A DNA stretch of 64,000 bases, from positions 1 to 64,000 of the forward strand of contig JAFTFO010000040.1 of assembly GCA_017449495.1 (NCBI GenBank), in the 5' to 3' direction. Below are positions 1 through 64,000 of this stretch, piece after piece. The translations under genes were made by a program, and so were the position numbers. Position 1 is the first letter of the stretch. Each line of letters starts with the position of its first letter. A model generated the notes under the pieces. That model searched no databases and was not told where the DNA came from. It worked only from the letters and a program-made list of their open reading frames with translations. The stretch is from Prevotella sp. Its GTDB lineage: Bacteria; Bacteroidota; Bacteroidia; Bacteroidales; Bacteroidaceae.

Positions 1-92
1 CGATGGTCAGAGATAGAGTGAAATACAACCCCGATAACGTATACCGTGCGGTCAACAAGGTAAGCTTAGATCCTCAAGTGTTAAATATATAG
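1..92 (+). CDS. C-terminal end of an unidentified protein (partial)
   Basis: Frame 3 is open from the window edge to a TAG at 90-92 and gives 29 residues ending in DPQVLNI. The ATG at position 3 is probably internal, since the frame is open to the edge. No family is recognisable from so short a tail. A stem-loop at 131-158 would fit as its transcription end. It could also be a chance open frame. Confidence 0.35.
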   Translation, partial: MVRDRVKYNPDNVYRAVNKVSLDPQVLNI

Positions 93-130
93 TTAAAAAT
101 CAATTAATGTTAGGAATTTAGCATAGAATG

Positions 131-158
131 CGGTTCTTCTGACATAACAAAAGAACCG
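131..158. terminator. Stem-loop between convergent genes
   Basis: CGGTTCTT (131-138) and AAGAACCG (151-158) form an 8-bp perfect stem with a 12-base loop. It lies between the + strand tail ending at 92 and the - strand DUF2442 gene ending at 183, the place for a shared bidirectional terminator. There is no strong T tract. Confidence 0.45.
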
Positions 159-182
159 TCCCTGTGTTATATGTTAAAACAA

Positions 183-425
183 TTAGGCAGCTTTAAGTAA
201 GTCGAGCACAGAATATACTCGCGTCATATTCTCAAAGGTAAAATACTGGTCATCGAGCACCATCCACTTCTCGCGCTCCTTCACTGGCATCTGCTTGATG
301 TCAGGAAAGAACGAGACGGGCACGATAACCGTCCGCCCGTCGGTCAGGCGCACAACCATCTTTCCACGATACGCCTTGAAGTCCATGTCTTTGATTCCAA
401 CGCTTACATCTTTCATTTTGCACAT
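183..425 (-). CDS. DUF2442 family protein
   Basis: 80 residues. The core (roughly residues 20-50: VVRLTDGRTVIVPVSFFPDI, then an EREKW motif) matches the small DUF2442 fold, in which a DGR turn is followed by a VP..FP segment. No catalytic residues are known for this family. The gene lies 21 bases downstream of a DUF4160 gene on the same strand and is probably co-transcribed from the promoter at 762-769. DUF4160 and DUF2442 genes are often adjacent in bacteria, and the arrangement resembles a two-component toxin-antitoxin or DNA-binding module, but no function is established here. Confidence 0.7.
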   Translation of the reverse strand: MCKMKDVSVGIKDMDFKAYRGKMVVRLTDGRTVIVPVSFFPDIKQMPVKEREKWMVLDDQYFTFENMTRVYSVLDLLKAA

Positions 426-446
426 AATCTAATCCTCCTGTTTCTT

Positions 447-743
447 TTATTTCTCAATGTCGATTGATATGGTCTTTTCACCGTTGAAGGCCCTGGTCAC
501 CTGTTCGTTGATGAGCTCCCAGTGGCGGTTGATGGCGGCGACAAGCATTTCGTTGTCCTTTGCTGATAGGCTCGACTCGGCAATCTCAACGCATTGCTGG
601 CCATTTGACTCTATCCAAATCTTTGCCAGCGAACGCTGGTGTCGCTTGCCCTTGTAGAACACGTGGACATGTCGGAGATTGTCATTGGCATCGATAGATA
701 TTGCCACCAAGATAAACATCCGTAGAAATGCTAATTGACCCAT
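447..743 (-). CDS. DUF4160 family protein
   Basis: 98 residues when started at the ATG at 743. The frame runs upstream to 839, but the promoter -7 box (762-769) lies inside that extension, so the shorter start (MGQLAF) is preferred. The HVHVFYKG segment followed by RSLAKIWIE is the characteristic DUF4160 core (usually HVHV..G...AKIW), and a C-terminal helix carries the usual INRHWELI pattern. It is the first gene of a two-gene unit with the DUF2442 gene downstream. Function unknown; the pairing suggests a toxin-antitoxin-like unit, which is inference. Confidence 0.7.
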   Translation of the reverse strand: MGQLAFLRMFILVAISIDANDNLRHVHVFYKGKRHQRSLAKIWIESNGQQCVEIAESSLSAKDNEMLVAAINRHWELINEQVTRAFNGEKTISIDIEK

Positions 744-761
744 GCCTTGTTTATTTGGGTG

Positions 762-769
762 CAAATATA
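762..769 (-). promoter_or_regulatory. -7 promoter box of the DUF4160/DUF2442 unit
   Basis: Reads TATATTTG on the - strand, matching the Bacteroidota -7 consensus TAnnTTTG. It leaves a leader of about 15 bases before the ATG at 743 and decides the start codon of the DUF4160 gene. Confidence 0.6.
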
Positions 770-879
770 CGAAAAGTTTTGGAAAGTCGTTCCTTTTTCC
801 TTTACCTTCTAATAATATTAAGTAAATATTTTGAATCACACAGGGGGATATCTGTCCCCCTGTGTGGCGAAGGTATGCG

Positions 880-2379
880 TTACTGGTGCTGGTCGCGGAG
901 GAGGTCGTTGACGGTCTTCACGGGGTTGAAGGTGCCGAGGGGCACTTCGACGAAGACGGTCGACCAGTTGCTCATGGCGCCATTCCACAGACCCGGTAAC
1001 TCTAAGGCTTTCAGCTCTTTACCAGCTTTCGATTTAGAAGAGATGAAACCCGTGGTCTTGTCGACGAAGGCGGGCAGGTTGAAGGGCTTGCCCTGGTAAT
1101 CCTTGACGGCGCAGACGAGGTCGACGGGGTTGAAGTGGGTGCCCTGGGTGAACATCTTCATGTAGGCCTCGTTGTTCGTGTCGATCTGTGAGCTCTCGAG
1201 GATCTGGAGGCTGACGGTGCCGTCTTGGTTGTAGGTGAGGAACGGTCCGCCGCCGGGCTCTCCGACGTTCTTCACGACGCCGCAGACGCGCATCGGGCGG
1301 TTCAGCTTCTCGCGCAGGTAGGCAGCGTCGGCCTTGCGGCCCTTCGCGTCGGTGCAGAGGCACTGGCTGACGAAGTTGGCGATCTCCTCGATCTGTGCGT
1401 CGGTGGCTCCCTTGTCCAGCAGGCGGAGGTACTCGAAGGCCTGCTTCTGTAGGGTGACGAGTACGCCTGCGATGACCTGCTTCCACTCGACGGTCTCGGG
1501 CTTCAGGCGGTCGGGCACGACGTTGTCGATGTTCTTGATGAAGATGACGTCGGCGTCGATCTCGTTGAGGTTCTCGATGAGTGCTCCGTGGCCGCCGGGA
1601 CGGAACAGCAGCGAGCCGTCGTCATTGCGGAACGGGGTGTTGTCGGGATTAGCGGCGACGGTGTCGGTAGAGGGCTTCTGCTCGGAGAAGGTGATGTCGT
1701 ACTTGATGCCGTACTTCTTGGCGAACGTGTCGGCCTTCTCGGCTACCTTGGCCTTGAAGAGCTCCATGTGTTCGTGCGAGACGGTGAAGTGCACGTGTGC
1801 CTCGCCGTTCGAGGCGGCATAGAGGGCGCCCTCCACGAGGTGCTCTTCCATCGGCGTGCGGGCTCCTTCGGGGTACTTATGGAACAGGAGGAGTCCCTTG
1901 GGCAGCTGGCCGTAGTTCAGTCCCTCGGCCTTGAGCATGTTGGCAGCGACGGCCTTGTACTTCCCTTCGGCGATGAGGGCCTTGATGCCCTTGCCCTCGT
2001 TCTTCTGGCAGGCGGCGTCGAGGGCCTCGTAGAAGGCGAACTTCTCGATGCTGTCGAAGTACTTCTTCTCGAAGTCGGTGGTGGGCACGTCGTAGTCGGC
2101 GTCGACGAAGGCGAACATGTTCTTGAACATGCGGCTGGCGGCTCCTGATGCGGGCACGAACTTCACGATCTTGTTGCCTGCGGCCTTGTACTGGTTCCAT
2201 GTGTCTTCAAACTGCTTGCGCTCGTCGGCATTGGGGGCGATGATGCCTCGTCCGATGCCTGCTGCGGCCTCGAGCTTCAGGAAGGGGAAGCCTGTCTTAA
2301 ACTCATTCAGTTGGTTCTCAATCTGCTCCTGGGTGATACCCTTCTGAGCAATTTGTTTTAAGTCTTTTTCTGATAACAT
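880..2379 (-). CDS. DUF4301 family protein (nucleotidyltransferase-like)
   Basis: 499 residues, full length for this Bacteroidales family. Recognisable motifs in order are FVPASGAASRMFK (about residue 74), FRPGGHGALIENLN (about 260) and VGEPGGGPF (about 373). The first two resemble the nucleotide- and sugar-binding loops of UDP-sugar pyrophosphorylases, so a sugar-phosphate nucleotidyltransferase-like fold is plausible, but the substrate is unknown. No signal peptide, so cytoplasmic. It is monocistronic and divergent from relA, with its own -7 box at 2410-2417. Confidence 0.8.
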   Translation of the reverse strand: MLSEKDLKQIAQKGITQEQIENQLNEFKTGFPFLKLEAAAGIGRGIIAPNADERKQFEDTWNQYKAAGNKIVKFVPASGAASRMFKNMFAFVDADYDVPTTDFEKKYFDSIEKFAFYEALDAACQKNEGKGIKALIAEGKYKAVAANMLKAEGLNYGQLPKGLLLFHKYPEGARTPMEEHLVEGALYAASNGEAHVHFTVSHEHMELFKAKVAEKADTFAKKYGIKYDITFSEQKPSTDTVAANPDNTPFRNDDGSLLFRPGGHGALIENLNEIDADVIFIKNIDNVVPDRLKPETVEWKQVIAGVLVTLQKQAFEYLRLLDKGATDAQIEEIANFVSQCLCTDAKGRKADAAYLREKLNRPMRVCGVVKNVGEPGGGPFLTYNQDGTVSLQILESSQIDTNNEAYMKMFTQGTHFNPVDLVCAVKDYQGKPFNLPAFVDKTTGFISSKSKAGKELKALELPGLWNGAMSNWSTVFVEVPLGTFNPVKTVNDLLRDQHQ

Positions 2380-2409
2380 AATTGTGGTTATTAGTTAAAA
2401 ATTATGGTG

Positions 2410-2417
2410 CAAAGATA
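2410..2417 (-). promoter_or_regulatory. -7 box for the DUF4301 gene
   Basis: TATCTTTG on the - strand, about 30 bases upstream of the ATG at 2379. Just upstream (about 2422-2452) are degenerate tandem AAAAGTGA units that fill the spacer between the divergent promoters. Confidence 0.6.
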
Positions 2418-2498
2418 CAATAAAAAGTGAAAAGTGAAGCGTGAAAAGTGAAAAAATAGCTATTGCCAAACATTTTTTCTTAATTCTTAACTCTTAAT

Positions 2499-2521
2499 TC
2501 TTAACTTTTCACTAACTTTGC
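2499..2521 (+). promoter_or_regulatory. Promoter of relA, in a repeated cassette
   Basis: TAACTTTG at 2513-2520 is the -7 box, 20 bases before the relA ATG. The 23 bases 2499-2521 are identical to 6036-6058 upstream of the nitroreductase gene. They are preceded by degenerate TTAACTC/TTAATTC heptamers from about 2480. Confidence 0.6.
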
Positions 2522-2540
2522 CCACGAAATTAGTGGTAAT

Positions 2541-4643
2541 ATGGCAGAATTGTTCTCGTTTACCTACGACGAAAAAAAGAAAATGGCTGCCCAGACGGCT
2601 GCCATCCTGACGGAGGAGATCGGTCTGGGTGACGATGCCGTGGCGGCTTGCCTGCTGGTGCCCGACGTCGACGCGGGGCTGATCACTCCCGACGAGGTGA
2701 GGAGTCGTCACGGCGAGGTCGTGGCCCGCATCATCGACGGTCTGGGGCGCATCCGGCAGCTCTACGAGAAGAATCCTGTCGTGGAGAGCGAGAACTTCCG
2801 CAACCTGTTGCTCTCGTTTGCCGAGGACATGCGGGTGGTGCTCATCATGATTGCCGACCGTGTGAACCTGATGCGGCAGATGAAGGCGCTGCTCGAGGAG
2901 GCCGACGACCAGAACCGCGAGGAGCGCCAGGCGTTCGTCAACGAGGTGTCGCAGGAGGCGGCCTATCTCTATGCGCCGCTGGCCCACAAGCTGGGACTGT
3001 ATAAGCTGAAGAGTGAGCTGGAGGACCTCTCGCTGAAGTATATGGAGCACGACGCCTACTACATGATCCGCGAGAAGCTGAACCAGACGAAGGCCTCGCG
3101 TGACGCTTATATCGAAGCTTTCATCCGCCCTGTGGAGGAGAAGGTGAAGGCGGCAGGCATCAAGTGCCACATCAAGGGGCGCACCAAGTCGATACACTCC
3201 ATCTGGGAGAAGATGAAGAAGCAGAAGTGCGGCTTCGAGGGCATCTACGACCTCTTCGCCATCCGCATCATCATCGACTGTCCTGAGGACAAGGAGAAGA
3301 TGCAATGCTGGCAGGCTTACTCCATCATCACCGATATGTACCAGCCCAATCCGAAGCGCCTGCGCGACTGGCTCAGCGTGCCGAAGTCGAACGGCTATGA
3401 GAGTCTGCACATCACCGTCCTCGGCCCCGAGCAGAAGTGGGTGGAGGTGCAGATCCGTACGGAGCGCATGGACGAGATAGCGGAGAAGGGCGTGGCAGCC
3501 CACTGGCGCTACAAGGGCGTGAAGGGTGAGGCTGGCCTCGACGACTGGCTGGCGGGCGTGCGCTCCATGCTGGAGCATGCCGACGGCCTGGAGGCGATGG
3601 ACCAGTTCAAGATGGACCTCTATGAAGACGAGGTGTTCGTCTTCACGCCGCGTGGCGACCTCTATAAGTTCCCGGTCGGCGCCACCGTCCTCGACTTCGC
3701 CTATCATATCCACTCCAAGCTGGGCAACCAGTGTACCGGCGGCCGCATCAACGGCCGGGTGGTGAGCATCCGCTATCTCCTGAAGAGCGGCGACCAGGTG
3801 GAGATCCTGACATCCTCTACGCAGAAGCCCCGTCAGGAGTGGCTCTCCATCGTGAAGACCTCCCGTGCCAAGTCGAAGATACGGCTGGCCTTGAAGGAGA
3901 CGCAGGTGAAGGAAGGTCTGTTCGCCAAGGAGATGCTCGAGCGGAAGTTCAAGAACCGTAAGGTGGAGCAGGACGAATCGATCATGATGCACACCGTCAA
4001 GAAGATGGGCTTCAAGGAGGTGAGCGACTTCTACAAGCAGATTGCCGACGGGCTGATCGATGCCAACACCGTCGTAGATAAATATATAGAGGTACGTGAG
4101 GGCGCGAAGACCATCACGGGCGACAATGTGGCACGCTCCGCATCGGAGTTTGAGCTCGACGAGTCGAAGATCGCCGGCCTGAACACCCATCCTACGGACG
4201 ACGTGCTGGTCATAGACCGTCATCTCAAAGGCCTCGACTACCAGCTGGCGCGTTGCTGCACGCCCATCTATGGCGACCCGATCTTCGGCTTCGTCACCAT
4301 CAGCGGCGGCATCAAGATCCACCGCATGGACTGTCCCAACGCCCCGGAGTTGCGGCGCCGCTACGGCTACCGTGTCGTGAAGGCCCGTTGGAGCGGCAAG
4401 GGCTCGTCGCAGTACTCCATCACCCTGCGCGTGGTGGGCAACGACGATATCGGCATCGTGAACAACCTGACGAGCATCATCTCGAAAGACGAGAAGCTGG
4501 TGCTGCGCTCCATCAACATCGACTCCCACGACGGATTGTTCAGCGGCAACCTCGTCGTGATGCTCGAAGACACGTCGCGCTTGGAGGCACTGCTGAAGAA
4601 GCTGCGTACCGTCAAGGGCGTAAAACAAGTGGAGAGAATATAA
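2541..4643 (+). CDS. relA: RelA/SpoT-family (p)ppGpp synthetase, degenerate hydrolase domain
   Basis: 700 residues, the usual length of a long RSH enzyme. It transfers pyrophosphate from ATP to GDP/GTP in the stringent response. The N-terminal HD hydrolase region is degenerate: the HD of the usual LLHD motif reads LLVPDVDAG (38-46) and the LHNMR segment reads ADRVNLMR (105-112), so ppGpp hydrolysis is unlikely. The synthetase domain is intact: GRTKSIHSIWEKM (213-225), RLRD (273-276), PKSNGYESLH (281-290), VQIRTERM and AAHWRYK. A TGS domain (about 361-425), a Cys-rich segment with RCCTPIYGDP, and a C-terminal ACT domain follow. The family usually pairs such a synthetase with a separate bifunctional SpoT elsewhere; none is in this window. 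Confidence 0.9.
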   Translation: MAELFSFTYDEKKKMAAQTAAILTEEIGLGDDAVAACLLVPDVDAGLITPDEVRSRHGEVVARIIDGLGRIRQLYEKNPVVESENFRNLLLSFAEDMRVVLIMIADRVNLMRQMKALLEEADDQNREERQAFVNEVSQEAAYLYAPLAHKLGLYKLKSELEDLSLKYMEHDAYYMIREKLNQTKASRDAYIEAFIRPVEEKVKAAGIKCHIKGRTKSIHSIWEKMKKQKCGFEGIYDLFAIRIIIDCPEDKEKMQCWQAYSIITDMYQPNPKRLRDWLSVPKSNGYESLHITVLGPEQKWVEVQIRTERMDEIAEKGVAAHWRYKGVKGEAGLDDWLAGVRSMLEHADGLEAMDQFKMDLYEDEVFVFTPRGDLYKFPVGATVLDFAYHIHSKLGNQCTGGRINGRVVSIRYLLKSGDQVEILTSSTQKPRQEWLSIVKTSRAKSKIRLALKETQVKEGLFAKEMLERKFKNRKVEQDESIMMHTVKKMGFKEVSDFYKQIADGLIDANTVVDKYIEVREGAKTITGDNVARSASEFELDESKIAGLNTHPTDDVLVIDRHLKGLDYQLARCCTPIYGDPIFGFVTISGGIKIHRMDCPNAPELRRRYGYRVVKARWSGKGSSQYSITLRVVGNDDIGIVNNLTSIISKDEKLVLRSINIDSHDGLFSGNLVVMLEDTSRLEALLKKLRTVKGVKQVERI

Positions 4644-4659
4644 CTAAAACCATCAAGAT

Positions 4660-4959
4660 ATGAGACGATTAATGACTTCCGTCATCACAATCATGTTACT
4701 GCTGACAGCGTTCGTCGGTTGCAAGCAGACGCAGGCTGACCGCTATGAGCGCTATCTGGAAGATGTGGCCGACTCGTCGTCGATGATCGAGTACATCACG
4801 CCAGAGACCGACTCCTTGGAAGTTCCGGAGGATGATGGCGACGACCCCTTCGCTGATGACGAGGGAATCTATACCATCCCCGATATCCCTCAGGAGCGCG
4901 AGGTGGACATGAATGCCAACAACTATGAGCTTGAAAAGATGATGAGAGGGGCAGAGTAG
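4660..4959 (+). CDS. Small acidic lipoprotein, unknown function
   Basis: 99 residues. An N-terminal hydrophobic segment ends in a lipobox-like TAFVGC with Cys20, so the product should be a lipid-anchored envelope protein. The mature part is strongly acidic (runs such as PEDDGDDPFADDE) with no recognisable domain. It starts 16 bases after relA and is probably co-transcribed with it. It converges on the GNAT gene, with only 8 bases between the stops. Family not recognised. Confidence 0.65.
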   Translation: MRRLMTSVITIMLLLTAFVGCKQTQADRYERYLEDVADSSSMIEYITPETDSLEVPEDDGDDPFADDEGIYTIPDIPQEREVDMNANNYELEKMMRGAE

Positions 4960-4967
4960 GGGGTGTC

Positions 4968-5942
4968 CTATTCCCGATAGAGCCAGGTGAGGAGCCCGTT
5001 GAGCCATCGGATGCTGAAACGGAACCAACGGAAAGAGCTCTGTTCCTTACCGCCGAACCGCAGGATGAACTCGCGGAAAGGATTCTTCTGGAATGGCAGG
5101 CCCACGTCCATGAAGCACATGTGCTGAAAGCCCTTCTGATAGCAGTCCTGCATCGTGTCCCAGATGGTCATCACGTCAGGGTGAACGGTTATATATGATT
5201 TCCTCCTGAACGCCGAATACCACAGATAGGCATTCCCCTCACTATATGCAACGGCGGCGCAGCCGATGACCCGCTGGTGGTACTTCGTCACGAACAGCTT
5301 GCCGTCTTCGCTTTCCATTATCTTCCTGAAGAACAGGTCGTCGGGTATAAAGCGCTTCGGCTTCAGCAGGTTATGCCTCCGCAAGAGTTTTGAGAATGCC
5401 TTGAAATCCTCCTCTGTCTGCACCTCATTGGTGACGACTCCCTTCTGGCGGGCGTTGTCGATACGCTTCTGTAGCTTCTCGCTGATGCGCTCCTCCGGGG
5501 CGTGACTGTGAAGGGAGTTGTGGATGCTCATCCAATGGACAGGGAAGAAGTGCTGCTGTTTCAGTTGCTTGTAGCCCGTCATCTTCTGACTCAGGTTACT
5601 CACCTCGATATAGAAGGTGCGGCTGCTCAGCGTCTTGGTCAGCGCATCGAGCATCATCCCGAAGAGCTGGTCACGCGGATAAAGGTCGTCGTTGTAGTAC
5701 ACACCCTCACCCAGCACGCGGCAATGGATGAGCAGGGGGAAGAGGTAGATGCGGTAGCGGATGATGCCCAGCATGTGGCTCACCACCTCGCCCGCCTCGT
5801 TGGTGACAACCGCCATGTACGGCTTCTGACGAGGCGTCTCCCTCATCATCTTGAAGAGTCTCGGGCTGTGGAAGAAGTTCGCATCATTCAGCGCCGGCAG
5901 CTCTTCGTAATTCCGGTAGATGGTTGTCTTTAGTCCATTCAT
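4968..5942 (-). CDS. FemAB-like GNAT-fold acetyltransferase family protein
   Basis: 324 residues from the ATG at 5942. The layout is that of FemAB/GNAT_6-type proteins: an N-terminal acyltransferase-like half (FFHSPRLFKMM, then VVSHMLGIIRYRIYLFP) and a C-terminal half with LFVTKYHQRVIGCAAVAYSEGN and FMDVGLPFQKNPFREFILRFGG. Such proteins transfer acyl or aminoacyl groups to envelope or small-molecule acceptors; the substrate is not predictable. An in-frame ATG at 5957 exists, but the -7 box lies at 5947-5954, so initiation at 5942 is preferred. That would make the mRNA leaderless. No partner gene on this strand. Confidence 0.7.
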   Translation of the reverse strand: MNGLKTTIYRNYEELPALNDANFFHSPRLFKMMRETPRQKPYMAVVTNEAGEVVSHMLGIIRYRIYLFPLLIHCRVLGEGVYYNDDLYPRDQLFGMMLDALTKTLSSRTFYIEVSNLSQKMTGYKQLKQQHFFPVHWMSIHNSLHSHAPEERISEKLQKRIDNARQKGVVTNEVQTEEDFKAFSKLLRRHNLLKPKRFIPDDLFFRKIMESEDGKLFVTKYHQRVIGCAAVAYSEGNAYLWYSAFRRKSYITVHPDVMTIWDTMQDCYQKGFQHMCFMDVGLPFQKNPFREFILRFGGKEQSSFRWFRFSIRWLNGLLTWLYRE

Positions 5943-5946
5943 ACTG

Positions 5947-5954
5947 CAAAGATA
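5947..5954 (-). promoter_or_regulatory. -7 box giving a probable leaderless mRNA
   Basis: TATCTTTG on the - strand, with only CAGT between it and the ATG at 5942. With the usual start-point spacing in Bacteroidota (4-6 bases after the motif), transcription would begin at or next to the start codon. Confidence 0.55.
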
Positions 5955-6035
5955 CAAATTAATTGAGAATTAAGCGTTAAGAATTAAGAAAAAATGTGTT
6001 ATGGCGGCAATTTTTCTTAACTCTTAACTCATAAC

Positions 6036-6058
6036 TCTTAACTTTTCACTAACTTTGC
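6036..6058 (+). promoter_or_regulatory. Promoter of the nitroreductase gene, in a repeated cassette
   Basis: TAACTTTG at 6050-6057 is the -7 box, 26 bases before the ATG at 6084. The 23-base segment equals 2499-2521 upstream of relA. It is preceded by TTAACTC-type heptamers from about 6015, as at relA. Confidence 0.6.
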
Positions 6059-6083
6059 AGCGAATAAACAAAAGGAAACAATT

Positions 6084-6611
6084 ATGACAACATTCAAAGA
6101 CCTGGCGCAGCAGCGCCGCAGTCACAGGAAGTTTACCGACGAGGAGATCGACGCAGAAGACCTGAAACTCATCCTGCGTGCAGCGCTCATGTCACCCACC
6201 TCGAAGAGCCAGCGCGCCTGGCAGTTCGTCGTCGTCGACGACAAGCTTGACCTCGAGAAGCTCGCCGACGCAAAGAACCTCGGCTCCCAGTTCCTCAAGG
6301 GCGCACCTGTGGCCATCGTCGTGCTGGGCGACCCTATGCAGAACGACTGTTGGGTGGAAGACGGCTCCATCGCCGCCATCTCCATGCAGTATCAGGCCGA
6401 AGACCTCGGGCTCGGCTCCTGCTGGATTCAGATGCGTGGTCGTGGCCTCGACGACGGCACCTCTGCCGATACCGTCATCCGTGGCATCCTTGACATTCCC
6501 GAGAACCTCTCGTGCCTCTGCATCGTCGCCGTCGGCCATTGGACGGACGAGCGGAAGCCGCAGAGCGAGGACAAGCTGAAATGGGAGAATGTGCACTTGA
6601 ATAAGTATTAA
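6084..6611 (+). CDS. Nitroreductase family FMN-dependent oxidoreductase
   Basis: 175 residues, a compact member of the nitroreductase family. An N-terminal RRSHRKFTDEEI (FMN phosphate-binding Arg cluster) is followed by ALMSPTSKSQRAWQFVVVDD, and the central GSIAAISMQYQAEDLGLGSCWIQ helix is the family signature. These enzymes use NAD(P)H to reduce nitro groups, quinones or flavins in the cytoplasm; the physiological substrate is not evident. It starts a + strand run with kdsC (30 bases on), maf and a TPR protein. Confidence 0.9.
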   Translation: MTTFKDLAQQRRSHRKFTDEEIDAEDLKLILRAALMSPTSKSQRAWQFVVVDDKLDLEKLADAKNLGSQFLKGAPVAIVVLGDPMQNDCWVEDGSIAAISMQYQAEDLGLGSCWIQMRGRGLDDGTSADTVIRGILDIPENLSCLCIVAVGHWTDERKPQSEDKLKWENVHLNKY

Positions 6612-6641
6612 TTGATAATTGACAATTGATAATTGATAATT
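6611..6641. repeat. AT-rich simple repeat between nitroreductase and kdsC
   Basis: Degenerate tandem copies of TTGATAA fill the 30-base gap. An in-frame TTG in it (6633) could be mistaken for a start of kdsC. Confidence 0.5.
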
Positions 6642-7160
6642 ATGATCGATTACGACTTAAATAAGATACGAGCCATCATCTTTGATATCGACGGGGTGCT
6701 GAGTGCGGAGACCATCACGATGGGTTCCGACGGCTTACCTCTGCGCACGGTGAACATCAAAGACGGCTACGCCATCCAGCTGGCCATGAAGCTTGGCCTG
6801 CGCATTGCCATCATGACGGGTGCCAAAGTAGAGAGTGTTCGCCACCGTTACGAGGGACTGGGCGTGGAGGATGTCTATATCGCCTGTGCGGTGAAGATTC
6901 AGACCTATGAGCAGTTCTTAGAGAAATACGGCCTTACAGACGAAGAGGTGATGTATATGGGCGACGATATTCCCGACCTTGAGATCATGCGGCGTGTGGG
7001 GTGTCCCGTCTGTCCGAAAGATGCCTGCCCCGAGATCAAGGCTGTCTCACTCTATGTCAGCGACCGCAAGGGTGGTTATGGCTGCGGGCGCGACGTCATT
7101 GAACAGACGCTGCGTGCCCAAGGCAAATGGGTGATGAACGCCAAGGCATTCGGATGGTAA
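6642..7160 (+). CDS. kdsC: 3-deoxy-D-manno-octulosonate 8-phosphate phosphatase (KdsC, HAD family)
   Basis: 172 residues from the ATG at 6642, the usual KdsC length. It removes phosphate from KDO-8-P in lipopolysaccharide inner-core synthesis. HAD motif I is AIIFDIDGVLS (nucleophile and acid/base Asp pair), motif II is the T in IAIMTGAK, and motif IV is YMGDDIPDLEIM. The C-terminal RKGGYGCGRDVIE segment is typical of the tetrameric KdsC group. kdsB, which acts next in the pathway, is at 14330-15088 on the other strand. A TTG nine bases upstream is rejected as start because it lies in repeat sequence. Confidence 0.9.
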   Translation: MIDYDLNKIRAIIFDIDGVLSAETITMGSDGLPLRTVNIKDGYAIQLAMKLGLRIAIMTGAKVESVRHRYEGLGVEDVYIACAVKIQTYEQFLEKYGLTDEEVMYMGDDIPDLEIMRRVGCPVCPKDACPEIKAVSLYVSDRKGGYGCGRDVIEQTLRAQGKWVMNAKAFGW

Positions 7161-7175
7161 GAGACGTGAGAGGTG

Positions 7176-7754
7176 ATGAGTAAGAAGTATAAACTGATAT
7201 TGGCGAGTAATTCGCCGAGGCGCAAGGAACTGCTTGCCGGGCTGGGTATTCCTTTCGAGGTGCGGACGTTGCAGGATATCGACGAGTCTTATCCTGCAGA
7301 CCTGCCTGTGGATCAGGTGGCACTCTACATCTCCGGCAAGAAGGCCGACGCCTATCGGGCCACACTCGCTCCTGACGAGCTCGTCATTACTGCCGACACC
7401 GTTGTCATTGTGGGAAAGGAGATTCTCGGGAAGCCTGTCGACGAGGCAGATGCCACCCGCATGCTCCGACTCATCAGCGGGCGCACTCACCAGGTAACGA
7501 CAGGCGTCTGCATGCTCACCACGTCAGCAGAACGCCGTTTTGCCGTCACTACCGACGTCACATTCAAGCCTCTCTCCGACGACGAGATCCATTATTACAT
7601 CACCCATTATAAGCCCTTCGACAAGGCGGGGGCCTATGGCATTCAGGAGTGGATTGGCTACGTGGGCGTCACCAGCCTGAAGGGCAGCTACTATAACGTG
7701 ATGGGACTCCCCGTACAACGCATTTACGAGACGATCAGACAATTAGACATTTAG
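7176..7754 (+). CDS. maf: Maf-type nucleoside triphosphate pyrophosphatase
   Basis: 192 residues. The N-terminal LILASNSPRRKELLAGLGI is the Maf signature, and ITADTVVIVGKEILGKPVDEADA and QEWIGYVGVTSLKGSYYNVMGLP are the other conserved blocks. The family hydrolyses non-canonical or pyrimidine nucleoside triphosphates (dTTP/UTP for the YhdE type) to monophosphates in the cytoplasm. The ATG at 7176 follows a GAGAGGTG purine-rich segment; a GTG three bases earlier is the only close alternative. It lies 15 bases after kdsC in the same run. Confidence 0.9.
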   Translation: MSKKYKLILASNSPRRKELLAGLGIPFEVRTLQDIDESYPADLPVDQVALYISGKKADAYRATLAPDELVITADTVVIVGKEILGKPVDEADATRMLRLISGRTHQVTTGVCMLTTSAERRFAVTTDVTFKPLSDDEIHYYITHYKPFDKAGAYGIQEWIGYVGVTSLKGSYYNVMGLPVQRIYETIRQLDI

Positions 7755-7776
7755 ACATACAAGAACTGAAGAGATC

Positions 7777-8973
7777 ATGACGAGACAGACCATATACCTA
7801 CTGATACTTCTCACCACTCTCCTTTTACCTCTCACCCCTGTCTCAGCGCAGAAGCGACAGATGGCAGAGGCGGAGAACTACCTGCGAAGCGGCAAGAACT
7901 ACGACAAGGCCGAACAGCTCATGACGAAGCTCCTGAAAGACTCGGCCAACCAGCAGAACCCTCGCATCTACAACCTCTGGCTGCAAGCCGTCGAGAAACA
8001 ATATGATGACCTCAACGAACGGATGTACAAGCACCAGAGTATCGACACCACCCAGCTCTTCAATCTCACACGGCGCATCTTCACCATTGCCGAGTGCCTC
8101 GACTCTATCGACATGCAGCCCGACAAGAAGGGGAGGGTGGACCTGAGCTATCGTAAGGACAACTCCCAACGGCTGCTGGGCTATCGTCCGAATCTCTTCT
8201 TCGGCGGTGCCAGCCATCTGCGACGTGCGGAATTCAAGACGGCCTACGACTACTTCGAGACATACATCGACTGTGCGCGGCAGCCGCTCTTCTCCGACCA
8301 TGATCTGCTCAACACCGACTCACGTCTGGGCGAGGCTGCCTACTGGGCTACCTATAGTGGCTACCGGATGAATGACCCTGTGCTGATTCTCCGCCATTGT
8401 GAACTTGCCCGTCGCGACACCTCCAAGCTGGAGTACACCCTGCAATATGCCGCGGAGGCCTGGAATCGTCTGGGCGACGAACAACGCTATACGGAGATCC
8501 TATGGGAGGGATTTGCCTTCTTCCCACAGTCGAACTACTTCTTCCCAAGACTCTTCGACACCTATACGCGCAAGGGTAACTATGAAATGGGACTCTCTGT
8601 CGTTGACGAAGCCCTGAAGACTGATTCCCTCAACGAGCTCTACCTCTTCGCGAAGTCTACCATGCTTCTCAACCTGGGGCGCAATGCCGAGTGCCTGGAT
8701 GTCAGCAACCGTCTTATCGCCGTCAACGACCAGATGGCAGATGCCTATTATAATGCCGGTACCGCCTGTCTGAACATCATCCTCAACATGGACTCCCGCC
8801 GTCATAAGAAACAAATCCGGAAGATGTATCAGAAGGCCCAGCCCTACATGGAAACTTACCGTCATTTGGCACCAGAGGCAAAGGACAAATGGGGACCTGC
8901 ACTATATCGCATCTATTTCAATCTGAACCTCGGAAAACAGTTCGATGAGATAGACAAAGTCTTAAAGAAATAA
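7777..8973 (+). CDS. Exported TPR-like repeat protein
   Basis: 398 residues. A signal peptide with a long Leu-rich core ends at PVSAQ, so the protein is exported to the periplasm. The mature part is alpha-helical with degenerate TPR-like units, for example AEAENYLRSGKNYDKAEQLM near the start and LYLFAKSTMLLNLGRNAECL and ADAYYNAGTACLNIIL near the end. No enzyme domain is seen; a scaffold role is the usual inference for such proteins in Bacteroidales. It follows maf by 22 bases and ends the + strand run. Confidence 0.7.
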   Translation: MTRQTIYLLILLTTLLLPLTPVSAQKRQMAEAENYLRSGKNYDKAEQLMTKLLKDSANQQNPRIYNLWLQAVEKQYDDLNERMYKHQSIDTTQLFNLTRRIFTIAECLDSIDMQPDKKGRVDLSYRKDNSQRLLGYRPNLFFGGASHLRRAEFKTAYDYFETYIDCARQPLFSDHDLLNTDSRLGEAAYWATYSGYRMNDPVLILRHCELARRDTSKLEYTLQYAAEAWNRLGDEQRYTEILWEGFAFFPQSNYFFPRLFDTYTRKGNYEMGLSVVDEALKTDSLNELYLFAKSTMLLNLGRNAECLDVSNRLIAVNDQMADAYYNAGTACLNIILNMDSRRHKKQIRKMYQKAQPYMETYRHLAPEAKDKWGPALYRIYFNLNLGKQFDEIDKVLKK

Positions 8974-8981
8974 AAAAGATG

Positions 8982-9022
8982 AGGCATTATATTGGTTGTT
9001 TCCAAAATAATGCCTATCTTTG
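8982..9022 (+). promoter_or_regulatory. Phosphohexomutase promoter overlapped by an inverted repeat
   Basis: The -7 box TATCTTTG is at 9015-9022, with TTG at 8992-8994 in the -33 position (20-base spacing). AGGCATTAT (8982-8990) pairs with ATAATGCCT (9007-9015), and TTGG (8992-8995) with CCAA (9002-9005), so the dyad covers -33 and touches -7. It could be an operator or the terminator of the upstream gene. Confidence 0.5.
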
Positions 9023-9072
9023 TCTTTTGGAATATTCATTAACAATCTAAAACAAATAAAAAGTTAAGAATT

Positions 9073-10821
9073 ATGGCAGATAATGCACAGTTGATTGCTC
9101 AGTGCGAGGCACGGGCTAAGGAATGGCTCTCTCCAGCCTTTGACGAGGAGACACGTAAAGAAGTACAGGCAATGCTCGACGCAGAGGACAAGACCGCTCT
9201 GATCGACGCCTTCTATCAGAATCTTGAGTTTGGTACAGGTGGTCTGCGTGGTATTATGGGCGCTGGTACCAACCGTATGAACAAGTACATCGTGGGTATG
9301 GCTACCCAGGGATTCGCCAACTATATCCTGAAGGCATTCCCTGGACGTAAGGACCTCGCCGTGGTGGTAGGTCACGACTGCCGCAACAACGGACGTATGT
9401 TCGCAGAGTCTGTGGCTGCCATCTTCTCGGCCAACGGCATCAAGGCTTATCTCTTCGAGAGCCTCCGCCCGACGCCGGAAATCTCGTTCGCCATCCGCCA
9501 GCTCGGCGCACAGGCAGGTGTCAATGTGACGGCTTCTCACAACCCCCGCGAGTATAATGGCTACAAGGCTTACTGGGAGGACGGCGCTCAGGTGCTGGCT
9601 CCGCACGATGTAGGTATCATTGAGGAGGTGAACAAGGTGACCATCGACGACGTGAAGTTCGAACCAAACTACGACCTCATCGAGATCATCGGTGGCGAGA
9701 TGGACTGGGACTACCTGCAGGCCGTCAAGGAGGCTATGGTAGATCAGGACGTTATCCTGCGCCAGAAAGACCTGAACATCGTCTACTCACCTATGCACGG
9801 CACGGGTCGTGTGATTATTCCTGAGGCACTCCGTTCCTGGGGCTTCCAGAATATCCACGTGGTGCGTGAGCAGATGACCATCGACGGTGACTTCCCAACG
9901 GTTGTCAGCCCGAATCCTGAGAACGCAGAGGCCATGACCTTAGGTATGAAACTCGGTACGAAGCTGAATGCCGACCTTGTGATTGCCTCCGACCCCGATG
10001 CCGACCGTCTGGCCATCGTCTGCCGCAACAACAAGGGCGAGTGGGAAATCCTGAATGGTAACCAGACCTGTATGATGTTCTGCTGGTACATCATTGCCAA
10101 CAAAAAGAAGCTGGGTCAGCTGAAGGGCAACGAGTTCCTCGTGAAGACCATCGTGACTACCGAAGAGATTGCCGAGATTGCCAAGAAGAACGGTGTTGAG
10201 CTGCGCGACTGCTATACCGGCTTCAAGTGGATTGCCAACGAGATCCGCATCTCTGAGGGCAAGCAGAAGTATATCGGCGGTGGTGAGGAAAGCTTCGGCT
10301 TCCTGCCGTTCGACAAGGTGCGCGATAAGGACTCCCCAGCCTCTATCTGTCTGATCTGTGAGATCGCAGCCTGGGCTAAGGACAACGGCCGCACGCTCTA
10401 CGACCTGCTGATGGACATCTACGCTGAGTATGGCTTCTCGAAGGAGACTACCATCAACGTGGTGAAGCCTGGTAAGACTGGTGCCGACGAGATCAAGCAG
10501 ATGATGGTCGACTTCCGCAACAATCCTCCCAAGGAGCTGGGCGGCTCGAAGATCTGCCTGTGGAAGGACTATCAGACGCTGGAGGCTACGAAGGCCGACG
10601 GCACGAAGGAGAAACTGAACATGCCTACCACCTCGAACGTGCTCCAGTGGTTCTGCGAGGACGGCACGAAGGTCTCTGTCCGTCCTTCGGGCACCGAGCC
10701 GAAGATCAAGTTCTACACCGAGGTGAAAGATCCTTCCTTCAAGTGCGCTGGTTGCTACGAGCGTTGCACCAAAGCCGCCGAAGAGAAGATCGAGGCTATC
10801 AAGAAGAGCCTGAATCTCTAA
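9073..10821 (+). CDS. Alpha-D-phosphohexomutase (phosphoglucomutase/phosphomannomutase)
   Basis: 582 residues, the length of the PgcA-like group. It interconverts hexose 1- and 6-phosphates in the cytoplasm. The active-site serine loop is TASHNPREYNGYK (about residue 155), the metal loop is SDPDADRLA (about 305), the sugar-binding loop is GGGEESFGF (about 398) and the phosphate-binding loop is RPSGTEPKIKFY near the C-terminus. The leader is about 45 bases, and a strong terminator follows at 10841. It supplies glucose 1-phosphate chemistry that fits with glgB and the glycogen synthase in this window, but preference for glucose or mannose cannot be read from the sequence. Confidence 0.92.
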   Translation: MADNAQLIAQCEARAKEWLSPAFDEETRKEVQAMLDAEDKTALIDAFYQNLEFGTGGLRGIMGAGTNRMNKYIVGMATQGFANYILKAFPGRKDLAVVVGHDCRNNGRMFAESVAAIFSANGIKAYLFESLRPTPEISFAIRQLGAQAGVNVTASHNPREYNGYKAYWEDGAQVLAPHDVGIIEEVNKVTIDDVKFEPNYDLIEIIGGEMDWDYLQAVKEAMVDQDVILRQKDLNIVYSPMHGTGRVIIPEALRSWGFQNIHVVREQMTIDGDFPTVVSPNPENAEAMTLGMKLGTKLNADLVIASDPDADRLAIVCRNNKGEWEILNGNQTCMMFCWYIIANKKKLGQLKGNEFLVKTIVTTEEIAEIAKKNGVELRDCYTGFKWIANEIRISEGKQKYIGGGEESFGFLPFDKVRDKDSPASICLICEIAAWAKDNGRTLYDLLMDIYAEYGFSKETTINVVKPGKTGADEIKQMMVDFRNNPPKELGGSKICLWKDYQTLEATKADGTKEKLNMPTTSNVLQWFCEDGTKVSVRPSGTEPKIKFYTEVKDPSFKCAGCYERCTKAAEEKIEAIKKSLNL

Positions 10822-10840
10822 GAAGAACGTTCTAAGAAAG

Positions 10841-10869
10841 AAGCCCGCCAATCGGCGGGCTTTCTTTTT
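10841..10869 (+). terminator. Rho-independent terminator after the phosphohexomutase gene
   Basis: AAGCCCGCC (10841-10849) and GGCGGGCTT form a 9-bp GC-rich stem with a 4-base loop, followed by TTCTTTTTC. It lies 20 bases after the stop codon and also separates this gene from the convergent histidine kinase. Confidence 0.9.
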
Positions 10870-10888
10870 CTTATGACCTTTATGGTTG

Positions 10889-12784
10889 TTACTCCTTCGG
10901 CATCTCAATGATGAATCGGCAGCCGCCGTGATAGGACTTGTCGAGGAAGAGGTCTCCGCCGAGGCTGATGGCGTGGCGCTTAGCCAAAGGCAGTCCGAGG
11001 CCGAGCCCTTCCGACAGGTCATCAATCTTGATAAATGGCTGGAACATTTGCTCGACTAATTCTTCTGGGAGTTCAGAGCCTGTATCCTCGACGGTGAAGC
11101 GGACGGTGGTCTCTGTCTGCGTGAGACGTATGGTGATATGCTGGGCGTCGGAGTACTTGGCAGCGTTGTAGAACAGTTCGTGCAGCGTGCGTGTCAGATA
11201 GAGGTGGTTCGTCTTGATCTGGCAACTGTCGGGCAGGTCGCTCTCCATGTTGATGGTTACATCCTGGTAGATTTCCTGCGTGTAGCTGATACAATCCCGT
11301 GCCAGCTGGTTGCACGGCACAAGATCGTTTCGGTGACTCTTCAGTTCCTCAACTGCCCCAGAGTCAGAACTGTCGAAGAGCATGAGCACCATGCGGTTCA
11401 GGTGTCTGGTGTTGTGGTTCATCATGCTGGTGATCTCAGCCAAATCCTTCTCGGGCATTGACGGATTATCCTGTAATACCTGTGCGAAGCCTGAGATAAT
11501 GTTCAGGGGCGTGCGTATCTGGTGCGACACGTTCTGTATGAACAGGGTCTTCTGCGCAACAGCCTTCTCTGCCAGTTGCATGGCCTTCGTCAGCTCTTCA
11601 TTACGCTGTTGTGCCTCCTGTGAGGCTTGGCGGATGCGGCACACATGGTCGTCTATAGACTGTTGCATGGTGGCGAAGGCGTTCTGCAGCTTGCCAATGG
11701 CGTCCTCCCGCTGGGTGTGGGGAATCTGGTTGTCATATTCACCGTTGGTAATCTTCTTCAATGTGTCTAACAGGTAGGCGATAGGCTTGAGGGCGTGCCC
11801 AACGGCCTGGCGGCAGAGCCAGAGGATAAGGAGCAGTCCGACGAGGATGAGTACAATGATGAGATTGGTCAGCTGATTATAGTTCTTCAGTATCTCTTTG
11901 TCGGGACAGATGAGGGCCATGCTCCAGGAGGTGCTGGGGATGGTGCGATAACTCACGTGGCACTGCCTGCCGTTGATGTCAACATGCATCTGTCCGCTCT
12001 TACCTTCAATCATCTCGTAGCCTAAGGCTCTCATACCGGCTTGGTTATAGGCGCTGTAATCATTGAAGATATTGCTCTTGAATATGCGTGTGGAGTCAGG
12101 ATGCATGAGATAGCGCCCTTCTTTGCCAACGACCACGAAGTAGGCGTCGGGGTAGGGTAGCTCCGCGCTGTTGATGATCTTGGAGAGCTTATTGAAGGAA
12201 ATGTCTGTGGAGATGACTCCCACGACACGACCGTCTTTCCAGAGCGGCTTACAGTATGAGGCAATGGTCTCTGAGGCTTTGATGTCACCCTCCGCATCAT
12301 CTTCGAAGGGATCTACCCAGATTGCCTTGCCGGCGTCGATAGCTGTCTTATACCATACTTTCTTGAAATACTCGTAATCACCCTCTTTGGCGGAAATGAT
12401 GGTGTCACCCTCCGTGACAGTATAGACGGAGAAGTAGCGTCCGCACTCAGGGAATATATCCGGCTCGGCGCTGATAGAACAGCCGTAGGCGTTACGGTTC
12501 ATCATGACAATTCGTCGCGAGAGGGCCAGCAGGGAGTCGGGGTGGAAGTTGTTCTCTATAAACCAGGTGTTGGCATTCGTGGCGTTCTCAACGGTCAGGA
12601 GGTATTTCTTCACGTTGTGCATAGAGACGTTGAGCGCACTTGTGGCCCGCTCAGATGCCTTCTGGCGGATGAAGTTTCGGGAATTGATGAACAGTATGCC
12701 CAGCGCCAGTATGAAGATGGGTACTGCCATGAGCATAATGCCCAAGCCCAGTTTCGTCGAGAATCGGGTGTTGGACTTAAACAT
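10889..12784 (-). CDS. Membrane sensor histidine kinase (Cache-HAMP-HisKA-HATPase)
   Basis: 631 residues. A membrane helix at about 12-33 is followed by a periplasmic Cache-type sensor (about 40-300, with YFSVYTVTEGD and GVISTDISFNKL), a second membrane helix at 305-325, HAMP (about 325-380), a coiled coil and HisKA. The phospho-acceptor is His421 in NVSHQIRTPL. The ATPase domain has the N box (HELFYNAAKY, Asn540), the G1 box VEDTG (565-569) and the G2 box GLGLGL (593-598). No receiver domain is fused and no response regulator gene is adjacent, so it is an orphan here. The start overlaps the end of the preceding sensor gene by 8 bases, suggesting coupled translation and perhaps hetero-oligomers. 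Confidence 0.88.
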   Translation of the reverse strand: MFKSNTRFSTKLGLGIMLMAVPIFILALGILFINSRNFIRQKASERATSALNVSMHNVKKYLLTVENATNANTWFIENNFHPDSLLALSRRIVMMNRNAYGCSISAEPDIFPECGRYFSVYTVTEGDTIISAKEGDYEYFKKVWYKTAIDAGKAIWVDPFEDDAEGDIKASETIASYCKPLWKDGRVVGVISTDISFNKLSKIINSAELPYPDAYFVVVGKEGRYLMHPDSTRIFKSNIFNDYSAYNQAGMRALGYEMIEGKSGQMHVDINGRQCHVSYRTIPSTSWSMALICPDKEILKNYNQLTNLIIVLILVGLLLILWLCRQAVGHALKPIAYLLDTLKKITNGEYDNQIPHTQREDAIGKLQNAFATMQQSIDDHVCRIRQASQEAQQRNEELTKAMQLAEKAVAQKTLFIQNVSHQIRTPLNIISGFAQVLQDNPSMPEKDLAEITSMMNHNTRHLNRMVLMLFDSSDSGAVEELKSHRNDLVPCNQLARDCISYTQEIYQDVTINMESDLPDSCQIKTNHLYLTRTLHELFYNAAKYSDAQHITIRLTQTETTVRFTVEDTGSELPEELVEQMFQPFIKIDDLSEGLGLGLPLAKRHAISLGGDLFLDKSYHGGCRFIIEMPKE

Positions 12785-14333
12785 GGGCTCCCTCCTTTCC
12801 TGCCTTGTGGATCATCTGTTTAAGTAGCTCGATGATGAGCTTGCTCTGCTGTTGGATGGTTTCCGCCATTCGTTTCATTTCTTCCCGGCGCTGCTCTTCT
12901 GTGCTGGGTTCGCCAGCCGTGTTACAATCATTACAGAGGGTCTTGACGCTCTTGAGAATGACGTCAGTGGGCTCTACCATCTGGTTGGTCATGTGGTGGA
13001 GGAACGACGTCTTCATCTGGTCTGCCTCCTGTGCCTGGCTGTAGGCTTTCTGAAGGGTCTCACCATGCTTCTGCAACTCGGCTGACAGGCGTTCCTGCTC
13101 GTCGATATGGGCGGTGAGTGCCATTCGCATCTCCTGGAAGTGCTGCTGCAGTTGTCCGATCTCGTCTTCCCGCTCATGCTTGGCAGGGGGAATGGGCTCG
13201 TTGTAGTCGCCGTCGGCAATGCGCTGGGCAGAGCGTGTGAGCTGTACCAGCGGCAACAGCTGGCGGTGGGTGTAGAGGCGGCAGAGAATGAAGAAGACGG
13301 TCAGTCCGATGATGACGATAGCCAGCAGATAGTACAGCAGTAGGTTGTATTCGCCGAAGATGTCGTCTTCGGGATAGATCACGCCAACACTCCAGTTCAG
13401 TTCGTCCATCACGCGCCCCGGTGCCTCTGTGCGTTGGAAGGGCTTGAAGATCACATACCACTGCTCACCGTTCATGTTGAATGGCATGAAGCCGGACTCT
13501 CCTTTCACCATCGCCTCGCCAGCCTCTTGGATGGAGGCATTAGGGTTCTGTTCCAACTGTGTAAATACCGTTTGGCGGAATAGTTTGTTAGGGTCGGGAT
13601 GGACGATATAGGTACCACCATTTCCCAGGAGCGTGACGTAGCCGTTTGCCGAGGGCTTGGTAGCGAGGATAAACTCGTAGAGTAGCGACAGAGGTATGTC
13701 GACGCCCATGACGCCCACACTCTTCATTTCTCCTTCCGTGCCCATGCTTTGTCCTGGGGCATAAATAGGCAGCGAGAAGGTGATCAGCGCGTCTTCAGCG
13801 GCCCCGTCTTTCAGCGGTTCCATCCAGTAGGTGCGGTTTGTGCTCATGGGCTTCGTGAACCAATCCTGCACCGTATATGACTGCGAGTGGAAGGTCTCTT
13901 GCACCTCCAGCGTGTCGTAGCCTTCAATCGTCCAATGCCCGTCTTTCGGCGTTTTCCTGACGTAGGCCATGAACTCTTTGCGGCCAGGGTAGAAGTTCGG
14001 TTCAAAGGCAATGGCGCAGCCAGCGATATAGCGGTTGCTTTTCACAAGCTCACGACAGTAGTCCTCCATCCGCTCCGGCTGGTCGAGGTGCTGAATCACG
14101 TCCCAGTAGAAATTGCCTGCCGTCTGTTCCGCACTCAGCAGGATGTTGTCGATATGCTGGGCAGTGGCATCCAGCGTGTGGTCTGCAGTAAGCATAGCCT
14201 CTTCTCTGAGTGCCTGTCGTGAGAAATGGAACATCACGGATAGCGCCGCTATGAGCAGCACGGCAATCGCGAAGACCATTAGTAGGCTGAGCCTGAGCGA
14301 CAGGGAGCGGAGAATGGCTTTAGTCAACTTCAT
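12777..14333 (-). CDS. Cache-HAMP sensor with a dead HisKA remnant, no kinase domain
   Basis: 518 residues. A membrane helix at about 13-36, a periplasmic Cache-type sensor (about 45-325, FYPGRKEFMAYVRK and SVGVMGVDIPLSLLYE), a second helix at about 331-350, HAMP and a coiled coil resemble the next gene closely in layout. The HisKA-like helix reads FLHHMTNQMVEP (444-455). Aligned to FIQNVSHQIRTP of the neighbour, the phospho-acceptor His is Asn450. The protein stops after the dimerisation helices without any ATPase domain, so it cannot autophosphorylate. It overlaps kdsB by 4 bases (ATGA) and the kinase by 8. A co-sensor or dominant modulator of the kinase is the simplest inference. Confidence 0.8.
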   Translation of the reverse strand: MKLTKAILRSLSLRLSLLMVFAIAVLLIAALSVMFHFSRQALREEAMLTADHTLDATAQHIDNILLSAEQTAGNFYWDVIQHLDQPERMEDYCRELVKSNRYIAGCAIAFEPNFYPGRKEFMAYVRKTPKDGHWTIEGYDTLEVQETFHSQSYTVQDWFTKPMSTNRTYWMEPLKDGAAEDALITFSLPIYAPGQSMGTEGEMKSVGVMGVDIPLSLLYEFILATKPSANGYVTLLGNGGTYIVHPDPNKLFRQTVFTQLEQNPNASIQEAGEAMVKGESGFMPFNMNGEQWYVIFKPFQRTEAPGRVMDELNWSVGVIYPEDDIFGEYNLLLYYLLAIVIIGLTVFFILCRLYTHRQLLPLVQLTRSAQRIADGDYNEPIPPAKHEREDEIGQLQQHFQEMRMALTAHIDEQERLSAELQKHGETLQKAYSQAQEADQMKTSFLHHMTNQMVEPTDVILKSVKTLCNDCNTAGEPSTEEQRREEMKRMAETIQQQSKLIIELLKQMIHKAGKEGAHV

Positions 14334-15088
14334 GTTACCTGTTTCGACAGATATTGGGATAGGAATGTCTCTGCACGGGCGAGGTCGTCGGGGGTGTCAA
14401 TGCCGACGGTCTCTACGTCAGTGAGTCCCACACGGATGCGATAGCCGTTTTCAAGCCAGCGGAGCTGTTCGAGGCTCTCAGCCTTTTCCAGCAGGCCCTG
14501 CGGCAGGCGGGTGACCTCTGCCAGCACCTCACGGCGATAAGCGTAGACACCGAGGTGCTTGAGGAAGGGGTAACGGGGTAGCCAGTCGTCGGCCTCCACA
14601 CCTCTTATATATGGTATGACGCTACGGCTGAAGTAGAGTGCGAAACCGCGACGGTCGACGACAATCTTCGGAGAGTTCGGATTGCGCACAGCCTCTATGG
14701 TCTCGAAGGGCTTGCCGAGGGTGCCGATCTGTGTCAAGGGGTCGTCGAAGAGGTGCATGAGCGTCTCGATCTGAGAAGGCTGGATGAACGGCTCGTCACC
14801 CTGGATGTTGATAATGACGTCGGCGTCGGTGGCTATCTTCTCCACCGCCTCCTCGATACGGTCCGTACCGCTCTGATGGTCTGTGCGCGTCATGACGGCA
14901 CGGCCTCCGAAAGCTTCGACACATGCGAAGATGCGCTCGTCGTCGGTAGCAACATAGGCCTCTGGCAGCACGCTGACAGCCTGCTCGTAGACCCTCTGTA
15001 TCACAGTCTTGCCGCCGAGTACTGCCAGCGGCTTGCCCGGGAAGCGCGAAGAGGCGTAGCGGGCGGGAATTATAGCTATAAACTTCAT
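14330..15088 (-). CDS. kdsB: 3-deoxy-manno-octulosonate cytidylyltransferase (CMP-KDO synthetase)
   Basis: 252 residues, full length. It activates KDO with CTP for lipid A core assembly in the cytoplasm. Visible motifs are the N-terminal IIPARYASSRFPGKPL nucleotide-binding loop, TRTDHQSGTDRIEEA, and INIQGDEPFIQPSQIE with the metal-binding Asp, then HLGVYAYRREVL. It is first in an operon with the two Cache sensors (4- and 8-base overlaps), an odd association of LPS precursor synthesis with a signalling pair. Its -7 box is at 15097-15104, eight bases from the ATG. Confidence 0.95.
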   Translation of the reverse strand: MKFIAIIPARYASSRFPGKPLAVLGGKTVIQRVYEQAVSVLPEAYVATDDERIFACVEAFGGRAVMTRTDHQSGTDRIEEAVEKIATDADVIINIQGDEPFIQPSQIETLMHLFDDPLTQIGTLGKPFETIEAVRNPNSPKIVVDRRGFALYFSRSVIPYIRGVEADDWLPRYPFLKHLGVYAYRREVLAEVTRLPQGLLEKAESLEQLRWLENGYRIRVGLTDVETVGIDTPDDLARAETFLSQYLSKQVT

Positions 15089-15096
15089 ACTGGTTG

Positions 15097-15104
15097 CAAA
15101 GGTA
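15097..15104 (-). promoter_or_regulatory. -7 box for the kdsB-sensor operon
   Basis: TACCTTTG on the - strand, with eight bases before the ATG at 15088. The 5' leader can be only a few nucleotides long. Confidence 0.6.
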
Positions 15105-15168
15105 ATGAAAAATCTCCATTTTATCGTTAAATTATATGGAAAAGTTTGTGTGGCAACGAAAATATTAC

Positions 15169-15176
15169 TAAATTTG
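15169..15176 (+). promoter_or_regulatory. -7 box for the MORN-repeat gene
   Basis: TAAATTTG 23 bases before the ATG at 15200. An out-of-frame ATG at 15190 lies between the box and the real start. Confidence 0.55.
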
Positions 15177-15199
15177 CAACAGTTTTTAAATGACTACTC

Positions 15200-16318
15200 A
15201 TGACAACGAAACGATATATCATTACAATATTAGCCCTGTTGATTCTGTTACCAGTTGGTGCACAGAAGATTACACTTGGTACGACGAAGACCAAGGACGG
15301 AGGCGACTACAGCGGAGAAATGCAGGCGGGGAAACCCCACGGTAAAGGCCGTGCAGAGTATAAGAACGGTAATGTGTACGAGGGCGAGTACGACAAGGGT
15401 AAGCGCCAGGGCTACGGCACCTATACCTTCAGCGACGGCGAGAAGTATGAGGGCGAATGGTTCATGGACCAGCAGCACGGACAGGGTGTCTACTATTTCG
15501 CAAACAACAACCGTTACGAGGGCCTGTGGTTCCGCGACTACCAGCACGGTCACGGCATCATGTACTACTTCAACGGCGACAAGTACGACGGTGAGTGGTT
15601 CAAGGACATGCGTTCGGGCAAGGGCCGTTATACCTTTGCCAGCGGCGCTTACTACGACGGCGACTGGGTGAACGACAAGAAACAGGGTCAGGGTACCTTC
15701 GACTGGGGCGACGGCTCCTCCTATAAAGGTGAGTGGAAGGACAACATGCGCTCAGGCAAGGGCACGTTCCGCTATGCCGACGGTGACAGCTATACCGGGC
15801 AGTGGGCCCACGACGAGATGAACGGGAAAGGTATCTATAAGTTCCAGAATGGTGACGTGTATGAGGGTGACTACCTGAACGGCAATCGTACAGGATCAGG
15901 CATCTTCAGCTACGCCAACGGCGACAAATACACGGGTGCCTTCGTCAATGGCGACAAATACGGTCAGGGGACGTTCACCTGGAAGAACGGTGATATGTAC
16001 ACAGGCCAGTGGCGAGACGACAAGCAAGAAGGCAAAGGCAAGCTGTCGAAGAAGAACGGCGACACCATCGAGGGCTCCTTCAGGAAAGGCCAGCCTCACG
16101 GCGAGTGCATCATGCGCTTTGCCGACGGCTCGAAGTTCAAGGGACAGTTCAAGGACGGCAAGCGCAACGGCCCAGCCATTGAGGAGGATAAAGACGGCAA
16201 GCGCTTCGAGGGAACGTATAAAGACGACCAGCGCGACGGCCACTTCATCGAGAAAGACCGCAACGGCCGCATCACCGCCGAGGGCACCTACACCCGCGGA
16301 CACCGACAGGTGAACTGA
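15200..16318 (+). CDS. Exported MORN-repeat protein
   Basis: 372 residues. A signal peptide ends at PVGAQ (about residue 22). The rest is a nearly uninterrupted run of about 14 MORN repeats of roughly 23 residues with the pattern G.YEGE(W/Y).(D/N)....G.G.Y.(F/Y).(N/D)G, for example GEKYEGEWFMDQQHGQGVYY. MORN arrays form extended beta-hairpin solenoids that bind other proteins or membranes; no catalytic domain is attached. Export is unusual compared with the better-known cytoplasmic eukaryotic MORN proteins. Some later repeats lose the pattern (KRFEGTYKDDQRDGHF). It precedes the YhcH and glgB genes by short gaps. Confidence 0.85.
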   Translation: MTTKRYIITILALLILLPVGAQKITLGTTKTKDGGDYSGEMQAGKPHGKGRAEYKNGNVYEGEYDKGKRQGYGTYTFSDGEKYEGEWFMDQQHGQGVYYFANNNRYEGLWFRDYQHGHGIMYYFNGDKYDGEWFKDMRSGKGRYTFASGAYYDGDWVNDKKQGQGTFDWGDGSSYKGEWKDNMRSGKGTFRYADGDSYTGQWAHDEMNGKGIYKFQNGDVYEGDYLNGNRTGSGIFSYANGDKYTGAFVNGDKYGQGTFTWKNGDMYTGQWRDDKQEGKGKLSKKNGDTIEGSFRKGQPHGECIMRFADGSKFKGQFKDGKRNGPAIEEDKDGKRFEGTYKDDQRDGHFIEKDRNGRITAEGTYTRGHRQVN

Positions 16319-16358
16319 TGCTTTTGAAGTTTAAAATTTCTAATTTAAAACAATAAAT

Positions 16359-16805
16359 ATGATTATCGACACTATTGACAAATTGGGCAACTATGTGGCG
16401 CTGAACCCGCTGTTTGCCCATGTGGTAACATTCCTGAACGCCAACGACCTCCAGACACTGGAGCCGGGCAAGTATCCCATCAAGGACAAGGACCTCTTCC
16501 TGAACCTGCAGGTAGCCAAAGGACGTACGAAGGAGACGGCCTTCCTGGAGACGCACGTCGAGATGATCGACATCCAGATCCCCATCTCTGCCCCAGAGAC
16601 CTTCGGCTATACGCCGCTGTGCGACCTGCCCGCCTTTGAATACAATGCGGAGAAAGATATCACGAAGTACGGCGACACCCAGCCCCAGACCTATGTGACG
16701 GTCAACCCCGGACAGTTCGCCATCTTCTTCCCGCAGGATGGTCACATGCCCTGCATCACCGATGCCCCAGAGATCAAAAAAGCAATTTTTAAAGTAAAAG
16801 CATAA
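16359..16805 (+). CDS. YhcH/YjgK/YiaL family protein
   Basis: 148 residues, full length for this beta-sandwich family, which includes EbgC and sialic acid operon YhcH. Motifs are LEPGKYPIKDKDLFLNLQ near the start, ETHVEMIDIQI in the middle and NPGQFAIFFPQDGHMPCI, whose acidic and His residues line a metal-binding pocket in the family. It probably acts on a free or modified sugar in the cytoplasm; the substrate is not evident. It is 40 bases after the MORN gene and 6 bases before glgB. Confidence 0.85.
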   Translation: MIIDTIDKLGNYVALNPLFAHVVTFLNANDLQTLEPGKYPIKDKDLFLNLQVAKGRTKETAFLETHVEMIDIQIPISAPETFGYTPLCDLPAFEYNAEKDITKYGDTQPQTYVTVNPGQFAIFFPQDGHMPCITDAPEIKKAIFKVKA

Positions 16806-16811
16806 TACGTT

Positions 16812-18908
16812 ATGGCAACGAAGAAAGTAACAACGGCAAAGAAGAAAGTAACAACGGCAAAGAAGCCTGCCGCAAAGAAGGCAGTGGCCCCTAAAGAGCC
16901 TGAACATATAGGATTAGTAAGAAACGACAGTTGGCTGGAACCCTTCGAGGATGCCATCCGCGGGCGTCACGACCACGCCCTGTGGAAGATCGGCCAACTG
17001 ACGCAGAACGGCAAGAAGACGCTCTCCGACTTCGCCACAGGCCATCTGTACTTCGGACTCCACAAGCTGTCGAAGGGCTGGGTGTTCCGCGAGTGGGCGC
17101 CCAACGCCACCGATATCTATCTGATCGGCGACTTCAACAACTGGCAGGAGCAGGAGAAATACCGCTGCAAGCGCATCGAGGGTACCGGCAACTGGGAGCT
17201 GAAACTTTCGGAGAAGGCCCTGAAGCACGGCCAGCTCTATAAGATGAAGGTGAAGTGGAATGGGGGAGAAGGTGAGCGCATACCCGCCTGGTGCCGTCGT
17301 GTCGTTCAGGACGACCAGACGAAGATTTTCTCGGCTCAGGTGTGGAACCCCGAGAAACCCTACGAGTTTAAGAAGAAGACCTTCAAGCCCAAGAAGGATC
17401 CCCTGCTAATCTACGAGTGCCACGTGGGTATGGGACAGGATGCCGAGAAGGTGGGCACCTACACCGAATTCAAGGACAATGTGCTGCCACGCGTCATCAA
17501 GGACGGCTACAACTGCATTCAGGTGATGGCCATCCAGGAGCATCCCTACTACGGCTCTTTCGGCTATCACGTCAGCTCGTTCTTCGCACCCAGCAGCCGC
17601 TTCGGAACCCCTGAGGAACTGAAGGAACTCATCGACACGGCCCACAAGAACGGCATCGCCGTGATCATGGATATCGTACACTCCCACGCCGTGAAGAACG
17701 AGGTAGAGGGTCTGGGCAACCTCGCTGGCGACCCCAATCAGTTCTTCTATCCCGGCGACCGTCACGAGCATCCCGCCTGGGACTCGCTCTGCTTCGACTA
17801 CGGCAAGGACGACGTGCTCCACTTCCTGCTCTCCAACTGTAAGTACTGGCTCGAGGAGTTCAAGTTCGACGGCTTCCGCTTCGACGGTGTCACCTCCATG
17901 CTCTACTACTCGCACGGATTGGGCGAGGCCTTCGGAGGCTATGGCGACTACTTCAACGGTCACGAGGACGACAATGCCATCTGCTACCTGACGCTGGCCA
18001 ACAAGCTGATCCACGAGGTGAACCCGCAGGCTATCACGATCGCCGAGGAGGTGAGCGGTATGCCGGGACTGGCTGCCAAGTTCGAGGACGGCGGCTACGG
18101 CTTCGACTACCGCATGGCCATGAACATCCCCGACTACTGGATCAAGACCATCAAGGAGGTGCGCGACGAGGACATCAACGTGACGAGCATCTTCTGGGAG
18201 GTCAAGAACCGTCGCCCCGACGAGAAGACCATCTCCTACTGCGAGTCGCACGACCAGGCACTCGTGGGCGACAAGACCATCATCTTCCGCCTCATCGACG
18301 CCGACATGTACTGGCACTTCGCCAAGAAGGACGTGAACGACATTGCCCAGCGCGGTATCGCCCTGCATAAGATGATCCGACTGGTGACCTGTGCGGCCAT
18401 CAATGGTGGCTACCTGAACTTCATGGGCAACGAGTTCGGCCATCCCGAGTGGATCGACTTCCCACGCGAGGGTAACGGCTGGTCGTACAAGTATGCCCGC
18501 CGCCAGTGGAACCTCGTCGACAACAAGGACCTCTGCTACCACTGGCTGGGCGACTTCGACCGCGAGATGCTGAAGGTGATCAAGAGCCAGAAGAACTTCC
18601 AGGCGACACCCGTCACCGAGATCTGGCACGACGAGGGCGACAAGATCCTCTGCTTCATGCGAGGCGACCTTGTCTTCGTGTTCAACTTCTCGCCCGACCG
18701 CTCGTACACCGATTACGGCTTCCTGGTACCGACGGGCAGCTACGAGGTGGTGCTGAACACCGACTCGAAGGACTTCGGTGGCAACGGTTTCGCCGACGAC
18801 ACGATGACGCACCTGACGAACTACGACCCGCTCTACGTGCAGGATCATAAGGAGTGGCTGAAGCTCTACATCCCAGCCCGCTCAGCCGTCGTACTGCGGA
18901 AAGTATAA
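16812..18908 (+). CDS. glgB: 1,4-alpha-glucan branching enzyme (GH13)
   Basis: 698 residues. It moves a 1,4-linked glucan segment to a 1,6 position in glycogen synthesis. After a Lys/Ala/Thr-rich N-terminal tail of about 32 residues come a CBM48 domain (FREWAPNATDIYLIGDFNNW) and the GH13 barrel. Catalytic regions are DIVHSH (Asp287), GFRFDGVTSM (nucleophile Asp358), TIAEEVSGMP (acid/base Glu412) and ESHDQA (His480-Asp481), all present. A C-terminal beta domain ends the protein. The sequence resembles the eukaryote-like branching enzyme branch found in Bacteroidota. The basic tail is made partly by a duplicated 21-base unit. The glycogen synthase is far away at 44795-45607. Confidence 0.93.
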   Translation: MATKKVTTAKKKVTTAKKPAAKKAVAPKEPEHIGLVRNDSWLEPFEDAIRGRHDHALWKIGQLTQNGKKTLSDFATGHLYFGLHKLSKGWVFREWAPNATDIYLIGDFNNWQEQEKYRCKRIEGTGNWELKLSEKALKHGQLYKMKVKWNGGEGERIPAWCRRVVQDDQTKIFSAQVWNPEKPYEFKKKTFKPKKDPLLIYECHVGMGQDAEKVGTYTEFKDNVLPRVIKDGYNCIQVMAIQEHPYYGSFGYHVSSFFAPSSRFGTPEELKELIDTAHKNGIAVIMDIVHSHAVKNEVEGLGNLAGDPNQFFYPGDRHEHPAWDSLCFDYGKDDVLHFLLSNCKYWLEEFKFDGFRFDGVTSMLYYSHGLGEAFGGYGDYFNGHEDDNAICYLTLANKLIHEVNPQAITIAEEVSGMPGLAAKFEDGGYGFDYRMAMNIPDYWIKTIKEVRDEDINVTSIFWEVKNRRPDEKTISYCESHDQALVGDKTIIFRLIDADMYWHFAKKDVNDIAQRGIALHKMIRLVTCAAINGGYLNFMGNEFGHPEWIDFPREGNGWSYKYARRQWNLVDNKDLCYHWLGDFDREMLKVIKSQKNFQATPVTEIWHDEGDKILCFMRGDLVFVFNFSPDRSYTDYGFLVPTGSYEVVLNTDSKDFGGNGFADDTMTHLTNYDPLYVQDHKEWLKLYIPARSAVVLRKV
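16820..16861 (+). repeat. Perfect 21-base tandem duplication inside glgB
   Basis: Positions 16820-16840 and 16841-16861 are identical and encode two copies of KKVTTAK in the basic N-terminal tail. The unit is in frame, so copy number change would lengthen or shorten the tail by seven residues. Confidence 0.85.
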
Positions 18909-18919
18909 TCTCAAGCTGA

Positions 18920-20077
18920 ATGAATTACAATCATCCCCTGAAAAACGGTAGCACCGTCACCATCCGCGTGATGTGTGCTATTGTTTTTGTACTCTTCTCC
19001 TTCTGCTGGCTCTACTTCTTCCAGGCAGACCAGCTCGCCATGTCGCAGCACGTGCTCAGCGGAGGGCTGACGCGCTACAACCCCATCTGGGGCGCCCTCA
19101 TCATCACCCTCGTGCTGATGCTCCTGCAGCTGCTCGTGAACAGCTTTGCCAAGCTCACGAAACGGTCCCACGCGCTGACCTATGTGCCCTCGATGATGCT
19201 GCTGGCCCTCGTCACCGAGGTCAGCCAGCAGATAGAGACCAACGGGGCGGTGAGCCTCTGGACCTGGATACTGCCGCTGTTCGTGCTGGCAGTATGGGGC
19301 GTGTGCATCTGGGCAGCCAGGATTATTCAGGACATAGAGTCAGACCGTGACTTCTCGCTCTTCTCGCGCCCCATGTGGATCAATGCCCTGCTGATGGCCC
19401 TGCAGATCATCTGCGTGGCGTGGATAGCCAATACCAACGCCGTGTATCACTACCGTATGCAGACGGAGACGCTGCTGGCCGACGGCAAGTATCAGAAGGC
19501 CCTCGAGGTGGGCAGGTACTCGCATGAGAGCGACGCCAACCTCCTGATGCTGCGCATGTATGCCCTGGCCCGCCAGAACGCCCTGGGCGAGAAGCTGTTC
19601 GAATATCCCATTACGGCCGACGTGGAGCAGATACTGCCTACCAGCGGGCGGACAAGGATGTACTACTGCGCCGAGGACAGTCTGTATCGCTTCCTCGGCG
19701 GGCGCCCCGCAGAGCCCATGTCGCCCATGCACTTCCTCGACCTGCTGGAGCGAAGAGACAGCGTGGCGTCGCGGCAGGTGGCCGACTATAAGCTGTGCGG
19801 CCTGCTGATAGATCGTCAGATAGACCGCTTCGCCCGTGAGATCAGCCGTTATTACGCGCTCGACGACCGTCTGCCCAAGCACTACCGTGAGGCGTTGGTG
19901 CTCTACACCCATCTGCGTTCGAACCCCGTCGTGGTGTATCACCATGCCGTGACCGATGAAGACTGGCGCAACCTTCAGGAGCTGGAGAGCCGCTATCCCG
20001 ATTTCACCGAGCGCAAGGGCAGGGTAGAAGACCAGTACCGCACCACCTACTGGTACTACTACGAGTATCTTCGTTAG
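18920..20077 (+). CDS. Multi-pass membrane protein, DUF6057-like
   Basis: 385 residues. About five hydrophobic segments lie in the first 170 residues (near 13-33, 54-75, 88-103, 109-132 and 150-168). A soluble helical C-terminal half follows, with TPR-like alternation (YQKALEVGRYSHESDANLLMLRMYALARQNALGEKLF). The layout and the ALARQNALGEKLF segment resemble the Bacteroidales DUF6057 family, which I recall only loosely. Function unknown. It starts 11 bases after glgB and is probably co-transcribed with it. Confidence 0.6.
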   Translation: MNYNHPLKNGSTVTIRVMCAIVFVLFSFCWLYFFQADQLAMSQHVLSGGLTRYNPIWGALIITLVLMLLQLLVNSFAKLTKRSHALTYVPSMMLLALVTEVSQQIETNGAVSLWTWILPLFVLAVWGVCIWAARIIQDIESDRDFSLFSRPMWINALLMALQIICVAWIANTNAVYHYRMQTETLLADGKYQKALEVGRYSHESDANLLMLRMYALARQNALGEKLFEYPITADVEQILPTSGRTRMYYCAEDSLYRFLGGRPAEPMSPMHFLDLLERRDSVASRQVADYKLCGLLIDRQIDRFAREISRYYALDDRLPKHYREALVLYTHLRSNPVVVYHHAVTDEDWRNLQELESRYPDFTERKGRVEDQYRTTYWYYYEYLR

Positions 20078-20172
20078 CGACACAGTTGAGCGCCCTTCAG
20101 TCTTTAATGTTTTGATGAAATATATTGACGATTTAAAATATTGAAAACTCGGCAATACTTTTACTCACTTTG

Positions 20173-20205
20173 AAGTCCGATTTTAGATAGACTAAAGTCG
20201 GACTT
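20173..20205. repeat. Inverted repeat in intergenic region
   Basis: AAGTCCGA (20173-20180) and TCGGACTT (20198-20205) form an 8-bp perfect stem with a 17-base loop. It lies about 95 bases after the membrane protein stop and could end transcription on either strand. Confidence 0.45.
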
Positions 20206-20310
20206 TACTTATACTAAACTCCCACTTTAGTGCCTGTAAAGTCCTGTCGATTATTTTAGGCCCTTTTTGTAAGTTTTTGACAATATTTTTAATTAATGAA
20301 ACTATTTTAC

Positions 20311-20355
20311 ATCACGAATTAATCCCCACCGTTTCTGGTGGGGATTATGCGTGAT
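20311..20355. terminator. Long stem-loop terminator between convergent genes
   Basis: AATCCCCACC (20321-20330) pairs perfectly with GGTGGGGATT (20337-20346) around a 6-base loop. Outer arms ATCACG (20311-20316) and CGTGAT (20350-20355) extend the stem after a small internal loop. It lies 20 bases beyond the stop of the - strand acyl-CoA ligase. Confidence 0.75.
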
Positions 20356-20374
20356 ATTTGTAGGGGGAGGGCTG

Positions 20375-22036
20375 TTATTTGTAGAGGTAGCGCTTGATGG
20401 ATCGCTTGGGGGTCTTCTCGAACTCCTCGGCGCGGATCTCTATCTCTGCGACTTTCTCGTAGGCAGGGATCATCTCGTTGAGTCCGTTGAGATTCTGGTC
20501 CATCACATTCTTGATGTCATCGTCGGTGAACTTGAGGTTCTTGGCTTCGTCGTAGTCGGGATAGACGAGTGCGACGAGCTTGTTGTCACGCTGCACGACG
20601 ATGCTCTCCACGACGAGTGTCATGGAGTTGAGCTTGTCCTCGATCTCCTCGGGGTAGATGTTTTGTCCGTTGGGGCCTAAGAGCATGTTCTTCGAGCGGC
20701 CGTTGATGAAGATGTTGCCAGCGTAGTCCATGGTACCGAGGTCGCCGGTATGGTACCAGCCGTCTCGGTCGATGGTCTCGCGGGTGGCCTCATCGTTCTT
20801 ATAGTAGCCGAGCATCACGTTGAGTCCGCGGGCGAGGATCTCGCCGGGGATGTGAGCGGGGTCGGGGGAGTCGATCTTCACCTCCATGTGATAGGCTGCC
20901 TTGCCGCATGAGCCGGGGGCGAAGTAGTGCCAGTCCTCGTAGCCGATGATGGGTGCGCACTCGGTGGCGCCGTAGCCGACGGTATAGGGGAAGTCGATGC
21001 GCTTGAGGAACTGCTCCACCTCCTGGTTGAGGGCAGCGCCGCCGATGATGACCTCGTACATCTGTCCGCCGAAGGCCTTGAGCACTTCCTTGCAGATCAT
21101 CTCGCGCACCTTCTTCGAGATGACTGGCATCTGCAGGAGCAGGCGCATGCGGTTGTTCTGGATCTTGGGGAACACCTTCTTGCGGATGATCTTCTCGATG
21201 ATCAGTGGCACGGCAATGACAATGACGGGCTTCACCTCGGCCAGTGCCTGTGCGATGATGGCGGGCGACGGTACGCGGTTGAGGTAGTAGACGTGGCAGC
21301 CGTGCAGGAACTCGAAGATGAACTCGAACGCCATGCCGTACATGTGGGCCATGGGGAGCATAGAGATGATGCGGTCGCCGGTCTTGATGGTCTTGCCCAG
21401 CACGTGCTCGGCAAAGTCGTAGTTCGACCAGATGGCGCGGTAGGGAAGCATCACGCCCTTGGAGAAGCCGGTGGTGCCCGAGGTGTAGTTGATCAGAGCC
21501 AGCTCTTCGGGCGACTGCTCGGTGTAGTAGTGTACGTGCTCCTTGCGGAAGTACTTTGGGAACTTCTTGCCGTAGAGCTCGTTCAGGTGCTCGCGGGCAT
21601 AGGTGAGCTTGTCGGTGCGGGAGATCATCAGCGAGTAGTCGGGATTGTTGATGATACCCTCGAGGCTGGGCATCTGCATGGGGTCGATGATGGTGGCCAC
21701 GTGGTCGCCGACGAAGAGCAGTCGGGCCTCGGAGTGGTTCACGATATTGTGGATCTGCTCGGCATTGAACTCATGCAGGATGGGTACTGCGATGGCGCCA
21801 TAGGTGAGCGTGGCGAGGAAGGCCACCGCCCACTGGCTGGAGTTGCGCCCGCAGAGGGCTATCTTATCTCCTTTCTGGATGCCGCTGTTCTCAAAGAGAA
21901 TGTGCAGTTTCTCTATCTTTCGCGCCACATCATGATACTGCAGCGTCTGGCCCTTATAGTCTGTCAGGGCGTCGCGATCCCAGTTGTCGATGATGCTCTT
22001 CTGGATCAGTGAGTTAAAACTTGGTATTTGTTCCAT
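20375..22036 (-). CDS. Long-chain fatty acid-CoA ligase / AMP-forming synthetase (copy 2)
   Basis: 553 residues, full length for the ANL superfamily. The AMP-binding P-loop is LALINYTSGTTGFSKGVMLPYRA (split here: INYTSGTTGFSKG, about residue 180). VGYGATECAPIIGYE, HTGDLGTMDYAGNIFINGR and the C-terminal NGQNIYPEEIED hinge follow, ending with the catalytic Lys segment PKRSIKRYLY. It forms acyl-AMP and then acyl-CoA at the inner face of the membrane. It is strongly similar to the gene immediately upstream (6-base gap), a tandem duplication in one operon. Chain-length preference cannot be read. Confidence 0.88.
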   Translation of the reverse strand: MEQIPSFNSLIQKSIIDNWDRDALTDYKGQTLQYHDVARKIEKLHILFENSGIQKGDKIALCGRNSSQWAVAFLATLTYGAIAVPILHEFNAEQIHNIVNHSEARLLFVGDHVATIIDPMQMPSLEGIINNPDYSLMISRTDKLTYAREHLNELYGKKFPKYFRKEHVHYYTEQSPEELALINYTSGTTGFSKGVMLPYRAIWSNYDFAEHVLGKTIKTGDRIISMLPMAHMYGMAFEFIFEFLHGCHVYYLNRVPSPAIIAQALAEVKPVIVIAVPLIIEKIIRKKVFPKIQNNRMRLLLQMPVISKKVREMICKEVLKAFGGQMYEVIIGGAALNQEVEQFLKRIDFPYTVGYGATECAPIIGYEDWHYFAPGSCGKAAYHMEVKIDSPDPAHIPGEILARGLNVMLGYYKNDEATRETIDRDGWYHTGDLGTMDYAGNIFINGRSKNMLLGPNGQNIYPEEIEDKLNSMTLVVESIVVQRDNKLVALVYPDYDEAKNLKFTDDDIKNVMDQNLNGLNEMIPAYEKVAEIEIRAEEFEKTPKRSIKRYLYK

Positions 22037-22042
22037 AAGCGA

Positions 22043-23701
22043 TTAGGTATTCTGATATAAGTAGCGTTTGATACTCTTTTTAGGTGTCTTGGCGAACTCT
22101 TCCTCGTGCAGCTCAATGGCAGCGATACGGCTGTAGACAGGTAGGATGTTGTTGAGTTCCTGACGGTTCTGCTCCATGATGTTTTCCAGTTCTGCCTGAC
22201 TGAAGTTCACGATCTCATCCTTGTCGGGGTGAACGAGTGCGACGAGCTTCTCGCCGCGTTGCACGACGACGCTTTCCGAGACCATTGCCATAGAGTTGAG
22301 CTTGTCCTCGATCTCTTCGGGATAGACGTTCTGCCCGTTGGCGCCCAGCAGCATGTTCTTGATGCGCCCGCGGATGAAGAGATGTCCTGTTGGTGCCATC
22401 GTGCCCAGGTCACCTGTATGGTAGTAGCCCTCGTCGTCGATCACCTGGCGGGTGGCTTCTTCGTTCATATAGTAGCCGAGCATCACGTTTGTGCCGCGTG
22501 TGACAATCTCGCCGGGGATATGCTGGGGGTCGGAAGATAGGATCTTCACCTCCATACGGTCGACGGGGGTGCCGCAACAACCGGCCACGAAGTCTTTATA
22601 GTCGCAGTAGGAGATCAGCGGGGCGCACTCCGTCGTGCCGTAGCCTACCGTCACGGGGAAGTTGATGGAGAGCAGGAACTCTTCGACCTCCTTCGACAGG
22701 GCGGCTCCTCCGACGATCACCTCGTAGGCTTTGCCGCCGAAGGCATTGTACACCTCTTGATAGATCCGCTCCTTCACTTTCTTCGACACGACAGGCATGG
22801 CCAACAGCAGTCGCATACGGTTGTCCTGAATCTTGGGGAAGACGCGCTTGCGAATGATTTTCTCGATGATCAGTGGCACGGTGACGATCAGCGTGGGCTT
22901 CACGTCGGCAAAGGCCTGGGCAATGATAGCTGGCGACGGCAGGCGGGTGAGGAAGAACAGATGACACCCGTTGCAGAAGCCGAACAGGAATTCGACCGCC
23001 ATTCCATACATGTGTGCCATCGGCAGGATGCTCAACAGGTTGTCGCCGGGTCGCACCTGACGGCCCAAGCGGTTGATGATAAACTCGACGTTGCCCCAGA
23101 GCGCACGGTAGGGTAGCATCACGCCTTTGGAAAAGCCCGTCGTGCCCGAGGTGTAGTTGATGAGTGCCAGCTCTTCGGCTGTGTCCTCATAATAGTGAAC
23201 ATGCTCTTTCCGGAAAGCCTTGGGATATTTGCTGCCGAACATCATATTCAGATGTTCACGCGCATAGGTGATGGATTCAGAACGGCTGATCATCAAAGAG
23301 AAGTCGGGGATGTTGATGATGGCCTCGAGCTGGGGCATGGCATTCGGGTCGATGGTCTTGACGGCATAGTCGCCAATGAATAAGATCTTGGCTCCTGAGT
23401 GGTTGACGATATTCTGAATCTGTTCCCCGTTAAACTCATGCAGAATAGGTACGGCCACCGCCCCATAGGTAAGGGTGCCTAAGAAACTGACGGCCCAGTG
23501 GGCAGAGTTACGACCGCAGATGGCGATCTTGTCTCCCTGCTTGATTCCGCTATTCTCTAAGAGTATATGTAATTTCTCAATCTTGCGTGCGACATCGTGA
23601 AACTGAAGCGTGATACCCTGATAATCGGTCAGTGCATCCTGGTCCCAGTTCTCTGTAATGGCCTTTTGGATATAAGCATTGAAACTGCTAAACTGCTCCA
23701 T
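22043..23701 (-). CDS. Long-chain fatty acid-CoA ligase / AMP-forming synthetase (copy 1)
   Basis: 552 residues from the ATG at 23701, which aligns exactly with the start of the downstream paralogue (MEQFSSFNAYIQK against MEQIPSFNSLIQK). The open frame extends upstream, but the -7 box at 23731-23738 falls in it. The same ANL motifs are present: INYTSGTTGFSKG, VGYGTTECAPLISY, HTGDLGTMAPTGHLFIRGR, NGQNVYPEEIED and the C-terminal PKKSIKRYLY with the catalytic Lys. It is the first gene of the two-ligase operon. The promoter region has three copies of one 10-base motif, suggesting specific regulation. Confidence 0.88.
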   Translation of the reverse strand: MEQFSSFNAYIQKAITENWDQDALTDYQGITLQFHDVARKIEKLHILLENSGIKQGDKIAICGRNSAHWAVSFLGTLTYGAVAVPILHEFNGEQIQNIVNHSGAKILFIGDYAVKTIDPNAMPQLEAIINIPDFSLMISRSESITYAREHLNMMFGSKYPKAFRKEHVHYYEDTAEELALINYTSGTTGFSKGVMLPYRALWGNVEFIINRLGRQVRPGDNLLSILPMAHMYGMAVEFLFGFCNGCHLFFLTRLPSPAIIAQAFADVKPTLIVTVPLIIEKIIRKRVFPKIQDNRMRLLLAMPVVSKKVKERIYQEVYNAFGGKAYEVIVGGAALSKEVEEFLLSINFPVTVGYGTTECAPLISYCDYKDFVAGCCGTPVDRMEVKILSSDPQHIPGEIVTRGTNVMLGYYMNEEATRQVIDDEGYYHTGDLGTMAPTGHLFIRGRIKNMLLGANGQNVYPEEIEDKLNSMAMVSESVVVQRGEKLVALVHPDKDEIVNFSQAELENIMEQNRQELNNILPVYSRIAAIELHEEEFAKTPKKSIKRYLYQNT

Positions 23702-23706
23702 GAAAA

Positions 23707-23775
23707 TTGCACATTTTTTGAAATTTTGTGCAAAGGTACTGCTATTTTTGCACATTTCCAAATGTAAATGTGCAA
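23707..23775 (-). promoter_or_regulatory. Acyl-CoA ligase operon promoter with three operator-like motifs
   Basis: The -7 box TACCTTTG (- strand) is at 23731-23738. TTGCACATTT occurs at 23707-23716 and 23748-23757, and its complement AAATGTGCAA at 23766-23775. The two upstream copies form a perfect 10-bp dyad with an 8-base spacer covering the -33 region; the third copy lies in the leader next to the start codon. Confidence 0.55.
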
Positions 23776-23787
23776 TATTAACATTAT

Positions 23788-25035
23788 TTATTCGTATCGC
23801 ATGGATTTGGCTGGGTGAATGTGTGAAACGAGATAGCTGGGGGCTATCAAAACGAACACACAAACGAGCAGTGTAGCGAGGTCGAGGACGGCGATCAGCG
23901 GGAGGTTCAGTTCCATGGGGGCTTCACTGACGTAGTAGACCTCCGGGTCGAGTGTCACAAACCCCGTATGTTGTTGTAGCAGCACGATCCCAATGCCGAG
24001 GATGTTGCCCCAGAGCATACCTTGTCCGATGATGAAGACGGAGAACCACAGGAACGTGTGGCGGATGGTCTTGTTACGGGTGCCGAGGGCTTTGAGGATG
24101 CCAATCATCTGGGTGCGCTCAAGGATGATGATGAGCAGTCCGCTAATCATGGTGAACCCTGCCACGCAAACCATCAGCACGAGGATGATCCATACGTTGA
24201 TATCGAGCAGCTCGAGCCAGGTGAAAATATTGGGGTATATCTCATAGATGGTCTGGCTGATCATAGAGTTGCCGTGCCCGTCCTCCGTGCGGTTCACGTT
24301 GTCGATGAAGGCGTCAGCGGTGACGGCGAGATGGCTTAAATCCTCGACGGTTGCTTCCACACCCGTGCAGTGGTCTTCATCCCAACCGTTCAGACGGTTG
24401 GCGGCATAGAGGTCGGTGAAGCACAGGCTCTCGTCGAAGCGGGTCATATTCGTCTGGTAGATGCCGGCGACGGTGTATCTCCTTGTCTTCACGTTTTCGT
24501 CGCCAATGAAGTAGGCATAGATCTTGTCGCCCACACTCAGTTTCAGCTTGTCGGCAATCATCTTCGACGTCAGCAGCTGGTAGCGACTGGTGGAGTCGCT
24601 GAAGGCCGGTATCTCTCCAGCCACGATATTCTGTTCGAGGAAACTTTTGTCGAACTCCGGCCCCACGCCCTTGAACATCACACCGAGAAAGTCTTCGTCG
24701 GTCTTGAGCAGGCCCTGTGTGATGGTGTAGCGCTGCACGTGACGGACACCCTGCAGCTGGCTGAACACTTGCATCAGACTGTCATCAGCACAGATGGTAT
24801 AGGGGTCGATATCGTTGTACTTCATGAGGTTGTGCACCTGGATATGCCCGCCAAAGCCTGCCACTTTGTCGCGGATGGTATGCTTGAACCCCAGCACGAC
24901 ACAGACGGTGACAATCATCACCATGAGTCCGATGGCAACTCCCACAATGGCAATACGGATGGCAGGACGACTCACCTTGCGCTTGTCGCCCTGGTCACTA
25001 TAAATCCTCTTGGCTATGAATAAAGGTAGATTCAT
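23788..25035 (-). CDS. FtsX-like ABC transporter permease (LolC/LolE type)
   Basis: 415 residues. The N-terminal LFIAKRIYSDQGDKRKVSRPAIRIA segment precedes the first membrane helix (about 27-50). A large periplasmic domain (about 50-270) and three C-terminal membrane helices follow, with an FtsX core (WLELLDINVWIILVLMVCVAGFTMISGLLIIILERT split by the membrane; ILKALGTRNKTIRHTFLW loop). This is the lipoprotein-releasing permease architecture that extracts lipoproteins from the inner membrane for outer-membrane delivery. No ATPase (LolD) gene is adjacent. It overlaps the aminotransferase gene by four bases (ATGA), so the two are co-translated. Confidence 0.85.
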   Translation of the reverse strand: MNLPLFIAKRIYSDQGDKRKVSRPAIRIAIVGVAIGLMVMIVTVCVVLGFKHTIRDKVAGFGGHIQVHNLMKYNDIDPYTICADDSLMQVFSQLQGVRHVQRYTITQGLLKTDEDFLGVMFKGVGPEFDKSFLEQNIVAGEIPAFSDSTSRYQLLTSKMIADKLKLSVGDKIYAYFIGDENVKTRRYTVAGIYQTNMTRFDESLCFTDLYAANRLNGWDEDHCTGVEATVEDLSHLAVTADAFIDNVNRTEDGHGNSMISQTIYEIYPNIFTWLELLDINVWIILVLMVCVAGFTMISGLLIIILERTQMIGILKALGTRNKTIRHTFLWFSVFIIGQGMLWGNILGIGIVLLQQHTGFVTLDPEVYYVSEAPMELNLPLIAVLDLATLLVCVFVLIAPSYLVSHIHPAKSMRYE

Positions 25036-26234
25036 TCGTCGACGCGGCCAGGATAGGCTTCGAGGGCTTTGCGCAGCACGAAGAGGGCACGCTCCAGGTC
25101 TTTCTTCTTCAGCACGTAGGCGATACGCACTTGGTTGATGCCGGCACCGGGAGTGGTGTAGAAACCTGCTGCAGGAGCCATCATCACCGTCTCACCTTCG
25201 TATTCAAAGTCGGCCAGACACCAGCGGCAGAACTTCTCTGCGTCATCCACAGGCAGCTTGGCCACCGTGTAGAAGGCTCCCATGGGGATGGGGGAGTAGA
25301 CGCCGGGGATGCGGTTCAGTCCGTCGATCAGGCACTTACGGCGCTCCACGTATTCGTCATAGACGTCGCGCAGATAATCCTCTGGGGTATCTAATGATGC
25401 CTCGGCCACGATCTGTCCGATGAGAGGCGGTGAGAGGCGGGCCTGACAGAACTTCATCACGGCAGCGCGTACTTGGGCATTCTTAGTGATGAGGGCTCCG
25501 ATACGGATACCACACTCGGAATAGCGTTTCGATACGGAGTCGATAAGAATGACGTTCTGCTCGATACCCTCCAGATGACAGGCGGAAATATAGGGAGAGC
25601 CCGTGTAGATATACTCACGATACACCTCGTCGGAGAAGAGATACAGGTCGTACTTCTTCACCAGGTCGCGTATCTGGTTCATCTCGCGACGGGTGTAGAG
25701 ATAGCCCGTCGGGTTGTTGGGGTTACAAATCATGATGGCCCGCGTGCGTTCGTTGATCAGTTCCTCGAACTTCTCCACCTTCGGCAATGAGAAGCCCTCT
25801 TCAATGGTGGTGGCGATGGTACGGATCTTGGCACCGGCCGAGATGGCGAAGGCCATGTAGTTGGCGTAGGCTGGTTCGGGCACGATGATCTCGTCGCCAG
25901 GATTCAGACAGGAGAGGAATGCAAAGAGCACCGCCTCTGATCCGCCACTGGTGATGATGATGTCGTCGGCAGTGACACTGATGTTGTACTTTGCATAGTA
26001 GTCCACCAACTTCTCACGGTAGCTGAGGTAACCCTGTGAGGGTGAGTACTCCAGTATGTTGCGGTCAATCTGCTTCAGTGCGTCGAGTGCCACCTGTGGT
26101 GTCGGCAGGTCTGGCTGGCCGATGTTCAGGTGATACACCTTCGTACCTCTCTTCTTGGCTGCAGCAGCCAGAGGTGCGAGTTTTCTGATCGGTGACTCCG
26201 GCATCTCAATGCCGCGGACGGATATTTCTGGCAT
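25032..26234 (-). CDS. Pyridoxal-phosphate-dependent class I/II aminotransferase
   Basis: 400 residues, full length for fold-type I aspartate-type aminotransferases. Visible elements are YHLNIGQPDLPTP near residue 34, SPSQGYLSYREKL, the cofactor-binding ITSGGSEAVLFAF, MICNPNNPTGYLYT with the PLP-ring Asn, DEVYREYIY, and the Schiff-base Lys in DSVSKRYSECGIRIG. The C-terminal Arg segment INQVRIAYVLKK binds the substrate carboxylate in the family. It transfers amino groups between amino acids and 2-oxo acids in the cytoplasm; the exact substrate is unclear. It is first in an operon with the permease. Confidence 0.9.
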   Translation of the reverse strand: MPEISVRGIEMPESPIRKLAPLAAAAKKRGTKVYHLNIGQPDLPTPQVALDALKQIDRNILEYSPSQGYLSYREKLVDYYAKYNISVTADDIIITSGGSEAVLFAFLSCLNPGDEIIVPEPAYANYMAFAISAGAKIRTIATTIEEGFSLPKVEKFEELINERTRAIMICNPNNPTGYLYTRREMNQIRDLVKKYDLYLFSDEVYREYIYTGSPYISACHLEGIEQNVILIDSVSKRYSECGIRIGALITKNAQVRAAVMKFCQARLSPPLIGQIVAEASLDTPEDYLRDVYDEYVERRKCLIDGLNRIPGVYSPIPMGAFYTVAKLPVDDAEKFCRWCLADFEYEGETVMMAPAAGFYTTPGAGINQVRIAYVLKKKDLERALFVLRKALEAYPGRVDE

Positions 26235-26287
26235 CGTTGTATTGTACTATTTGACGATTTACTTTGTACGATTTACAAATTTGCCTG

Positions 26288-26295
26288 CAAAGGTA
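26288..26295 (-). promoter_or_regulatory. -7 box for the aminotransferase-permease operon
   Basis: TACCTTTG on the - strand, about 53 bases before the ATG at 26234. Its -33 region falls inside the inverted repeat at 26307-26367. Confidence 0.55.
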
Positions 26296-26306
26296 CTAAT
26301 TTAGCG

Positions 26307-26367
26307 ACAGATTACACAGATTTTCACGGAAATTTAACATAATTCAGTGTTAATCTGTGTAATCTGT
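26307..26367. repeat. Long palindromic REP-like element in a divergent promoter region
   Basis: ACAGATTACACAGATT (26307-26322) and AATCTGTGTAATCTGT (26352-26367) form a perfect 16-bp stem with a 29-base loop; the right arm is followed by GGCTTTTTTC. A near-copy of the right arm (20 of 21 bases) lies in a coding region at 52204-52224, so the sequence is dispersed. Confidence 0.75.
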
Positions 26368-26390
26368 GGCTTTTTTCTGATTTAAATGTG

Positions 26391-26398
26391 TACTTTTG
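26391..26398 (+). promoter_or_regulatory. -7 box for the pseudokinase-DUF4494-yggS operon
   Basis: TACTTTTG 44 bases before the GTG start at 26443. It is divergent from the aminotransferase promoter with the palindrome between them. Confidence 0.5.
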
Positions 26399-26442
26399 CA
26401 TCAAAATTGTAAATCGTTAATTGTTAAATAGCACATAATAAG

Positions 26443-27918
26443 GTGAATTACGAGGAATTGCTTGAGACCCGCGACGCCCGGAAGACCACGAAGGTGAGGC
26501 TGCCCTATGGTTTTTTCTATAAGCGTCTGATCGATGGGAAGTATTCCAACTTCGTGGAGTTTCACGACGAGTTGGCGGATGCGATCACTTTCAGCAGCAG
26601 CGTGAAGGCCGAGCACGAGGCATTGGCCAATATCCATTCTAAGCAGCAGCTTCGCTTCACGCCCAATGAAGGTGACGACGGAGTCTATGCCGTCGCCGTC
26701 GAGGTGGGTAATTATGTCACAATAGAACAGCAGCTCAACGAGAACCCGTCGATGGTGGTTAAAGGTAATTATGTGACCGATACGCTGCGCGAGCTCTTCG
26801 AGGTGACAGCCGAACTTCATTCGCACGACATCTTCCACGTTTGCTTTGCGCCTTCCAATATTCTGACGCGGAAGAGCGACGGTAGCGTGCGCCTGCTCTG
26901 TCACGGTTCTTTCTACAACCGTATCGATCCCGATATACTCTATGAGGGTGTGGAGTCGTTCGTGGCGCCGGAGGTATTCAATGGTCAGCCCATCGACGCT
27001 CGTTCGGATGTCTATTCCTTGGGTAAGTTCATCGCTTGGATCTATCAGTCATCGGGGCTGCCACTGGAACTTCGTGCTGTGGTCGCAAAGGCTACCGACG
27101 AAATTCCAGATAACCGCTATCCCAGTGTGGAGGCGCTGCGACAGGCTGTCAACAAAGCCCGTACGTTGAGACATTCGATCCTCTATGGAGGGTCGGCGCT
27201 CCTTATCGCCCTCTGTATCGTTGGGCTCTATTTCTATATGCTCCCCTCTACGGAGCCTGTGGAGTTTGTGAAACCCGTTGAGGAACCTATCCCAGAGGAC
27301 ATGCTTGAGGACAATATGGACGACTATCTCGGCATTGGCGCCGATGTCGATTCGGCCACCATTGCAGATATTGTGGCTCAGGGGAAACTGCGTGACTCCA
27401 TCTCTGTTGATGACCGTGTGATGAAGCAGTACAACGCCAAGGCCGAGGCCATCTTCCGCAAACAGTTCACAAAGGCTGCCGACGCGATTATCTCACGTGT
27501 CTACAACACAGAGTCGATGAATGGCGAGCAGGGGATCTTCGCAGCAAAGACAAAGCAGATGACAGAGGACCTTGCAAAGAAACAGGAGGAACTCGCAGGG
27601 CTGACGAATCTCAGCTCAGACCGTACGCAGGCTATTGCTGCGGAAATTATTGAGAATATCACGAAAAAGAAGATGGAGGCGATGGATAAAGACTATATCG
27701 GTCTGCGACCTCGTCAGGAGGAGAAGAAGACTACCAATCAGTCTGCCAGCAGTAGTACTTCTACGAATGTCACTAGTCCGACAACCTCAACGACACCTTC
27801 GACCTCATCGAAGCCGAAGAGTGGCCAGTCGAGTATTTATGATCGATACAGGGATAAGTACGGCCAAGACCCCTACGACCCTCTTGAGCCAGATAAATAT
27901 AGACCGAACAATAAATAA
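26443..27918 (+). CDS. Membrane-anchored protein pseudokinase
   Basis: 491 residues from a GTG start preceded by AATAAGG. The first 240 residues have a serine/threonine kinase-like fold: FFYKRL (possible beta-3 Lys27), an HSHDIFHVCFAPSNILT catalytic-loop equivalent (127-142), LLCHGSFYN in the DFG position (151-159) and APEVFNGQPIDARSDVYSLGKF (175-196). HRD is replaced by HVC and DFG by CHG, so both catalytic aspartates are missing; only the loop Asn is kept. A single membrane helix (about 246-266) leads to a charged helical region and a Ser/Thr-rich tail, presumably periplasmic. DUF4494 and YggS genes follow by 8 bases and a 1-base overlap. A regulatory or scaffold role is inferred. Confidence 0.72.
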   Translation: MNYEELLETRDARKTTKVRLPYGFFYKRLIDGKYSNFVEFHDELADAITFSSSVKAEHEALANIHSKQQLRFTPNEGDDGVYAVAVEVGNYVTIEQQLNENPSMVVKGNYVTDTLRELFEVTAELHSHDIFHVCFAPSNILTRKSDGSVRLLCHGSFYNRIDPDILYEGVESFVAPEVFNGQPIDARSDVYSLGKFIAWIYQSSGLPLELRAVVAKATDEIPDNRYPSVEALRQAVNKARTLRHSILYGGSALLIALCIVGLYFYMLPSTEPVEFVKPVEEPIPEDMLEDNMDDYLGIGADVDSATIADIVAQGKLRDSISVDDRVMKQYNAKAEAIFRKQFTKAADAIISRVYNTESMNGEQGIFAAKTKQMTEDLAKKQEELAGLTNLSSDRTQAIAAEIIENITKKKMEAMDKDYIGLRPRQEEKKTTNQSASSSTSTNVTSPTTSTTPSTSSKPKSGQSSIYDRYRDKYGQDPYDPLEPDKYRPNNK

Positions 27919-27926
27919 AATAAGAA

Positions 27927-28409
27927 ATGAGATCAAGAACAGCAATTTGGTTTGAATGTAAGATCCGCTATGAGAAGGTCATGGAGGACGGCTTGCAGAA
28001 GAAGGTGAATGAGAATTATGTTGTAGATGCCCTCAGCTTCAGCGAGGCAGAAGAACGCATCATGGAAGAGATGTCCAGCTATATCAGCGGTGAGTTTGAC
28101 GTGGCAGATATCAAGAAGGCTGCCTATAAGGAGATATTCTTCTCTGACGACGAGATGGCCGACAAGTGGTATAAGGCCAAATTGCAGTTCATCACCATCG
28201 ACGAGAAGACAGAAAAGGAAAAGCGCAGTTCCGTGACCTATCTTGTACAGGCTGGTTCTTTTAATGGTGCTGTCAAGAACATTGACGAGATGATGGGAGG
28301 TACGATGATCGATTATGTCATTGCTGCCGTAAGCGAGACCACGCTGATGGATGTCTTCGAGTATAAGAAGTCGGAGAAAAAAGACGACAAGCCAGAATTC
28401 GAAGAGTAA
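27927..28409 (+). CDS. DUF4494 family protein
   Basis: 160 residues, the usual length. The N-terminal WFECKIRYEKVMEDGLQKK followed by ENYVVDALSFSEAEERI, then YISGEFDVADIKKAAYKEIFF and the C-terminal DYVIAAVSETTLMDVF, are the conserved blocks of this Bacteroidota-specific family. Function is unknown; no signal peptide or membrane segment is visible. It lies between a pseudokinase and yggS in one tight operon. Confidence 0.85.
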   Translation: MRSRTAIWFECKIRYEKVMEDGLQKKVNENYVVDALSFSEAEERIMEEMSSYISGEFDVADIKKAAYKEIFFSDDEMADKWYKAKLQFITIDEKTEKEKRSSVTYLVQAGSFNGAVKNIDEMMGGTMIDYVIAAVSETTLMDVFEYKKSEKKDDKPEFEE

Positions 28410-29083
28410 TGGATTACGACGTAAAAGGTCATTTACACGAGGTGCTCGATATTCTGCCCGAAGGCGTTCGTCTCGTGGCCATTTCCAAATACCATCCCAA
28501 TGACTATATCCTTGCAGCCTACGAGGAAGGTCAACGCATCTTCGGCGAGAGTCATGAGCAGGAACTGCGTCAGAAGCACGAGTCACTACCCAAGGATATC
28601 GAATGGCATTTTATTGGCCATTTACAGACGAATAAGGTAAAGTATATTGCTCCGTATGTGTCTATGATTGAGGCTGTTGACTCTAAGAAGCTCTTGCAAG
28701 AGATTAATCGTCAGGCGGAGAGATGTGGAAGGGTTATCAACGTGCTCTTAGAACTGCATATCGCCGAGGAGGCCACGAAATACGGGCTTACGCTGGATGC
28801 TTGCCGGGAACTCCTGGCTGAAGGCGAATGGCGCAGGATGTCGCATGTACGCATTTGTGGACTGATGATGATGGCTTCGTTTGTTGATGACCATGAACAG
28901 ATTCGTCGGGAGATGCAGACTGCGGCCGACTTCTTCGACGAGGTGAAGGCCCGGTATTTCGCTGATGATGATGCGTTTTGCGAACGGTCGTGGGGAATGA
29001 GCGACGATTATCCTATTGCCCTTGAGACGCGTACGACAATGGTTCGCGTCGGCACAGCCATTTTCGGTCCTCGAGTCTATTAA
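28409..29083 (+). CDS. YggS-type pyridoxal phosphate homeostasis protein
   Basis: 224 residues, standard for the PLPBP family. The PLP Lys lies in RLVAISKYHP (about residue 27). FGESHEQELRQKHE replaces the more usual FGENYVQE form, and WHFIGHLQTNKVKYI and CGLMMMAS are the further barrel motifs. MGMSxD is seen as WGMSDDYPIAL and the C-terminal phosphate loop as VRVGTAIFGPR. The protein carries PLP and balances B6 vitamers and amino acid pools; it has no known catalytic turnover. The ATG overlaps the DUF4494 stop (TAATG), and its end overlaps the convergent EFR1 gene by 4 bases. Confidence 0.9.
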   Translation: MDYDVKGHLHEVLDILPEGVRLVAISKYHPNDYILAAYEEGQRIFGESHEQELRQKHESLPKDIEWHFIGHLQTNKVKYIAPYVSMIEAVDSKKLLQEINRQAERCGRVINVLLELHIAEEATKYGLTLDACRELLAEGEWRRMSHVRICGLMMMASFVDDHEQIRREMQTAADFFDEVKARYFADDDAFCERSWGMSDDYPIALETRTTMVRVGTAIFGPRVY

Positions 29084-29901
29084 GGATTGGCCTTAGGTTT
29101 GTGCCCGAAGTAATACTGGTCGCGACGTCTGGTGATGTTGCCATAGTTGATGGCATGAACAGGACACCGATGATAGCAAGCTAGACAGGAGGTACACCGT
29201 CCGTTATGTATCCATTCGGGCGGTGTACCTTTGATATTGTCAACAGGACAAACCTGTGCACACTTCCCACACTGGATACACACATCGTTGTCGACGGTGA
29301 ACTTCCTGTCTGAAATCATCTTCTTGTTGAAGTAGCCGCCTATCACGTAGGAATAGAGTCGTGGCGTGGCACCCTTCTCCAGCTCTTCTACACCCCGACG
29401 CCGTTCCTCAACTATCTGAATGATGTGAGGCAGTTGTGACTTCGCCTGCTCGATTTTCCGAGTCTCTTTTTCCTCAGGGTCAGTTTTCATAAAAGGCAGA
29501 CAAACGTAACTCTCTGGCATGATGACAGAAAACAGCGCTTCTGCCTGTAGTGGTCTGCCGTCGGTTGTCTGCAACTGCGTGTTTGCTGCGAGTTCCTTGT
29601 TCAAGATCGTCATAGCCTCACCCATGTTGTCACCACAGGTCGTCAGTGCCCAGCAAAATGCATTTGCATCATTCTTAGGTATAGCGATACGAAGTTGTCT
29701 GATGTAGTCCCGTACGATTCTGGGGGGCTGCCAACCATGAGTGGGGAAGCAGAATCCAATCCGCTCCCCCTCATGCAATTTGTGTTCATACAATCCCTTC
29801 CTGATCAGTTCGGGTATGTAGAGTAATTCTTCACCGATGGCTTCAGCTATTTGTTCAGCCACCCATTTCGTGTTACCTGTGCCTGAGAAATAAAATATCA
29901 T
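29080..29901 (-). CDS. EFR1 family flavodoxin-ferredoxin fusion
   Basis: 273 residues. The N-terminal flavodoxin-like domain begins IFYFSGTGNTKWVAEQIA (FMN phosphate loop SGTGNT), with FCFPTHGWQPPRIVRDY and ALTTCGDNMG further on. The C-terminal third carries two 4Fe-4S motifs: CIQCGKCAQVCP and CTSCLACYHRCP. EFR1 proteins are small electron carriers or reductases in anaerobes; partners are unknown. It is monocistronic, with a -7 box 8 bases before the ATG, and converges on yggS with a 4-base overlap of the coding ends. Confidence 0.88.
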   Translation of the reverse strand: MIFYFSGTGNTKWVAEQIAEAIGEELLYIPELIRKGLYEHKLHEGERIGFCFPTHGWQPPRIVRDYIRQLRIAIPKNDANAFCWALTTCGDNMGEAMTILNKELAANTQLQTTDGRPLQAEALFSVIMPESYVCLPFMKTDPEEKETRKIEQAKSQLPHIIQIVEERRRGVEELEKGATPRLYSYVIGGYFNKKMISDRKFTVDNDVCIQCGKCAQVCPVDNIKGTPPEWIHNGRCTSCLACYHRCPVHAINYGNITRRRDQYYFGHKPKANP

Positions 29902-29909
29902 ATTGTCGG

Positions 29910-29917
29910 CAAAGGTA
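29910..29917 (-). promoter_or_regulatory. -7 box for the EFR1 gene
   Basis: TACCTTTG on the - strand with 8 bases before the ATG at 29901, another very short leader. Confidence 0.6.
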
Positions 29918-29928
29918 CGAATTATTTT

Positions 29929-31218
29929 TTATATTTTATCAAATGCCTGCGACAAATCGTCGATAATGTCATCAATGTGCTCTGTACCGATAGATAGACG
30001 GATGGTAGAGGGCGTGATGTGTTGCTCGGCCAGTTCCTCAGGTGAGAGCTGTGAGTGGGTGGTGGTATAGGGATGGATCACCAGGCTCTTCACGTCGGCC
30101 ACGTTAGCCAGCAGTGAAAAGATTTGCAGGGCATCAATAAACTTCCAGGCCTCTTCCTGTCCACCCTTGATCTCAAAGGTGAAGATGGAGCCACCACCAC
30201 TGGGGAAGTACTTGTTGTAGAGGGCATGGTCAGGATGGCTCTCGAGGGCCGGGTGGTTCACCTTGGCCACCTTCGGGTGCTTGGCGAGGAAGTCGACTAC
30301 CTTCAGTGCATTCTCCACATGACGCTCCACGCGCAGGCTCAGCGTCTCGACACCCTGCAACAGGATGAAAGCATTGAACGGAGAGATGGCAGCACCAGTA
30401 TCACGCAGGATGACGGCACGGATACGGGTCACATAGGCGGCAGCTCCAACGGCGTCGGCAAAGACGATGCCGTGATAGGAGGGATCGGGCTTGCCCAGTG
30501 TGGGGAACTTGTCGGCATTGGCCTTCCAGTCGAACTTACCACCGTCGACGATAACGCCTCCGAGACTGCTTCCGTGACCACCGAGGAACTTCGTGGCAGA
30601 GTGTACCACGATGTCAGCACCGTGCTCCAGCGGACGAATCAGATAGGGCGTGCCAAACGTGTTGTCGACGATCAATGGAATGTTATGCTTATGAGCAACT
30701 TCTGCTACACCTTCAATATTCAGCACATCGGAGTTAGGATTGCCGAATGTCTCAGCGATAACAGCCTTGGTGTTTGGCTTGATCGCTGCCTCAAGAGCTG
30801 CCAGATCGTTCACGTTGATGATGGTGTTGGTGATACCTTGTGTGGCCAGTGTGTGGGTGATCAGGTTATAGGTTCCGCCATAGAGGTTGTCAGCACCCAC
30901 GATATGGTCGCCGGCCTGCACAATGTTCTGCAGAGCGTAAGTGATGGCAGCGGCACCAGAGGCCACAGCCAGACCGGCGACACCACCCTCAAGGGCTGCC
31001 ACACGATCCTCGAATACGCCCTGGGTCGAGTTGGTCAGACGACCGTAGATGTTGCCTGCATCACGAAGGCCGAAGCGGTCGGCGGCGTGCTGGGAATTGT
31101 GGAACACATAGCTCGTGGTCTGGTAAATAGGTACGGCACGGGCATCAGTTGCGGGGTCAGCCTGTTCTTGGCCTACATGAAGTTGCAAAGTCTCAAAGCG
31201 ATAATTTTTCTTACTCAT
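29929..31218 (-). CDS. metY: O-acetylhomoserine sulfhydrylase / cysteine synthase (Cys/Met PLP family)
   Basis: 429 residues, the length of the MetY group. It makes homocysteine from O-acetylhomoserine and sulfide. Motifs are ETLQLHVGQEQADPATDARAVPIYQTTSY (start of the first block: LHVGQE), NIYGRLTNSTQ, AVASGAAAITYAL, LYGGTYNL, VDNTFGTPYLIRPLEHGAD and the PLP Lys in HSATKFLGGHGSSLGGV. The C-terminus has LANVADVKSLVIHPYTTTHSQLSPEE, with the carboxylate-binding region. A divergent Lrp-type regulator 200 bases away is likely to control amino acid genes of this kind; no SAM riboswitch was seen in the leader. Confidence 0.93.
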   Translation of the reverse strand: MSKKNYRFETLQLHVGQEQADPATDARAVPIYQTTSYVFHNSQHAADRFGLRDAGNIYGRLTNSTQGVFEDRVAALEGGVAGLAVASGAAAITYALQNIVQAGDHIVGADNLYGGTYNLITHTLATQGITNTIINVNDLAALEAAIKPNTKAVIAETFGNPNSDVLNIEGVAEVAHKHNIPLIVDNTFGTPYLIRPLEHGADIVVHSATKFLGGHGSSLGGVIVDGGKFDWKANADKFPTLGKPDPSYHGIVFADAVGAAAYVTRIRAVILRDTGAAISPFNAFILLQGVETLSLRVERHVENALKVVDFLAKHPKVAKVNHPALESHPDHALYNKYFPSGGGSIFTFEIKGGQEEAWKFIDALQIFSLLANVADVKSLVIHPYTTTHSQLSPEELAEQHITPSTIRLSIGTEHIDDIIDDLSQAFDKI

Positions 31219-31283
31219 AATCTTTTCCTTTCTTTATTTTTAATTGATGAATTTCTTATTGTTCTATTGTCCTTTTGACGGTG

Positions 31284-31291
31284 CAAAGGTA
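31284..31291 (-). promoter_or_regulatory. -7 box for metY
   Basis: TACCTTTG on the - strand, 65 bases before the metY ATG at 31218. The leader is longer than for most genes here, with a polypyrimidine stretch and no evident riboswitch fold. Confidence 0.6.
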
Positions 31292-31323
31292 CGAAGTTTA
31301 GAAATATCCACCAAATTTCTTGC

Positions 31324-31421
31324 ATAATTCAGAATAAATACCTAATTTTGCAGTCGGAAAAGATATTTCTTCTGAAACTGTTTGTTTAATTGCCTTTTGG
31401 CAGAAAATAATTCTGAATTAT
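31324..31421 (+). promoter_or_regulatory. lrp-type gene promoter with two palindromic operator candidates
   Basis: The -7 box TAATTTTG is at 31343-31350. ATAATTCTGAATTAT (31407-31421) is a perfect 15-base palindrome that includes the ATG of the regulator gene. A related site ATAATTCAGAATA (31324-31336) lies 83 bases upstream, just before the -7 box. The sites suggest autoregulation, and possibly control of metY. Confidence 0.5.
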
Positions 31422-31884
31422 GGCAGAAATCTTAGATGAAATCGACTTGCAGATCCTCAAAACACTGCAAAAAAACGCGAAATTGACTACTAAAGAGTTG
31501 GCAGATGCCGTTCATCTGACCCCAACGCCCGTCTTTGAACGCCAGAAACGACTCGAGAAGAAGGGCTACATCAAAAAGTATATCGCTGTCCTCGACCCAG
31601 AGAAGTTGAATCAAGGATTGCTTGTATTCTGTAAGGTGAAGCTAAAGCTGATTAATCATGAGATTGCGGATAGCTTTGTGCGTCGTATACAACGCATCCC
31701 GGAGGTGACGGAATGTTACAACACCTCAGGTGCATATGACTATTTATTAAAGGTACGCGCACGCGATATGAAACAGTATCAGGAATTTGTACTCAACAAA
31801 CTGGGCGAGATCGAAAACCTGTCATCCATAGAAAGTACGTTCGTGATGAGTGAGGTGAAGCAGACTTATGGTCTTAATATCTGA
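31420..31884 (+). CDS. Lrp/AsnC family transcriptional regulator
   Basis: 154 residues. The N-terminal winged HTH (LDEIDLQILKTLQKNAKLTTKELADAVHLTPTPVFERQKRLE; recognition helix around residues 35-50) precedes a RAM/ligand-binding domain with TECYNTSGAYDYLLKVRARD, where the G.(Y/D)D motif binds amino acids. Lrp proteins form octamers and respond to amino acids. Its gene is divergent from metY and has palindromes at its promoter and start codon, which fits autoregulation. The coding end is 24 bases from the convergent rlmH. Confidence 0.93.
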   Translation: MAEILDEIDLQILKTLQKNAKLTTKELADAVHLTPTPVFERQKRLEKKGYIKKYIAVLDPEKLNQGLLVFCKVKLKLINHEIADSFVRRIQRIPEVTECYNTSGAYDYLLKVRARDMKQYQEFVLNKLGEIENLSSIESTFVMSEVKQTYGLNI

Positions 31885-31908
31885 CAGTACTGCTTTGGTT
31901 GTCGTCGG

Positions 31909-32379
31909 TTATTCGTGATGATATGGCTCACCACGTATAATCGTACACGCCCGGTATACCTGTTCGGTAAAAACGACTCGGACCATCTGGTGTGAGAAGG
32001 TCATCTTCGACAGTGACAGTTGCTCGTTGGCACGGTCGTAAATGGCAGGCGAGAATCCATAGGGGCCGCCAATGACAAACACAAGCCGACGGGCGGTGTT
32101 CCGTTTCTGTTCCAGCCAACGGGCAAACTCCACGCTGCGCAACTCTTTCCCGTGTTCGTCGAGCAACACCACTGTATCGCTTGCCTGCAACTGTTTCAGT
32201 ATCAGTTCTCCTTCGGCCGTCTTCTGCTGTTCCTCCGTCAGGTTCTTTGTGTTTTTCAACTCAGGTATCGTTACGAGTTCGAATGGCATGTAGTGACCAA
32301 TGCGTTCCACATAGTCACTGATGCCAGATTGAAAGTGGTGGTCGGTGGTCTTACCGACAAGAATCAGCAGTGTCTTCAT
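31909..32379 (-). CDS. rlmH: 23S rRNA (pseudouridine1915-N3)-methyltransferase RlmH
   Basis: 156 residues from the ATG at 32379, exactly the usual RlmH length; a longer frame up to 32442 has no homologous extension. It uses SAM to methylate pseudouridine 1915 in helix 69 of 23S rRNA. The SPOUT knot is seen in VVLLDEHGKELRSVEFARWL, FVIGGPYGFSPAIYDRANEQLSLS (Gly-rich SAM loop) and the C-terminal TFSHQMVRVVFTEQVYRACTI. It overlaps the upstream DUF4491 gene by 29 bases. Confidence 0.94.
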   Translation of the reverse strand: MKTLLILVGKTTDHHFQSGISDYVERIGHYMPFELVTIPELKNTKNLTEEQQKTAEGELILKQLQASDTVVLLDEHGKELRSVEFARWLEQKRNTARRLVFVIGGPYGFSPAIYDRANEQLSLSKMTFSHQMVRVVFTEQVYRACTIIRGEPYHHE

Positions 32380-32740
32380 TGTCTTTAACGGTGTAAATGC
32401 TCTTGCCGTGGTGGATGGGACAGAGAGTCTCGTCCTTGTCAATCTGCTGATACTCGTGGATGCGTTTTGGGTTCTTGGGGAACCATCCCTTCTCTACGCG
32501 TTTCTTCTGTGAGAAGAGTTCACCGATACCCCAGAGGGCCGAGGCCCCGAATACACCGAGGAATGACGATGCATACACATTCTCAATGAACAGTGCAGAT
32601 ATCAGACAGACGAAGCCCACAACAAGGTAGATCACCCAAGGCCGTGTGCCCCAATAGTACTCGGTCTTGATTACGATGGGATGCCATATACCTATGGTGA
32701 GAAAGGTCATGATGGCGATACAGATACCTGTGAAATACAT
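32351..32740 (-). CDS. DUF4491 family membrane protein
   Basis: 129 residues. An N-terminal helix (about 2-20), IWHPIVIKTEYYWGTRPW, a second helix (about 36-53), a third hydrophobic segment (58-73) and the ELFSQKKRVEKGWFPKNPKR motif are characteristic of DUF4491. Function unknown. It is 5 bases downstream of the lysozyme gene, and its last nine codons overlap the start of rlmH in another frame, so the three genes probably share a transcript. Confidence 0.85.
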   Translation of the reverse strand: MYFTGICIAIMTFLTIGIWHPIVIKTEYYWGTRPWVIYLVVGFVCLISALFIENVYASSFLGVFGASALWGIGELFSQKKRVEKGWFPKNPKRIHEYQQIDKDETLCPIHHGKSIYTVKDNEDTADSCR

Positions 32741-32745
32741 ATCTT

Positions 32746-33975
32746 TTATTTGATGGTTGTTTCTTCGAGGAAAGATTCAAACTGACTCTGGTAGCCGTTG
32801 AACACGTTGATGTCTACATCTCCTTGGATGCCTGCTACCCGGCCGTCGGAGGAGAGTTGCCAGTAAGTTAACTTCACGTCTGGCTTGTACTCGCTGTAAC
32901 GGGCAATCCATACGCTGTAGTCACGTTTCAGGTCGGTTTGCTTCGATAGATAGTTGTTTACGAAACGCTGGTTTACGTAGAGGATAGGTTTCACGCCTGT
33001 GTGGCGCTCTACGATTCTTAGCCACGTGCGTATGTGTTCGAACATCTTTTCTTCACCACCCATCAGTTTGATCTGAGCGTCAGAGGGTTCGATGTCAAGC
33101 ACGGGTGGCAGGTCACCACTGCGGAAGATTGTGTTGCGGATGAAATATTGGGCCTGTTCTGCGCCGCTTCTGCGTATGGACCAGAAATGATAGGCACCTA
33201 CACGGATGCCTTGCTTGCGGGCTTTTGCGTAGTCGTTCGCATAGTACTGGTTACGGATGGTTGTACCTTCCGTGGACTTGATATAAACGAATGATACGGG
33301 GTAGTCGGCTGTACCGCTGACGTTCTGACTGCCGCGTTTACCCATGTTGGTAATTCGCAGTTTATCCCAGTAGATGGGGAACTTCTTCCGACCTTTGCCG
33401 TGCTGGTAGCGCGAGATGTCAATGCCGTAGATGCGTTCGGTGGTGTAGCGCATGCGCTCGCCCATGAAACGGTCATTGCGCCAGATACCTACGCGGAAGG
33501 TTGTCTCATCCTCGTCCAGCGTCTCTGCTGCCAGCCCGAAGCCATCGCGATGCCCAAATGACCAGTGACCCTCATAGTAACCACGAGCGTCAGTAAAGGT
33601 ATATGCTCCGTGGCCTGCAGACTTTTCCTCATGGAAGTCACCTGTGTAGTTGCCGAGGGTGTCTACTCTGATACCCGTGATGAGAGAGTCGTCTCGACAT
33701 GTTCCTACGACGGTTCTGCCCAATGAGTCGAGGGCAAGGGCTGTACCCTCCCGACGGTGACCATGCCACCTGCCGACATTCCATATCGGTACATAGCGGT
33801 CTATATCCACTTGATGAAGTTTACCACCAGCAAAGGCGGCCACCATCTCGTAACCCTCGTCTTGCAGATTGTGTCGCTCCATATAGTAGCCAATCTCCCT
33901 CTTTAGGGCAGGGCCTGGGGCTGAATTACTTGAGGCGGCTAAGGAGATTAATATGCAGAATACTATTTTTTTCAT
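32746..33975 (-). CDS. Exported GH25 lysozyme-like hydrolase with MORN-like repeats
   Basis: 409 residues from the ATG at 33975; a TTG-initiated extension would overlap the -7 box. The signal peptide is short. An N-terminal region (about 60-190) has MORN-like motifs (NYTGDFHEEKSAGHGAYTF, YYEGHWSFGHRDGFG). The C-terminal GH25 domain has YGIDISRYQ (catalytic-pocket Asp), VYIKSTEG, GAYHFW, PVLDIEPSD (DxE catalytic pair), ILYVNQRFVNNYL and WQLSSDG with DVDINVFNG at the end. GH25 enzymes cut the glycan backbone of peptidoglycan. A MORN plus lysozyme combination is uncommon; the exported MORN protein at 15200-16318 is a possible relative. Confidence 0.88.
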   Translation of the reverse strand: MKKIVFCILISLAASSNSAPGPALKREIGYYMERHNLQDEGYEMVAAFAGGKLHQVDIDRYVPIWNVGRWHGHRREGTALALDSLGRTVVGTCRDDSLITGIRVDTLGNYTGDFHEEKSAGHGAYTFTDARGYYEGHWSFGHRDGFGLAAETLDEDETTFRVGIWRNDRFMGERMRYTTERIYGIDISRYQHGKGRKKFPIYWDKLRITNMGKRGSQNVSGTADYPVSFVYIKSTEGTTIRNQYYANDYAKARKQGIRVGAYHFWSIRRSGAEQAQYFIRNTIFRSGDLPPVLDIEPSDAQIKLMGGEEKMFEHIRTWLRIVERHTGVKPILYVNQRFVNNYLSKQTDLKRDYSVWIARYSEYKPDVKLTYWQLSSDGRVAGIQGDVDINVFNGYQSQFESFLEETTIK

Positions 33976-33987
33976 ATTTTTATGGCG

Positions 33988-33995
33988 CAAAGTTA
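33988..33995 (-). promoter_or_regulatory. -7 box for the lysozyme-DUF4491-rlmH operon
   Basis: TAACTTTG on the - strand, 12 bases before the ATG at 33975. It fixes the start codon of the lysozyme gene. Confidence 0.6.
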
Positions 33996-34017
33996 GGCAT
34001 TTCTCTTTAAAAAATCG

Positions 34018-34025
34018 TATATTTG
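34018..34025 (+). promoter_or_regulatory. -7 box for the alcohol dehydrogenase gene
   Basis: TATATTTG 30 bases before the ATG at 34056. It is back to back with the lysozyme promoter, the two boxes being only 22 bases apart. Confidence 0.6.
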
Positions 34026-34055
34026 CAGCAGAATTATTGATTTAATGCAAAATAA

Positions 34056-35243
34056 ATGATGAAGGACTTCAATTTCTATGCCCCTACGCGGGTGGTGTTC
34101 GGACGTGAGTCGGAGGCCAGGCTTCCAGAGTTGATCAAACAGTATGGCGGCACGAAGGTGCTTATCCACTATGGAGGTGGGAGTGCCCGTCGATACGGAC
34201 TGCTTGACCGTGTAGAGCAGATGCTCCATGAAGCAGACATCGACTTTGTGGAGTTGGGTGGGGTAGTGCCTAATCCTCTGCTGTCGAAGGTGAAGGAGGG
34301 CATCGGCCTCTGCTGCCGTGAGGGTGTCGACTTCATCCTCGCCGTAGGTGGTGGCAGTGTCATCGATTCTGCTAAGGCCATTGGCTATGGGGTACCCTAT
34401 GAGGGATACGTGTGGGATTTTTGGGATGGGAAGGCTGTGCCGCAGGCTTGTCTGCCTGTAGGCGTCGTGCTGACCATCCCCGCTGCAGGCTCCGAGATGT
34501 CGTCGAGCTGTGTCATCACCAACGACGAGGGCATGCTCAAACGGGGTGTGAACAGCGATCTCTGCCGTTGTAAGTTTGCCATCATGAATCCTGAGCGCAC
34601 CTATACTCTGCCGCCCTATCAGACCGCTGCCGGGGCCACCGACATCATGATGCACACGATGGAACGCTACTTCTCGAAGTATGAGGATGCCTCGCTGACG
34701 GATGCTATTGCCGAGGCCCTATTACGCACGGTGAAGGATGCTGTGTTTGAGGTGCTGAAGAATCCAGAGGACTATCGTAACCGTGCTGCCATCATGTGGG
34801 CCAGTTCTTTGTCGCACAACGACTTGACGGAGTGTGGCACGGAGAAGGACTTTGCCTGCCATAAGCTTGAACATGAACTTAGCGGACTCTTTGGCGTCAC
34901 TCATGGTGCGGGTCTGGCGGCCATCTGGGGCTCCTGGGCGCGATATGTGATGGACAAACACCTCAACCGTTTTGTGAAGTTCGCCGTCAATGTGATGGGT
35001 GTCACTAATGATTTCTCCGAACCTCGTCAGACCGCCCTGCGTGGCATTGAGGCCACCGAGCGTTTCTTCCGTGCCATCGGCATGCCCACGAGCATACCCG
35101 CCCTTATCGGTCGTCAGGCCACAGAGGAGGAGATTGAAACGCTTGTTGCTAAGTGTAGCCGTGGTGGCAAGCTGACCATAGGTGCGATGGAAGTTCTCAA
35201 TTCTTCAGATATGGCAGCCATCTACCGCCTCGCTAATGAGTAA
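34056..35243 (+). CDS. Iron-containing alcohol dehydrogenase (butanol dehydrogenase type)
   Basis: 395 residues, full length for group III metal-dependent ADHs of the YqhD/BdhA kind. It reduces aldehydes with NAD(P)H in the cytoplasm. The nucleotide loop is VGGGSVIDSAKAIG, preceded by VLIHYGGGSARRYG. Metal ligands lie in GATDIMMHTMERY (Asp and His) and HKLEHELSGLFGVTHGAGLA (two His). The N-terminal FNFYAPTRVVFG is typical of the family. It heads a + strand run with greA 18 bases later. Confidence 0.92.
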   Translation: MMKDFNFYAPTRVVFGRESEARLPELIKQYGGTKVLIHYGGGSARRYGLLDRVEQMLHEADIDFVELGGVVPNPLLSKVKEGIGLCCREGVDFILAVGGGSVIDSAKAIGYGVPYEGYVWDFWDGKAVPQACLPVGVVLTIPAAGSEMSSSCVITNDEGMLKRGVNSDLCRCKFAIMNPERTYTLPPYQTAAGATDIMMHTMERYFSKYEDASLTDAIAEALLRTVKDAVFEVLKNPEDYRNRAAIMWASSLSHNDLTECGTEKDFACHKLEHELSGLFGVTHGAGLAAIWGSWARYVMDKHLNRFVKFAVNVMGVTNDFSEPRQTALRGIEATERFFRAIGMPTSIPALIGRQATEEEIETLVAKCSRGGKLTIGAMEVLNSSDMAAIYRLANE

Positions 35244-35261
35244 GAAAATCTATAGAGTAAT

Positions 35262-35726
35262 ATGGAATATATGTCACAAGAGGGCTACGACAAACTCGTG
35301 GCCGAATTGCGTCAGATGGAGAATGTGGAACTGCCGCAAGTCAGAGATGCCATAGCTGAGGCACGCGACAAAGGCGATCTCAGTGAGAACTTCGAATATC
35401 ATGCCGCCAAGCGTGAGCAAGCACGACTGCTGGGGCGCATCCGTTTCAAGCAAAAGGTGTTGGCCAATGCACGTGTGATAGATATGTCACGACTGGGCAC
35501 AGACAGTGTACAACTGCTCAGTAGAGTGGAGATGACGAACCTCACCACAAATACCCGCATGACCTATACTATCGCCAGCCCCAACGAAGCGAACCTGCGT
35601 GAAGGCAAAATATCTATCAAGTCACCTATTGCTCAGGCACTATTGAACAAAAAGGTAGGCGACGTCGTCGACGTGCGAGTCCCTGCAGGCATGATGAAGT
35701 TCCGTATAGAGAGCATCTCACTCTAA
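35262..35726 (+). CDS. greA: Transcription elongation factor GreA
   Basis: 154 residues, full length. The N-terminal coiled-coil hairpin has the tip motif DLSENFEYHAAK, with the acidic tip (GDLSEN) that reaches the RNA polymerase active site to stimulate cleavage of backtracked RNA. The C-terminal FKBP-like domain has the SPIAQALLNKKVGDVVDV motif. It lies 18 bases after the dehydrogenase gene and 41 before the sigma factor gene. Confidence 0.95.
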   Translation: MEYMSQEGYDKLVAELRQMENVELPQVRDAIAEARDKGDLSENFEYHAAKREQARLLGRIRFKQKVLANARVIDMSRLGTDSVQLLSRVEMTNLTTNTRMTYTIASPNEANLREGKISIKSPIAQALLNKKVGDVVDVRVPAGMMKFRIESISL

Positions 35727-35767
35727 TAGTATAAACTATAATTGTAGAATCAATACAAAGATCATAT

Positions 35768-36490
35768 ATGGAAGACAGTGCATTGAACAGATATCTGGAT
35801 GAGATAGGGCATAGCAACCTGCTGAGTGACGAGGAGGAACGTGAACTGTCGAGGAAGATCAGGCTTGGCGATGAGCGGGCGTTGGCACGACTGGTGGAAA
35901 CCAATCTGAAGTTTGTCGTCGTGGTCGCCAGACAGTATAAAGGCAACGGTCTGGCGATGGAGGACCTGGTGAGCGAGGGTAACATCGGACTGATGAAGGC
36001 TGCCTCGAGGTTTGATGGCGAGAAGGGAGTGAGGTTCGTGAACTTTGCTGCCGGCCACGTGCGTCGTCAGATAGAAAAGGCCATCTCTCAGCAGGCCGGT
36101 CTCTATCAGGTGCCTAAGGACACCGCCACCGATGTGTCTGCCCGTCAGCAGAGCAAGGCCCTGTCTGTGGATGCGCCCTTAGGCCGCCGGGCGAATATGA
36201 GTCTGTTGTCTGTCTTGGTGAATCCAGACTCTCCTATGGCCGACGAACGGGTACACTCAGAAGCTATCGAGAATGCGATAGAGTTTGCCCTGCTGTCGCT
36301 GAGCCAGCGAGAGAGTCAGGTGGTGAACGCGTACTTCGGCATCATGCAGGAGCATGAGACGATGGCGGAGATCGCTGAGGACATGGGGCTGAAGCGTGAA
36401 CGGGTGCGCCAGATTCGTGACAAGGCCGTCCGAAAACTGCGGAAGACGTACAAGCAGAAGCTTAAAGACCTGCGTTATCCGCGTAGCTGA
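35768..36490 (+). CDS. Sigma-70 family RNA polymerase sigma factor, short form without region 3
   Basis: 240 residues. Region 1.2/2 begins LNRYLDEIGHSNLLSDEEE and continues with NLKFVVVVARQYKGNGLAMEDLVSEGNIGLMKAASRFD (region 2.1-2.2) and FVNFAAGHVRRQIEKAI in the 2.3-2.4 position, where the housekeeping factor has FISYAVWWIRQSI. A short linker with SVDAPLG leads straight to region 4 (LSLSQRESQVVNAYFG, then the HTH ETMAEIAEDMGLKRERVRQIR). The roughly 70-residue region 3 of RpoD is absent. It is an alternative RpoD-like factor rather than the primary one. A bidirectional terminator follows. Confidence 0.85.
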   Translation: MEDSALNRYLDEIGHSNLLSDEEERELSRKIRLGDERALARLVETNLKFVVVVARQYKGNGLAMEDLVSEGNIGLMKAASRFDGEKGVRFVNFAAGHVRRQIEKAISQQAGLYQVPKDTATDVSARQQSKALSVDAPLGRRANMSLLSVLVNPDSPMADERVHSEAIENAIEFALLSLSQRESQVVNAYFGIMQEHETMAEIAEDMGLKRERVRQIRDKAVRKLRKTYKQKLKDLRYPRS

Positions 36491-36541
36491 TAAAGGGTTA
36501 TTTTATAAAGTCCTAAGAGTATGAAAATCAGGGCCTAAAAG

Positions 36542-36574
36542 AAAGAGAGTCAGGAAGCAGTCCTAACTCTCTTT
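36542..36574. terminator. Bidirectional terminator between the sigma factor and tRNA-Ser
   Basis: AAAGAGAGT (36542-36550) pairs with ACTCTCTTT (36566-36574), and AGGA with TCCT inside, leaving one mismatch and a 5-base loop. On the - strand it is followed by CTTTTAG, fitting a terminator for the tRNA; on the + strand it ends the sigma factor transcript. Confidence 0.75.
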
Positions 36575-36587
36575 ATGCACGTCGTTG

Positions 36588-36675
36588 CGGAAGGTGAGGG
36601 ATTCAAACCCCCGATACCCGAAAGGGGTATACCGGATTTCGAGTCCAGCGCGATCGATCACTCTGCCAACCTTCC
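36588..36675 (-). tRNA. tRNA-Ser(CGA)
   Basis: 88 bases on the - strand. The 7-bp acceptor stem is GGAAGGT/ACCTTCC with G73 as discriminator, expected for serine. The anticodon arm is CTGGA-CTCGAAA-TCCGG, giving anticodon CGA. A long variable arm built on TACCCC...GGGTA identifies a class II tRNA. The T loop is GTTTGAATC-like. CCA is not encoded. Confidence 0.93.
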
Positions 36676-36751
36676 TAATGTCAAACCTTAAAACCTTTTC
36701 TCGCCTGAAATGCGGATGCAAAGGTATAATAATTTTCTGATACCACCAAAT

Positions 36752-37339
36752 TTATTCGAAAGAAAGTTTGCTCAAGCGGTTTTTTAGTTGCTCAGCCTCG
36801 CTTTTCCGGATGCTCAGACGTATCTCGCAAGTGTTCTCGTAGGTTTGGGAGACGATGCGTGGCTGCATCTCCTTGACGATGCGCATCACGTCGTTCATCA
36901 TCGGGTAGGGGAAGCTGTAGGTGATGGTTTCCTCCACCTGCCGTGTCTCTATCTCACTATGTGCGATGGCGTCGGCAGCCGCTTCACGGTAGGCCACGAT
37001 GAGTCCACTGGTACCGAGGTTCACGCCACCATAGTAGCGTACGACGACAATCAGTATGTCGGTCAGTTCGTTGCTGTTGATCTGCCCAAGGATGGGCTTG
37101 CCGGCCGTACTTGACGGCTCTCCGTCGTCGTTGGCTCTGTATTCTGTCCGCTCAGGCCCCAGCATATAGGCATAGCAGACGTGCCGGGCGTCGTAGTATT
37201 TCTTGCGGTATCCGGCAATGATCTGCTTGATGTCCTCGACCGTCTCGACATGATGAGCGAAGGCGAGGAACTTACTACGCTTCTCGGTGTAGTAACCCTC
37301 GCCTTCGGTCTTGATCGTTCTGTATTCGTCGTTAAGCAT
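36752..37339 (-). CDS. YigZ/IMPACT family protein
   Basis: 195 residues. The N-terminal RSKFLAFAHHVETVED block, DARHVCYAYMLG, the RANDDGEPSSTAGKPIL signature and VVVRYYGGVNLGTSGLIVAYREAA are diagnostic. The C-terminal DUF1949-like half has a ferredoxin-like fold. IMPACT-family proteins are linked to translational control; the bacterial role is unclear. Its start overlaps the end of carB by 8 bases, so it is co-translated with it. Confidence 0.92.
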   Translation of the reverse strand: MLNDEYRTIKTEGEGYYTEKRSKFLAFAHHVETVEDIKQIIAGYRKKYYDARHVCYAYMLGPERTEYRANDDGEPSSTAGKPILGQINSNELTDILIVVVRYYGGVNLGTSGLIVAYREAAADAIAHSEIETRQVEETITYSFPYPMMNDVMRIVKEMQPRIVSQTYENTCEIRLSIRKSEAEQLKNRLSKLSFE

Positions 37340-40300
37340 TATACTCCTGCCAGGACTTGATCTTCACATCCTCGAGGTTCATGGCGGTAAAGGCCTCGAT
37401 AAAGGCCTTGGCCAGACGGACATTGGTCATCAGAGGGATGTTGTGGTCGATGGCGCCACGGCGGATCTTGTAGCCGTTAGTCAGCTCACGCGAAGAATGG
37501 TTCTTGGGTACATTGATGACCAAGCCGACCTTGTGCTGTGAGATGAGGTCCATCACGTTGCAGTCGCTCTCCTCGTCAGGCCAAGCTACGGCAACAGCCT
37601 TCACACCGTTGTCGTTGAAGAACTTGGCTGTTCCGGCAGTGGCATAGATGGTGTAACCCTTCTTGGCCAGCTGCTGAGCAGGCTCCAGCAGAGACACCTT
37701 ACCCTTGGCACCACCAGAGGAGATGAGCACGGCGTCCTTAGGAATAGAGTAGCCTGTGGCAATCAGTGAGTTGAGCATGGCCTCGTTGAGGTCGTCGCCT
37801 AAGCAGCCCACCTCACCTGTAGAACTCATGTCCACGCCCAATACGGGGTCGGCGTTCTGCAGACGGGCAAAGGAGAACTGTGACGCCTTCACGCCGATGC
37901 GGTCGATATCGAACTCGCTCTTCTCCGGCTTCTGGTAAGGAGCGTCAAGCATGATCTTCGTGGCCGTCTCGATGAAGTTGCGCTTTAGGATCTTCGACAC
38001 GAAGGGGAACGAGCGCGAGGCACGGAGGTTACACTCGATGACCTTCACCTCACGGTTCTTAGCCAGGAACTGGATATTGAAAGGACCGCTGATGTTCAGC
38101 TCGGCAGCGATCTTATGGGCAATCTTCTTAATCTGGCGGATGGTAGAGAAGTAGATGTGCTGGGCGGGGAACACCATCGTGGCATCACCGGAGTGTACGC
38201 CAGCATACTCCACATGCTCGGAGATCGCATACTCGATCACCTCGCCCTTGTCGGCCACGGCGTCGAACTCTATCTCCTTCGTCTCGGTCATGAACTTAGA
38301 TACCACCACCGGGAACTCCTTCGACACCTCGGTAGCCATATTGAGGAAGCGATGTAACTCTTCCTCATCGTAGCAGACGTTCATCGCTGCACCAGAGAGT
38401 ACATACGAAGGACGCACAAGGACGGGATAGCCCACCTTGGCCACGAACTCCTTCACGTCGTCGAAACTCGTCAGTGCTCTCCATGCCGGCTGGTCGATGC
38501 CCAGCTTGTCGAGCATGGCAGAGAACTTGTCGCGGTTCTCGGCACGGTCGATGTTCACAGGCGATGTTCCCAGCACGGGCACGCCCTGACGATAGAGCTT
38601 CATGGCGAGGTTGTTAGGAATCTGTCCACCCACAGAGACAATCACACCACGCGGCTGTTCGAGATCGATGACGTCGAGCACACGCTCCAGTGAGAGCTCA
38701 TCGAAGTAGAGACGGTCGCACATATCATAGTCGGTAGAGACGGTCTCGGGGTTATAGTTGATCATGATCGACTTGTAACCCAGCTTGCGGGCGGTGTTGA
38801 TGGCATTCACAGAGCACCAGTCGAACTCCACACTCGAACCGATACGGTATGCACCTGATCCTAAGACGACTACAGACTTCTCGTTGTTGTAGTAGTTAAT
38901 GTCATGGGCGGCTACATACTTCTCTCCTTCAGGATTGCCAAAGGCAGGTGTGTGGGTGTAGGTGAAGTAGAGGTAGTTAGTCAGCTCGGGATGCTCAGAG
39001 GCTACTGTAGGTATGCGCTTTACGCTCGGCACGATGCCATGCTGCTTACGATACTTGCGAACCTCCAGGTTCTCTTTCTCCATATTACCGCTCTGAGGCT
39101 TTAATACGAAACGGGCGATCTGGAAGTCACTGAATCCGCAGCGCTTCACTTCGAGCAGCAACTCGTCGGGCAGCTCCTCGAGCGTGTTGTATTTCTGCAG
39201 CTCGTGCTTCAGGTCTACGATGTGCTTCAGGCGCTCCAGGAACCAGACGTCGATCTTGGTCAGCTGCTCAATGCGCTCGATGGTATAACCCTCTTCGAGT
39301 GCCTGGGCAATGGCGAAGATACGGAGGTCGGTGGGGTTGGCCAGCTCTTCGTCGAGGTTATCGAACTTCGTATGGTCGTTACCCACGAAGCCGTGCATAC
39401 CCTGACCGATCATGCGCAGACCCTTCTGCATCATCTCTTCGAAAGAACGTCCGATGGACATGATCTCACCCACCGACTTCATCGAAGAACCGATCTGGCG
39501 TGAGACGCCTGCGAACTTCGTGAGGTCCCAGCGGGGAATCTTACAGATCATATAGTCAAGGCTTGGAGCGACATATGCGGAAGATGTGGTACCCATCTCA
39601 CCAATCTGGTCGAGCGTGTAGCCGAGGGCTATCTTGGCTGCGACGAAGGCGAGGGGATAGCCAGTGGCTTTTGAGGCGAGGGCTGAAGAGCGCGAGAGAC
39701 GGGCGTTGATCTCGATGATACGGTAGTCGTTGGTCTCTGCGTTGAAAGCGAACTGAATATTGCACTCGCCGACGATGCCGAGGTGCTTGACGCACTTGAT
39801 GGTGATCTCCTGCAGCATCTTCACCTGTTCCTCCTTCAGTGAACAAGTCGGAGCTACCACGATCGACTCACCCGTGTGGATGCCGAGGGGGTCGAAGTTC
39901 TCCATCGAGGCAACGGTGAAGCAACGGTCGTTGGCATCACGGATGCACTCGAACTCAATCTCCTTCCAACCCTTCAGCGACTCCTCGACGAGGATCTGCG
40001 GGGCGAAGGTGAAGGCTGACTCTGCCAGCTCAACGAAGCGCTTCTCGTCAGGACAGATGCCTGAGCCGAGACCGCCGAGGGCATAGGCTGAGCGGATCAT
40101 GATGGGGAAGCCGATCTCGTGGGCGGCCTTCAGTGCATCTTCCATCGACTCGACGGCGTGCGACACAGGCACCTTCAGATTGACCTCGGCCAGCTTTTTA
40201 ACAAAAAGGTCGCGGTCCTCAGTGTTCATGATGGCCTCGACGCTTGTTCCTAAGACTTCAACTCCGTATTCTTTCAGTGTCCCGTTCTGATAGAGCTCTG

Positions 40301-40592
40301 TTCCGCAGTTCAGTGCGGTCTGCCCTCCGAACGCCAGAAGAATACCGTCGGGCCGTTCCTTCTTAATGATTTCCGTCACGAAATGTGTATTCACCGGCTG
40401 GAAATACACCTTGTCTGCAATACCTTCACTGGTCTGGATGGTTGCGATGTTCGGGTTGACAAGTACGCTCTTGATGCCTTCTTCGCGAAGGGCTTTCAAG
40501 GCTTGTGAACCAGAGTAGTCAAACTCTCCTGCTTGTCCAATCTTCAAGGCACCCGATCCGAGTACCAACACCTTTTTCAGTTCTTTCTTCAT
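37332..40592 (-). CDS. carB: Carbamoyl-phosphate synthase large subunit
   Basis: 1086 residues from the ATG at 40592; an upstream in-frame extension overlaps the -7 box and is rejected. It makes carbamoyl phosphate from bicarbonate, ammonia and two ATP for pyrimidine and arginine synthesis. The N-terminal VLVLGSGALKIGQAGEFDYSGSQ motif and its internal repeat VVVLGSGAYRIGSSVEFDWC mark two homologous ATP-grasp halves; GGLGSG in the first half is an ATP loop. A C-terminal MGS-like allosteric domain includes SSGGAKGKVSLL and YATAGTAKFF. The glutaminase subunit gene carA is not adjacent; the divergent neighbour is a helicase. Confidence 0.96.
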   Translation of the reverse strand: MKKELKKVLVLGSGALKIGQAGEFDYSGSQALKALREEGIKSVLVNPNIATIQTSEGIADKVYFQPVNTHFVTEIIKKERPDGILLAFGGQTALNCGTELYQNGTLKEYGVEVLGTSVEAIMNTEDRDLFVKKLAEVNLKVPVSHAVESMEDALKAAHEIGFPIMIRSAYALGGLGSGICPDEKRFVELAESAFTFAPQILVEESLKGWKEIEFECIRDANDRCFTVASMENFDPLGIHTGESIVVAPTCSLKEEQVKMLQEITIKCVKHLGIVGECNIQFAFNAETNDYRIIEINARLSRSSALASKATGYPLAFVAAKIALGYTLDQIGEMGTTSSAYVAPSLDYMICKIPRWDLTKFAGVSRQIGSSMKSVGEIMSIGRSFEEMMQKGLRMIGQGMHGFVGNDHTKFDNLDEELANPTDLRIFAIAQALEEGYTIERIEQLTKIDVWFLERLKHIVDLKHELQKYNTLEELPDELLLEVKRCGFSDFQIARFVLKPQSGNMEKENLEVRKYRKQHGIVPSVKRIPTVASEHPELTNYLYFTYTHTPAFGNPEGEKYVAAHDINYYNNEKSVVVLGSGAYRIGSSVEFDWCSVNAINTARKLGYKSIMINYNPETVSTDYDMCDRLYFDELSLERVLDVIDLEQPRGVIVSVGGQIPNNLAMKLYRQGVPVLGTSPVNIDRAENRDKFSAMLDKLGIDQPAWRALTSFDDVKEFVAKVGYPVLVRPSYVLSGAAMNVCYDEEELHRFLNMATEVSKEFPVVVSKFMTETKEIEFDAVADKGEVIEYAISEHVEYAGVHSGDATMVFPAQHIYFSTIRQIKKIAHKIAAELNISGPFNIQFLAKNREVKVIECNLRASRSFPFVSKILKRNFIETATKIMLDAPYQKPEKSEFDIDRIGVKASQFSFARLQNADPVLGVDMSSTGEVGCLGDDLNEAMLNSLIATGYSIPKDAVLISSGGAKGKVSLLEPAQQLAKKGYTIYATAGTAKFFNDNGVKAVAVAWPDEESDCNVMDLISQHKVGLVINVPKNHSSRELTNGYKIRRGAIDHNIPLMTNVRLAKAFIEAFTAMNLEDVKIKSWQEYNA

Positions 40593-40629
40593 TTTGGGTT
40601 GATTTTGATATCCTAAACTAAATCGCGTG

Positions 40630-40637
40630 CAAAGGTA
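40630..40637 (-). promoter_or_regulatory. -7 box for the carB-yigZ operon
   Basis: TACCTTTG on the - strand, 37 bases before the ATG at 40592; it rules out the longer carB start. Confidence 0.6.
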
Positions 40638-40803
40638 CGAAGTTTTTCGCAAAACACCAAAAAGTATGAAACGTATTTTGTTAAAATTGAGAAGGTTTTT
40701 TCAAACGCGCTAAGAATGAAATATTAACGGTATTTTTATGCAAAAGGGAGTGATGTATCTGAATGTTTCCGGATTAATTGCCACGAATATCAGAAATAAT
40801 TCG

Positions 40804-40811
40804 TAACTTTG
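40804..40811 (+). promoter_or_regulatory. -7 box giving a probable leaderless helicase mRNA
   Basis: TAACTTTG followed by CAGC and then the GTG start at 40816. The four-base gap is the same as at the GNAT gene (5942), so the start codon should be at or next to the transcription start. Confidence 0.55.
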
Positions 40812-40815
40812 CAGC

Positions 40816-43173
40816 GTGAAGACAGAGATATTGGAACAATTGAATGACAGTCAGCGCATTGCAGTAGAGTATTGCGACGGGGCCAGTCTGGTGATTGCTG
40901 GTGCAGGATCGGGCAAGACCAGAGTGCTGACATATAAGATTGCTTGGCTGCTGGAGAAGGGAAAGGAACCTGGTAACGATCCCATCAAGCCATGGAATAT
41001 CCTTGCGCTGACGTTTACGAACAAGGCCGCACGGGAGATGAAAGAGCGTATCGGACGACTGGTGGGAGAAGAGGAGGCCAGATATCTGCAAATGGGAACA
41101 TTCCATAGTGTCTTTGCAAGAATCCTCCGAGCCGAGGCTGAGCGCATTGGGTATAATTCCAACTTCACGATTTACGACCAGACTGATGCCCGTTCATTGG
41201 TGAAGGCCATCATCAAGGAAATGGGCCTCGATGATAAAGTCTATAAGCCCTCGTCGGTGTCGGACCGTATCTCAATGGCCAAGAACCACCTGCTGTTACC
41301 ACAGGCGTATGCTCAAAGCAGTTGGGCAAAAGACGATGCCACCCAGAAACGGCCACAGGTGTCTAATATATATAATAGGTACGCGGAACGGTGTCGTCAG
41401 GCTAACGCAATGGACTTCGATGACCTGCTGGTGCAGACGTGGCTGTTGTTCCAGAATCACGAAGATGTACGACAGAAGTATGTAGATAAGTTTCATTTTG
41501 TACTCGTCGATGAGTACCAGGATACGAACTTTGCCCAGCAGGCCATCGTCTATCAGTTGACGAAGGAGCGCCAGAAGGTGTGTGTGGTGGGTGATGACGC
41601 CCAGAGCATCTATTCCTTCCGAGGGGCAAACATCGATAATATCCTCAACTTCCAGAGCCAATACACCAATGCCCGATTGTTCAAACTCGAACAGAACTAT
41701 CGGAGTACGCAGTTGATCGTTCAGGCGGCGAACTCGTTGATTCGAAGAAACGAACGGCAGATCCCGAAGAATGTGTTCTCGAAGAATGAACATGGCGAGC
41801 GACTGCAACTGAAGCCTGCCTACTCAGATAAGGAGGAGGCGATGATCGTGTGTCAGGATATCAAGCGCCTGCGTCGGCAGGATCATTGCAACTGGAATGA
41901 CTTTGCTATTCTCTATCGTACGAACTCGCAGAGCCGGAGCTTTGAGGAACAGATGCGCAAGGATGGCATACCCTATCGTATCTATGGTGGTCTGAGTTTC
42001 TACCAGCGTAAGGAGATCAAGGACGTGATAGCCTACTTCCGCCTGATTGCCAACCCCAACGACGAAGAGGCCTTCAAGCGTATCATCAACTACCCGGCGC
42101 GAGGTATCGGCGATACAACCGTCGGTAAGATTATCCAGACGGCGCAGACCTATGGGGTGAGTCTCTGGCAGGTCATCAAGGAGCCCGTGCTATTCCCAAT
42201 GGATGTGAGCAAGGGTACCATGACGAAGATAAAGGCCTTCCGCGAACTGATCGAGGGCTGGATAGGGCGCGTCAACACAGAAGACGCCTATACGCTGGGA
42301 CACGATATCATCATGACCTCAGGCATCAGTAAGGAAATCTATTCAGGTAGGAATCCAGAAGACATCTCGCGACAGGAAAACCTCGAGGAGTTCTTGGGAG
42401 GTATGCAGGACTTTGTGGAGAGCCGCAGGGAAGAGGATATGGGCGATGAGATATACTTGCCTGACTTCCTGCAAGAGGTGGCGCTGCTGACAGACCTCGA
42501 CAGCGACGAGGGGGACTCAAACGACAAGGTAACGCTGATGACCATCCACTCAGCAAAGGGTCTTGAGTTCCCAACAGTGTTTGTCGTGGGACTGGAGGAG
42601 AATATCTTCCCCAGTCCGATGTGTACGAACTCGATGCGGGAACTCGAAGAAGAGCGCAGACTGCTTTACGTGGCCATCACCAGAGCCGAGAAACATTGTA
42701 TCCTGACCTGCGCCCAGAACCGTTTCCGCTATGGACGGATGGAGTATGACACCCCATCGCGCTTTATCCGGGACATAGACCCAGAGCTTTTGGATATGCA
42801 GAGTGAGAAAGGTGGGGAAGACTCCTTCGGCAGTCGCAAGCAATGGATGCAGAACCCGAGACCTGTGGCGACGCAGTTCCGCGCCGATCCAAAGCCGAGG
42901 CAAGTGGCGCCAAGACAGCCGGAAAAGCCTGTTGACCCCTTTGGCCCGAACTTTAAACGGGTCTATAATGCGGTGGCTCCACGTCCGATGGTTACAGATG
43001 TGAGTGCTGGTGATCTACGTGAAGGCAGTACCATTGAGCATCAGCGCTTTGGTATCGGCACTGTGGTCAAGATAGAAGGAACGGGTGAGAATACCAAGGC
43101 TACCGTGGAGTTCCGTAATACAGGCACCAAGCAGCTATTACTGAAATTCGCGAAGTATAAGATTATCGGATAA
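40816..43173 (+). CDS. UvrD/PcrA-type superfamily 1A DNA helicase
   Basis: 785 residues from a GTG start. It is an ATP-driven 3'-5' helicase for repair and recombination. Motifs are NDSQRIAVEY (Q motif), AGAGSGKTR (Walker A, 28-36), ALTFTNKAAREMKERI (Ia), VLVDEYQDTNFAQQ (II, near residue 232), VGDDAQSIYSFRGA (III), LEQNYRST (IV), TIHSAKGLEFPTVFVVG (V) and EEERRLLYVAITRA (VI). The C-terminus ends in a Tudor-like RNA-polymerase-binding module (HQRFGIGTVVKIEG), as in PcrA. TTG codons at 40831 and 40840 are alternative starts if the mRNA is not read from its 5' end. Confidence 0.94.
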   Translation: MKTEILEQLNDSQRIAVEYCDGASLVIAGAGSGKTRVLTYKIAWLLEKGKEPGNDPIKPWNILALTFTNKAAREMKERIGRLVGEEEARYLQMGTFHSVFARILRAEAERIGYNSNFTIYDQTDARSLVKAIIKEMGLDDKVYKPSSVSDRISMAKNHLLLPQAYAQSSWAKDDATQKRPQVSNIYNRYAERCRQANAMDFDDLLVQTWLLFQNHEDVRQKYVDKFHFVLVDEYQDTNFAQQAIVYQLTKERQKVCVVGDDAQSIYSFRGANIDNILNFQSQYTNARLFKLEQNYRSTQLIVQAANSLIRRNERQIPKNVFSKNEHGERLQLKPAYSDKEEAMIVCQDIKRLRRQDHCNWNDFAILYRTNSQSRSFEEQMRKDGIPYRIYGGLSFYQRKEIKDVIAYFRLIANPNDEEAFKRIINYPARGIGDTTVGKIIQTAQTYGVSLWQVIKEPVLFPMDVSKGTMTKIKAFRELIEGWIGRVNTEDAYTLGHDIIMTSGISKEIYSGRNPEDISRQENLEEFLGGMQDFVESRREEDMGDEIYLPDFLQEVALLTDLDSDEGDSNDKVTLMTIHSAKGLEFPTVFVVGLEENIFPSPMCTNSMRELEEERRLLYVAITRAEKHCILTCAQNRFRYGRMEYDTPSRFIRDIDPELLDMQSEKGGEDSFGSRKQWMQNPRPVATQFRADPKPRQVAPRQPEKPVDPFGPNFKRVYNAVAPRPMVTDVSAGDLREGSTIEHQRFGIGTVVKIEGTGENTKATVEFRNTGTKQLLLKFAKYKIIG

Positions 43174-43177
43174 AAGA

Positions 43178-43309
43178 TTAGAGCGACTCGTCATCGGGTC
43201 GCTCTATGTTTCTTTGGCTTTTCTTGGGAAGATGACGCTTCTTACGAAGCCAGGCTGCCTTGCGGGCCTCATAGTCATCATGATGCTTCTCCAGGAACCC
43301 GTCAGCCAT
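43178..43309 (-). CDS. Small basic protein of 43 residues, unknown function
   Basis: An ATG at 43309 opens a 43-codon frame two bases after the DUF4270 stop. It starts MADGFLEKHHDDYEARKAAW and continues with a Lys/Arg-rich segment (LRKKRHLPKK), ending at TAA 43178-43180. Base composition and the continuous spacing within the operon support a real gene. I have a general impression of similar short MADGFLEKH-type proteins in Bacteroidales but cannot name a family. The terminator hairpin overlaps its last codons. Confidence 0.6.
   Translation of the reverse strand: MADGFLEKHHDDYEARKAAWLRKKRHLPKKSQRNIERPDDESL
43180..43205. terminator. Bidirectional terminator between pcrA and the glycogen synthase operon
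   Basis: AGAGCGAC (43180-43187) and GTCGCTCT (43198-43205) form an 8-bp stem. It lies 6 bases after the helicase stop and within the 3' end of the small - strand gene. The T tract is weak on both sides. Confidence 0.7.
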
Positions 43310-43311
43310 CA

Positions 43312-44763
43312 CTATTGGTTTTTGAAACGGGCATAGACCACCTTCACTTCAATGGGCGTATTAAGACCTCCCATGAGCTTAGTGCTTGCTAATCCCATCT
43401 GGTTTTCAATGACAGACTCTGTGCTCGTTGAATTTACACTCGTCACGGCTATGGGCATCAGTAGCACCTTGTTCCAGTTAGGGTGCTTGTCCAACCATTC
43501 AGGATCAGAGGCCAGCCCCTTCCTCTTGTTCTCACTCAAAAGGGTGATAAGGTTGCCGATGTTTGAGAAGGTATAGCTGTTGGTGGTGGCCAGCGTAGAC
43601 ATGAAAGCACTCTTGTAATCATAGCTCTTCTCCTTTTCAAAGAAGACCTTCAGGCTGTCGGTGGGAATCATCATGATGCTCGTCGGTGCACTTAACAGAT
43701 AAGGACTCTCAACAGTATTGCTGTTCTGACGCTGGAATGTCATGTTGACGGATAGCAGGGAGTCGGTCGTATGGCTCTGTACAATCTCGTCGACAGGCAA
43801 CGTCACCTCTGTGAAGATGCCGGCGGGAGCCTTCAGATAGGTGCAACTCTGGTCTTCTACCAGACTTGCCAGTGCCTCCTTGTCGTTGGTCACCTGTGTG
43901 GTCTGGAGCACTTCGGGGGTTGACGAGGTTGCCAGGAACGAGATATACTCCGTATTACTTTTCTGGAAACGGTAGAATATACGCATCTCAATCACATAGA
44001 ACTTAGCCATCAGTCCTAAGCCGTCTGCCAGTTCAAAGAAGAATCCCGGACAGATATTATTTGTAAAAGCATAGGAGTTCTTGAAATATTCCGGGTGATC
44101 GTAATAGTTTCGGAGGATATAGGTTCCGTAGTTGTTGTATTTGTTACCGTTTCTGTCCGTATATTCGTCAGAGAGGGAGATACGGGCATAATCAGTATAA
44201 TCGGAAGTGCTCCTGATGCTGTCAGAGAAAGTCAGGTTGCTGAGACTGAAGAGGAAACTCTTCTTCAGACCGTCCTCACGGATGAATCCCTCTTTTCTGG
44301 GGTCGTAGTTGCTGTAGTAGGTCTCAGCCTCGCTCATGGGCTTGTTGAGTTCCAGAATGTTCATCTTCAAGGATGCAAGCGAGTCGCCAAAGCAGGCACT
44401 CTTGTCGAAGATCATCCATATCTCACAGGAGTCCGCCACGATGTTCCCTTCAGCATCTTTGGACAGGATCTCATTCCGTGTTGGCATCGAAAGACCTTCC
44501 TGGATGTTGAACTGCGCCATGAACTCAGTCTTCACATAGGTACCAGTCTCTGGATCCCTGACACGTCCAAAATAGGTGTCGTAATTCCGGGCGTAAACCG
44601 AGTCGACAAGTACGGAATGGGTATAGGCACTGAAGGAGCCGGTGCTTACCTCCAACTTGTCTGTCTCGTTCGTCAGTGACGAGCCAAGTGTGTCTGTATC
44701 TGTACTGCAAGAAAATATCGCCATTGCGGAGACTGCAATCGCTGTAACTAATTTGTATTTCAT
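43312..44763 (-). CDS. DUF4270 family lipoprotein
   Basis: 483 residues from the ATG at 44763 (MKYKLVTAIAVSAMAIFSC, lipobox Cys19); the open frame continues 73 codons upstream without a signal sequence. The TDTDTLGSSL segment and alternating Tyr-rich beta-strand blocks (HSVLVDSVYARNYDTYFGRVRD, FGDSLASLKMNILELN) match DUF4270. The protein should be attached to the outer or inner membrane facing the periplasm; function unknown. It follows the GT5 gene by 31 bases, an arrangement that recurs in Bacteroidales. Confidence 0.85.
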   Translation of the reverse strand: MKYKLVTAIAVSAMAIFSCSTDTDTLGSSLTNETDKLEVSTGSFSAYTHSVLVDSVYARNYDTYFGRVRDPETGTYVKTEFMAQFNIQEGLSMPTRNEILSKDAEGNIVADSCEIWMIFDKSACFGDSLASLKMNILELNKPMSEAETYYSNYDPRKEGFIREDGLKKSFLFSLSNLTFSDSIRSTSDYTDYARISLSDEYTDRNGNKYNNYGTYILRNYYDHPEYFKNSYAFTNNICPGFFFELADGLGLMAKFYVIEMRIFYRFQKSNTEYISFLATSSTPEVLQTTQVTNDKEALASLVEDQSCTYLKAPAGIFTEVTLPVDEIVQSHTTDSLLSVNMTFQRQNSNTVESPYLLSAPTSIMMIPTDSLKVFFEKEKSYDYKSAFMSTLATTNSYTFSNIGNLITLLSENKRKGLASDPEWLDKHPNWNKVLLMPIAVTSVNSTSTESVIENQMGLASTKLMGGLNTPIEVKVVYARFKNQ

Positions 44764-44794
44764 GTTTTTTCTGTCTGTTATCGTTGCCCTCAGT

Positions 44795-45607
44795 TTATTC
44801 TTCAGCAGGGAAGAGCGACTCGTAGAAGTCTTCACAGGCCTCTGCAACGTTGTCAGTATAACCGAGGAAGGGAATGTTCTTTTCTTTAGAATAGGCCAAC
44901 AGTTCCTCGTTGACGAGGCTGTCAGACTGTACGATACCGTCACTATAATCGATGGCAAGCTTACCAAGCTCAATAAAGTCAAAGTCGTCCTTATAGCTTT
45001 TCAGGATGTCTGGAGTGGTCTCACGGAACTCAAGACACTGTTTGAAGTTGTTTCCGAGAGTCTTGTCAAGCTTCTGCGTGAAGAGCGATGATACCACTTT
45101 CGCATCTGCAAACGACGGCTCGTCGTGATAGGCCGTCTTCACATAGAGAGGCACGACGGCACTCATCCAACCCTGACAGTGGATGATATCGGGTACCCAA
45201 CGGAGTTTCTTCACCGTCTCCAGTACACCACGTGCAAAGAAGATGGCGCGCTCACCGTTGTCAGGATAGTCCTCGCCCTGCTCGTCTTTCTCCATCAGGC
45301 GCTTTCCGAAATAGTCGTCGTTGTCGATAAAATAGACCTGTACCTTGGCCGATTGTATCGATGCGACTTTGATAATCAACGGATGGTCTGTGTCGTTGAT
45401 AATCAAATTCATACCCGACAGGCGAATCACTTCATGCAACTGTCCTCGACGCTCATTGATAGTTCCCCATTTAGGCATGAACGTACGAATCTCGTGGTTG
45501 TGTTCCTGAATGGTTTGGGGCAGTACTCTGCCCATAATCGACAATGCGTTGTCGGGAACATAAGGAGATATCTCCTGATTGATGAATAAAACCTTCTTTT
45601 TTGCCAT
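44795..45607 (-). CDS. Glycogen/starch synthase, GT5 catalytic domain only
   Basis: 270 residues from the ATG at 45607. It aligns with the N-terminal half of GlgA: KKVLFINQEISPYVPDNALSIMGRVLPQTI (ADP-glucose loop region), GERAIFFARGVLETVKKL and PDIIHCQGWMSAVVPLYVK. The usual C-terminal GT1 Rossmann half with the KTGGL and E..E motifs is missing, and no second half follows; the gene ends with its own stop before DUF4270. Short proteins of this kind are annotated as glycogen synthase in Bacteroidota, but catalysis by one half alone is uncertain. It could need a partner subunit. Confidence 0.8.
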   Translation of the reverse strand: MAKKKVLFINQEISPYVPDNALSIMGRVLPQTIQEHNHEIRTFMPKWGTINERRGQLHEVIRLSGMNLIINDTDHPLIIKVASIQSAKVQVYFIDNDDYFGKRLMEKDEQGEDYPDNGERAIFFARGVLETVKKLRWVPDIIHCQGWMSAVVPLYVKTAYHDEPSFADAKVVSSLFTQKLDKTLGNNFKQCLEFRETTPDILKSYKDDFDFIELGKLAIDYSDGIVQSDSLVNEELLAYSKEKNIPFLGYTDNVAEACEDFYESLFPAEE

Positions 45608-45628
45608 TCTTGTGATGATTTTACCTTG

Positions 45629-45636
45629 CAAAGGTA
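45629..45636 (-). promoter_or_regulatory. -7 box for the GT5-DUF4270 operon
   Basis: TACCTTTG on the - strand, 21 bases before the ATG at 45607. Confidence 0.6.
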
Positions 45637-45841
45637 CAAAAAAAAAATCACATAGGTGACATTCTGCTCAAGTTTTTAGCAAAAAGTGACATTTTTAGAG
45701 TCTTTTTTGGATTATTTTGGGCTTTTTACCCCATATTTGAGTGTATTAATGATATACTTAAAATGTCTAAAAAGACGTTGGCTATCTACAAAAAATATTG
45801 AAAATAAATTGCAAATAGTTGCATTTCTCAAATATTATGAT

Positions 45842-45849
45842 TATATTTG
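45842..45849 (+). promoter_or_regulatory. -7 box for the HTH regulator-M49 peptidase operon
   Basis: TATATTTG 29 bases before the ATG at 45879. The 200 bases between this and the divergent GT5 promoter are AT-rich, with no gene. Confidence 0.6.
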
Positions 45850-45878
45850 CACATTAATCAACGAATCCGTATAGCAAA

Positions 45879-46334
45879 ATGGCAAAGTACAACATTAACG
45901 AAAAAAAAGAAAAAGTGGCTGCTTACAGAAGCCTTGTAAGCCCTAAGATGATGGATGAAATGCAGGAAAAGATAATGAACATTATCGTCATGCAGAAGAA
46001 GTATCGTGACAAGGATTATTCTGCTAAGAAATTAGCTGAAGATTTAGGAACAAATACCCGCTATATTTCCGCAGTCGTCAATGTCCGCTTTCACATGAAC
46101 TACACCTCTTTCGTCAACAAGTACCGTATCGACGAAGCCATGACAATCCTCGTAGACAAGCGTTATCAGGATCTCCGCATGGAGGAAGTCAGCGACATGG
46201 TTGGATTCTCTAACCGTCAGTCGTTCTATGCTTCGTTCTACAGGATGATTGGTATCACCCCGAGGATGTACCGTCTGCAGCACCTGAAGCAGCATCCCTC
46301 TATGAAAGCTACCAAGCGCAAGCCGAAAGCATAA
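45879..46334 (+). CDS. AraC-type helix-turn-helix regulator (HTH_18), stand-alone
   Basis: 151 residues. After a basic N-terminal part and PKMMDEMQEKIMNIIVMQKKYRD comes a double HTH: SAKKLAEDLGTNTRYISAVVN (first helix-turn-helix) and MEEVSDMVGFSNRQSFYASFYRMIGITPRMYR (second, with the AraC GF....F...F....G.TP..YR signature). There is no sensor or receiver domain. It is followed after two bases by the M49 peptidase gene. Target genes are unknown. Confidence 0.87.
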   Translation: MAKYNINEKKEKVAAYRSLVSPKMMDEMQEKIMNIIVMQKKYRDKDYSAKKLAEDLGTNTRYISAVVNVRFHMNYTSFVNKYRIDEAMTILVDKRYQDLRMEEVSDMVGFSNRQSFYASFYRMIGITPRMYRLQHLKQHPSMKATKRKPKA

Positions 46335-46336
46335 GC

Positions 46337-48307
46337 ATGAAGCAAGAAACAGGAATCCACGATTTCAACTATCGGGATGAGCGGTTTGCTGACTTGCAAC
46401 TGCTTAGATATCAACTGAAAGGTTTTGAGAAACTTGCCCCTAAGCAGAAAGAACTTATTTATTATCTTTCGAAAGCTACACTATACGGCAGGGATATTAC
46501 ATTCGATCAGTTTGGGAAGTACAACCTCAGGATTCGCAAGATGATGGAGGTTGTTTTTACTGACTTGAATGTCAGTCGCGATACGGAGGCGTTTCAGGCT
46601 TTGGAGGTATACCTGAAGCGCATCTGGTTCTCCAATGGCATATATCATCACTATGGCAGTGAGAAGATGATGCCGGGTTTCTCGCCCGACTATCTTCGTG
46701 AACAACTTCAAAAGGTAGACACCTGTCGGCTGCCTCTCAGACCTGGAGAGACGGTCGATGAGATGTGTGCAGAACTCTTCCCCGTGATGTTTGATCCGCA
46801 AGTTCTCCCTAAGCGGGTGAACAAGGCTGATGGCGAAGACCTGATCCAGACCTCCGCCTGTCATTTCTACGAAGGTGTCGCCCAGACAGAGGCAGAAGCC
46901 TTCTACGACCAGATGAAAGCCAATGAGTCGAAGAAAGATATGCCCCCTTCATACGGACTGAACTCGACACTGATAAAAGAAGACGGCCAAGTGAAGGAGG
47001 TCGTCTGGTCTGCCAATGGTCGTTACGCCAACACCATCCGTCACATCATCTATTGGCTGAGGAAGGCCGCAGCGGTGGCTGAAAGTGAACAACAGAAGAA
47101 GGTGATTGAACTTCTGATAAGTTATTATGAATCAGGTGATTTACAAACATTCAATCAATATTGTATTGAATGGCTACAGACACATGACTCTGCCATCGAT
47201 TTCATCAACGGATTCATTGAAGTCTATGGGGACCCGTTGGGTCTGAAAGGCTCATGGGAAGGACTGGTGGAGTATATCGATGAGGTAGCCACTCAGCGTA
47301 CTCGCACCATCAGTAGCAACGCCCAGTGGTTTGAGGACCATTCTCCAGTAGACCCGAGGTTCAGGAAGCCGCAGGTGAAGGGTGTCTCTGCCAATGTAAT
47401 CTGTGCAGCGATGCTTGGTGGCGACGAATATCCGTCCACTGCCATTGGCATCAACCTCCCCAATGCCGACTGGATCAGAGCAGAATACGGTTCCAAGAGC
47501 ATCACCATCAGCAATATCACCGATGCCTATAACAAGGCAGCACACGGTAATGGTTTCAAGGAGGAATTCGTCATCGACCAGGAAACATTGGATTTGATTG
47601 GGAAATATGGAGATGTCTGCGATGACCTGCATACCGATTTGCATGAGTGTCTTGGTCATGGCAGCGGTAGACTCCTTCCTGGCGTTGACCCGGATGCCTT
47701 GAAAGCCTATGGCAACACCATCGAGGAGGCGAGGGCAGATCTCTTCGGACTTTATTATATTGCCGATCCCAAACTGGTGGAGCTGGGCCTCACGCCTGAC
47801 AAGGAAGCCTTTAAGTCGCAGTATTATACCTATATGATGAATGGCCTGATGACGCAGCTGATACGAATCACTCCCGGCAACCAGATCGAAGAGGCTCACA
47901 TGCGAAACCGGGCCTTGATAGCCCACTGGTGTCTGGAGAACGGGGATGCCGTCCGGATGGTCAAACGCGATGGAAAGACATTCGTGGAGGTGGTCGACTA
48001 TGCTGCCCTCCGTCAGCTCTTTGCCCGCCTGCTGGCTGAGATCCAGCGCATCAAGAGCGAGGGTGACTTCGACGCCGCCCGTGCATTGGTAGAGCGCTAT
48101 GCCGTTCATGTGGATGCTGAGCTGCATCAGGAGGTGTTGGATCGCTATCGCCGTCTGGATCTCGCGCCTTATAAGGGATTCATCAATCCCATGATGCTGC
48201 CAGTCTATGATCAGAATGGTCAGATGACGGATGTGCAATTATATTATGGTGAGAGCTATGCGCATCAGATGCTCAGGTACAGCGCAGAGTATGGAACATT
48301 GATTTGA
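46337..48307 (+). CDS. Dipeptidyl peptidase III family metallopeptidase (M49)
   Basis: 656 residues. The zinc motif HECLGH starts at about residue 436 and the second motif EEARAD at about 463, matching the HExxGH/EExRAE(D) pattern that is unique to M49. DPP III releases dipeptides from the N-terminus of oligopeptides. No signal peptide is visible, so it should be cytoplasmic, whereas some Bacteroides homologues are exported. The C-terminal Tyr-rich domain ends with YGESYAHQMLRYSAEYG. The next gene follows at once. Confidence 0.92.
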   Translation: MKQETGIHDFNYRDERFADLQLLRYQLKGFEKLAPKQKELIYYLSKATLYGRDITFDQFGKYNLRIRKMMEVVFTDLNVSRDTEAFQALEVYLKRIWFSNGIYHHYGSEKMMPGFSPDYLREQLQKVDTCRLPLRPGETVDEMCAELFPVMFDPQVLPKRVNKADGEDLIQTSACHFYEGVAQTEAEAFYDQMKANESKKDMPPSYGLNSTLIKEDGQVKEVVWSANGRYANTIRHIIYWLRKAAAVAESEQQKKVIELLISYYESGDLQTFNQYCIEWLQTHDSAIDFINGFIEVYGDPLGLKGSWEGLVEYIDEVATQRTRTISSNAQWFEDHSPVDPRFRKPQVKGVSANVICAAMLGGDEYPSTAIGINLPNADWIRAEYGSKSITISNITDAYNKAAHGNGFKEEFVIDQETLDLIGKYGDVCDDLHTDLHECLGHGSGRLLPGVDPDALKAYGNTIEEARADLFGLYYIADPKLVELGLTPDKEAFKSQYYTYMMNGLMTQLIRITPGNQIEEAHMRNRALIAHWCLENGDAVRMVKRDGKTFVEVVDYAALRQLFARLLAEIQRIKSEGDFDAARALVERYAVHVDAELHQEVLDRYRRLDLAPYKGFINPMMLPVYDQNGQMTDVQLYYGESYAHQMLRYSAEYGTLI

Positions 48308-48312
48308 GGCCG

Positions 48313-48933
48313 ATGAATCAGGATGTCAATAGTCAGGTGAATGCCATCAAGCAGTCGTTCCGTCAGATGATGGATGGTGCTGTCGCGCAGTCGATGCGTC
48401 AGAAAGGTCTGGACTATCATCTGAACTGGGGCGCCACGCTGCCCCGACTGCGCGAAAAGGCCGATGAGATCGGCAAGAACTACGATCTTGCCATCGCCCT
48501 ATGGAAGGAGAACGTACGGGAGTGTAAGATCCTGGCCACGATGATCATGCCTGCCGATGAGGTGTTGCCTGAGGTTATCGATATCTGGATGGAACAGACG
48601 CCCACACAGGAGATAGCCGAGCAGGCAGCCTTCAACCTCTATCAGTACCTGCCTTATGCCCCCGAGAAAGCCTACACTTGGATAGCTTCAGACAAGGATC
48701 TCTACCAGTTGTGCGGCTTCCATATCCTGTCACGTCTGTTTATGAATGGTCAGGAACCAAACGAGCGTGGCATCAACGAATTCATCGACCAGGCGTTGGC
48801 GGCCCTGCAAGGGGAGAGCGTGATGGTAAAGAAGGCCGCCATGTTGAGCGTCCAACGCTTTGCAGAGCTCGGTCTGGTTTACCAGCGACTGGCTAAAAGC
48901 GCAATAAAAACAATTAATTTAGATTTTTTATAA
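48313..48933 (+). CDS. DNA alkylation repair (AlkD-like) HEAT-repeat protein
   Basis: 206 residues from the ATG at 48313, five bases after the peptidase stop; a TTG at 48304 overlaps the stop and is less likely. The protein is all helical with HEAT-like units (YDLAIALWKENVRECKILATMIM, TPTQEIAEQAAFNLYQYLP). This resembles the AlkD/DNA alkylation repair family, in which WE..E....A resembles ALWKENVRECKILA here. Conserved catalytic Asp/Trp residues cannot be assigned with confidence. It is last in the HTH-M49 operon. Confidence 0.7.
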   Translation: MNQDVNSQVNAIKQSFRQMMDGAVAQSMRQKGLDYHLNWGATLPRLREKADEIGKNYDLAIALWKENVRECKILATMIMPADEVLPEVIDIWMEQTPTQEIAEQAAFNLYQYLPYAPEKAYTWIASDKDLYQLCGFHILSRLFMNGQEPNERGINEFIDQALAALQGESVMVKKAAMLSVQRFAELGLVYQRLAKSAIKTINLDFL

Positions 48934-48964
48934 ATAAACTGTCTTTAGTCTCTTTGAAAATGTG

Positions 48965-48972
48965 TACCTTTG
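48965..48972 (+). promoter_or_regulatory. -7 box for the fur-purA-hisS-esterase operon
   Basis: TACCTTTG 31 bases before the ATG at 49004. It lies within an in-frame upstream extension that would start at 48962, so the later start is chosen. Confidence 0.6.
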
Positions 48973-49003
48973 TGCGGTTTTCGAAGACTTGACAGTTTTT
49001 ACG

Positions 49004-49504
49004 ATGGCAATATCGAATAAGGAAAGTGTGATTAGCGCCGTGGAGCGTATCTTGGATAACTATCTTGAGATGAACAATCATCGCAAGACGTTGGAGCGTT
49101 ATACCATCCTGCGGGCCATCTATAACATCAATGGTCATTTCACGTTGGACGAGCTGAATGCAAAGCTGATCAAGGATATGAATTTCCACGTGAGCAGGGC
49201 CACGATGTACAACACCCTCAACTTGCTTATGGAGCTGCGCCTGGTTATCCGTCACCGCTTTCAGGGTACGACGAAGTATGAGGCATGCTACGATAATACC
49301 AGTCATTGCCATCAGATCTGTACGATGTGTGGCAAAGTGAGTGAGTTCAAGTCGCCCGAGATCAGCTCGGCCGTGGAGAATCTCCAGACACGACGGTTCC
49401 GTAAGGATGGTTTCACCCTCTATGTGTATGGTGTCTGCAGCACCTGTCAGGCCAAGATCACGAAGCGGAATAAGCATAAAGAAATCAATAAAGCTAAACG
49501 ATAA
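49004..49504 (+). CDS. Fur family transcriptional regulator
   Basis: 166 residues from the ATG at 49004. The winged HTH (RKTLERYTILRAIYNINGHFTLDELNAKL, then SRATMYNTLNLLMELRLV with the recognition helix) is followed by the dimerisation/metal domain: NTSHCHQICTMCGKVSEF and VYGVCSTCQAK. Both CxxC pairs that hold structural zinc are present, and HCH supplies likely regulatory-metal ligands. Whether it senses iron, zinc or peroxide is not evident. It sits 3 bases before purA, an unusual partner. Confidence 0.9.
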   Translation: MAISNKESVISAVERILDNYLEMNNHRKTLERYTILRAIYNINGHFTLDELNAKLIKDMNFHVSRATMYNTLNLLMELRLVIRHRFQGTTKYEACYDNTSHCHQICTMCGKVSEFKSPEISSAVENLQTRRFRKDGFTLYVYGVCSTCQAKITKRNKHKEINKAKR

Positions 49505-49507
49505 ATT

Positions 49508-50779
49508 ATGAACAAAGGAAAAGTTGATGTCCTGTTGGGTTTGCAATGGGGCGATGAGGGAAAAGGTAAGGTGGTCGACGTGCTGACCCCCAAGTACGAT
49601 GTGGTGGCCCGTTTCCAGGGTGGTCCTAATGCCGGCCACACGCTGGAGTTCGAAGGCCAGAAGTATGTGTTGCGCTCGATTCCATCGGGTATCTTCCAGG
49701 GTGGTAAGGTGAACATCATCGGCAATGGCGTGGTGCTCGCTCCAGACCTCTTCATGGACGAGGCTAAGGCCCTCGAGGCCAGCGGTCACGACCTGCACAG
49801 CCGCCTGCACATCTCAAAGAAGGCCCATCTCATCATGCCGACGCACCGTGTGCTCGATGCCGCCTACGAGGCCCAGAAGGGAAAGAACAAGGTGGGCACC
49901 ACGGGTAAGGGCATTGGTCCGACCTATACCGATAAGATCAGCCGCAATGGTCTGCGTGTGGGTGATATCCTCGAGAACTTCCCCGAGAAGTACGCCAAGG
50001 CCAAGGCCCGTCATGAGGCCATCCTGAAGTCGCTCAACTTCGACTACGACATCACCGAGGTGGAGAAGAAGTGGCTCGAGGGCGTTGAATACCTCCGCCA
50101 GTTCCCCATCGTCGATTCCGAGCACGAGATCAACAATATTCTCCGTGAGGGCAAAAGCGTGCTCTGCGAGGGCGCCCAGGGTACGATGCTCGACATCGAC
50201 TTCGGCAGTTATCCTTTCGTCACCTCGTCCAACACCATCTGCGCCGGAGCTTGTACCGGTCTGGGCATCGGCCCGAACAAGATTGGCGATGTCTATGGCA
50301 TCATGAAAGCCTACTGCACCCGTGTTGGTGCTGGTCCTTTCCCCACGGAGTTGTTCGATGAAACGGGCAAGACCATCCGTGACCTCGGCCACGAGTATGG
50401 TGCAGTGACAGGCCGTGAGCGCCGTTGTGGCTGGATCGACCTTGTCGCCCTGAAGTATTCAATCATGGTCAACGGTGTCACCCAGCTCATCATGATGAAG
50501 AGCGACGTGCTTGATGGCTTCGACACCATCAAGGCCTGCGTAGCCTACAAGCAGAATGGCGTTGAAATCGACTACTTCCCTTATAATATAGAAGAAGGTA
50601 TCGAGCCTGTCTATCAGGAGCTGCCGGGCTGGAAGACGGATATGACGAAGTTCACCAGCGAGGATCAGTTCCCGAAGGAGTTCAACGATTACATCAAGTT
50701 CCTGGAGGCTCAGCTCGAGACACCTATTAAGATTATTTCCATCGGTCCCGATCGCGACCAAACCATCGTTCGTAAGTAA
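49508..50779 (+). CDS. purA: Adenylosuccinate synthetase
   Basis: 423 residues, full length. It joins IMP and aspartate with GTP in AMP synthesis. The P-loop [14 protein letters not shown] and GGPNAGHTL are at the N-terminus (catalytic Asp and His); [41 protein letters not shown] (split: [11 protein letters not shown]) and the C-terminal [18 protein letters not shown] base-binding region follow. It is 3 bases after fur and overlaps hisS by one base. Confidence 0.97.
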
Positions 50780-52170
50780 TGGCACAGAAACCAAGTATTC
50801 CAAAAGGAACGCGTGACTTCGGCCCATCCGAGATGGCCAAGCGCAACTATATCTTCGACACCATCAAACAGGTGTACCAGCTCTATGGCTTCCAGCAGAT
50901 AGAGACACCTGCGATGGAAACCCTCCAGACCCTGATGGGCAAGTACGGCGAAGAGGGCGACAAGTTGCTCTTCAAAGTACTCAACTCAGGTGACTTCCTT
51001 TCAAAGGTCAGCGACCAGGAGATGTCTGCTCTCAAGTCCCAGAACCCGAACAAGGTGGCAGCCATGCTCTGTGAAAAGGGTCTCCGCTACGACCTCACCG
51101 TCCCCTTCGCCCGCTACGTGGTGATGCACCGTGAGGAACTGCAGTTGCCCTTCAAGCGTTATCAGATGCAGCCCGTGTGGCGGGCTGACCGCCCGCAGAA
51201 AGGCCGTTACCGTGAGTTCTGGCAGTTCGACGGTGACATCGTGGGCTCCGACTCCCTGCTTAACGAGGTGGAGCTGATGCAGATCATCGACACCGTCTTC
51301 ACCCGTTTCGGGGTGCGTGTGCAGATCAAGATCAACAACCGTAAGATTCTTACAGGAATAGCCGAAGTCATCGGGGCTGCCGATAAGATCGTCGACATCA
51401 CCGTCGCCATCGATAAACTCGATAAAATCGGCCTCGACAACGTGAACCAGGAACTTCGTGAGGATGGCCTCTCCGAGGAACAGATCGCCAAACTTCAGCC
51501 TATCATCACCCTCGAAGGTACCAACGAGCAGAAACTTGATACCATCGCCGACGTGCTCAAAGACAGCGAGATCGGCCTCAAGGGTGTCGATGAAATCCGC
51601 TATATCCTTTCCGCCTTATGTCCAGTAGACTGCGGTACTTCCGCAGTCCTCCACAACGAGCTTCAACTCGACCTCACGCTGGCCCGTGGCCTGAACTACT
51701 ACACCGGCGCCATCTTCGAGGTGAAGGCCCTCGACGTACAGATCGGCTCTATCACAGGCGGAGGCCGCTACGACAACCTGACGGGCATTTTCGGCATGCC
51801 GGGCATCTCTGGTGTGGGCATCTCCTTTGGCGTGGATCGTATCTACGACGTGCTCAACGCTCTCGACTGCTATCCTAAGGATGCTGTCAACGGCACCCAG
51901 CTGCTCTTCATCAACTTCGGTGAGAAAGAGACCGCCTACTGTCTGCCCCTCGTCGCCAAGGCTCGTGAGGCTGGCATCCGCACGGAGATATTCCCCGATA
52001 GTGCCAAGATGAAGAAGCAGATGTCCTACGCCAATGCCAAGCAGATTCCCTTCGTCGCCCTCGCTGGTGAGAACGAGATGGCTAAAGGCAAGCTGACCTT
52101 AAAGAATATGGTCACAGGAGAACAGCAACTCGTTACAATAGAGGAACTTATCGAAAAGGTTAAATGTTAA
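50779..52170 (+). CDS. hisS: Histidine-tRNA ligase
   Basis: 463 residues. The class II motif 1 region is [18 protein letters not shown], motif 2 is [15 protein letters not shown], the histidine-specific loops are [15 protein letters not shown] and GGGRYDNL, and motif 3 is [15 protein letters not shown]-terminal anticodon-binding domain ([14 protein letters not shown] onwards) is complete. It charges tRNA-His in the cytoplasm. The ATG shares its A with the purA stop (TAATG). Confidence 0.97.
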
Positions 52171-52174
52171 GAAG

Positions 52175-53182
52175 ATGAGACACCTGAAAAGAATCATCCT
52201 TTTAATCTGTGTCATCTGTGGCTTCATGGCTGCGACCCCCGACAAGACCACGACGATCTTCATCATCGGCGACTCCACCGCTGCCAATAAAGACCTCTCT
52301 AAAGGCAAACTCGAGCGTGGTTGGGGGATGGCCCTGCAGTGCTTCTTCGACGATAATATCCTCGTCGACAACCATGCTGTCAACGGGCGCTCATCGCTCT
52401 CCTTCCTCAACGAAGGTCGCTGGGACAAGGTGCTGGAGCGTCTGAAGCCAGGCGACTATGTCATCATCCAGTTTGGTCATAACGACGAGAAAGCCCCTAA
52501 GGATCGTCACACCGATCCCGGCTCCACCTTCGACTACAATCTGGCCAAGTATGTCCGTGAGACCCGTGAGCATGGGGGCATCCCGGTGCTGATGAGTTGT
52601 GTCGTGCGACGTAACTTTGCCAAGGTCACGCATAAGAACGATGACGACGAGAAACTGCGCAACACCACCTTTGCCGATGGCGGACTACTCGTAGAGGGTG
52701 ACTCGCTCGTCGATACCCACGGCCTCTATCGTATTGCGCCCCGTGATGTCGCCGAACGTATGAACTGCCATTTCATCGATGCCAATCAGATCACCCACGA
52801 CCTCGAACAAGGACTTGGCACCGAGGCCTCGAAGAAACTCCACATGTGGTATCTGCCTGATACAGAGCCCACTGAGCCGAAGGGCAAGCAAGATAATACA
52901 CATTATAATATATATGGTGCCCATGTCGTTGCCCGCTTGCTGGCCGATGCCCTCTGCGAGGAGATCCCTGTGCTCAAGGCCTATCGTACCGATGCCAATA
53001 TCACCGTCGACCGCTTAGGCCGTGGCGAATACATGAACCTCGATGATGCCGTAGCCGCCGCACTGGCTTCCTCAAAGGCTGAGACTACTATCCAGATTCT
53101 CGGAGGCGAGTGGGAGAGACCCCAACTGCCGAAGAAGTCGCGCATCCGTTTCATCCTCCGTCAAGGCGCCACGTTCAAGTAA
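52175..53182 (+). CDS. Exported SGNH/GDSL hydrolase, rhamnogalacturonan acetylesterase type
   Basis: 335 residues. The signal peptide is short, with core LLICVICGFMA. SGNH blocks are visible: IIGDSTAANKD (nucleophile Ser), the NGRSSLSFL Gly/Asn block, IIQFGHNDEK (Asn) and DNTHYNIYGAH (Asp and His of the triad). This order matches CE12-type pectin deacetylases, which remove acetyl groups from rhamnogalacturonan. The C-terminal extension of about 75 residues includes DANITVDRLGRGEYMNLDDAVAAAL, resembling the start of a pectinesterase-like beta helix, cut short. It follows hisS by 4 bases. The signal peptide is encoded in part by a copy of a dispersed repeat arm. Confidence 0.85.
   Translation: MRHLKRIILLICVICGFMAATPDKTTTIFIIGDSTAANKDLSKGKLERGWGMALQCFFDDNILVDNHAVNGRSSLSFLNEGRWDKVLERLKPGDYVIIQFGHNDEKAPKDRHTDPGSTFDYNLAKYVRETREHGGIPVLMSCVVRRNFAKVTHKNDDDEKLRNTTFADGGLLVEGDSLVDTHGLYRIAPRDVAERMNCHFIDANQITHDLEQGLGTEASKKLHMWYLPDTEPTEPKGKQDNTHYNIYGAHVVARLLADALCEEIPVLKAYRTDANITVDRLGRGEYMNLDDAVAAALASSKAETTIQILGGEWERPQLPKKSRIRFILRQGATFK
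52204..52224 (+). repeat. Copy of a REP-like arm inside a signal-peptide coding sequence
   Basis: These 21 bases match 26352-26372, the right arm of the intergenic palindrome and its flank, at 20 positions. They encode residues of the hydrophobic core (LICVICGF). The left arm is not present here. Confidence 0.6.
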
Positions 53183-53208
53183 ACGGCCCTTAAATTTTTT
53201 ATCGTTAG

Positions 53209-53250
53209 CGTTTGAGTATACGCGAACAACCGTTTGAGTATACGCAAACG
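53209..53250. repeat. Tandem near-palindromes after the esterase gene
   Basis: CGTTTGAGTATACGC occurs at 53209 and 53231 (period 22). The second copy, 53231-53250, is an almost perfect 20-base palindrome (CGTTTG...CAAACG around GTATAC). It lies 26 bases after the esterase stop and could act as a terminator or protein-binding site. Confidence 0.6.
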
Positions 53251-53269
53251 GTTGTTTGAGCCAAGGCGA

Positions 53270-53429
53270 ACGGTAGTAAGGATAGGGTAAAACCCCTGTG
53301 ATGATGCCTGTTAACCCCTATAAACTGCCATCAGTATCCCTGTTAACAGGCATCATCAACAACATAAGAAGGCACCTGTAACAACGATATAAAGCATCAA
53401 TAACAACATAAGAAGGCACCTGCAACAAC
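53270..53429. repeat. Dispersed stem-loop repeat, copy 1
   Basis: TGATGATGCCTGTTAAC (53299-53315) pairs perfectly with GTTAACAGGCATCATCA (53342-53358). Positions 53279-53325 match 57307-57353 at about 43 of 47 bases, and similarity continues on both sides. Downstream, a unit containing ATAAGAAGGCACCTG is repeated with a 44-base period (about 53358 and 53402). No coding capacity is evident. Confidence 0.75.
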
Positions 53430-53498
53430 AAAAGAGCCATTATCACTGAGGTTTTCCCACGTCCTTGCAGCATCAAAAGCCGCTCAGTAGCGCCATCT

Positions 53499-53550
53499 GG
53501 TGCAGGATAGGTGCAGGATAGTAGCTCTATTTTGAACCTATCCAGCACCG
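53499..53550. repeat. Short tandem and inverted repeats in the island upstream region
   Basis: GGTGCAGGATA is repeated in tandem (53499-53509, 53510-53520), and ACCTATCCAGCACC (53537-53550) is its inverted partner with one mismatch. AGTAGCTC motifs recur at about 53520 and 53586. The 53183-53694 stretch holds only these repeats and no convincing gene. Confidence 0.55.
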
Positions 53551-53694
53551 TACTTTGCCTGATTACCAATAACTTACACACCTCAGTAGCTCCAATAGCT
53601 CTATTTTTTTTGCAACGATAGATATGATGTTTACTCTCCTTAGGCCATCTTGTATGCTATAATATCACACCCGCTCGAAATAAATCAATTTAAA

Positions 53695-53726
53695 TTTGGT
53701 TATTTCGTTACTTCTTCGTACCTTTG
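53695..53726 (+). promoter_or_regulatory. Well-formed promoter of the accessory island operon
   Basis: TTTG (53695-53698) and TACCTTTG (53719-53726) are separated by 20 bases, matching the Bacteroidota -33/-7 consensus closely. It precedes the first gene fragment by about 47 bases and could transcribe the whole 53.77-57.35 kb run. Confidence 0.7.
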
Positions 53727-53772
53727 CACCTAATCACTGGCACATACCTCAGAGGAGGGCCTGTGTGACTTT

Positions 53773-53983
53773 GTGGGTAAAACAACGCAGATGGAGCTAA
53801 TTAATAATGTAGGTAAGACGCTGCGCGATGACTTGATGCAGCAGTTGCAGCCAGGAAGTCGATTGTCAATAGCGGCCTCCTGCTTCTCCATCTTGAAAAA
53901 CGTGCCTGTTCTGAGAAACAGACACGTAAAAGATACGAATTGCATCAACAAATTGTGAAACTAAAAGAAGAATTATCCCTGTG
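53773..53983 (+). pseudogene. Fused end fragments: PLD/SNF2-type helicase start and DUF4391-like tail
   Basis: The first part (ATG at 53791) reads MELINNVGKTLRDDLM, then GSRLSIAASCFSI, the typical beginning of large restriction-island helicases with an N-terminal phospholipase D-like domain. After about 34 residues the similarity stops near 53893. In another frame the next 90 bases read LEKRACSEKQTRKRYELH then QQIVKLKEEL and TGA at 53981-53983, a basic coiled tail like that of DUF4391-type proteins. The simplest reading is one deletion from inside the helicase gene into the end of the next gene. No functional protein is expected. Both assignments rest on remembered family patterns. Confidence 0.55.
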
Positions 53984-53987
53984 AGCA

Positions 53988-54869
53988 ATGATAAATAAGA
54001 AATCAATTCGATTCTATAAAGACCATAAAGTTCGTGCTGTATGGGACGAGGAGAACAATCATTGGTGGTTCTCCGTCCTTGATATCGTAGGTGCCATCAA
54101 CGAGCAGGATGACCACGAGAAAAACCGCAACTATTGGAAGTATCTGAAAGCGAAGTTGCGTAAGAAACAGAGTGAGGTGGTTAGTGACACTACCCAACTG
54201 AAACTGACGGCTTCTGATGGTAAGAAGTACAACACCGATGTTATCAGTCAGGCTGGCGTAGAAGAACTCGCAAAATCCATTCGCAACCAGCAGGCTATGG
54301 CCTTTCTGGATTGGTTTAAATATAGCGAGAATACTATCGATGGACAAAGTCGAAAGAAGGCCTATACGCTTTGGGAGAGCAATCTCGTGGCTGATAAAGA
54401 CGTGGGCAAGGTAAAGTCGTTGCAACAAATACATGCTTTCTTGTTCGGAGGTCTCTATGACTTTGCCGGAAAAATCCGCACTAAGACCATCTCAAAAGGC
54501 AACACTCTTTTCTGCCTGGCTGAACATCTGCATAATTATCTGAAGACAGTTGAGGCAATGCCAGAGACGACCTTCGATGAGATTGTAGAAAAGTATGTAG
54601 AGATGAACGCTGCCCATCCGTTTATGGAGGGCAATGGGCGTAGCACTCGTATTTGGCTGGACTTGATTTTCAAGAAACGAATGAAAATGTGCGTAGATTG
54701 GAGTAAGATAGATAAACGTGAATACCTGGATGCGATGATAGCAACCCATATTTCTGATAACAGCAAGATTCGTGAATTATTAAGACAGGCTCTGACAGAC
54801 CGCATTAAAGACCGCGAAATCTTTATGAAAGGTATTGACTATTCATATTATTATGAGCAAGAGGATTGA
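53988..54869 (+). CDS. Bro-N/Fic fusion protein
   Basis: 293 residues. The N-terminal domain (about 5-112: IRFYKDHKVRAVWDEEN, WWFSVLDIVGAI, YWKYLKAKLRK, VISQAGVEELAKSI, FLDWF) is the Bro-N antirepressor-like DNA-binding domain common in phages. The C-terminal domain (about 125-270) is Fic: FGGLYDFAGKIRT and the active-site motif HPFMEGNGRSTR with catalytic His210, Asn216 and Arg218/221 present. Fic enzymes transfer AMP or other phosphate-containing groups to protein hydroxyls. No obvious (S/T)xxxE(G/N) inhibitory helix is seen within the protein, so an external control or DNA-linked control may apply. It starts 4 bases after the preceding pseudogene. Confidence 0.85.
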   Translation: MINKKSIRFYKDHKVRAVWDEENNHWWFSVLDIVGAINEQDDHEKNRNYWKYLKAKLRKKQSEVVSDTTQLKLTASDGKKYNTDVISQAGVEELAKSIRNQQAMAFLDWFKYSENTIDGQSRKKAYTLWESNLVADKDVGKVKSLQQIHAFLFGGLYDFAGKIRTKTISKGNTLFCLAEHLHNYLKTVEAMPETTFDEIVEKYVEMNAAHPFMEGNGRSTRIWLDLIFKKRMKMCVDWSKIDKREYLDAMIATHISDNSKIRELLRQALTDRIKDREIFMKGIDYSYYYEQED

Positions 54870-54891
54870 AGAAGAATAAAACAATACAATA

Positions 54892-55120
54892 ATGGAAAAA
54901 CTGAATATGCAGACCACCAACGTCGTGGATGAGAATATAAAGAGGATTGGGGAGTTGTTCCCTAATTGCTTGACGGAACGACTGAATGAGAAAGGACAGC
55001 CGGAAACGGCTATCGACTTCGACCAACTCAGACAGGAGTCTCGCCAACGACCAAGTAGCCGACAACTTCGAGCAGATATTCGAGTACTATAGTAAAGATA
55101 CAATCAGAAGAATACTGTAA
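54892..55120 (+). pseudogene. Type III Mod (DNA methyltransferase) N-terminal fragment with foreign tail
   Basis: The frame from 54892 gives MEKLNMQTTNVVDENIKRIG, then ELFPNCLTERLNEKGQPE and AIDFDQLRQE, the recognisable first 45-48 residues of type III restriction-modification methyltransferases (usually over 600 residues). From about 55029 the similarity continues only in another frame (SLANDQVADNFEQIFEYYSK, then TAA at 55118-55120), a tail I cannot assign. None of the methyltransferase motifs (FxGxG, DPPY) remain. It lies 22 bases after the Bro-N/Fic gene. Confidence 0.6.
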
Positions 55121-55133
55121 AATATGTAAGACT

Positions 55134-56423
55134 ATGGATATGGAAAAATCATGGAGTATTGCCTTGGAATCAATAGCTATTGTAAGTGTTCTTAGTGCAA
55201 TAGTGTATGGTGCAATATACGGGCTCTTGAGATTCTATCAAGATTATCGCGAGAGACGAATAATAGAATATGAAAATTTTCAAAAATCTTTTGATAATCT
55301 TGTTTCGAATTTAACATCAAATAATCCTGCAGCTCAATTGTCAGCAGCCGTACTACTTAGGAGATATTTTAAGGTCTCACAAGATGACAATTCAGAAATA
55401 ATTGATTCACGAATCGCACGATTTATTTCTAATAAGGCAAAAAAATATTTGAGACCAATTGACTTGAAATATAAAAAGGATTTGAGATTAGAAGCGATAA
55501 GCGAAATTTCTTCTTTACTACGGAGGTTACCAACAGGTGTTTTTCAAAAAACCTTGGCTGATGGCTTGGGATTTGCCACAGACTTGTCTTTCTGTGATTT
55601 GCAAAAAACAAATTTGCAAGATGTCTTGTTAGATAACAAATATCAAGATATTATTATGAGAAAGACAGATTTTTATCTTTCAGATTTATCTTATGCTAAT
55701 CTCGAAGGTATTGTAGGACATGAAATTATCTTCTATCATGCAATTTTGTTCTGTGCTCGTATAAAGAATTGTGATTTTTCGAAGGGCAATTTTAGAGGAG
55801 CAGATTTGACTGATGTTTCATTCAAAAGATGTGACCTTTCTGGGGCTGACTTTACAGATGCAGTAAATATTCCACCATCAATAAAAGAGGTTCTTAATAA
55901 TGGTATATTTCCTGAAGCCTGTGTACTTTCCGCGAAGCATGAGTCTAAAGATAAGGCAATCTTTTTCTCTATGCCAGGTGTGATGTCAAAAACAGACGAG
56001 TTGATTACAAAAGATTATAAACAAATATTGGAAAGAAAAGGATATGAAGTCATTTATTATAAGAGTGACGATTATCCTCGTTTTGGGCAATTTAATAGAG
56101 TGAGACATGATATCATGCGTTCTTCTGGAATGATAGCATTTGGGTTAAAACAAATACACATTCCTCAAGCTTCATATCGTCCAGGAACAAAAGAAGAAAC
56201 CGAATGGAATGGGAAATGGCTCTCTACTCCTTGGAGTGAAGTAGAGGTTGGTATGGGGTTGATGAGAGGCATGCCAATACTTCTTGTATGCGATCCAGAC
56301 ATTAATGATGGCGTGTTTGATGGAGGATTAAGCGAATGTTTTGTCGCAAAAGTCTCTACTACAGAAGATTGCAGGAAAATTGAATATAATAAGTTCGTTG
56401 ATGAGTGGTTATCCAAGTTATAG
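55134..56423 (+). CDS. Membrane-anchored pentapeptide-repeat protein with TIR/deoxyribosyltransferase-like C-terminus
   Basis: 429 residues. One N-terminal membrane helix (about 9-33) precedes a helical region (40-140). Pentapeptide-type repeats (about 148-242) include LSFCDLQKTNLQDV, DLSYANLEG and CDFSKGNFRGADLTDVSFKR. The C-terminal domain (about 273-429) begins AIFFSMPGVMSKTD and contains YEVIYYK, MRSSGMIAFGL and PWSEVEVGMGLMRGMPILLV. The last segment looks like the Glu-containing active-site helix and following strand of nucleoside 2-deoxyribosyltransferase or TIR-like NAD-cleaving domains (Glu349/Glu351). Codon use is far more AT-rich than the core genes. A defence effector is plausible from the context, but no such combination is known to me. 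Confidence 0.6.
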   Translation: MDMEKSWSIALESIAIVSVLSAIVYGAIYGLLRFYQDYRERRIIEYENFQKSFDNLVSNLTSNNPAAQLSAAVLLRRYFKVSQDDNSEIIDSRIARFISNKAKKYLRPIDLKYKKDLRLEAISEISSLLRRLPTGVFQKTLADGLGFATDLSFCDLQKTNLQDVLLDNKYQDIIMRKTDFYLSDLSYANLEGIVGHEIIFYHAILFCARIKNCDFSKGNFRGADLTDVSFKRCDLSGADFTDAVNIPPSIKEVLNNGIFPEACVLSAKHESKDKAIFFSMPGVMSKTDELITKDYKQILERKGYEVIYYKSDDYPRFGQFNRVRHDIMRSSGMIAFGLKQIHIPQASYRPGTKEETEWNGKWLSTPWSEVEVGMGLMRGMPILLVCDPDINDGVFDGGLSECFVAKVSTTEDCRKIEYNKFVDEWLSKL

Positions 56424-56527
56424 CAGAAAAAGAATAGGGAATCGTTATATATGAAAGGTAACTACATAAATAATTGTAGAATGAAATTCAAATTAAGGCA
56501 AACAACAATTGGTTTAACAATTCATAC

Positions 56528-57250
56528 ATGAAACGAATCTACGAATACGAAGACTTGCAACCAGTATTTTATCGGTTGCTGCAAGATAAGGAGTCGAGTG
56601 ACTTGGAGTTTAAGTCGGCGAAAGGGGGATTTCCTCATTCGTTTTGGGAAACGTATTCCTCGTTTGCCAATACGGATGGTGGGGCCTTGACTTTAGCATT
56701 GGCCTACTCGGAAGAAGAAATAACCAACGAGCGACTTCAACATGCACTGAATATGCATAAGGCTGATATTACAGCGATGTTGGGACAGATGTGTGCAACA
56801 CATTTACTTGAGTCTTCTGGTCATGGAAGGGGAACGAAGTCTCATGTTTATGGACTAAATGTTGCTCTTCCAAAGCCTAATGTTGCTCTTGCAAGTGGTA
56901 ATGTTGCTCTTAATATGGATACCTCAGAGTCTAATATTGCTCTTCAAGGCGCTAATATGGGACTTAATATCGGACTTCCTGATGCTAATATAGGACTTAA
57001 TGTAGGACTTCCAGAGGCTAATGTTGCTCTTCCAAAACGATACACGAGAGAACAACTTAAAGAGAAAATCAGGGAAATATGCATGGACTGGGTTACAGTT
57101 GACATAATCGCAGCTCGATTAAATAGAGATGTGAGGTACGTTAAGAACCATATACTTCCGCAATTCTCTGACATGATAGAAAAGATGTATGACATACCCC
57201 ATCATCCAAGACAGAAATACAGGACAAAGCAGAAGGAGGACGGAGAATGA
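56528..57250 (+). CDS. AlbA_2/Schlafen-type protein, internally shortened, with NVAL repeats
   Basis: 240 residues. Residues about 18-55 (KESSDLEFKSAKGGFPHSFW, then SSFANTDGG) match the start of AlbA_2 DNA/RNA-binding domains. The domain then stops abruptly and is joined to EEEITNERLQHALNMHKADI with CATHLLESSGHGRGTKSHVYG, a winged-helix segment that normally lies several hundred residues later. Next is a tract (about 110-168) of NVAL/NIGL-type repeats (LNVALPKPNVALASGNVAL, ANMGLNIGLPDANIGLNVGL), then a basic C-terminal part with another HTH-like segment. The frame is preserved, so a product may be made, but half the AlbA_2 domain is missing. It overlaps the Res fragment by 4 bases. Confidence 0.6.
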   Translation: MKRIYEYEDLQPVFYRLLQDKESSDLEFKSAKGGFPHSFWETYSSFANTDGGALTLALAYSEEEITNERLQHALNMHKADITAMLGQMCATHLLESSGHGRGTKSHVYGLNVALPKPNVALASGNVALNMDTSESNIALQGANMGLNIGLPDANIGLNVGLPEANVALPKRYTREQLKEKIREICMDWVTVDIIAARLNRDVRYVKNHILPQFSDMIEKMYDIPHHPRQKYRTKQKEDGE

Positions 57251-57351
57251 AGTTTAAGTTTAAGATACAACAATACCAGACGGAGGCGGTGGAGCAGACG
57301 GTAGAAAGGATAGGGGAAAACTCCTGTGATGATGCCTGTTTACCCCTATAA
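57247..57351 (+). pseudogene. Type III restriction Res subunit, N-terminal stub
   Basis: An ATG overlapping the previous stop opens MKFKFKIQQYQTEAVEQT, the recognisable start of type III Res helicase-nuclease subunits (normally about 900-1000 residues). After about 18-20 codons the sequence passes into the dispersed repeat (57297-57420), and the frame ends at TAA 57349-57351 within its loop. No helicase or nuclease motif remains. Confidence 0.6.
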
Positions 57352-57420
57352 ACAGGCATCATCGTCCCTGTTAGGAGGCATCAGCAACAATATAATGAAG
57401 CATCAGCAACAGCGATGATG
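57297..57420. repeat. Dispersed stem-loop repeat, copy 2
   Basis: GATGATGCCTGTTT (57328-57341) pairs perfectly with AAACAGGCATCATC (57350-57363) around an 8-base loop. The block from about 57297 resembles copy 1 (53270 onward), including the following TCCCTGTTA..AGGCATCA segment. It replaces the body of the Res gene. Confidence 0.75.
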
Positions 57421-57766
57421 GTCACACAAATGGCTCAGGAAGGTGCATCTATGATTTTTGCGTGGCGGTGTCTTCATCTGTGAGATGAAGGCCGTTTTTA
57501 TGCCACCTCTATAGTAAAAGAGCGTTAAAAGCGTAAAAGAATATTAAATTAATGATTAATAACGGCCCGTAAGTCACAGTAACGTTTTCCGAATTTCGTA
57601 ATTTTGCAACCACGAAGCTGCCCCTCCCCCTTACGATTGAAACGCTGCAAAGAAATTTTTCAAGTCATGGAGTAGGTGTTAGAGCGACGCCCACCCTTTT
57701 TCAAACCCTTTATACGAAAACGTTTCAGAAGATACGGGGTGAGTGTTGAAAAGTTTTCTACTTTGA
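57352..57766. other. Gene-free region at the right end of the island
   Basis: About 415 bases without a convincing gene. It holds the rest of repeat copy 2, then unannotatable sequence, a promoter-like box TAATTTTG (57599-57606) and a C-rich segment CCCCTCCCCC at about 57622. Nothing recognisable lies downstream of the box on the + strand. Confidence 0.5.
57599..57606 (+). promoter_or_regulatory. Orphan -7-like box
   Basis: TAATTTTG followed by CAACC resembles an active Bacteroidota promoter, but the next + strand gene starts 1.4 kb away. It could be the promoter of a lost gene or of a small RNA. Confidence 0.3.
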
Positions 57767-58303
57767 TTACCAGCTCCAGATGCTGGTATTCGTATTGTTG
57801 CTGCGCTGCTCTGTAGTAGTATTTCCGAAAGAATCCGTATGGCTCGATGAAGAACCTATAACCTGGCCATTGTTATTGCTATAGGTGGTCGTTGTATTTC
57901 CAAAACTATCTGTGTAGCTGTTTGAAGATCCAGTATATCCACCATTGCCATTGGAATACGTTGTATGGGTATTCCCAAAACTGTCAGTATAGCTGTTTGA
58001 AGATCCGATGTAACCACCATTGGCATTTTGGTGTCTCGTTGTTGTGTTACCAAAACAGTCCGTTGAGGTTGTAGAGGTACCTATAACACGGCCATTTCGA
58101 TCTCTGTGAGTGGTCGTCGTGTTACCAAAACTATCCGTATAGGACGATGATGTACCCGTGATGCCCCCATTTGCATTTCGATGGGTACTTGTGCTGTTTC
58201 CGAAACTGTCGGTATATCTTGAAGACGAACCAACGTTATAACCCTGTGCGTTTGCTGCGATGGCGAATGTGACAGCCATCAATGTCACCATTAACTTCTT
58301 CAT
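57767..58303 (-). CDS. Secreted protein of six 25-residue TDSFGN repeats
   Basis: 178 residues from the ATG at 58303 (MKKLMVTLMAVTFAIAANAQ signal peptide). The mature part is six tandem units of about 25 residues with the pattern G(S/T)S.S(Y)TDSFGNTTT....N.NG..(I/T), for example GTSSSYTDSFGNTTTTHRD. One unit has Cys in TDCFGN. The repeats are rich in Ser, Thr, Asn and Gly and close in DNA sequence (75-base period), so copy number can change easily. A beta-structured or amyloid-like extracellular role is conceivable; no family is recognised. The next gene in the same orientation, upstream at 58399-58857, also encodes an exported protein. Confidence 0.75.
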   Translation of the reverse strand: MKKLMVTLMAVTFAIAANAQGYNVGSSSRYTDSFGNSTSTHRNANGGITGTSSSYTDSFGNTTTTHRDRNGRVIGTSTTSTDCFGNTTTRHQNANGGYIGSSNSYTDSFGNTHTTYSNGNGGYTGSSNSYTDSFGNTTTTYSNNNGQVIGSSSSHTDSFGNTTTEQRSNNTNTSIWSW

Positions 58304-58398
58304 AATTCTAATGTTTAAATTGTTACTAATTTGTTGTTCTTTTGCCTCTTTATACCAGAACCATTCAAAAGGTAACCACACAATTGAAATTATTTTTT

Positions 58399-58857
58399 CT
58401 ATTTCTTCTTCTTCATTTCTTTCATTTTTGCCTTAAGGGCGTTGTAAGCAGTTGCTGCCTCTGGGCAATTATCTTTCTTGCCTGTTTTATAATCATTTAA
58501 GGCCTCCTTGTAATAGCCTAAAGCCTCATAGGCTTCCCCTCGAGTAACAAATATGAGACCTATTGGCTCAATACTGATTGCTTGAGTGGCGTTTTCAATC
58601 ACATCATACCAACGCTGAGCCTTATGGGCTTCCAATGCCCGAGAAGCATAAAACCTAAACATCTCTTGTCGCCTCGCGGCCATCTCCTGCTGTCTTGCTG
58701 CCGCTTCAGCCTGGGCCCTTATGGCCATGTTCATCACACCTGGGTCATAGAGATCCATCGTTGGCATTCTCACATAGTCATCATAACCATAGATCTGTGC
58801 TTGGGCCGACATCATCACAAAACACATCATTGCTGTTGCCAAAAGTTTCTTTCTCAT
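58399..58857 (-). CDS. Exported small TPR protein
   Basis: 152 residues. The signal peptide ends at SAQAQ (about residue 21). After a helical Ala/Gln/Arg-rich segment (AIRAQAEAAARQQEMAARRQ) come two TPR units: ALEAHKAQRWYDVIENATQAISIEP and IFVTRGEAYEALGYYKEALNDYKTG. The C-terminus is Lys-rich. It probably binds another envelope protein. Its -7 box is at 58883-58890, divergent from the CHAT operon. The gap of 95 bases to the repeat protein downstream suggests separate or loose co-transcription. Confidence 0.75.
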   Translation of the reverse strand: MRKKLLATAMMCFVMMSAQAQIYGYDDYVRMPTMDLYDPGVMNMAIRAQAEAAARQQEMAARRQEMFRFYASRALEAHKAQRWYDVIENATQAISIEPIGLIFVTRGEAYEALGYYKEALNDYKTGKKDNCPEAATAYNALKAKMKEMKKKK

Positions 58858-58882
58858 AATCTACAAATATTAAAAATTTCCG

Positions 58883-58890
58883 CAAAGTTA
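58883..58890 (-). promoter_or_regulatory. -7 box for the small TPR gene
   Basis: TAACTTTG on the - strand, 25 bases before the ATG at 58857. Confidence 0.6.
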
Positions 58891-58987
58891 CGACGATTTT
58901 GATTTCAATACAAGGAAAAATACAATAACAACCTTGTGAAATAATAAAATAAGTGGTAAAAACATTCTCACATTCAATATTATTTTG

Positions 58988-58995
58988 TATCTTTG
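58988..58995 (+). promoter_or_regulatory. -7 box for the CHAT gene pair
   Basis: TATCTTTG nine bases before the ATG at 59005. It excludes an upstream TTG (58993) as start. Confidence 0.6.
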
Positions 58996-59004
58996 CCCCA
59001 TGAT

Positions 59005-60669
59005 ATGAAGCAACTTCTATGGATATTATTAACAGTAGGATTATTTGTTCAAAAGTCAAATGGGCAGATAAGTGAAGTTAGTATTGACAGAGCTATGTCT
59101 CTATCAAACATGGCAGATTTCTATTATACTGCCCATAATTATGAGAAGGCAATAGAGCAAGAAAAGAAAGCACTTGAAATGAAGAGTGTACTCTATGGTA
59201 TACATAGTTTGGAATATGCGATATCCTCATATAACCTCGCTAAGTATTATTATGAGAAAGGGGTTGAGGGTGAGATAGATGGCAAACGATCAGACTTTAT
59301 TTTTGCAACAGATTATGCGAAGAGGTCTATGGCTATTATAAAGGATTCTGTTCTTTTCGAGATGAAAGATATGGATTATAGTTCAAGGTATCAGTTGTGG
59401 CAGAACGTAAATACCATTTTTGTCAACACCTTTCCGAGCTATGTGGCGAAAAATCCCAATGACTCTACTTTATCCGATCTTTACAATATTGTACTATTCT
59501 CAAAAGGAATAACCTGGAGGAGAGGAGGTGGCACAAATACTCTGTGTTGGAAAGACATACAGAACGCACTTGGTAAGAAGGATATAGCGATTGAATTTAT
59601 AGCACCCGTGGTACCGTCTAATGATAATATTGTGTTTTATGCGTTGACAATTCAAAAGGGATATAGATGCCCTAAGATGACAAGGTTGTTTGATATCCTG
59701 CAGTTTCAAGACTCATTAAAATCTTGTGACACAAAAGTCGAAAAAAACCAAAAGATCGGAGATATGGTCTGGACTCCTCTTAATAATGAACTCATGGGTA
59801 TGGAGAAAATCTATTTTTCCGCAACGCATGTGCTGAACAATATGCCTATTGAGTATATGCCAATAACAGACACGGAAACCTACAACGACAGATATTGCAT
59901 GATAAGGGTTTCGTCTACTCAAGAAATTGCGAATAATAAAGCACATAATCACTTTAACAAAGCTGCCCTATTCGGAGGATTGCAATATGAGGCATTAGAG
60001 GCGAAAGGTGAAGGGAAAATAGAAAGAAGTGGATTTGAACCTTTACCAAATACAGGAGAAGAGGTCGCTGAGATTGCGGATGTATTTGAAAATAGTAATA
60101 TCGACTACAAAGTATTTTCTGGTGATGAAGGAACGGAATCATTATTCAAGTCTCTTTCCGGAAGTTCTATTGACATCCTTCATTTAGCTACTCACGGAAA
60201 GTATATAGTCAATGATGTCGTCGAGGGGTATCATGATGGTGATAATGCTTTAACGAATTCGGTACTTGCTTTTTCTGGAGTAAATGAACGGCCTATATCT
60301 GGATTGGAACAAGATGATGGTATAGTAACTGCGTTAGATATATCACAAATGAATCTTCCAAATCTTGATCTCGTTTCTTTATCAGCCTGTGAGTCTGCTT
60401 TGGGTGAGTATGGATTAGATGACAGTATCATGGGATTACAACGTGGTTTCAAAATTGCAGGAGCAAATACAATATTAATGAGTTTGGGTAAAGTGGATGA
60501 TGAGGCTACTAGAATACTTATGATAGAGTTCTATCGCAATCTTATGAGTGGAAAGACAAAACATCAATCCCTCAAAGATGCCCAGAAATATCTTCGTCAG
60601 GTTGAGAATGGGAAATATGACAAGCCTGAATACTGGGCCTCATTCGTAATGTTAGATGGATTAAACTAA
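59005..60669 (+). CDS. Exported TPR-CHAT (caspase-like) protein 1
   Basis: 554 residues from the ATG at 59005. A signal peptide (MKQLLWILLTVGLFVQKSNG) precedes TPR-like helices (ADFYYTAHNYEKAIEQEKKAL, YAISSYNLAKYYYEKG) and a helical linker. The CHAT domain covers about the last 300 residues: LHLATHGKY with catalytic His397, and VSLSACESALGEYGLDD with catalytic Cys462, followed by GLQRGFKIAGANTILMSLGKVDDEAT. Both residues of the caspase-type dyad are present, so it is probably an active cysteine peptidase. Export is unusual for CHAT proteins studied as defence or cell-death enzymes. It is AT-rich and 18 bases upstream of a larger CHAT gene. Confidence 0.82.
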   Translation: MKQLLWILLTVGLFVQKSNGQISEVSIDRAMSLSNMADFYYTAHNYEKAIEQEKKALEMKSVLYGIHSLEYAISSYNLAKYYYEKGVEGEIDGKRSDFIFATDYAKRSMAIIKDSVLFEMKDMDYSSRYQLWQNVNTIFVNTFPSYVAKNPNDSTLSDLYNIVLFSKGITWRRGGGTNTLCWKDIQNALGKKDIAIEFIAPVVPSNDNIVFYALTIQKGYRCPKMTRLFDILQFQDSLKSCDTKVEKNQKIGDMVWTPLNNELMGMEKIYFSATHVLNNMPIEYMPITDTETYNDRYCMIRVSSTQEIANNKAHNHFNKAALFGGLQYEALEAKGEGKIERSGFEPLPNTGEEVAEIADVFENSNIDYKVFSGDEGTESLFKSLSGSSIDILHLATHGKYIVNDVVEGYHDGDNALTNSVLAFSGVNERPISGLEQDDGIVTALDISQMNLPNLDLVSLSACESALGEYGLDDSIMGLQRGFKIAGANTILMSLGKVDDEATRILMIEFYRNLMSGKTKHQSLKDAQKYLRQVENGKYDKPEYWASFVMLDGLN

Positions 60670-60687
60670 GGATTGTTGACCAAGGAC

Positions 60688-63600
60688 ATGAAAAGAAATA
60701 TTTTTATTCTTCTGCTCTTATTGAGTAATCTATTGACTTATGCATCATCTGATGACAGATTGAGATTACTAAATTTATTGAAACAGACTGACTTCTATAT
60801 TATTTCTGAAAATTTCGAAAAAGCATCAGAACTTTGTAATCAAGCACTTGTTTTATTCAAGGAACAGGGGGCAGAGAACGACGCGAATACAATATCAGCT
60901 TTACATAACATCTCTCATGCATACTCAGAAAAAAAGATGTATAGTGAGGCAGTAAAAACGGAAACTGTATTGGTAGAAGTGTTTCCACTAGCAATGCCTA
61001 ACAATTTGTATGATTATGCTTTATTTCTCAATGATCTTTCATTATATCTGTTTGAGAATAATAACATGATTCTTGCAGAAAAGAATATCAATAAGGCATT
61101 ATCTATCATCAAGAATAAAGACGATGTTGATCTTACAATAATATATGCTAGGGCTGCAGAGATATATCAAAAAACAACCCCAGTAAGAGCAGACTTGTCT
61201 ATTAAATATCAAAAGAAAGCTGTCGAGGCCTATGCAAACGCATACGGAACAAATAGTTCACAATATATATCTGAATTAGGGTATTTGGCGGGATATTATG
61301 AAACGGCAGAGGACTATGAAAATGCTTGTAATGCCTATATGGAATTAGCGCAGCTACGAGCACAAAAAGAGGAAGAAAAGGATATACAAAGACTCCTTCC
61401 GATCCTCGATAGGATTATTTTTTGTAGCAGAAAGATAAATAATGCAGAGCAAGAAAAGCAATATAAAAAATATGCTTTAGCTATAAAGCTCCAAGAACAA
61501 GGGTTCCATGAGGCGAAATATACGAGTCATTTCCCCTCCATAAAAGATTCTCTTGATTATCTTACAATATCAGAGAAAACAGAATCTTTTAGGGAGCAAT
61601 TACGACAGCTAAAAGATGATGCCGCCGATGAGATTAAGATGGAACAAATATATGAAGATATAAAGCATTACTTATTAAAGCTACCTGACTCTTATGGAAA
61701 GGCATATTCCTTATCGCTTGAAGCATTAAGATCTGGTTTCATAGAGAGTTCGAGAGATGTTATTGAATATGGTACCGAAGCCTTGCGTATTTATGATGAT
61801 TTGGATATTAAAACAGATAGATATATTATGGTACTATGCTGTGTTGCTGAAGCATATAGGCAATTAGGTAATCCTGCAAAAGCATATGATTATATTTTAA
61901 GAGCATTTGAATTACGAGATGATTATCTTTCTTCTGATAATTCTTTCTATAATGGGATACTAAGTGATTTGGCTGTATATTGTGGAGAATTAGGTAATTA
62001 TAGAGATGCAATTAAGTATGGGCTTTTGGCTGTAAAAGATAAAGAACCTTACATTTATACAGAAAAGCCATATGGGTACTTTCTTTCGCTCAATAATCTT
62101 GCTACATATTATGGAGCTATTGGACAGGAAAGTAAAGAACTTGAAACTTTACAATTTTTGGTTAAAAGAGCTGAAGAATTATATCCTTGGGCATTAGAAT
62201 ATCCAGAAAGCCCATTCTTGCTGAATCTTGCATATAGCTTTCTTCAAAACAGAGATTATGCTCAAGCAATAGAAACAGGCCTTAAAGTAAAAAGATTACG
62301 TGAGAAACTGGGAGACAACTCCTATAGGAAGTCAAATATATGCATATTATTAGCACACGCATATAGACTTAATGGAGAAACTGAAGAAGCTTTACGTTTT
62401 ATAAACGAAGCAATCTCTATTCTGGGAGACATAAGAGGAGACGAAAATTTGTCGTTGTCTAATTCCTATGATTTAAAAGCTAAAATTTGTAAGGCTATGG
62501 GTAAGTTTGAGGAAGCGGAAAGAATGGAACGATTCTCTATTAATTTGACCCAATCTAATATAATAGACAATTTTTCAAACCTTTCCTCAGATGACAGAAC
62601 TTCATATTGGGACAAGGTCTCAGACTTGTTTAATATCTGGTATCCTAATTATTATTATCAGTCCAAAATAGAAGATGCAACCGAGCTATACAATAAAAGT
62701 GCTTTGTTTGCAAAGGGTATTCTTCTTAATGCAGATACTGAAATGTCCAAGCTTATTATGGAAAGTGGCGATGAAGAAGCTTTGGCTAAATATCAACACC
62801 TCCTTATAAACAGATCACTATTGTCTAAGATTACATCAGGTGATAATCCTCAAATAGAGATATCCGTTGATTCTCTTAGAAATGAGACAAACAAAATAGA
62901 AAGAGAACTTATAAAAGATTGTAAAGCTTTTGGCGATTACACAGCAATCATGAGAACCACATGGCAGGATGTACAAGCAGCTCTTAAAGCTAATGATATT
63001 GCTATTGAATTTCTATCATTCCCTTTACTCGATAATAAAGATAGTATTCTAAATAAAACTTTATATGCTGCCTTAATCCTAACGAAAAGTGATAATGCCC
63101 CACGTATTATAGAGCTTTTTGATGAAAAAGAATTGGAATCAATTAGGAATAATAGTGAGATGCTCTATAATCTAATATGGGGGGAAATAGAGAAATACCT
63201 TTCTGCAATAGATAACATCTATTTTTCTCCTGCTGGAAAGTTGTATAACATCAATATCGAAGATCTTCCGGAAATTGTAGGTAGGAATAACGCAAAAAAC
63301 TATTATCGCGTCTCGTCAACAAGATTGCTTGCACATCAGAATAATAGCCAAATAAAAGAAGAAAAAGCAATTATCTACGGTGGATTAAAGTATGATGCCT
63401 CTATTTCAGAATTAGTTGCTGACAGCAAAATACACATACGTAAAGACACATCATTCAGAGGTGATGTGGAGAACTTGGACTTACGATCAGGATGGGATTA
63501 TCTTCCAGAAACCCTTATAGAAGTGAACGAGATAGAGTCTGCATTGAATAAAAGAAAGATCCCAACACAAATCTATACGGATACGTTAGGCACTGAGGCC

Positions 63601-64000
63601 TCTTTTAAATCTCTTGATGGTCAGCCATGCAAAATCATCCATATTGCAACGCATGGTTTTTACTATACAGAGAGTGACAGTGCGAAAATGAAGAAGGCGC
63701 ACCTCGATTATATGGCCAATCAAATTAGTAGATATTCCCGCTCTTATATAGAAGATTATTCATTGACGCGCTCTGGTCTACTAATGGCTGGTTGTAATAA
63801 CATCCTACGTGGATACAAGTTACCGGATAACGTTGATGACGGCATCCTTTTTGCAAAGGAAATTGCAGGCATTAATCTAAAGAATGTAGAATTGGCAACA
63901 ATATCATCATGTGATTCTGGACTTGGTGATGTGACTGGTGATGGTGTCTTTGGATTGCAGCGTGCTTTCAAGAAAGCAGGAGCCCAGTCTATTCTGATGA
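60688..64000 (+). CDS. Exported TPR-CHAT (caspase-like) protein 2, partial
   Basis: At least 1104 residues from the ATG at 60688, open at the window end. A signal peptide (MKRNIFILLLLLSNLLTYAS) is followed by about 600 residues of TPR-like units, for example AKAYDYILRAFELRDDYLS and DYAQAIETGLKVKRLREKLG. A linker region and a CHAT domain come next: IIHIATHGFYYTES with catalytic His989 and LATISSCDSGLGDVTGDG with catalytic Cys1075, then GLQRAFKKAGAQSILM at the edge. Only the last part of the domain is missing from the window. The region before CHAT (AIEFLSFPLLDNKD against AIEFIAPVVPSNDN in protein 1) shows that the two are paralogues. Target proteins are unknown. Confidence 0.82.
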   Translation, partial: MKRNIFILLLLLSNLLTYASSDDRLRLLNLLKQTDFYIISENFEKASELCNQALVLFKEQGAENDANTISALHNISHAYSEKKMYSEAVKTETVLVEVFPLAMPNNLYDYALFLNDLSLYLFENNNMILAEKNINKALSIIKNKDDVDLTIIYARAAEIYQKTTPVRADLSIKYQKKAVEAYANAYGTNSSQYISELGYLAGYYETAEDYENACNAYMELAQLRAQKEEEKDIQRLLPILDRIIFCSRKINNAEQEKQYKKYALAIKLQEQGFHEAKYTSHFPSIKDSLDYLTISEKTESFREQLRQLKDDAADEIKMEQIYEDIKHYLLKLPDSYGKAYSLSLEALRSGFIESSRDVIEYGTEALRIYDDLDIKTDRYIMVLCCVAEAYRQLGNPAKAYDYILRAFELRDDYLSSDNSFYNGILSDLAVYCGELGNYRDAIKYGLLAVKDKEPYIYTEKPYGYFLSLNNLATYYGAIGQESKELETLQFLVKRAEELYPWALEYPESPFLLNLAYSFLQNRDYAQAIETGLKVKRLREKLGDNSYRKSNICILLAHAYRLNGETEEALRFINEAISILGDIRGDENLSLSNSYDLKAKICKAMGKFEEAERMERFSINLTQSNIIDNFSNLSSDDRTSYWDKVSDLFNIWYPNYYYQSKIEDATELYNKSALFAKGILLNADTEMSKLIMESGDEEALAKYQHLLINRSLLSKITSGDNPQIEISVDSLRNETNKIERELIKDCKAFGDYTAIMRTTWQDVQAALKANDIAIEFLSFPLLDNKDSILNKTLYAALILTKSDNAPRIIELFDEKELESIRNNSEMLYNLIWGEIEKYLSAIDNIYFSPAGKLYNINIEDLPEIVGRNNAKNYYRVSSTRLLAHQNNSQIKEEKAIIYGGLKYDASISELVADSKIHIRKDTSFRGDVENLDLRSGWDYLPETLIEVNEIESALNKRKIPTQIYTDTLGTEASFKSLDGQPCKIIHIATHGFYYTESDSAKMKKAHLDYMANQISRYSRSYIEDYSLTRSGLLMAGCNNILRGYKLPDNVDDGILFAKEIAGINLKNVELATISSCDSGLGDVTGDGVFGLQRAFKKAGAQSILM

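Follow-up and report, generated by a model that had tools for sequence, protein, structure and literature searches.

The window, a 64,000-nt stretch of a Prevotella sp. contig (JAFTFO010000040.1), very probably contains the remnant of a passenger-carrying type III restriction-modification (R-M) island whose core genes were reduced to their ends by recent, stepwise deletion, as judged from sequence comparison. The end fragments, their order and the slots between them agree with two islands of relatives (L052 and L210), and five gene or leader junctions (J0-J4) were mapped within positions 53,712-57,416 by alignment to intact islands (Table 1). Relatives carry such intact islands with the same gene order, and in L210 the pentapeptide gene (5925-7109) sits between intact Mod and Res genes. 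A sequence-only reading had described a collapsed type III operon with intact passengers, and comparing its fragments and deletion endpoints with intact relatives bore out the collapse and extended it: the core genes are indeed ends, and the Fic and pentapeptide genes are whole, but a third passenger, of Schlafen/AlbA type, has collapsed as well and the 5' leader is truncated, two features that the earlier reading did not include.

Table 1. Features of the collapsed island and its surroundings in the window
Feature	Position	Strand	Basis or description
Left repeat copy	53270..53388	+	22-nt units from about 53209, then hairpin-rich ~119 nt
Promoter-like TTTG (53695-53698) and TACCTTTG (53719-53726)	53695..53726	+	Sequence motif
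Hairpin P1/P1b of leader RNA	53735..53765	+	nhmmer leader model positions 1-77, 70 bits
J0, join of the RNA body's two ends	53778..53785	+	TAAAACAA; about 240 nt gone
Helicase remnant, codons 1-34	53791..53893	+	88% to L052 helicase 1-34
J1, helicase to DUF4391	53891-53895	+	~3.7 kb lost, 2 nt shared, frameshifted
DUF4391 remnant, last ~29 residues, other frame than helicase	53892..53984	+	Alignment to intact islands
Bro-N/Fic gene, whole, slot-1 passenger	53988..54869	+	Full-length PADLOC PDC-S04 match
Mod methyltransferase remnant, codons 1-49	54892..55039	+	84% to L052 Mod 1-49
J2, Mod start to Mod end	overlap 55031-55039	+	~1.7 kb lost, imperfect 7-9 nt overlap, frameshifted
Mod remnant, last 29 residues, other frame	55031..55120	+	83% to L052 Mod 649-677
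Pentapeptide gene, whole, slot-2 passenger	55134..56423	+	65% to L210 5925-7109
Schlafen/AlbA-type gene, collapsed in frame	56528..57250	+	N ~55 and C ~185 residues of 615-aa L065 relative
J3, Schlafen/AlbA gene	near 56686-56700	+	In-frame collapse, 615 to 240 aa
Res remnant, codons 1-19	57247..57303	+	19/19 residues identical to L052
J4, Res to middle of second repeat copy	57298..57416	+	Joined via ACGGTA (6 nt); copy's 5' half missing

Because they can be aligned to intact relatives, the helicase, DUF4391, Mod and Res fragments are identifiable even though Pfam returned no match of note for the fragments alone. The pieces read earlier from the letters were close to the mark: some 34 helicase codons with a DUF4391-like tail, 45-48 Mod codons with a short tail that proved to be Mod's own end, and 18-20 codons of Res, of which 19 were found. 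Nothing else of either R-M gene is left in the window, where a complete Mod with an N6_N4_Mtase domain and a complete Res with helicase and endonuclease domains are both absent. The surviving ends are homologous to the L052 system, whose intact proteins match the PADLOC type III profiles (MTase_III, E 1.1e-206; REase_III, E 2.6e-291), whereas the catalytic parts of both are gone from the window. Differences between the remnants and their relatives lie mainly at synonymous sites (for example, pS 0.53 and pN 0.038 for the Mod remnant relative to L051), and the collapse therefore looks recent.

The ancestral island would have run from a leader RNA through a PLD/SNF2 helicase, DUF4391, a first slot, Mod and a second slot to Res, with slot 1 holding the Fic gene and slot 2 the pentapeptide and Schlafen-type genes. 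It would then have lost, in separate deletions that mostly ran between short repeats, the RNA body, the helicase/DUF4391 pair, Mod, some of the Schlafen gene, and Res together with the sequence 3' of it, leaving a promoter and truncated leader ahead of two whole passenger genes. Such deletions are presumably ordinary illegitimate recombination; loss of the R-M system may have been neutral or favoured, the passengers would act on their own, and loss of the RNA body would free transcription.

Short shared sequence at J0, J1, J4 and, imperfectly, J2 supports this account. At J0, the octamer is present on the 3' side in L052 and L059 and on the 5' side in L196 and L193, while on that side L052 and L059 share only TAAA, giving 4-8 nt overall and only 4 nt in the nearest islands; at J3, no short repeat is visible in the relatives compared. 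The missing repeat at J3, the 2 nt at J1 and the 4 nt at J0 count against an account by plain deletion, as does the low naive chance of the outcome given below. It is very unlikely that the joins are artefacts of a metagenome-derived assembly that is 68% complete and in 47 contigs, given that the joined ends overlap by 2-9 nt, much less than usual assembly k-mers, so that crossing reads must presumably exist, and that other genomes have similar joins.

The right end of the collapse lies in a dispersed intergenic repeat, with 17 matches in the same genome at E <1e-20, including both copies in the window, and 29 at E up to 1. This dispersal rules out the repeat as an island border. Nor can recombination across the flanking pair of 119-nt repeats explain the loss, as both copies and the intervening island are present. 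Of the 14 copies displayed in the forward direction, 13 have the 5' units; the right copy lacks them, in line with a Res deletion that extended into this copy, and is only where that deletion landed.

Similar deletions occur elsewhere in the genus. A search of 398 genomes with the helicase N-terminus gave 47 matches, comprising 32 frames of at least 1065 aa, six cut by contig ends (four judged from coordinates, two from fetched contigs), two frameshifts, two truncations (G274, G083) that have no other part of the helicase close by, and five internal collapses (the window, G129, G100, G229 and G143). In L184 and L185, the collapsed helicase is followed by full-length Mod and Res frames. No more than ~60 nt separates J1 of the window from that of G129; the two may be a single event that was trimmed twice, or may mark a hotspot. 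The persistence of short helicase N-terminal pieces in seven genomes (the five collapses and two truncations), one with a 211-aa in-frame fusion to a DUF4391 C-terminus (L185) and one with a 296-aa in-frame triple piece (L115), would fit the earlier suggestion that the fragments are kept as spacers or regulators. That suggestion found no direct support and is very improbable: the window's helicase/DUF4391 and Mod joins (J1 and J2) shift the reading frame, the positions of the breaks vary between genomes, and conservation is no greater than recency explains.

Both surviving passengers are full length, as had been claimed. The Fic protein covers the PADLOC PDC-S04 profile end to end (1-292 of 292, E 1.5e-152) and contains, by eye, HPFxxGNGR, which we take to be the Fic motif. 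A Fic-like gene occupies the same slot, after DUF4391, in island L060 (55% over residues 117-290). PADLOC PDCs are candidates identified through guilt-by-embedding (PMC12988326); in the window, the host R-M system is gone, and this embedded candidate is thus orphaned. The pentapeptide protein, with a hydrophobic N-terminus, pentapeptide repeats and a C-terminal domain without family assignment, can be aligned along its length with relatives (13 rows, several trimmed at the N-terminus and one cut by a contig end). Its description as TIR-like was dropped: the only families that Pfam and NCBIfam returned were pentapeptide ones, with no TIR domain among them, and PDB matches up to E 1e-3 fell in the repeat region. 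The Schlafen/AlbA-type gene scored E 0.001 in Pfam, under the curated cut-off. A plasmid origin was also rejected: among 552 plasmid records matched, none covered >80% of the query, and the 20 matches listed all lay within the Fic gene.

Survival of the passengers amid several deletions had been called hard to explain by random decay. This receives some support from a naive simulation, in which the Fic and pentapeptide genes both survive five randomly placed deletions of matching sizes in 145 of 100,000 runs (0.00145), a figure that takes no account of selection against other outcomes and concerns a case picked because its passengers survive. It is tempting to suggest that selection preserves the passengers as stand-alone defence genes, such that only deletions keeping promoter, order and translational coupling survive; we regard this as a real possibility, though on balance a doubtful one. 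Besides the simulation, it would accord with the Fic match to a candidate embedded-defence family, with kept ends that adjoin overlapping or adjacent start codons, and with the absence of any helicase, DUF4391, Mod or Res match from the sequence retrieved for 10 of the 12 other pentapeptide relatives (some contigs being short). Against it, the Schlafen passenger did collapse, the pentapeptide gene of G100 is only a C-terminal remnant, and a collapse this recent-looking would be expected to leave intact passengers even without selection, so that the earlier proposal is plausible but unproven. Synonymous sites in the dN/dS comparison of the passengers are near or at saturation, and no post-collapse selection signal can therefore be read.

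DarTG2, embedded in a type I R-M island, is likewise a case of passenger defence genes lying among the R-M core genes (PMC12255303); that island is regulated by the repressor RptR, whereas the head of the operon here has a structured RNA remnant. The stepwise dissolution of an R-M system outlived by two passengers would offer a natural test of embedded defence genes on their own.

The more important point may be the leader RNA itself. A promoter-like motif remains at the operon head, where the earlier reading had placed a strong promoter; we take its two parts to be of the Bacteroidetes type, and the half of the query that holds them had matches at numerous sites across the genus. The P1/P1b hairpin and short flanks are all that is left in the window of a ~300-nt leader. 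The leader is a structured RNA with strong covariation beyond controls: across 48 pairs in 40 sequences, 89.5% of cells are paired relative to 32.4-42.0% in slid controls, and double-change cells number 313 against 100 in shuffled alignments (0/500). Helices P7 (98.3% paired) and P12 (92.7%) share a strand, and P12 is followed by a mean of 6.6 T in 9 nt (overall T fraction 0.30); P5 and P11 are weaker (75% each), and P6 and P8 looked weak. Like the leader RNAs and riboswitches of Rfam 15, it is structured, lies between promoter and first gene, and has a U-rich run behind a helix; unlike them, it has no covariance-model match, whether in a 551-base stretch of L064 (E up to 10), in eight distant loci (E up to 1) or in 13 loci at the gathering threshold. 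The RNA is large and apparently undescribed.

In Prevotellaceae, 25 of 29 leader copies (all loci tested, several being close relatives and not independent) precede a defence-type gene, relative to 0/10 in an upstream control (10 of the 26 available ORFs, on average shorter). By covariance model, the leader occurs in 59 of 198 Bacteroidales genomes, with some copies ahead of unrelated genes. Specificity for R-M holds in Prevotellaceae and fails in Bacteroidales, where R-M was found in 5 of 10 genes tested (10 of 30 loci, picked after the ORFs had been inspected). The window's own genome has two weak copies (47.6 and 32.2 bits) ahead of genes that by eye are of secreted type.

The leader looks like a switch or attenuator. 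We tentatively propose a Bacteroidales-wide RNA switch that in Prevotellaceae serves as a common 5' controller of otherwise unrelated R-M operons: two conserved, mutually exclusive helices, one with a U-rich run after it, would decide whether the operon is transcribed. Operons that lack the RNA body, namely the one here and those of G182 and G357 with their full-length helicase frames, would be locked on. The large covarying leader is shared by type I, II, IIG and III R-M operons of Prevotellaceae, and a single RNA common to them would make the question of how hosts restrain such unrelated systems directly testable. The former leader here was read from the hairpin remnant, since some islands, including L054 and L210, carry another leader instead; by eye, a different conserved leader seems to head L054, L210 and L187.

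Among the matches listed from a DNA comparison with 299 genomes of the genus, the pieces of the region lie spread in register across larger islands, whose genes were assigned with Pfam and PADLOC. In the reference island L052, for example, the order is helicase (1109 aa), DUF4391 (201 aa), passenger (226 aa), Mod (677 aa), and Res (1014 aa). Compared with Pfam on their own, the remnants of helicase, DUF4391, Mod, and Res yielded nothing noteworthy. Set against intact islands of the genus, the fragments showed similarity to all four proteins and their deletion ends could be mapped, bearing out the sequence-only reading on a helicase start of about 34 codons with a DUF4391 tail, a Mod start with a short tail, a Res start of 18-20 codons, and full-length Fic and pentapeptide genes. 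The helicase/DUF4391 deletion removed 3.76 kb relative to L052 and 3.64 kb relative to L059 (a second such island), and the Schlafen/AlbA-type gene has lost ~1.2 kb with respect to a 615-aa relative. The window belongs to contig C7 of a 2.24-Mb genome in 47 contigs that is 68% complete.

Features of the collapsed island and copies of its leader RNA
Feature	Position	Structure
Dispersed repeat, first copy	window 53209-53388	
Dispersed repeat, second copy	window 57298-57416	
Helicase/DUF4391 remnant		helicase codons 1-34 fused out of frame to the C-terminal ~29 residues of DUF4391 (versus islands)
Fic gene		whole; between DUF4391 remnant and Mod remnant
Mod remnant		codons 1-49 joined to last 29 residues in another frame; ~1.6-1.8 kb lost
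Pentapeptide gene		whole; between Mod remnant and Schlafen/AlbA-type gene
Schlafen/AlbA-type gene		240 aa; N-terminal ~55 plus C-terminal ~185 residues of 615-aa relative, in frame
Res remnant		codons 1-19, then into dispersed repeat
Leader RNA remnant (P1/P1b hairpin)	window 53735-53765	
Leader RNA copies, among others	L064 2799-3104; L052 12834-13108; L195 10008-10330	

The dispersed repeat is intergenic and has 17 strong matches in its own genome, namely the two window copies and 15 others. It consists of 22-nt GTTTGAGTATACGC... units with a palindromic GATGATGCCTGTT...AACAGGCATC block behind them. Of the 14 copies displayed in forward orientation, 13 have the units ahead of the block and one, the copy behind Res, does not; the Res deletion therefore ended inside the repeat. 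Elsewhere in the window, 57767-58309 (minus strand) encodes a secreted-type protein with 25-residue repeats (75-nt units), and 58993-60669 a protein that is TPR/CHAT-like by eye, with a paralogue from ~62960 on.

Similar collapses were found in other genomes. The helicase N-terminus had 47 matches in 42 of 398 genus genomes searched, which were sorted by open frame, coordinates, and inspection into 32 frames of at least 1065 aa, six stopped by a contig end, two frameshifts (G294, G025), two truncations (G274, G083), and five internal-deletion collapses (the window, G129, G100, G229, and G143). In G143 (L185 11059-11694), helicase codons 1-83 are joined in frame to DUF4391 residues 114-225, giving a 211-aa frame that still matches Pfam DUF4391 (E 5.6e-10), while G100 (L115 13645-14535) retains three consecutive in-frame helicase pieces (296 aa). 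G229 keeps helicase codons 1-68 and then an internal piece of ~15 residues, and in G129 helicase residues 9-42 are joined to DUF4391 159-201, the first codons having been replaced. Downstream of the collapsed helicase, Mod and Res are full-length frames in G143 and G229. Cutting these genes down to pieces with the front end kept is thus a repeated outcome rather than a one-off.

The collapse is probably recent, since the remnants differ from their relatives mostly at synonymous sites: pS and pN were 0.53 and 0.038 for the Mod remnant versus L051, and 0.70 and 0.025 (L059) or 0.58 and 0.057 (L052) for the helicase remnant, the least extreme remnant comparison being 0.52 and 0.140 (L210). Whole passengers are therefore no proof of selection by themselves. 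Their sparing had been called hard to explain by random decay, and a naive simulation of five deletions placed at random, which ignores how the case was noticed, spared both in 145 of 100,000 runs. Overall, we regard the collapse as a clear and instructive case of ordinary decay.

The DUF4391-Mod and Mod-Res slots hold different genes in different genomes. The pentapeptide protein has relatives at 13 loci in a scan that took one genome per species, the best (65%; L210, a Mediterranea MAG) lying between intact Mod and Res. In ten of the 12 others, the retrieved stretch contains nothing that matches helicase, DUF4391, Mod, or Res; the remaining two are L219, close to a helicase-DUF4391 pair, and L222, close to the remnant of a helicase. 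PADLOC assigns the Fic gene to PDC-S04. A Fic-like gene sits behind DUF4391 in G182, and of the close Fic relatives, L107 and L109 adjoin no R-M gene and L108 and L111 adjoin other R-M or helicase genes (by eye). Two papers describe PDCs and embedded systems as defence genes located inside other defence systems (PMC12988326, PMC12255303).

The main interest of the case is the leader RNA that the collapse exposed. Among the matches listed, the sequence from promoter to helicase start recurs in at least 22 places before genes that by eye resemble unrelated R-M genes, and promoter-to-start-codon alignment revealed ~300 conserved nt. A profile built from 19 sequences found near-complete leaders before clade-A (L052, L055, L058, L059, L155, L167) and clade-B (L188, L195) helicases, a weak partial match in L184, and none in L054, L210, L061, L115, or L187. 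The window matches profile positions 1-77 only, and the RNA body was therefore most likely lost at junction J0, where the shared sequence runs from 4 nt (L052, L059) to 8 nt (L196, L193). The body is also absent, with end points unlike the window's, before the full-length helicase frames of G182 (1075 aa) and G357 (1076 aa); the loci concerned are L116 (~769-942) and L165 (1290-1477). By eye, the helicase islands of L054 (1-167), L210 (1-183), and L187 (~400-818) are headed by another conserved leader, CGTCTCTTAGGAAGAGATG ... TATCGAGACACTGC, and leaders therefore seem to be exchanged between islands.

Helices were picked by the author from L064, and 48 pairs were counted in a core alignment of 40 sequences, leaving out the divergent leaders L128, L130, L131, L197, and L203. 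Pairing held in 89.5% of cells versus 32.4-42.0% with partners slid 1-3 columns, a control biased towards any structure drawn up from the aligned sequences themselves. Against shuffles, which ignore relatedness, there were 313 double-change cells versus 100 +/- 9 (0/500 as high) and 29 pairs with a double change versus 24.4 (3/500), with no excess of further pair types (84 versus 85.2; 348/500); the covariation score was 0.463 versus 0.208. Given these biases, it is compensatory changes over several pair types that carry weight. P3, P4, P7, and P10 are paired in 95-99% of cells, P2 in 87.8%, and P5 and P11 in ~75%. P12, which shares a strand with P7, is paired in 92.7% (double changes 22 versus 6.3 in shuffles), and a U-rich run comes after its 3' strand (mean 6.6 of 9 nt; overall T fraction 0.30). 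The 5' hairpin P1/P1b, the part that the window retains, shows double changes in another alignment, of 19 sequences.

The RNA combines this structure with a position between promoter and operon, conserved helices that would exclude each other, and a U-rich run. It is tempting to suggest that transcription terminates behind P12 except when P7 forms, or vice versa, and that the RNA meters operon expression in answer to some signal. Removal of its body would leave the promoter unmetered, and the Fic and pentapeptide genes of the window might then be constantly expressed.

DNA similarity to one copy was found in 31 of 389 family genomes (9/30 genera), the match in the own genome being the window hairpin, and a covariance model of the central domain matched 59 of 198 genomes of the order (50/151 genera), with up to 17 matches per genome. 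For each of the 29 family-level loci, PADLOC (E 1e-5) was applied to the longest frame whose start lies no more than 450 nt downstream, and it identified a defence family at 25 of them (batches 10/10, 7/10, and 8/9; exceptions L241, L245, L247, and L251), most often methyltransferases of types I, II, IIG, and III or PLD-type helicases; the nearest upstream frame matched at 0 of 10 loci tested of 26 available. At order level, 5 of 10 genes tested were R-M and many genes were secreted-type or unknown by eye, and two further weak copies in the own genome precede genes that by eye are also secreted-type. The RNA is therefore not R-M-specific everywhere; within the family, it mostly heads R-M operons. 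At L204, upstream of 8481, a partial leader precedes a gene that is zinc-ribbon-transposase-like by eye, not R-M.

Rfam 15 had no match on the leader RNA: a chance match (E 9.3), a cobalamin riboswitch in L191, and seven matches in distant loci all fell elsewhere. We recognized no published description in the literature covered, including passages of PMC8040213 and PMC11697453; preprints and most subscription papers lie outside that coverage, and novelty is unproven. Finally, one of these seven matches is a DUF805 RNA (RF03081) at L281, where a copy of the leader RNA stands immediately ahead of it (520-636 and 704-773), placing two structured leaders in tandem.
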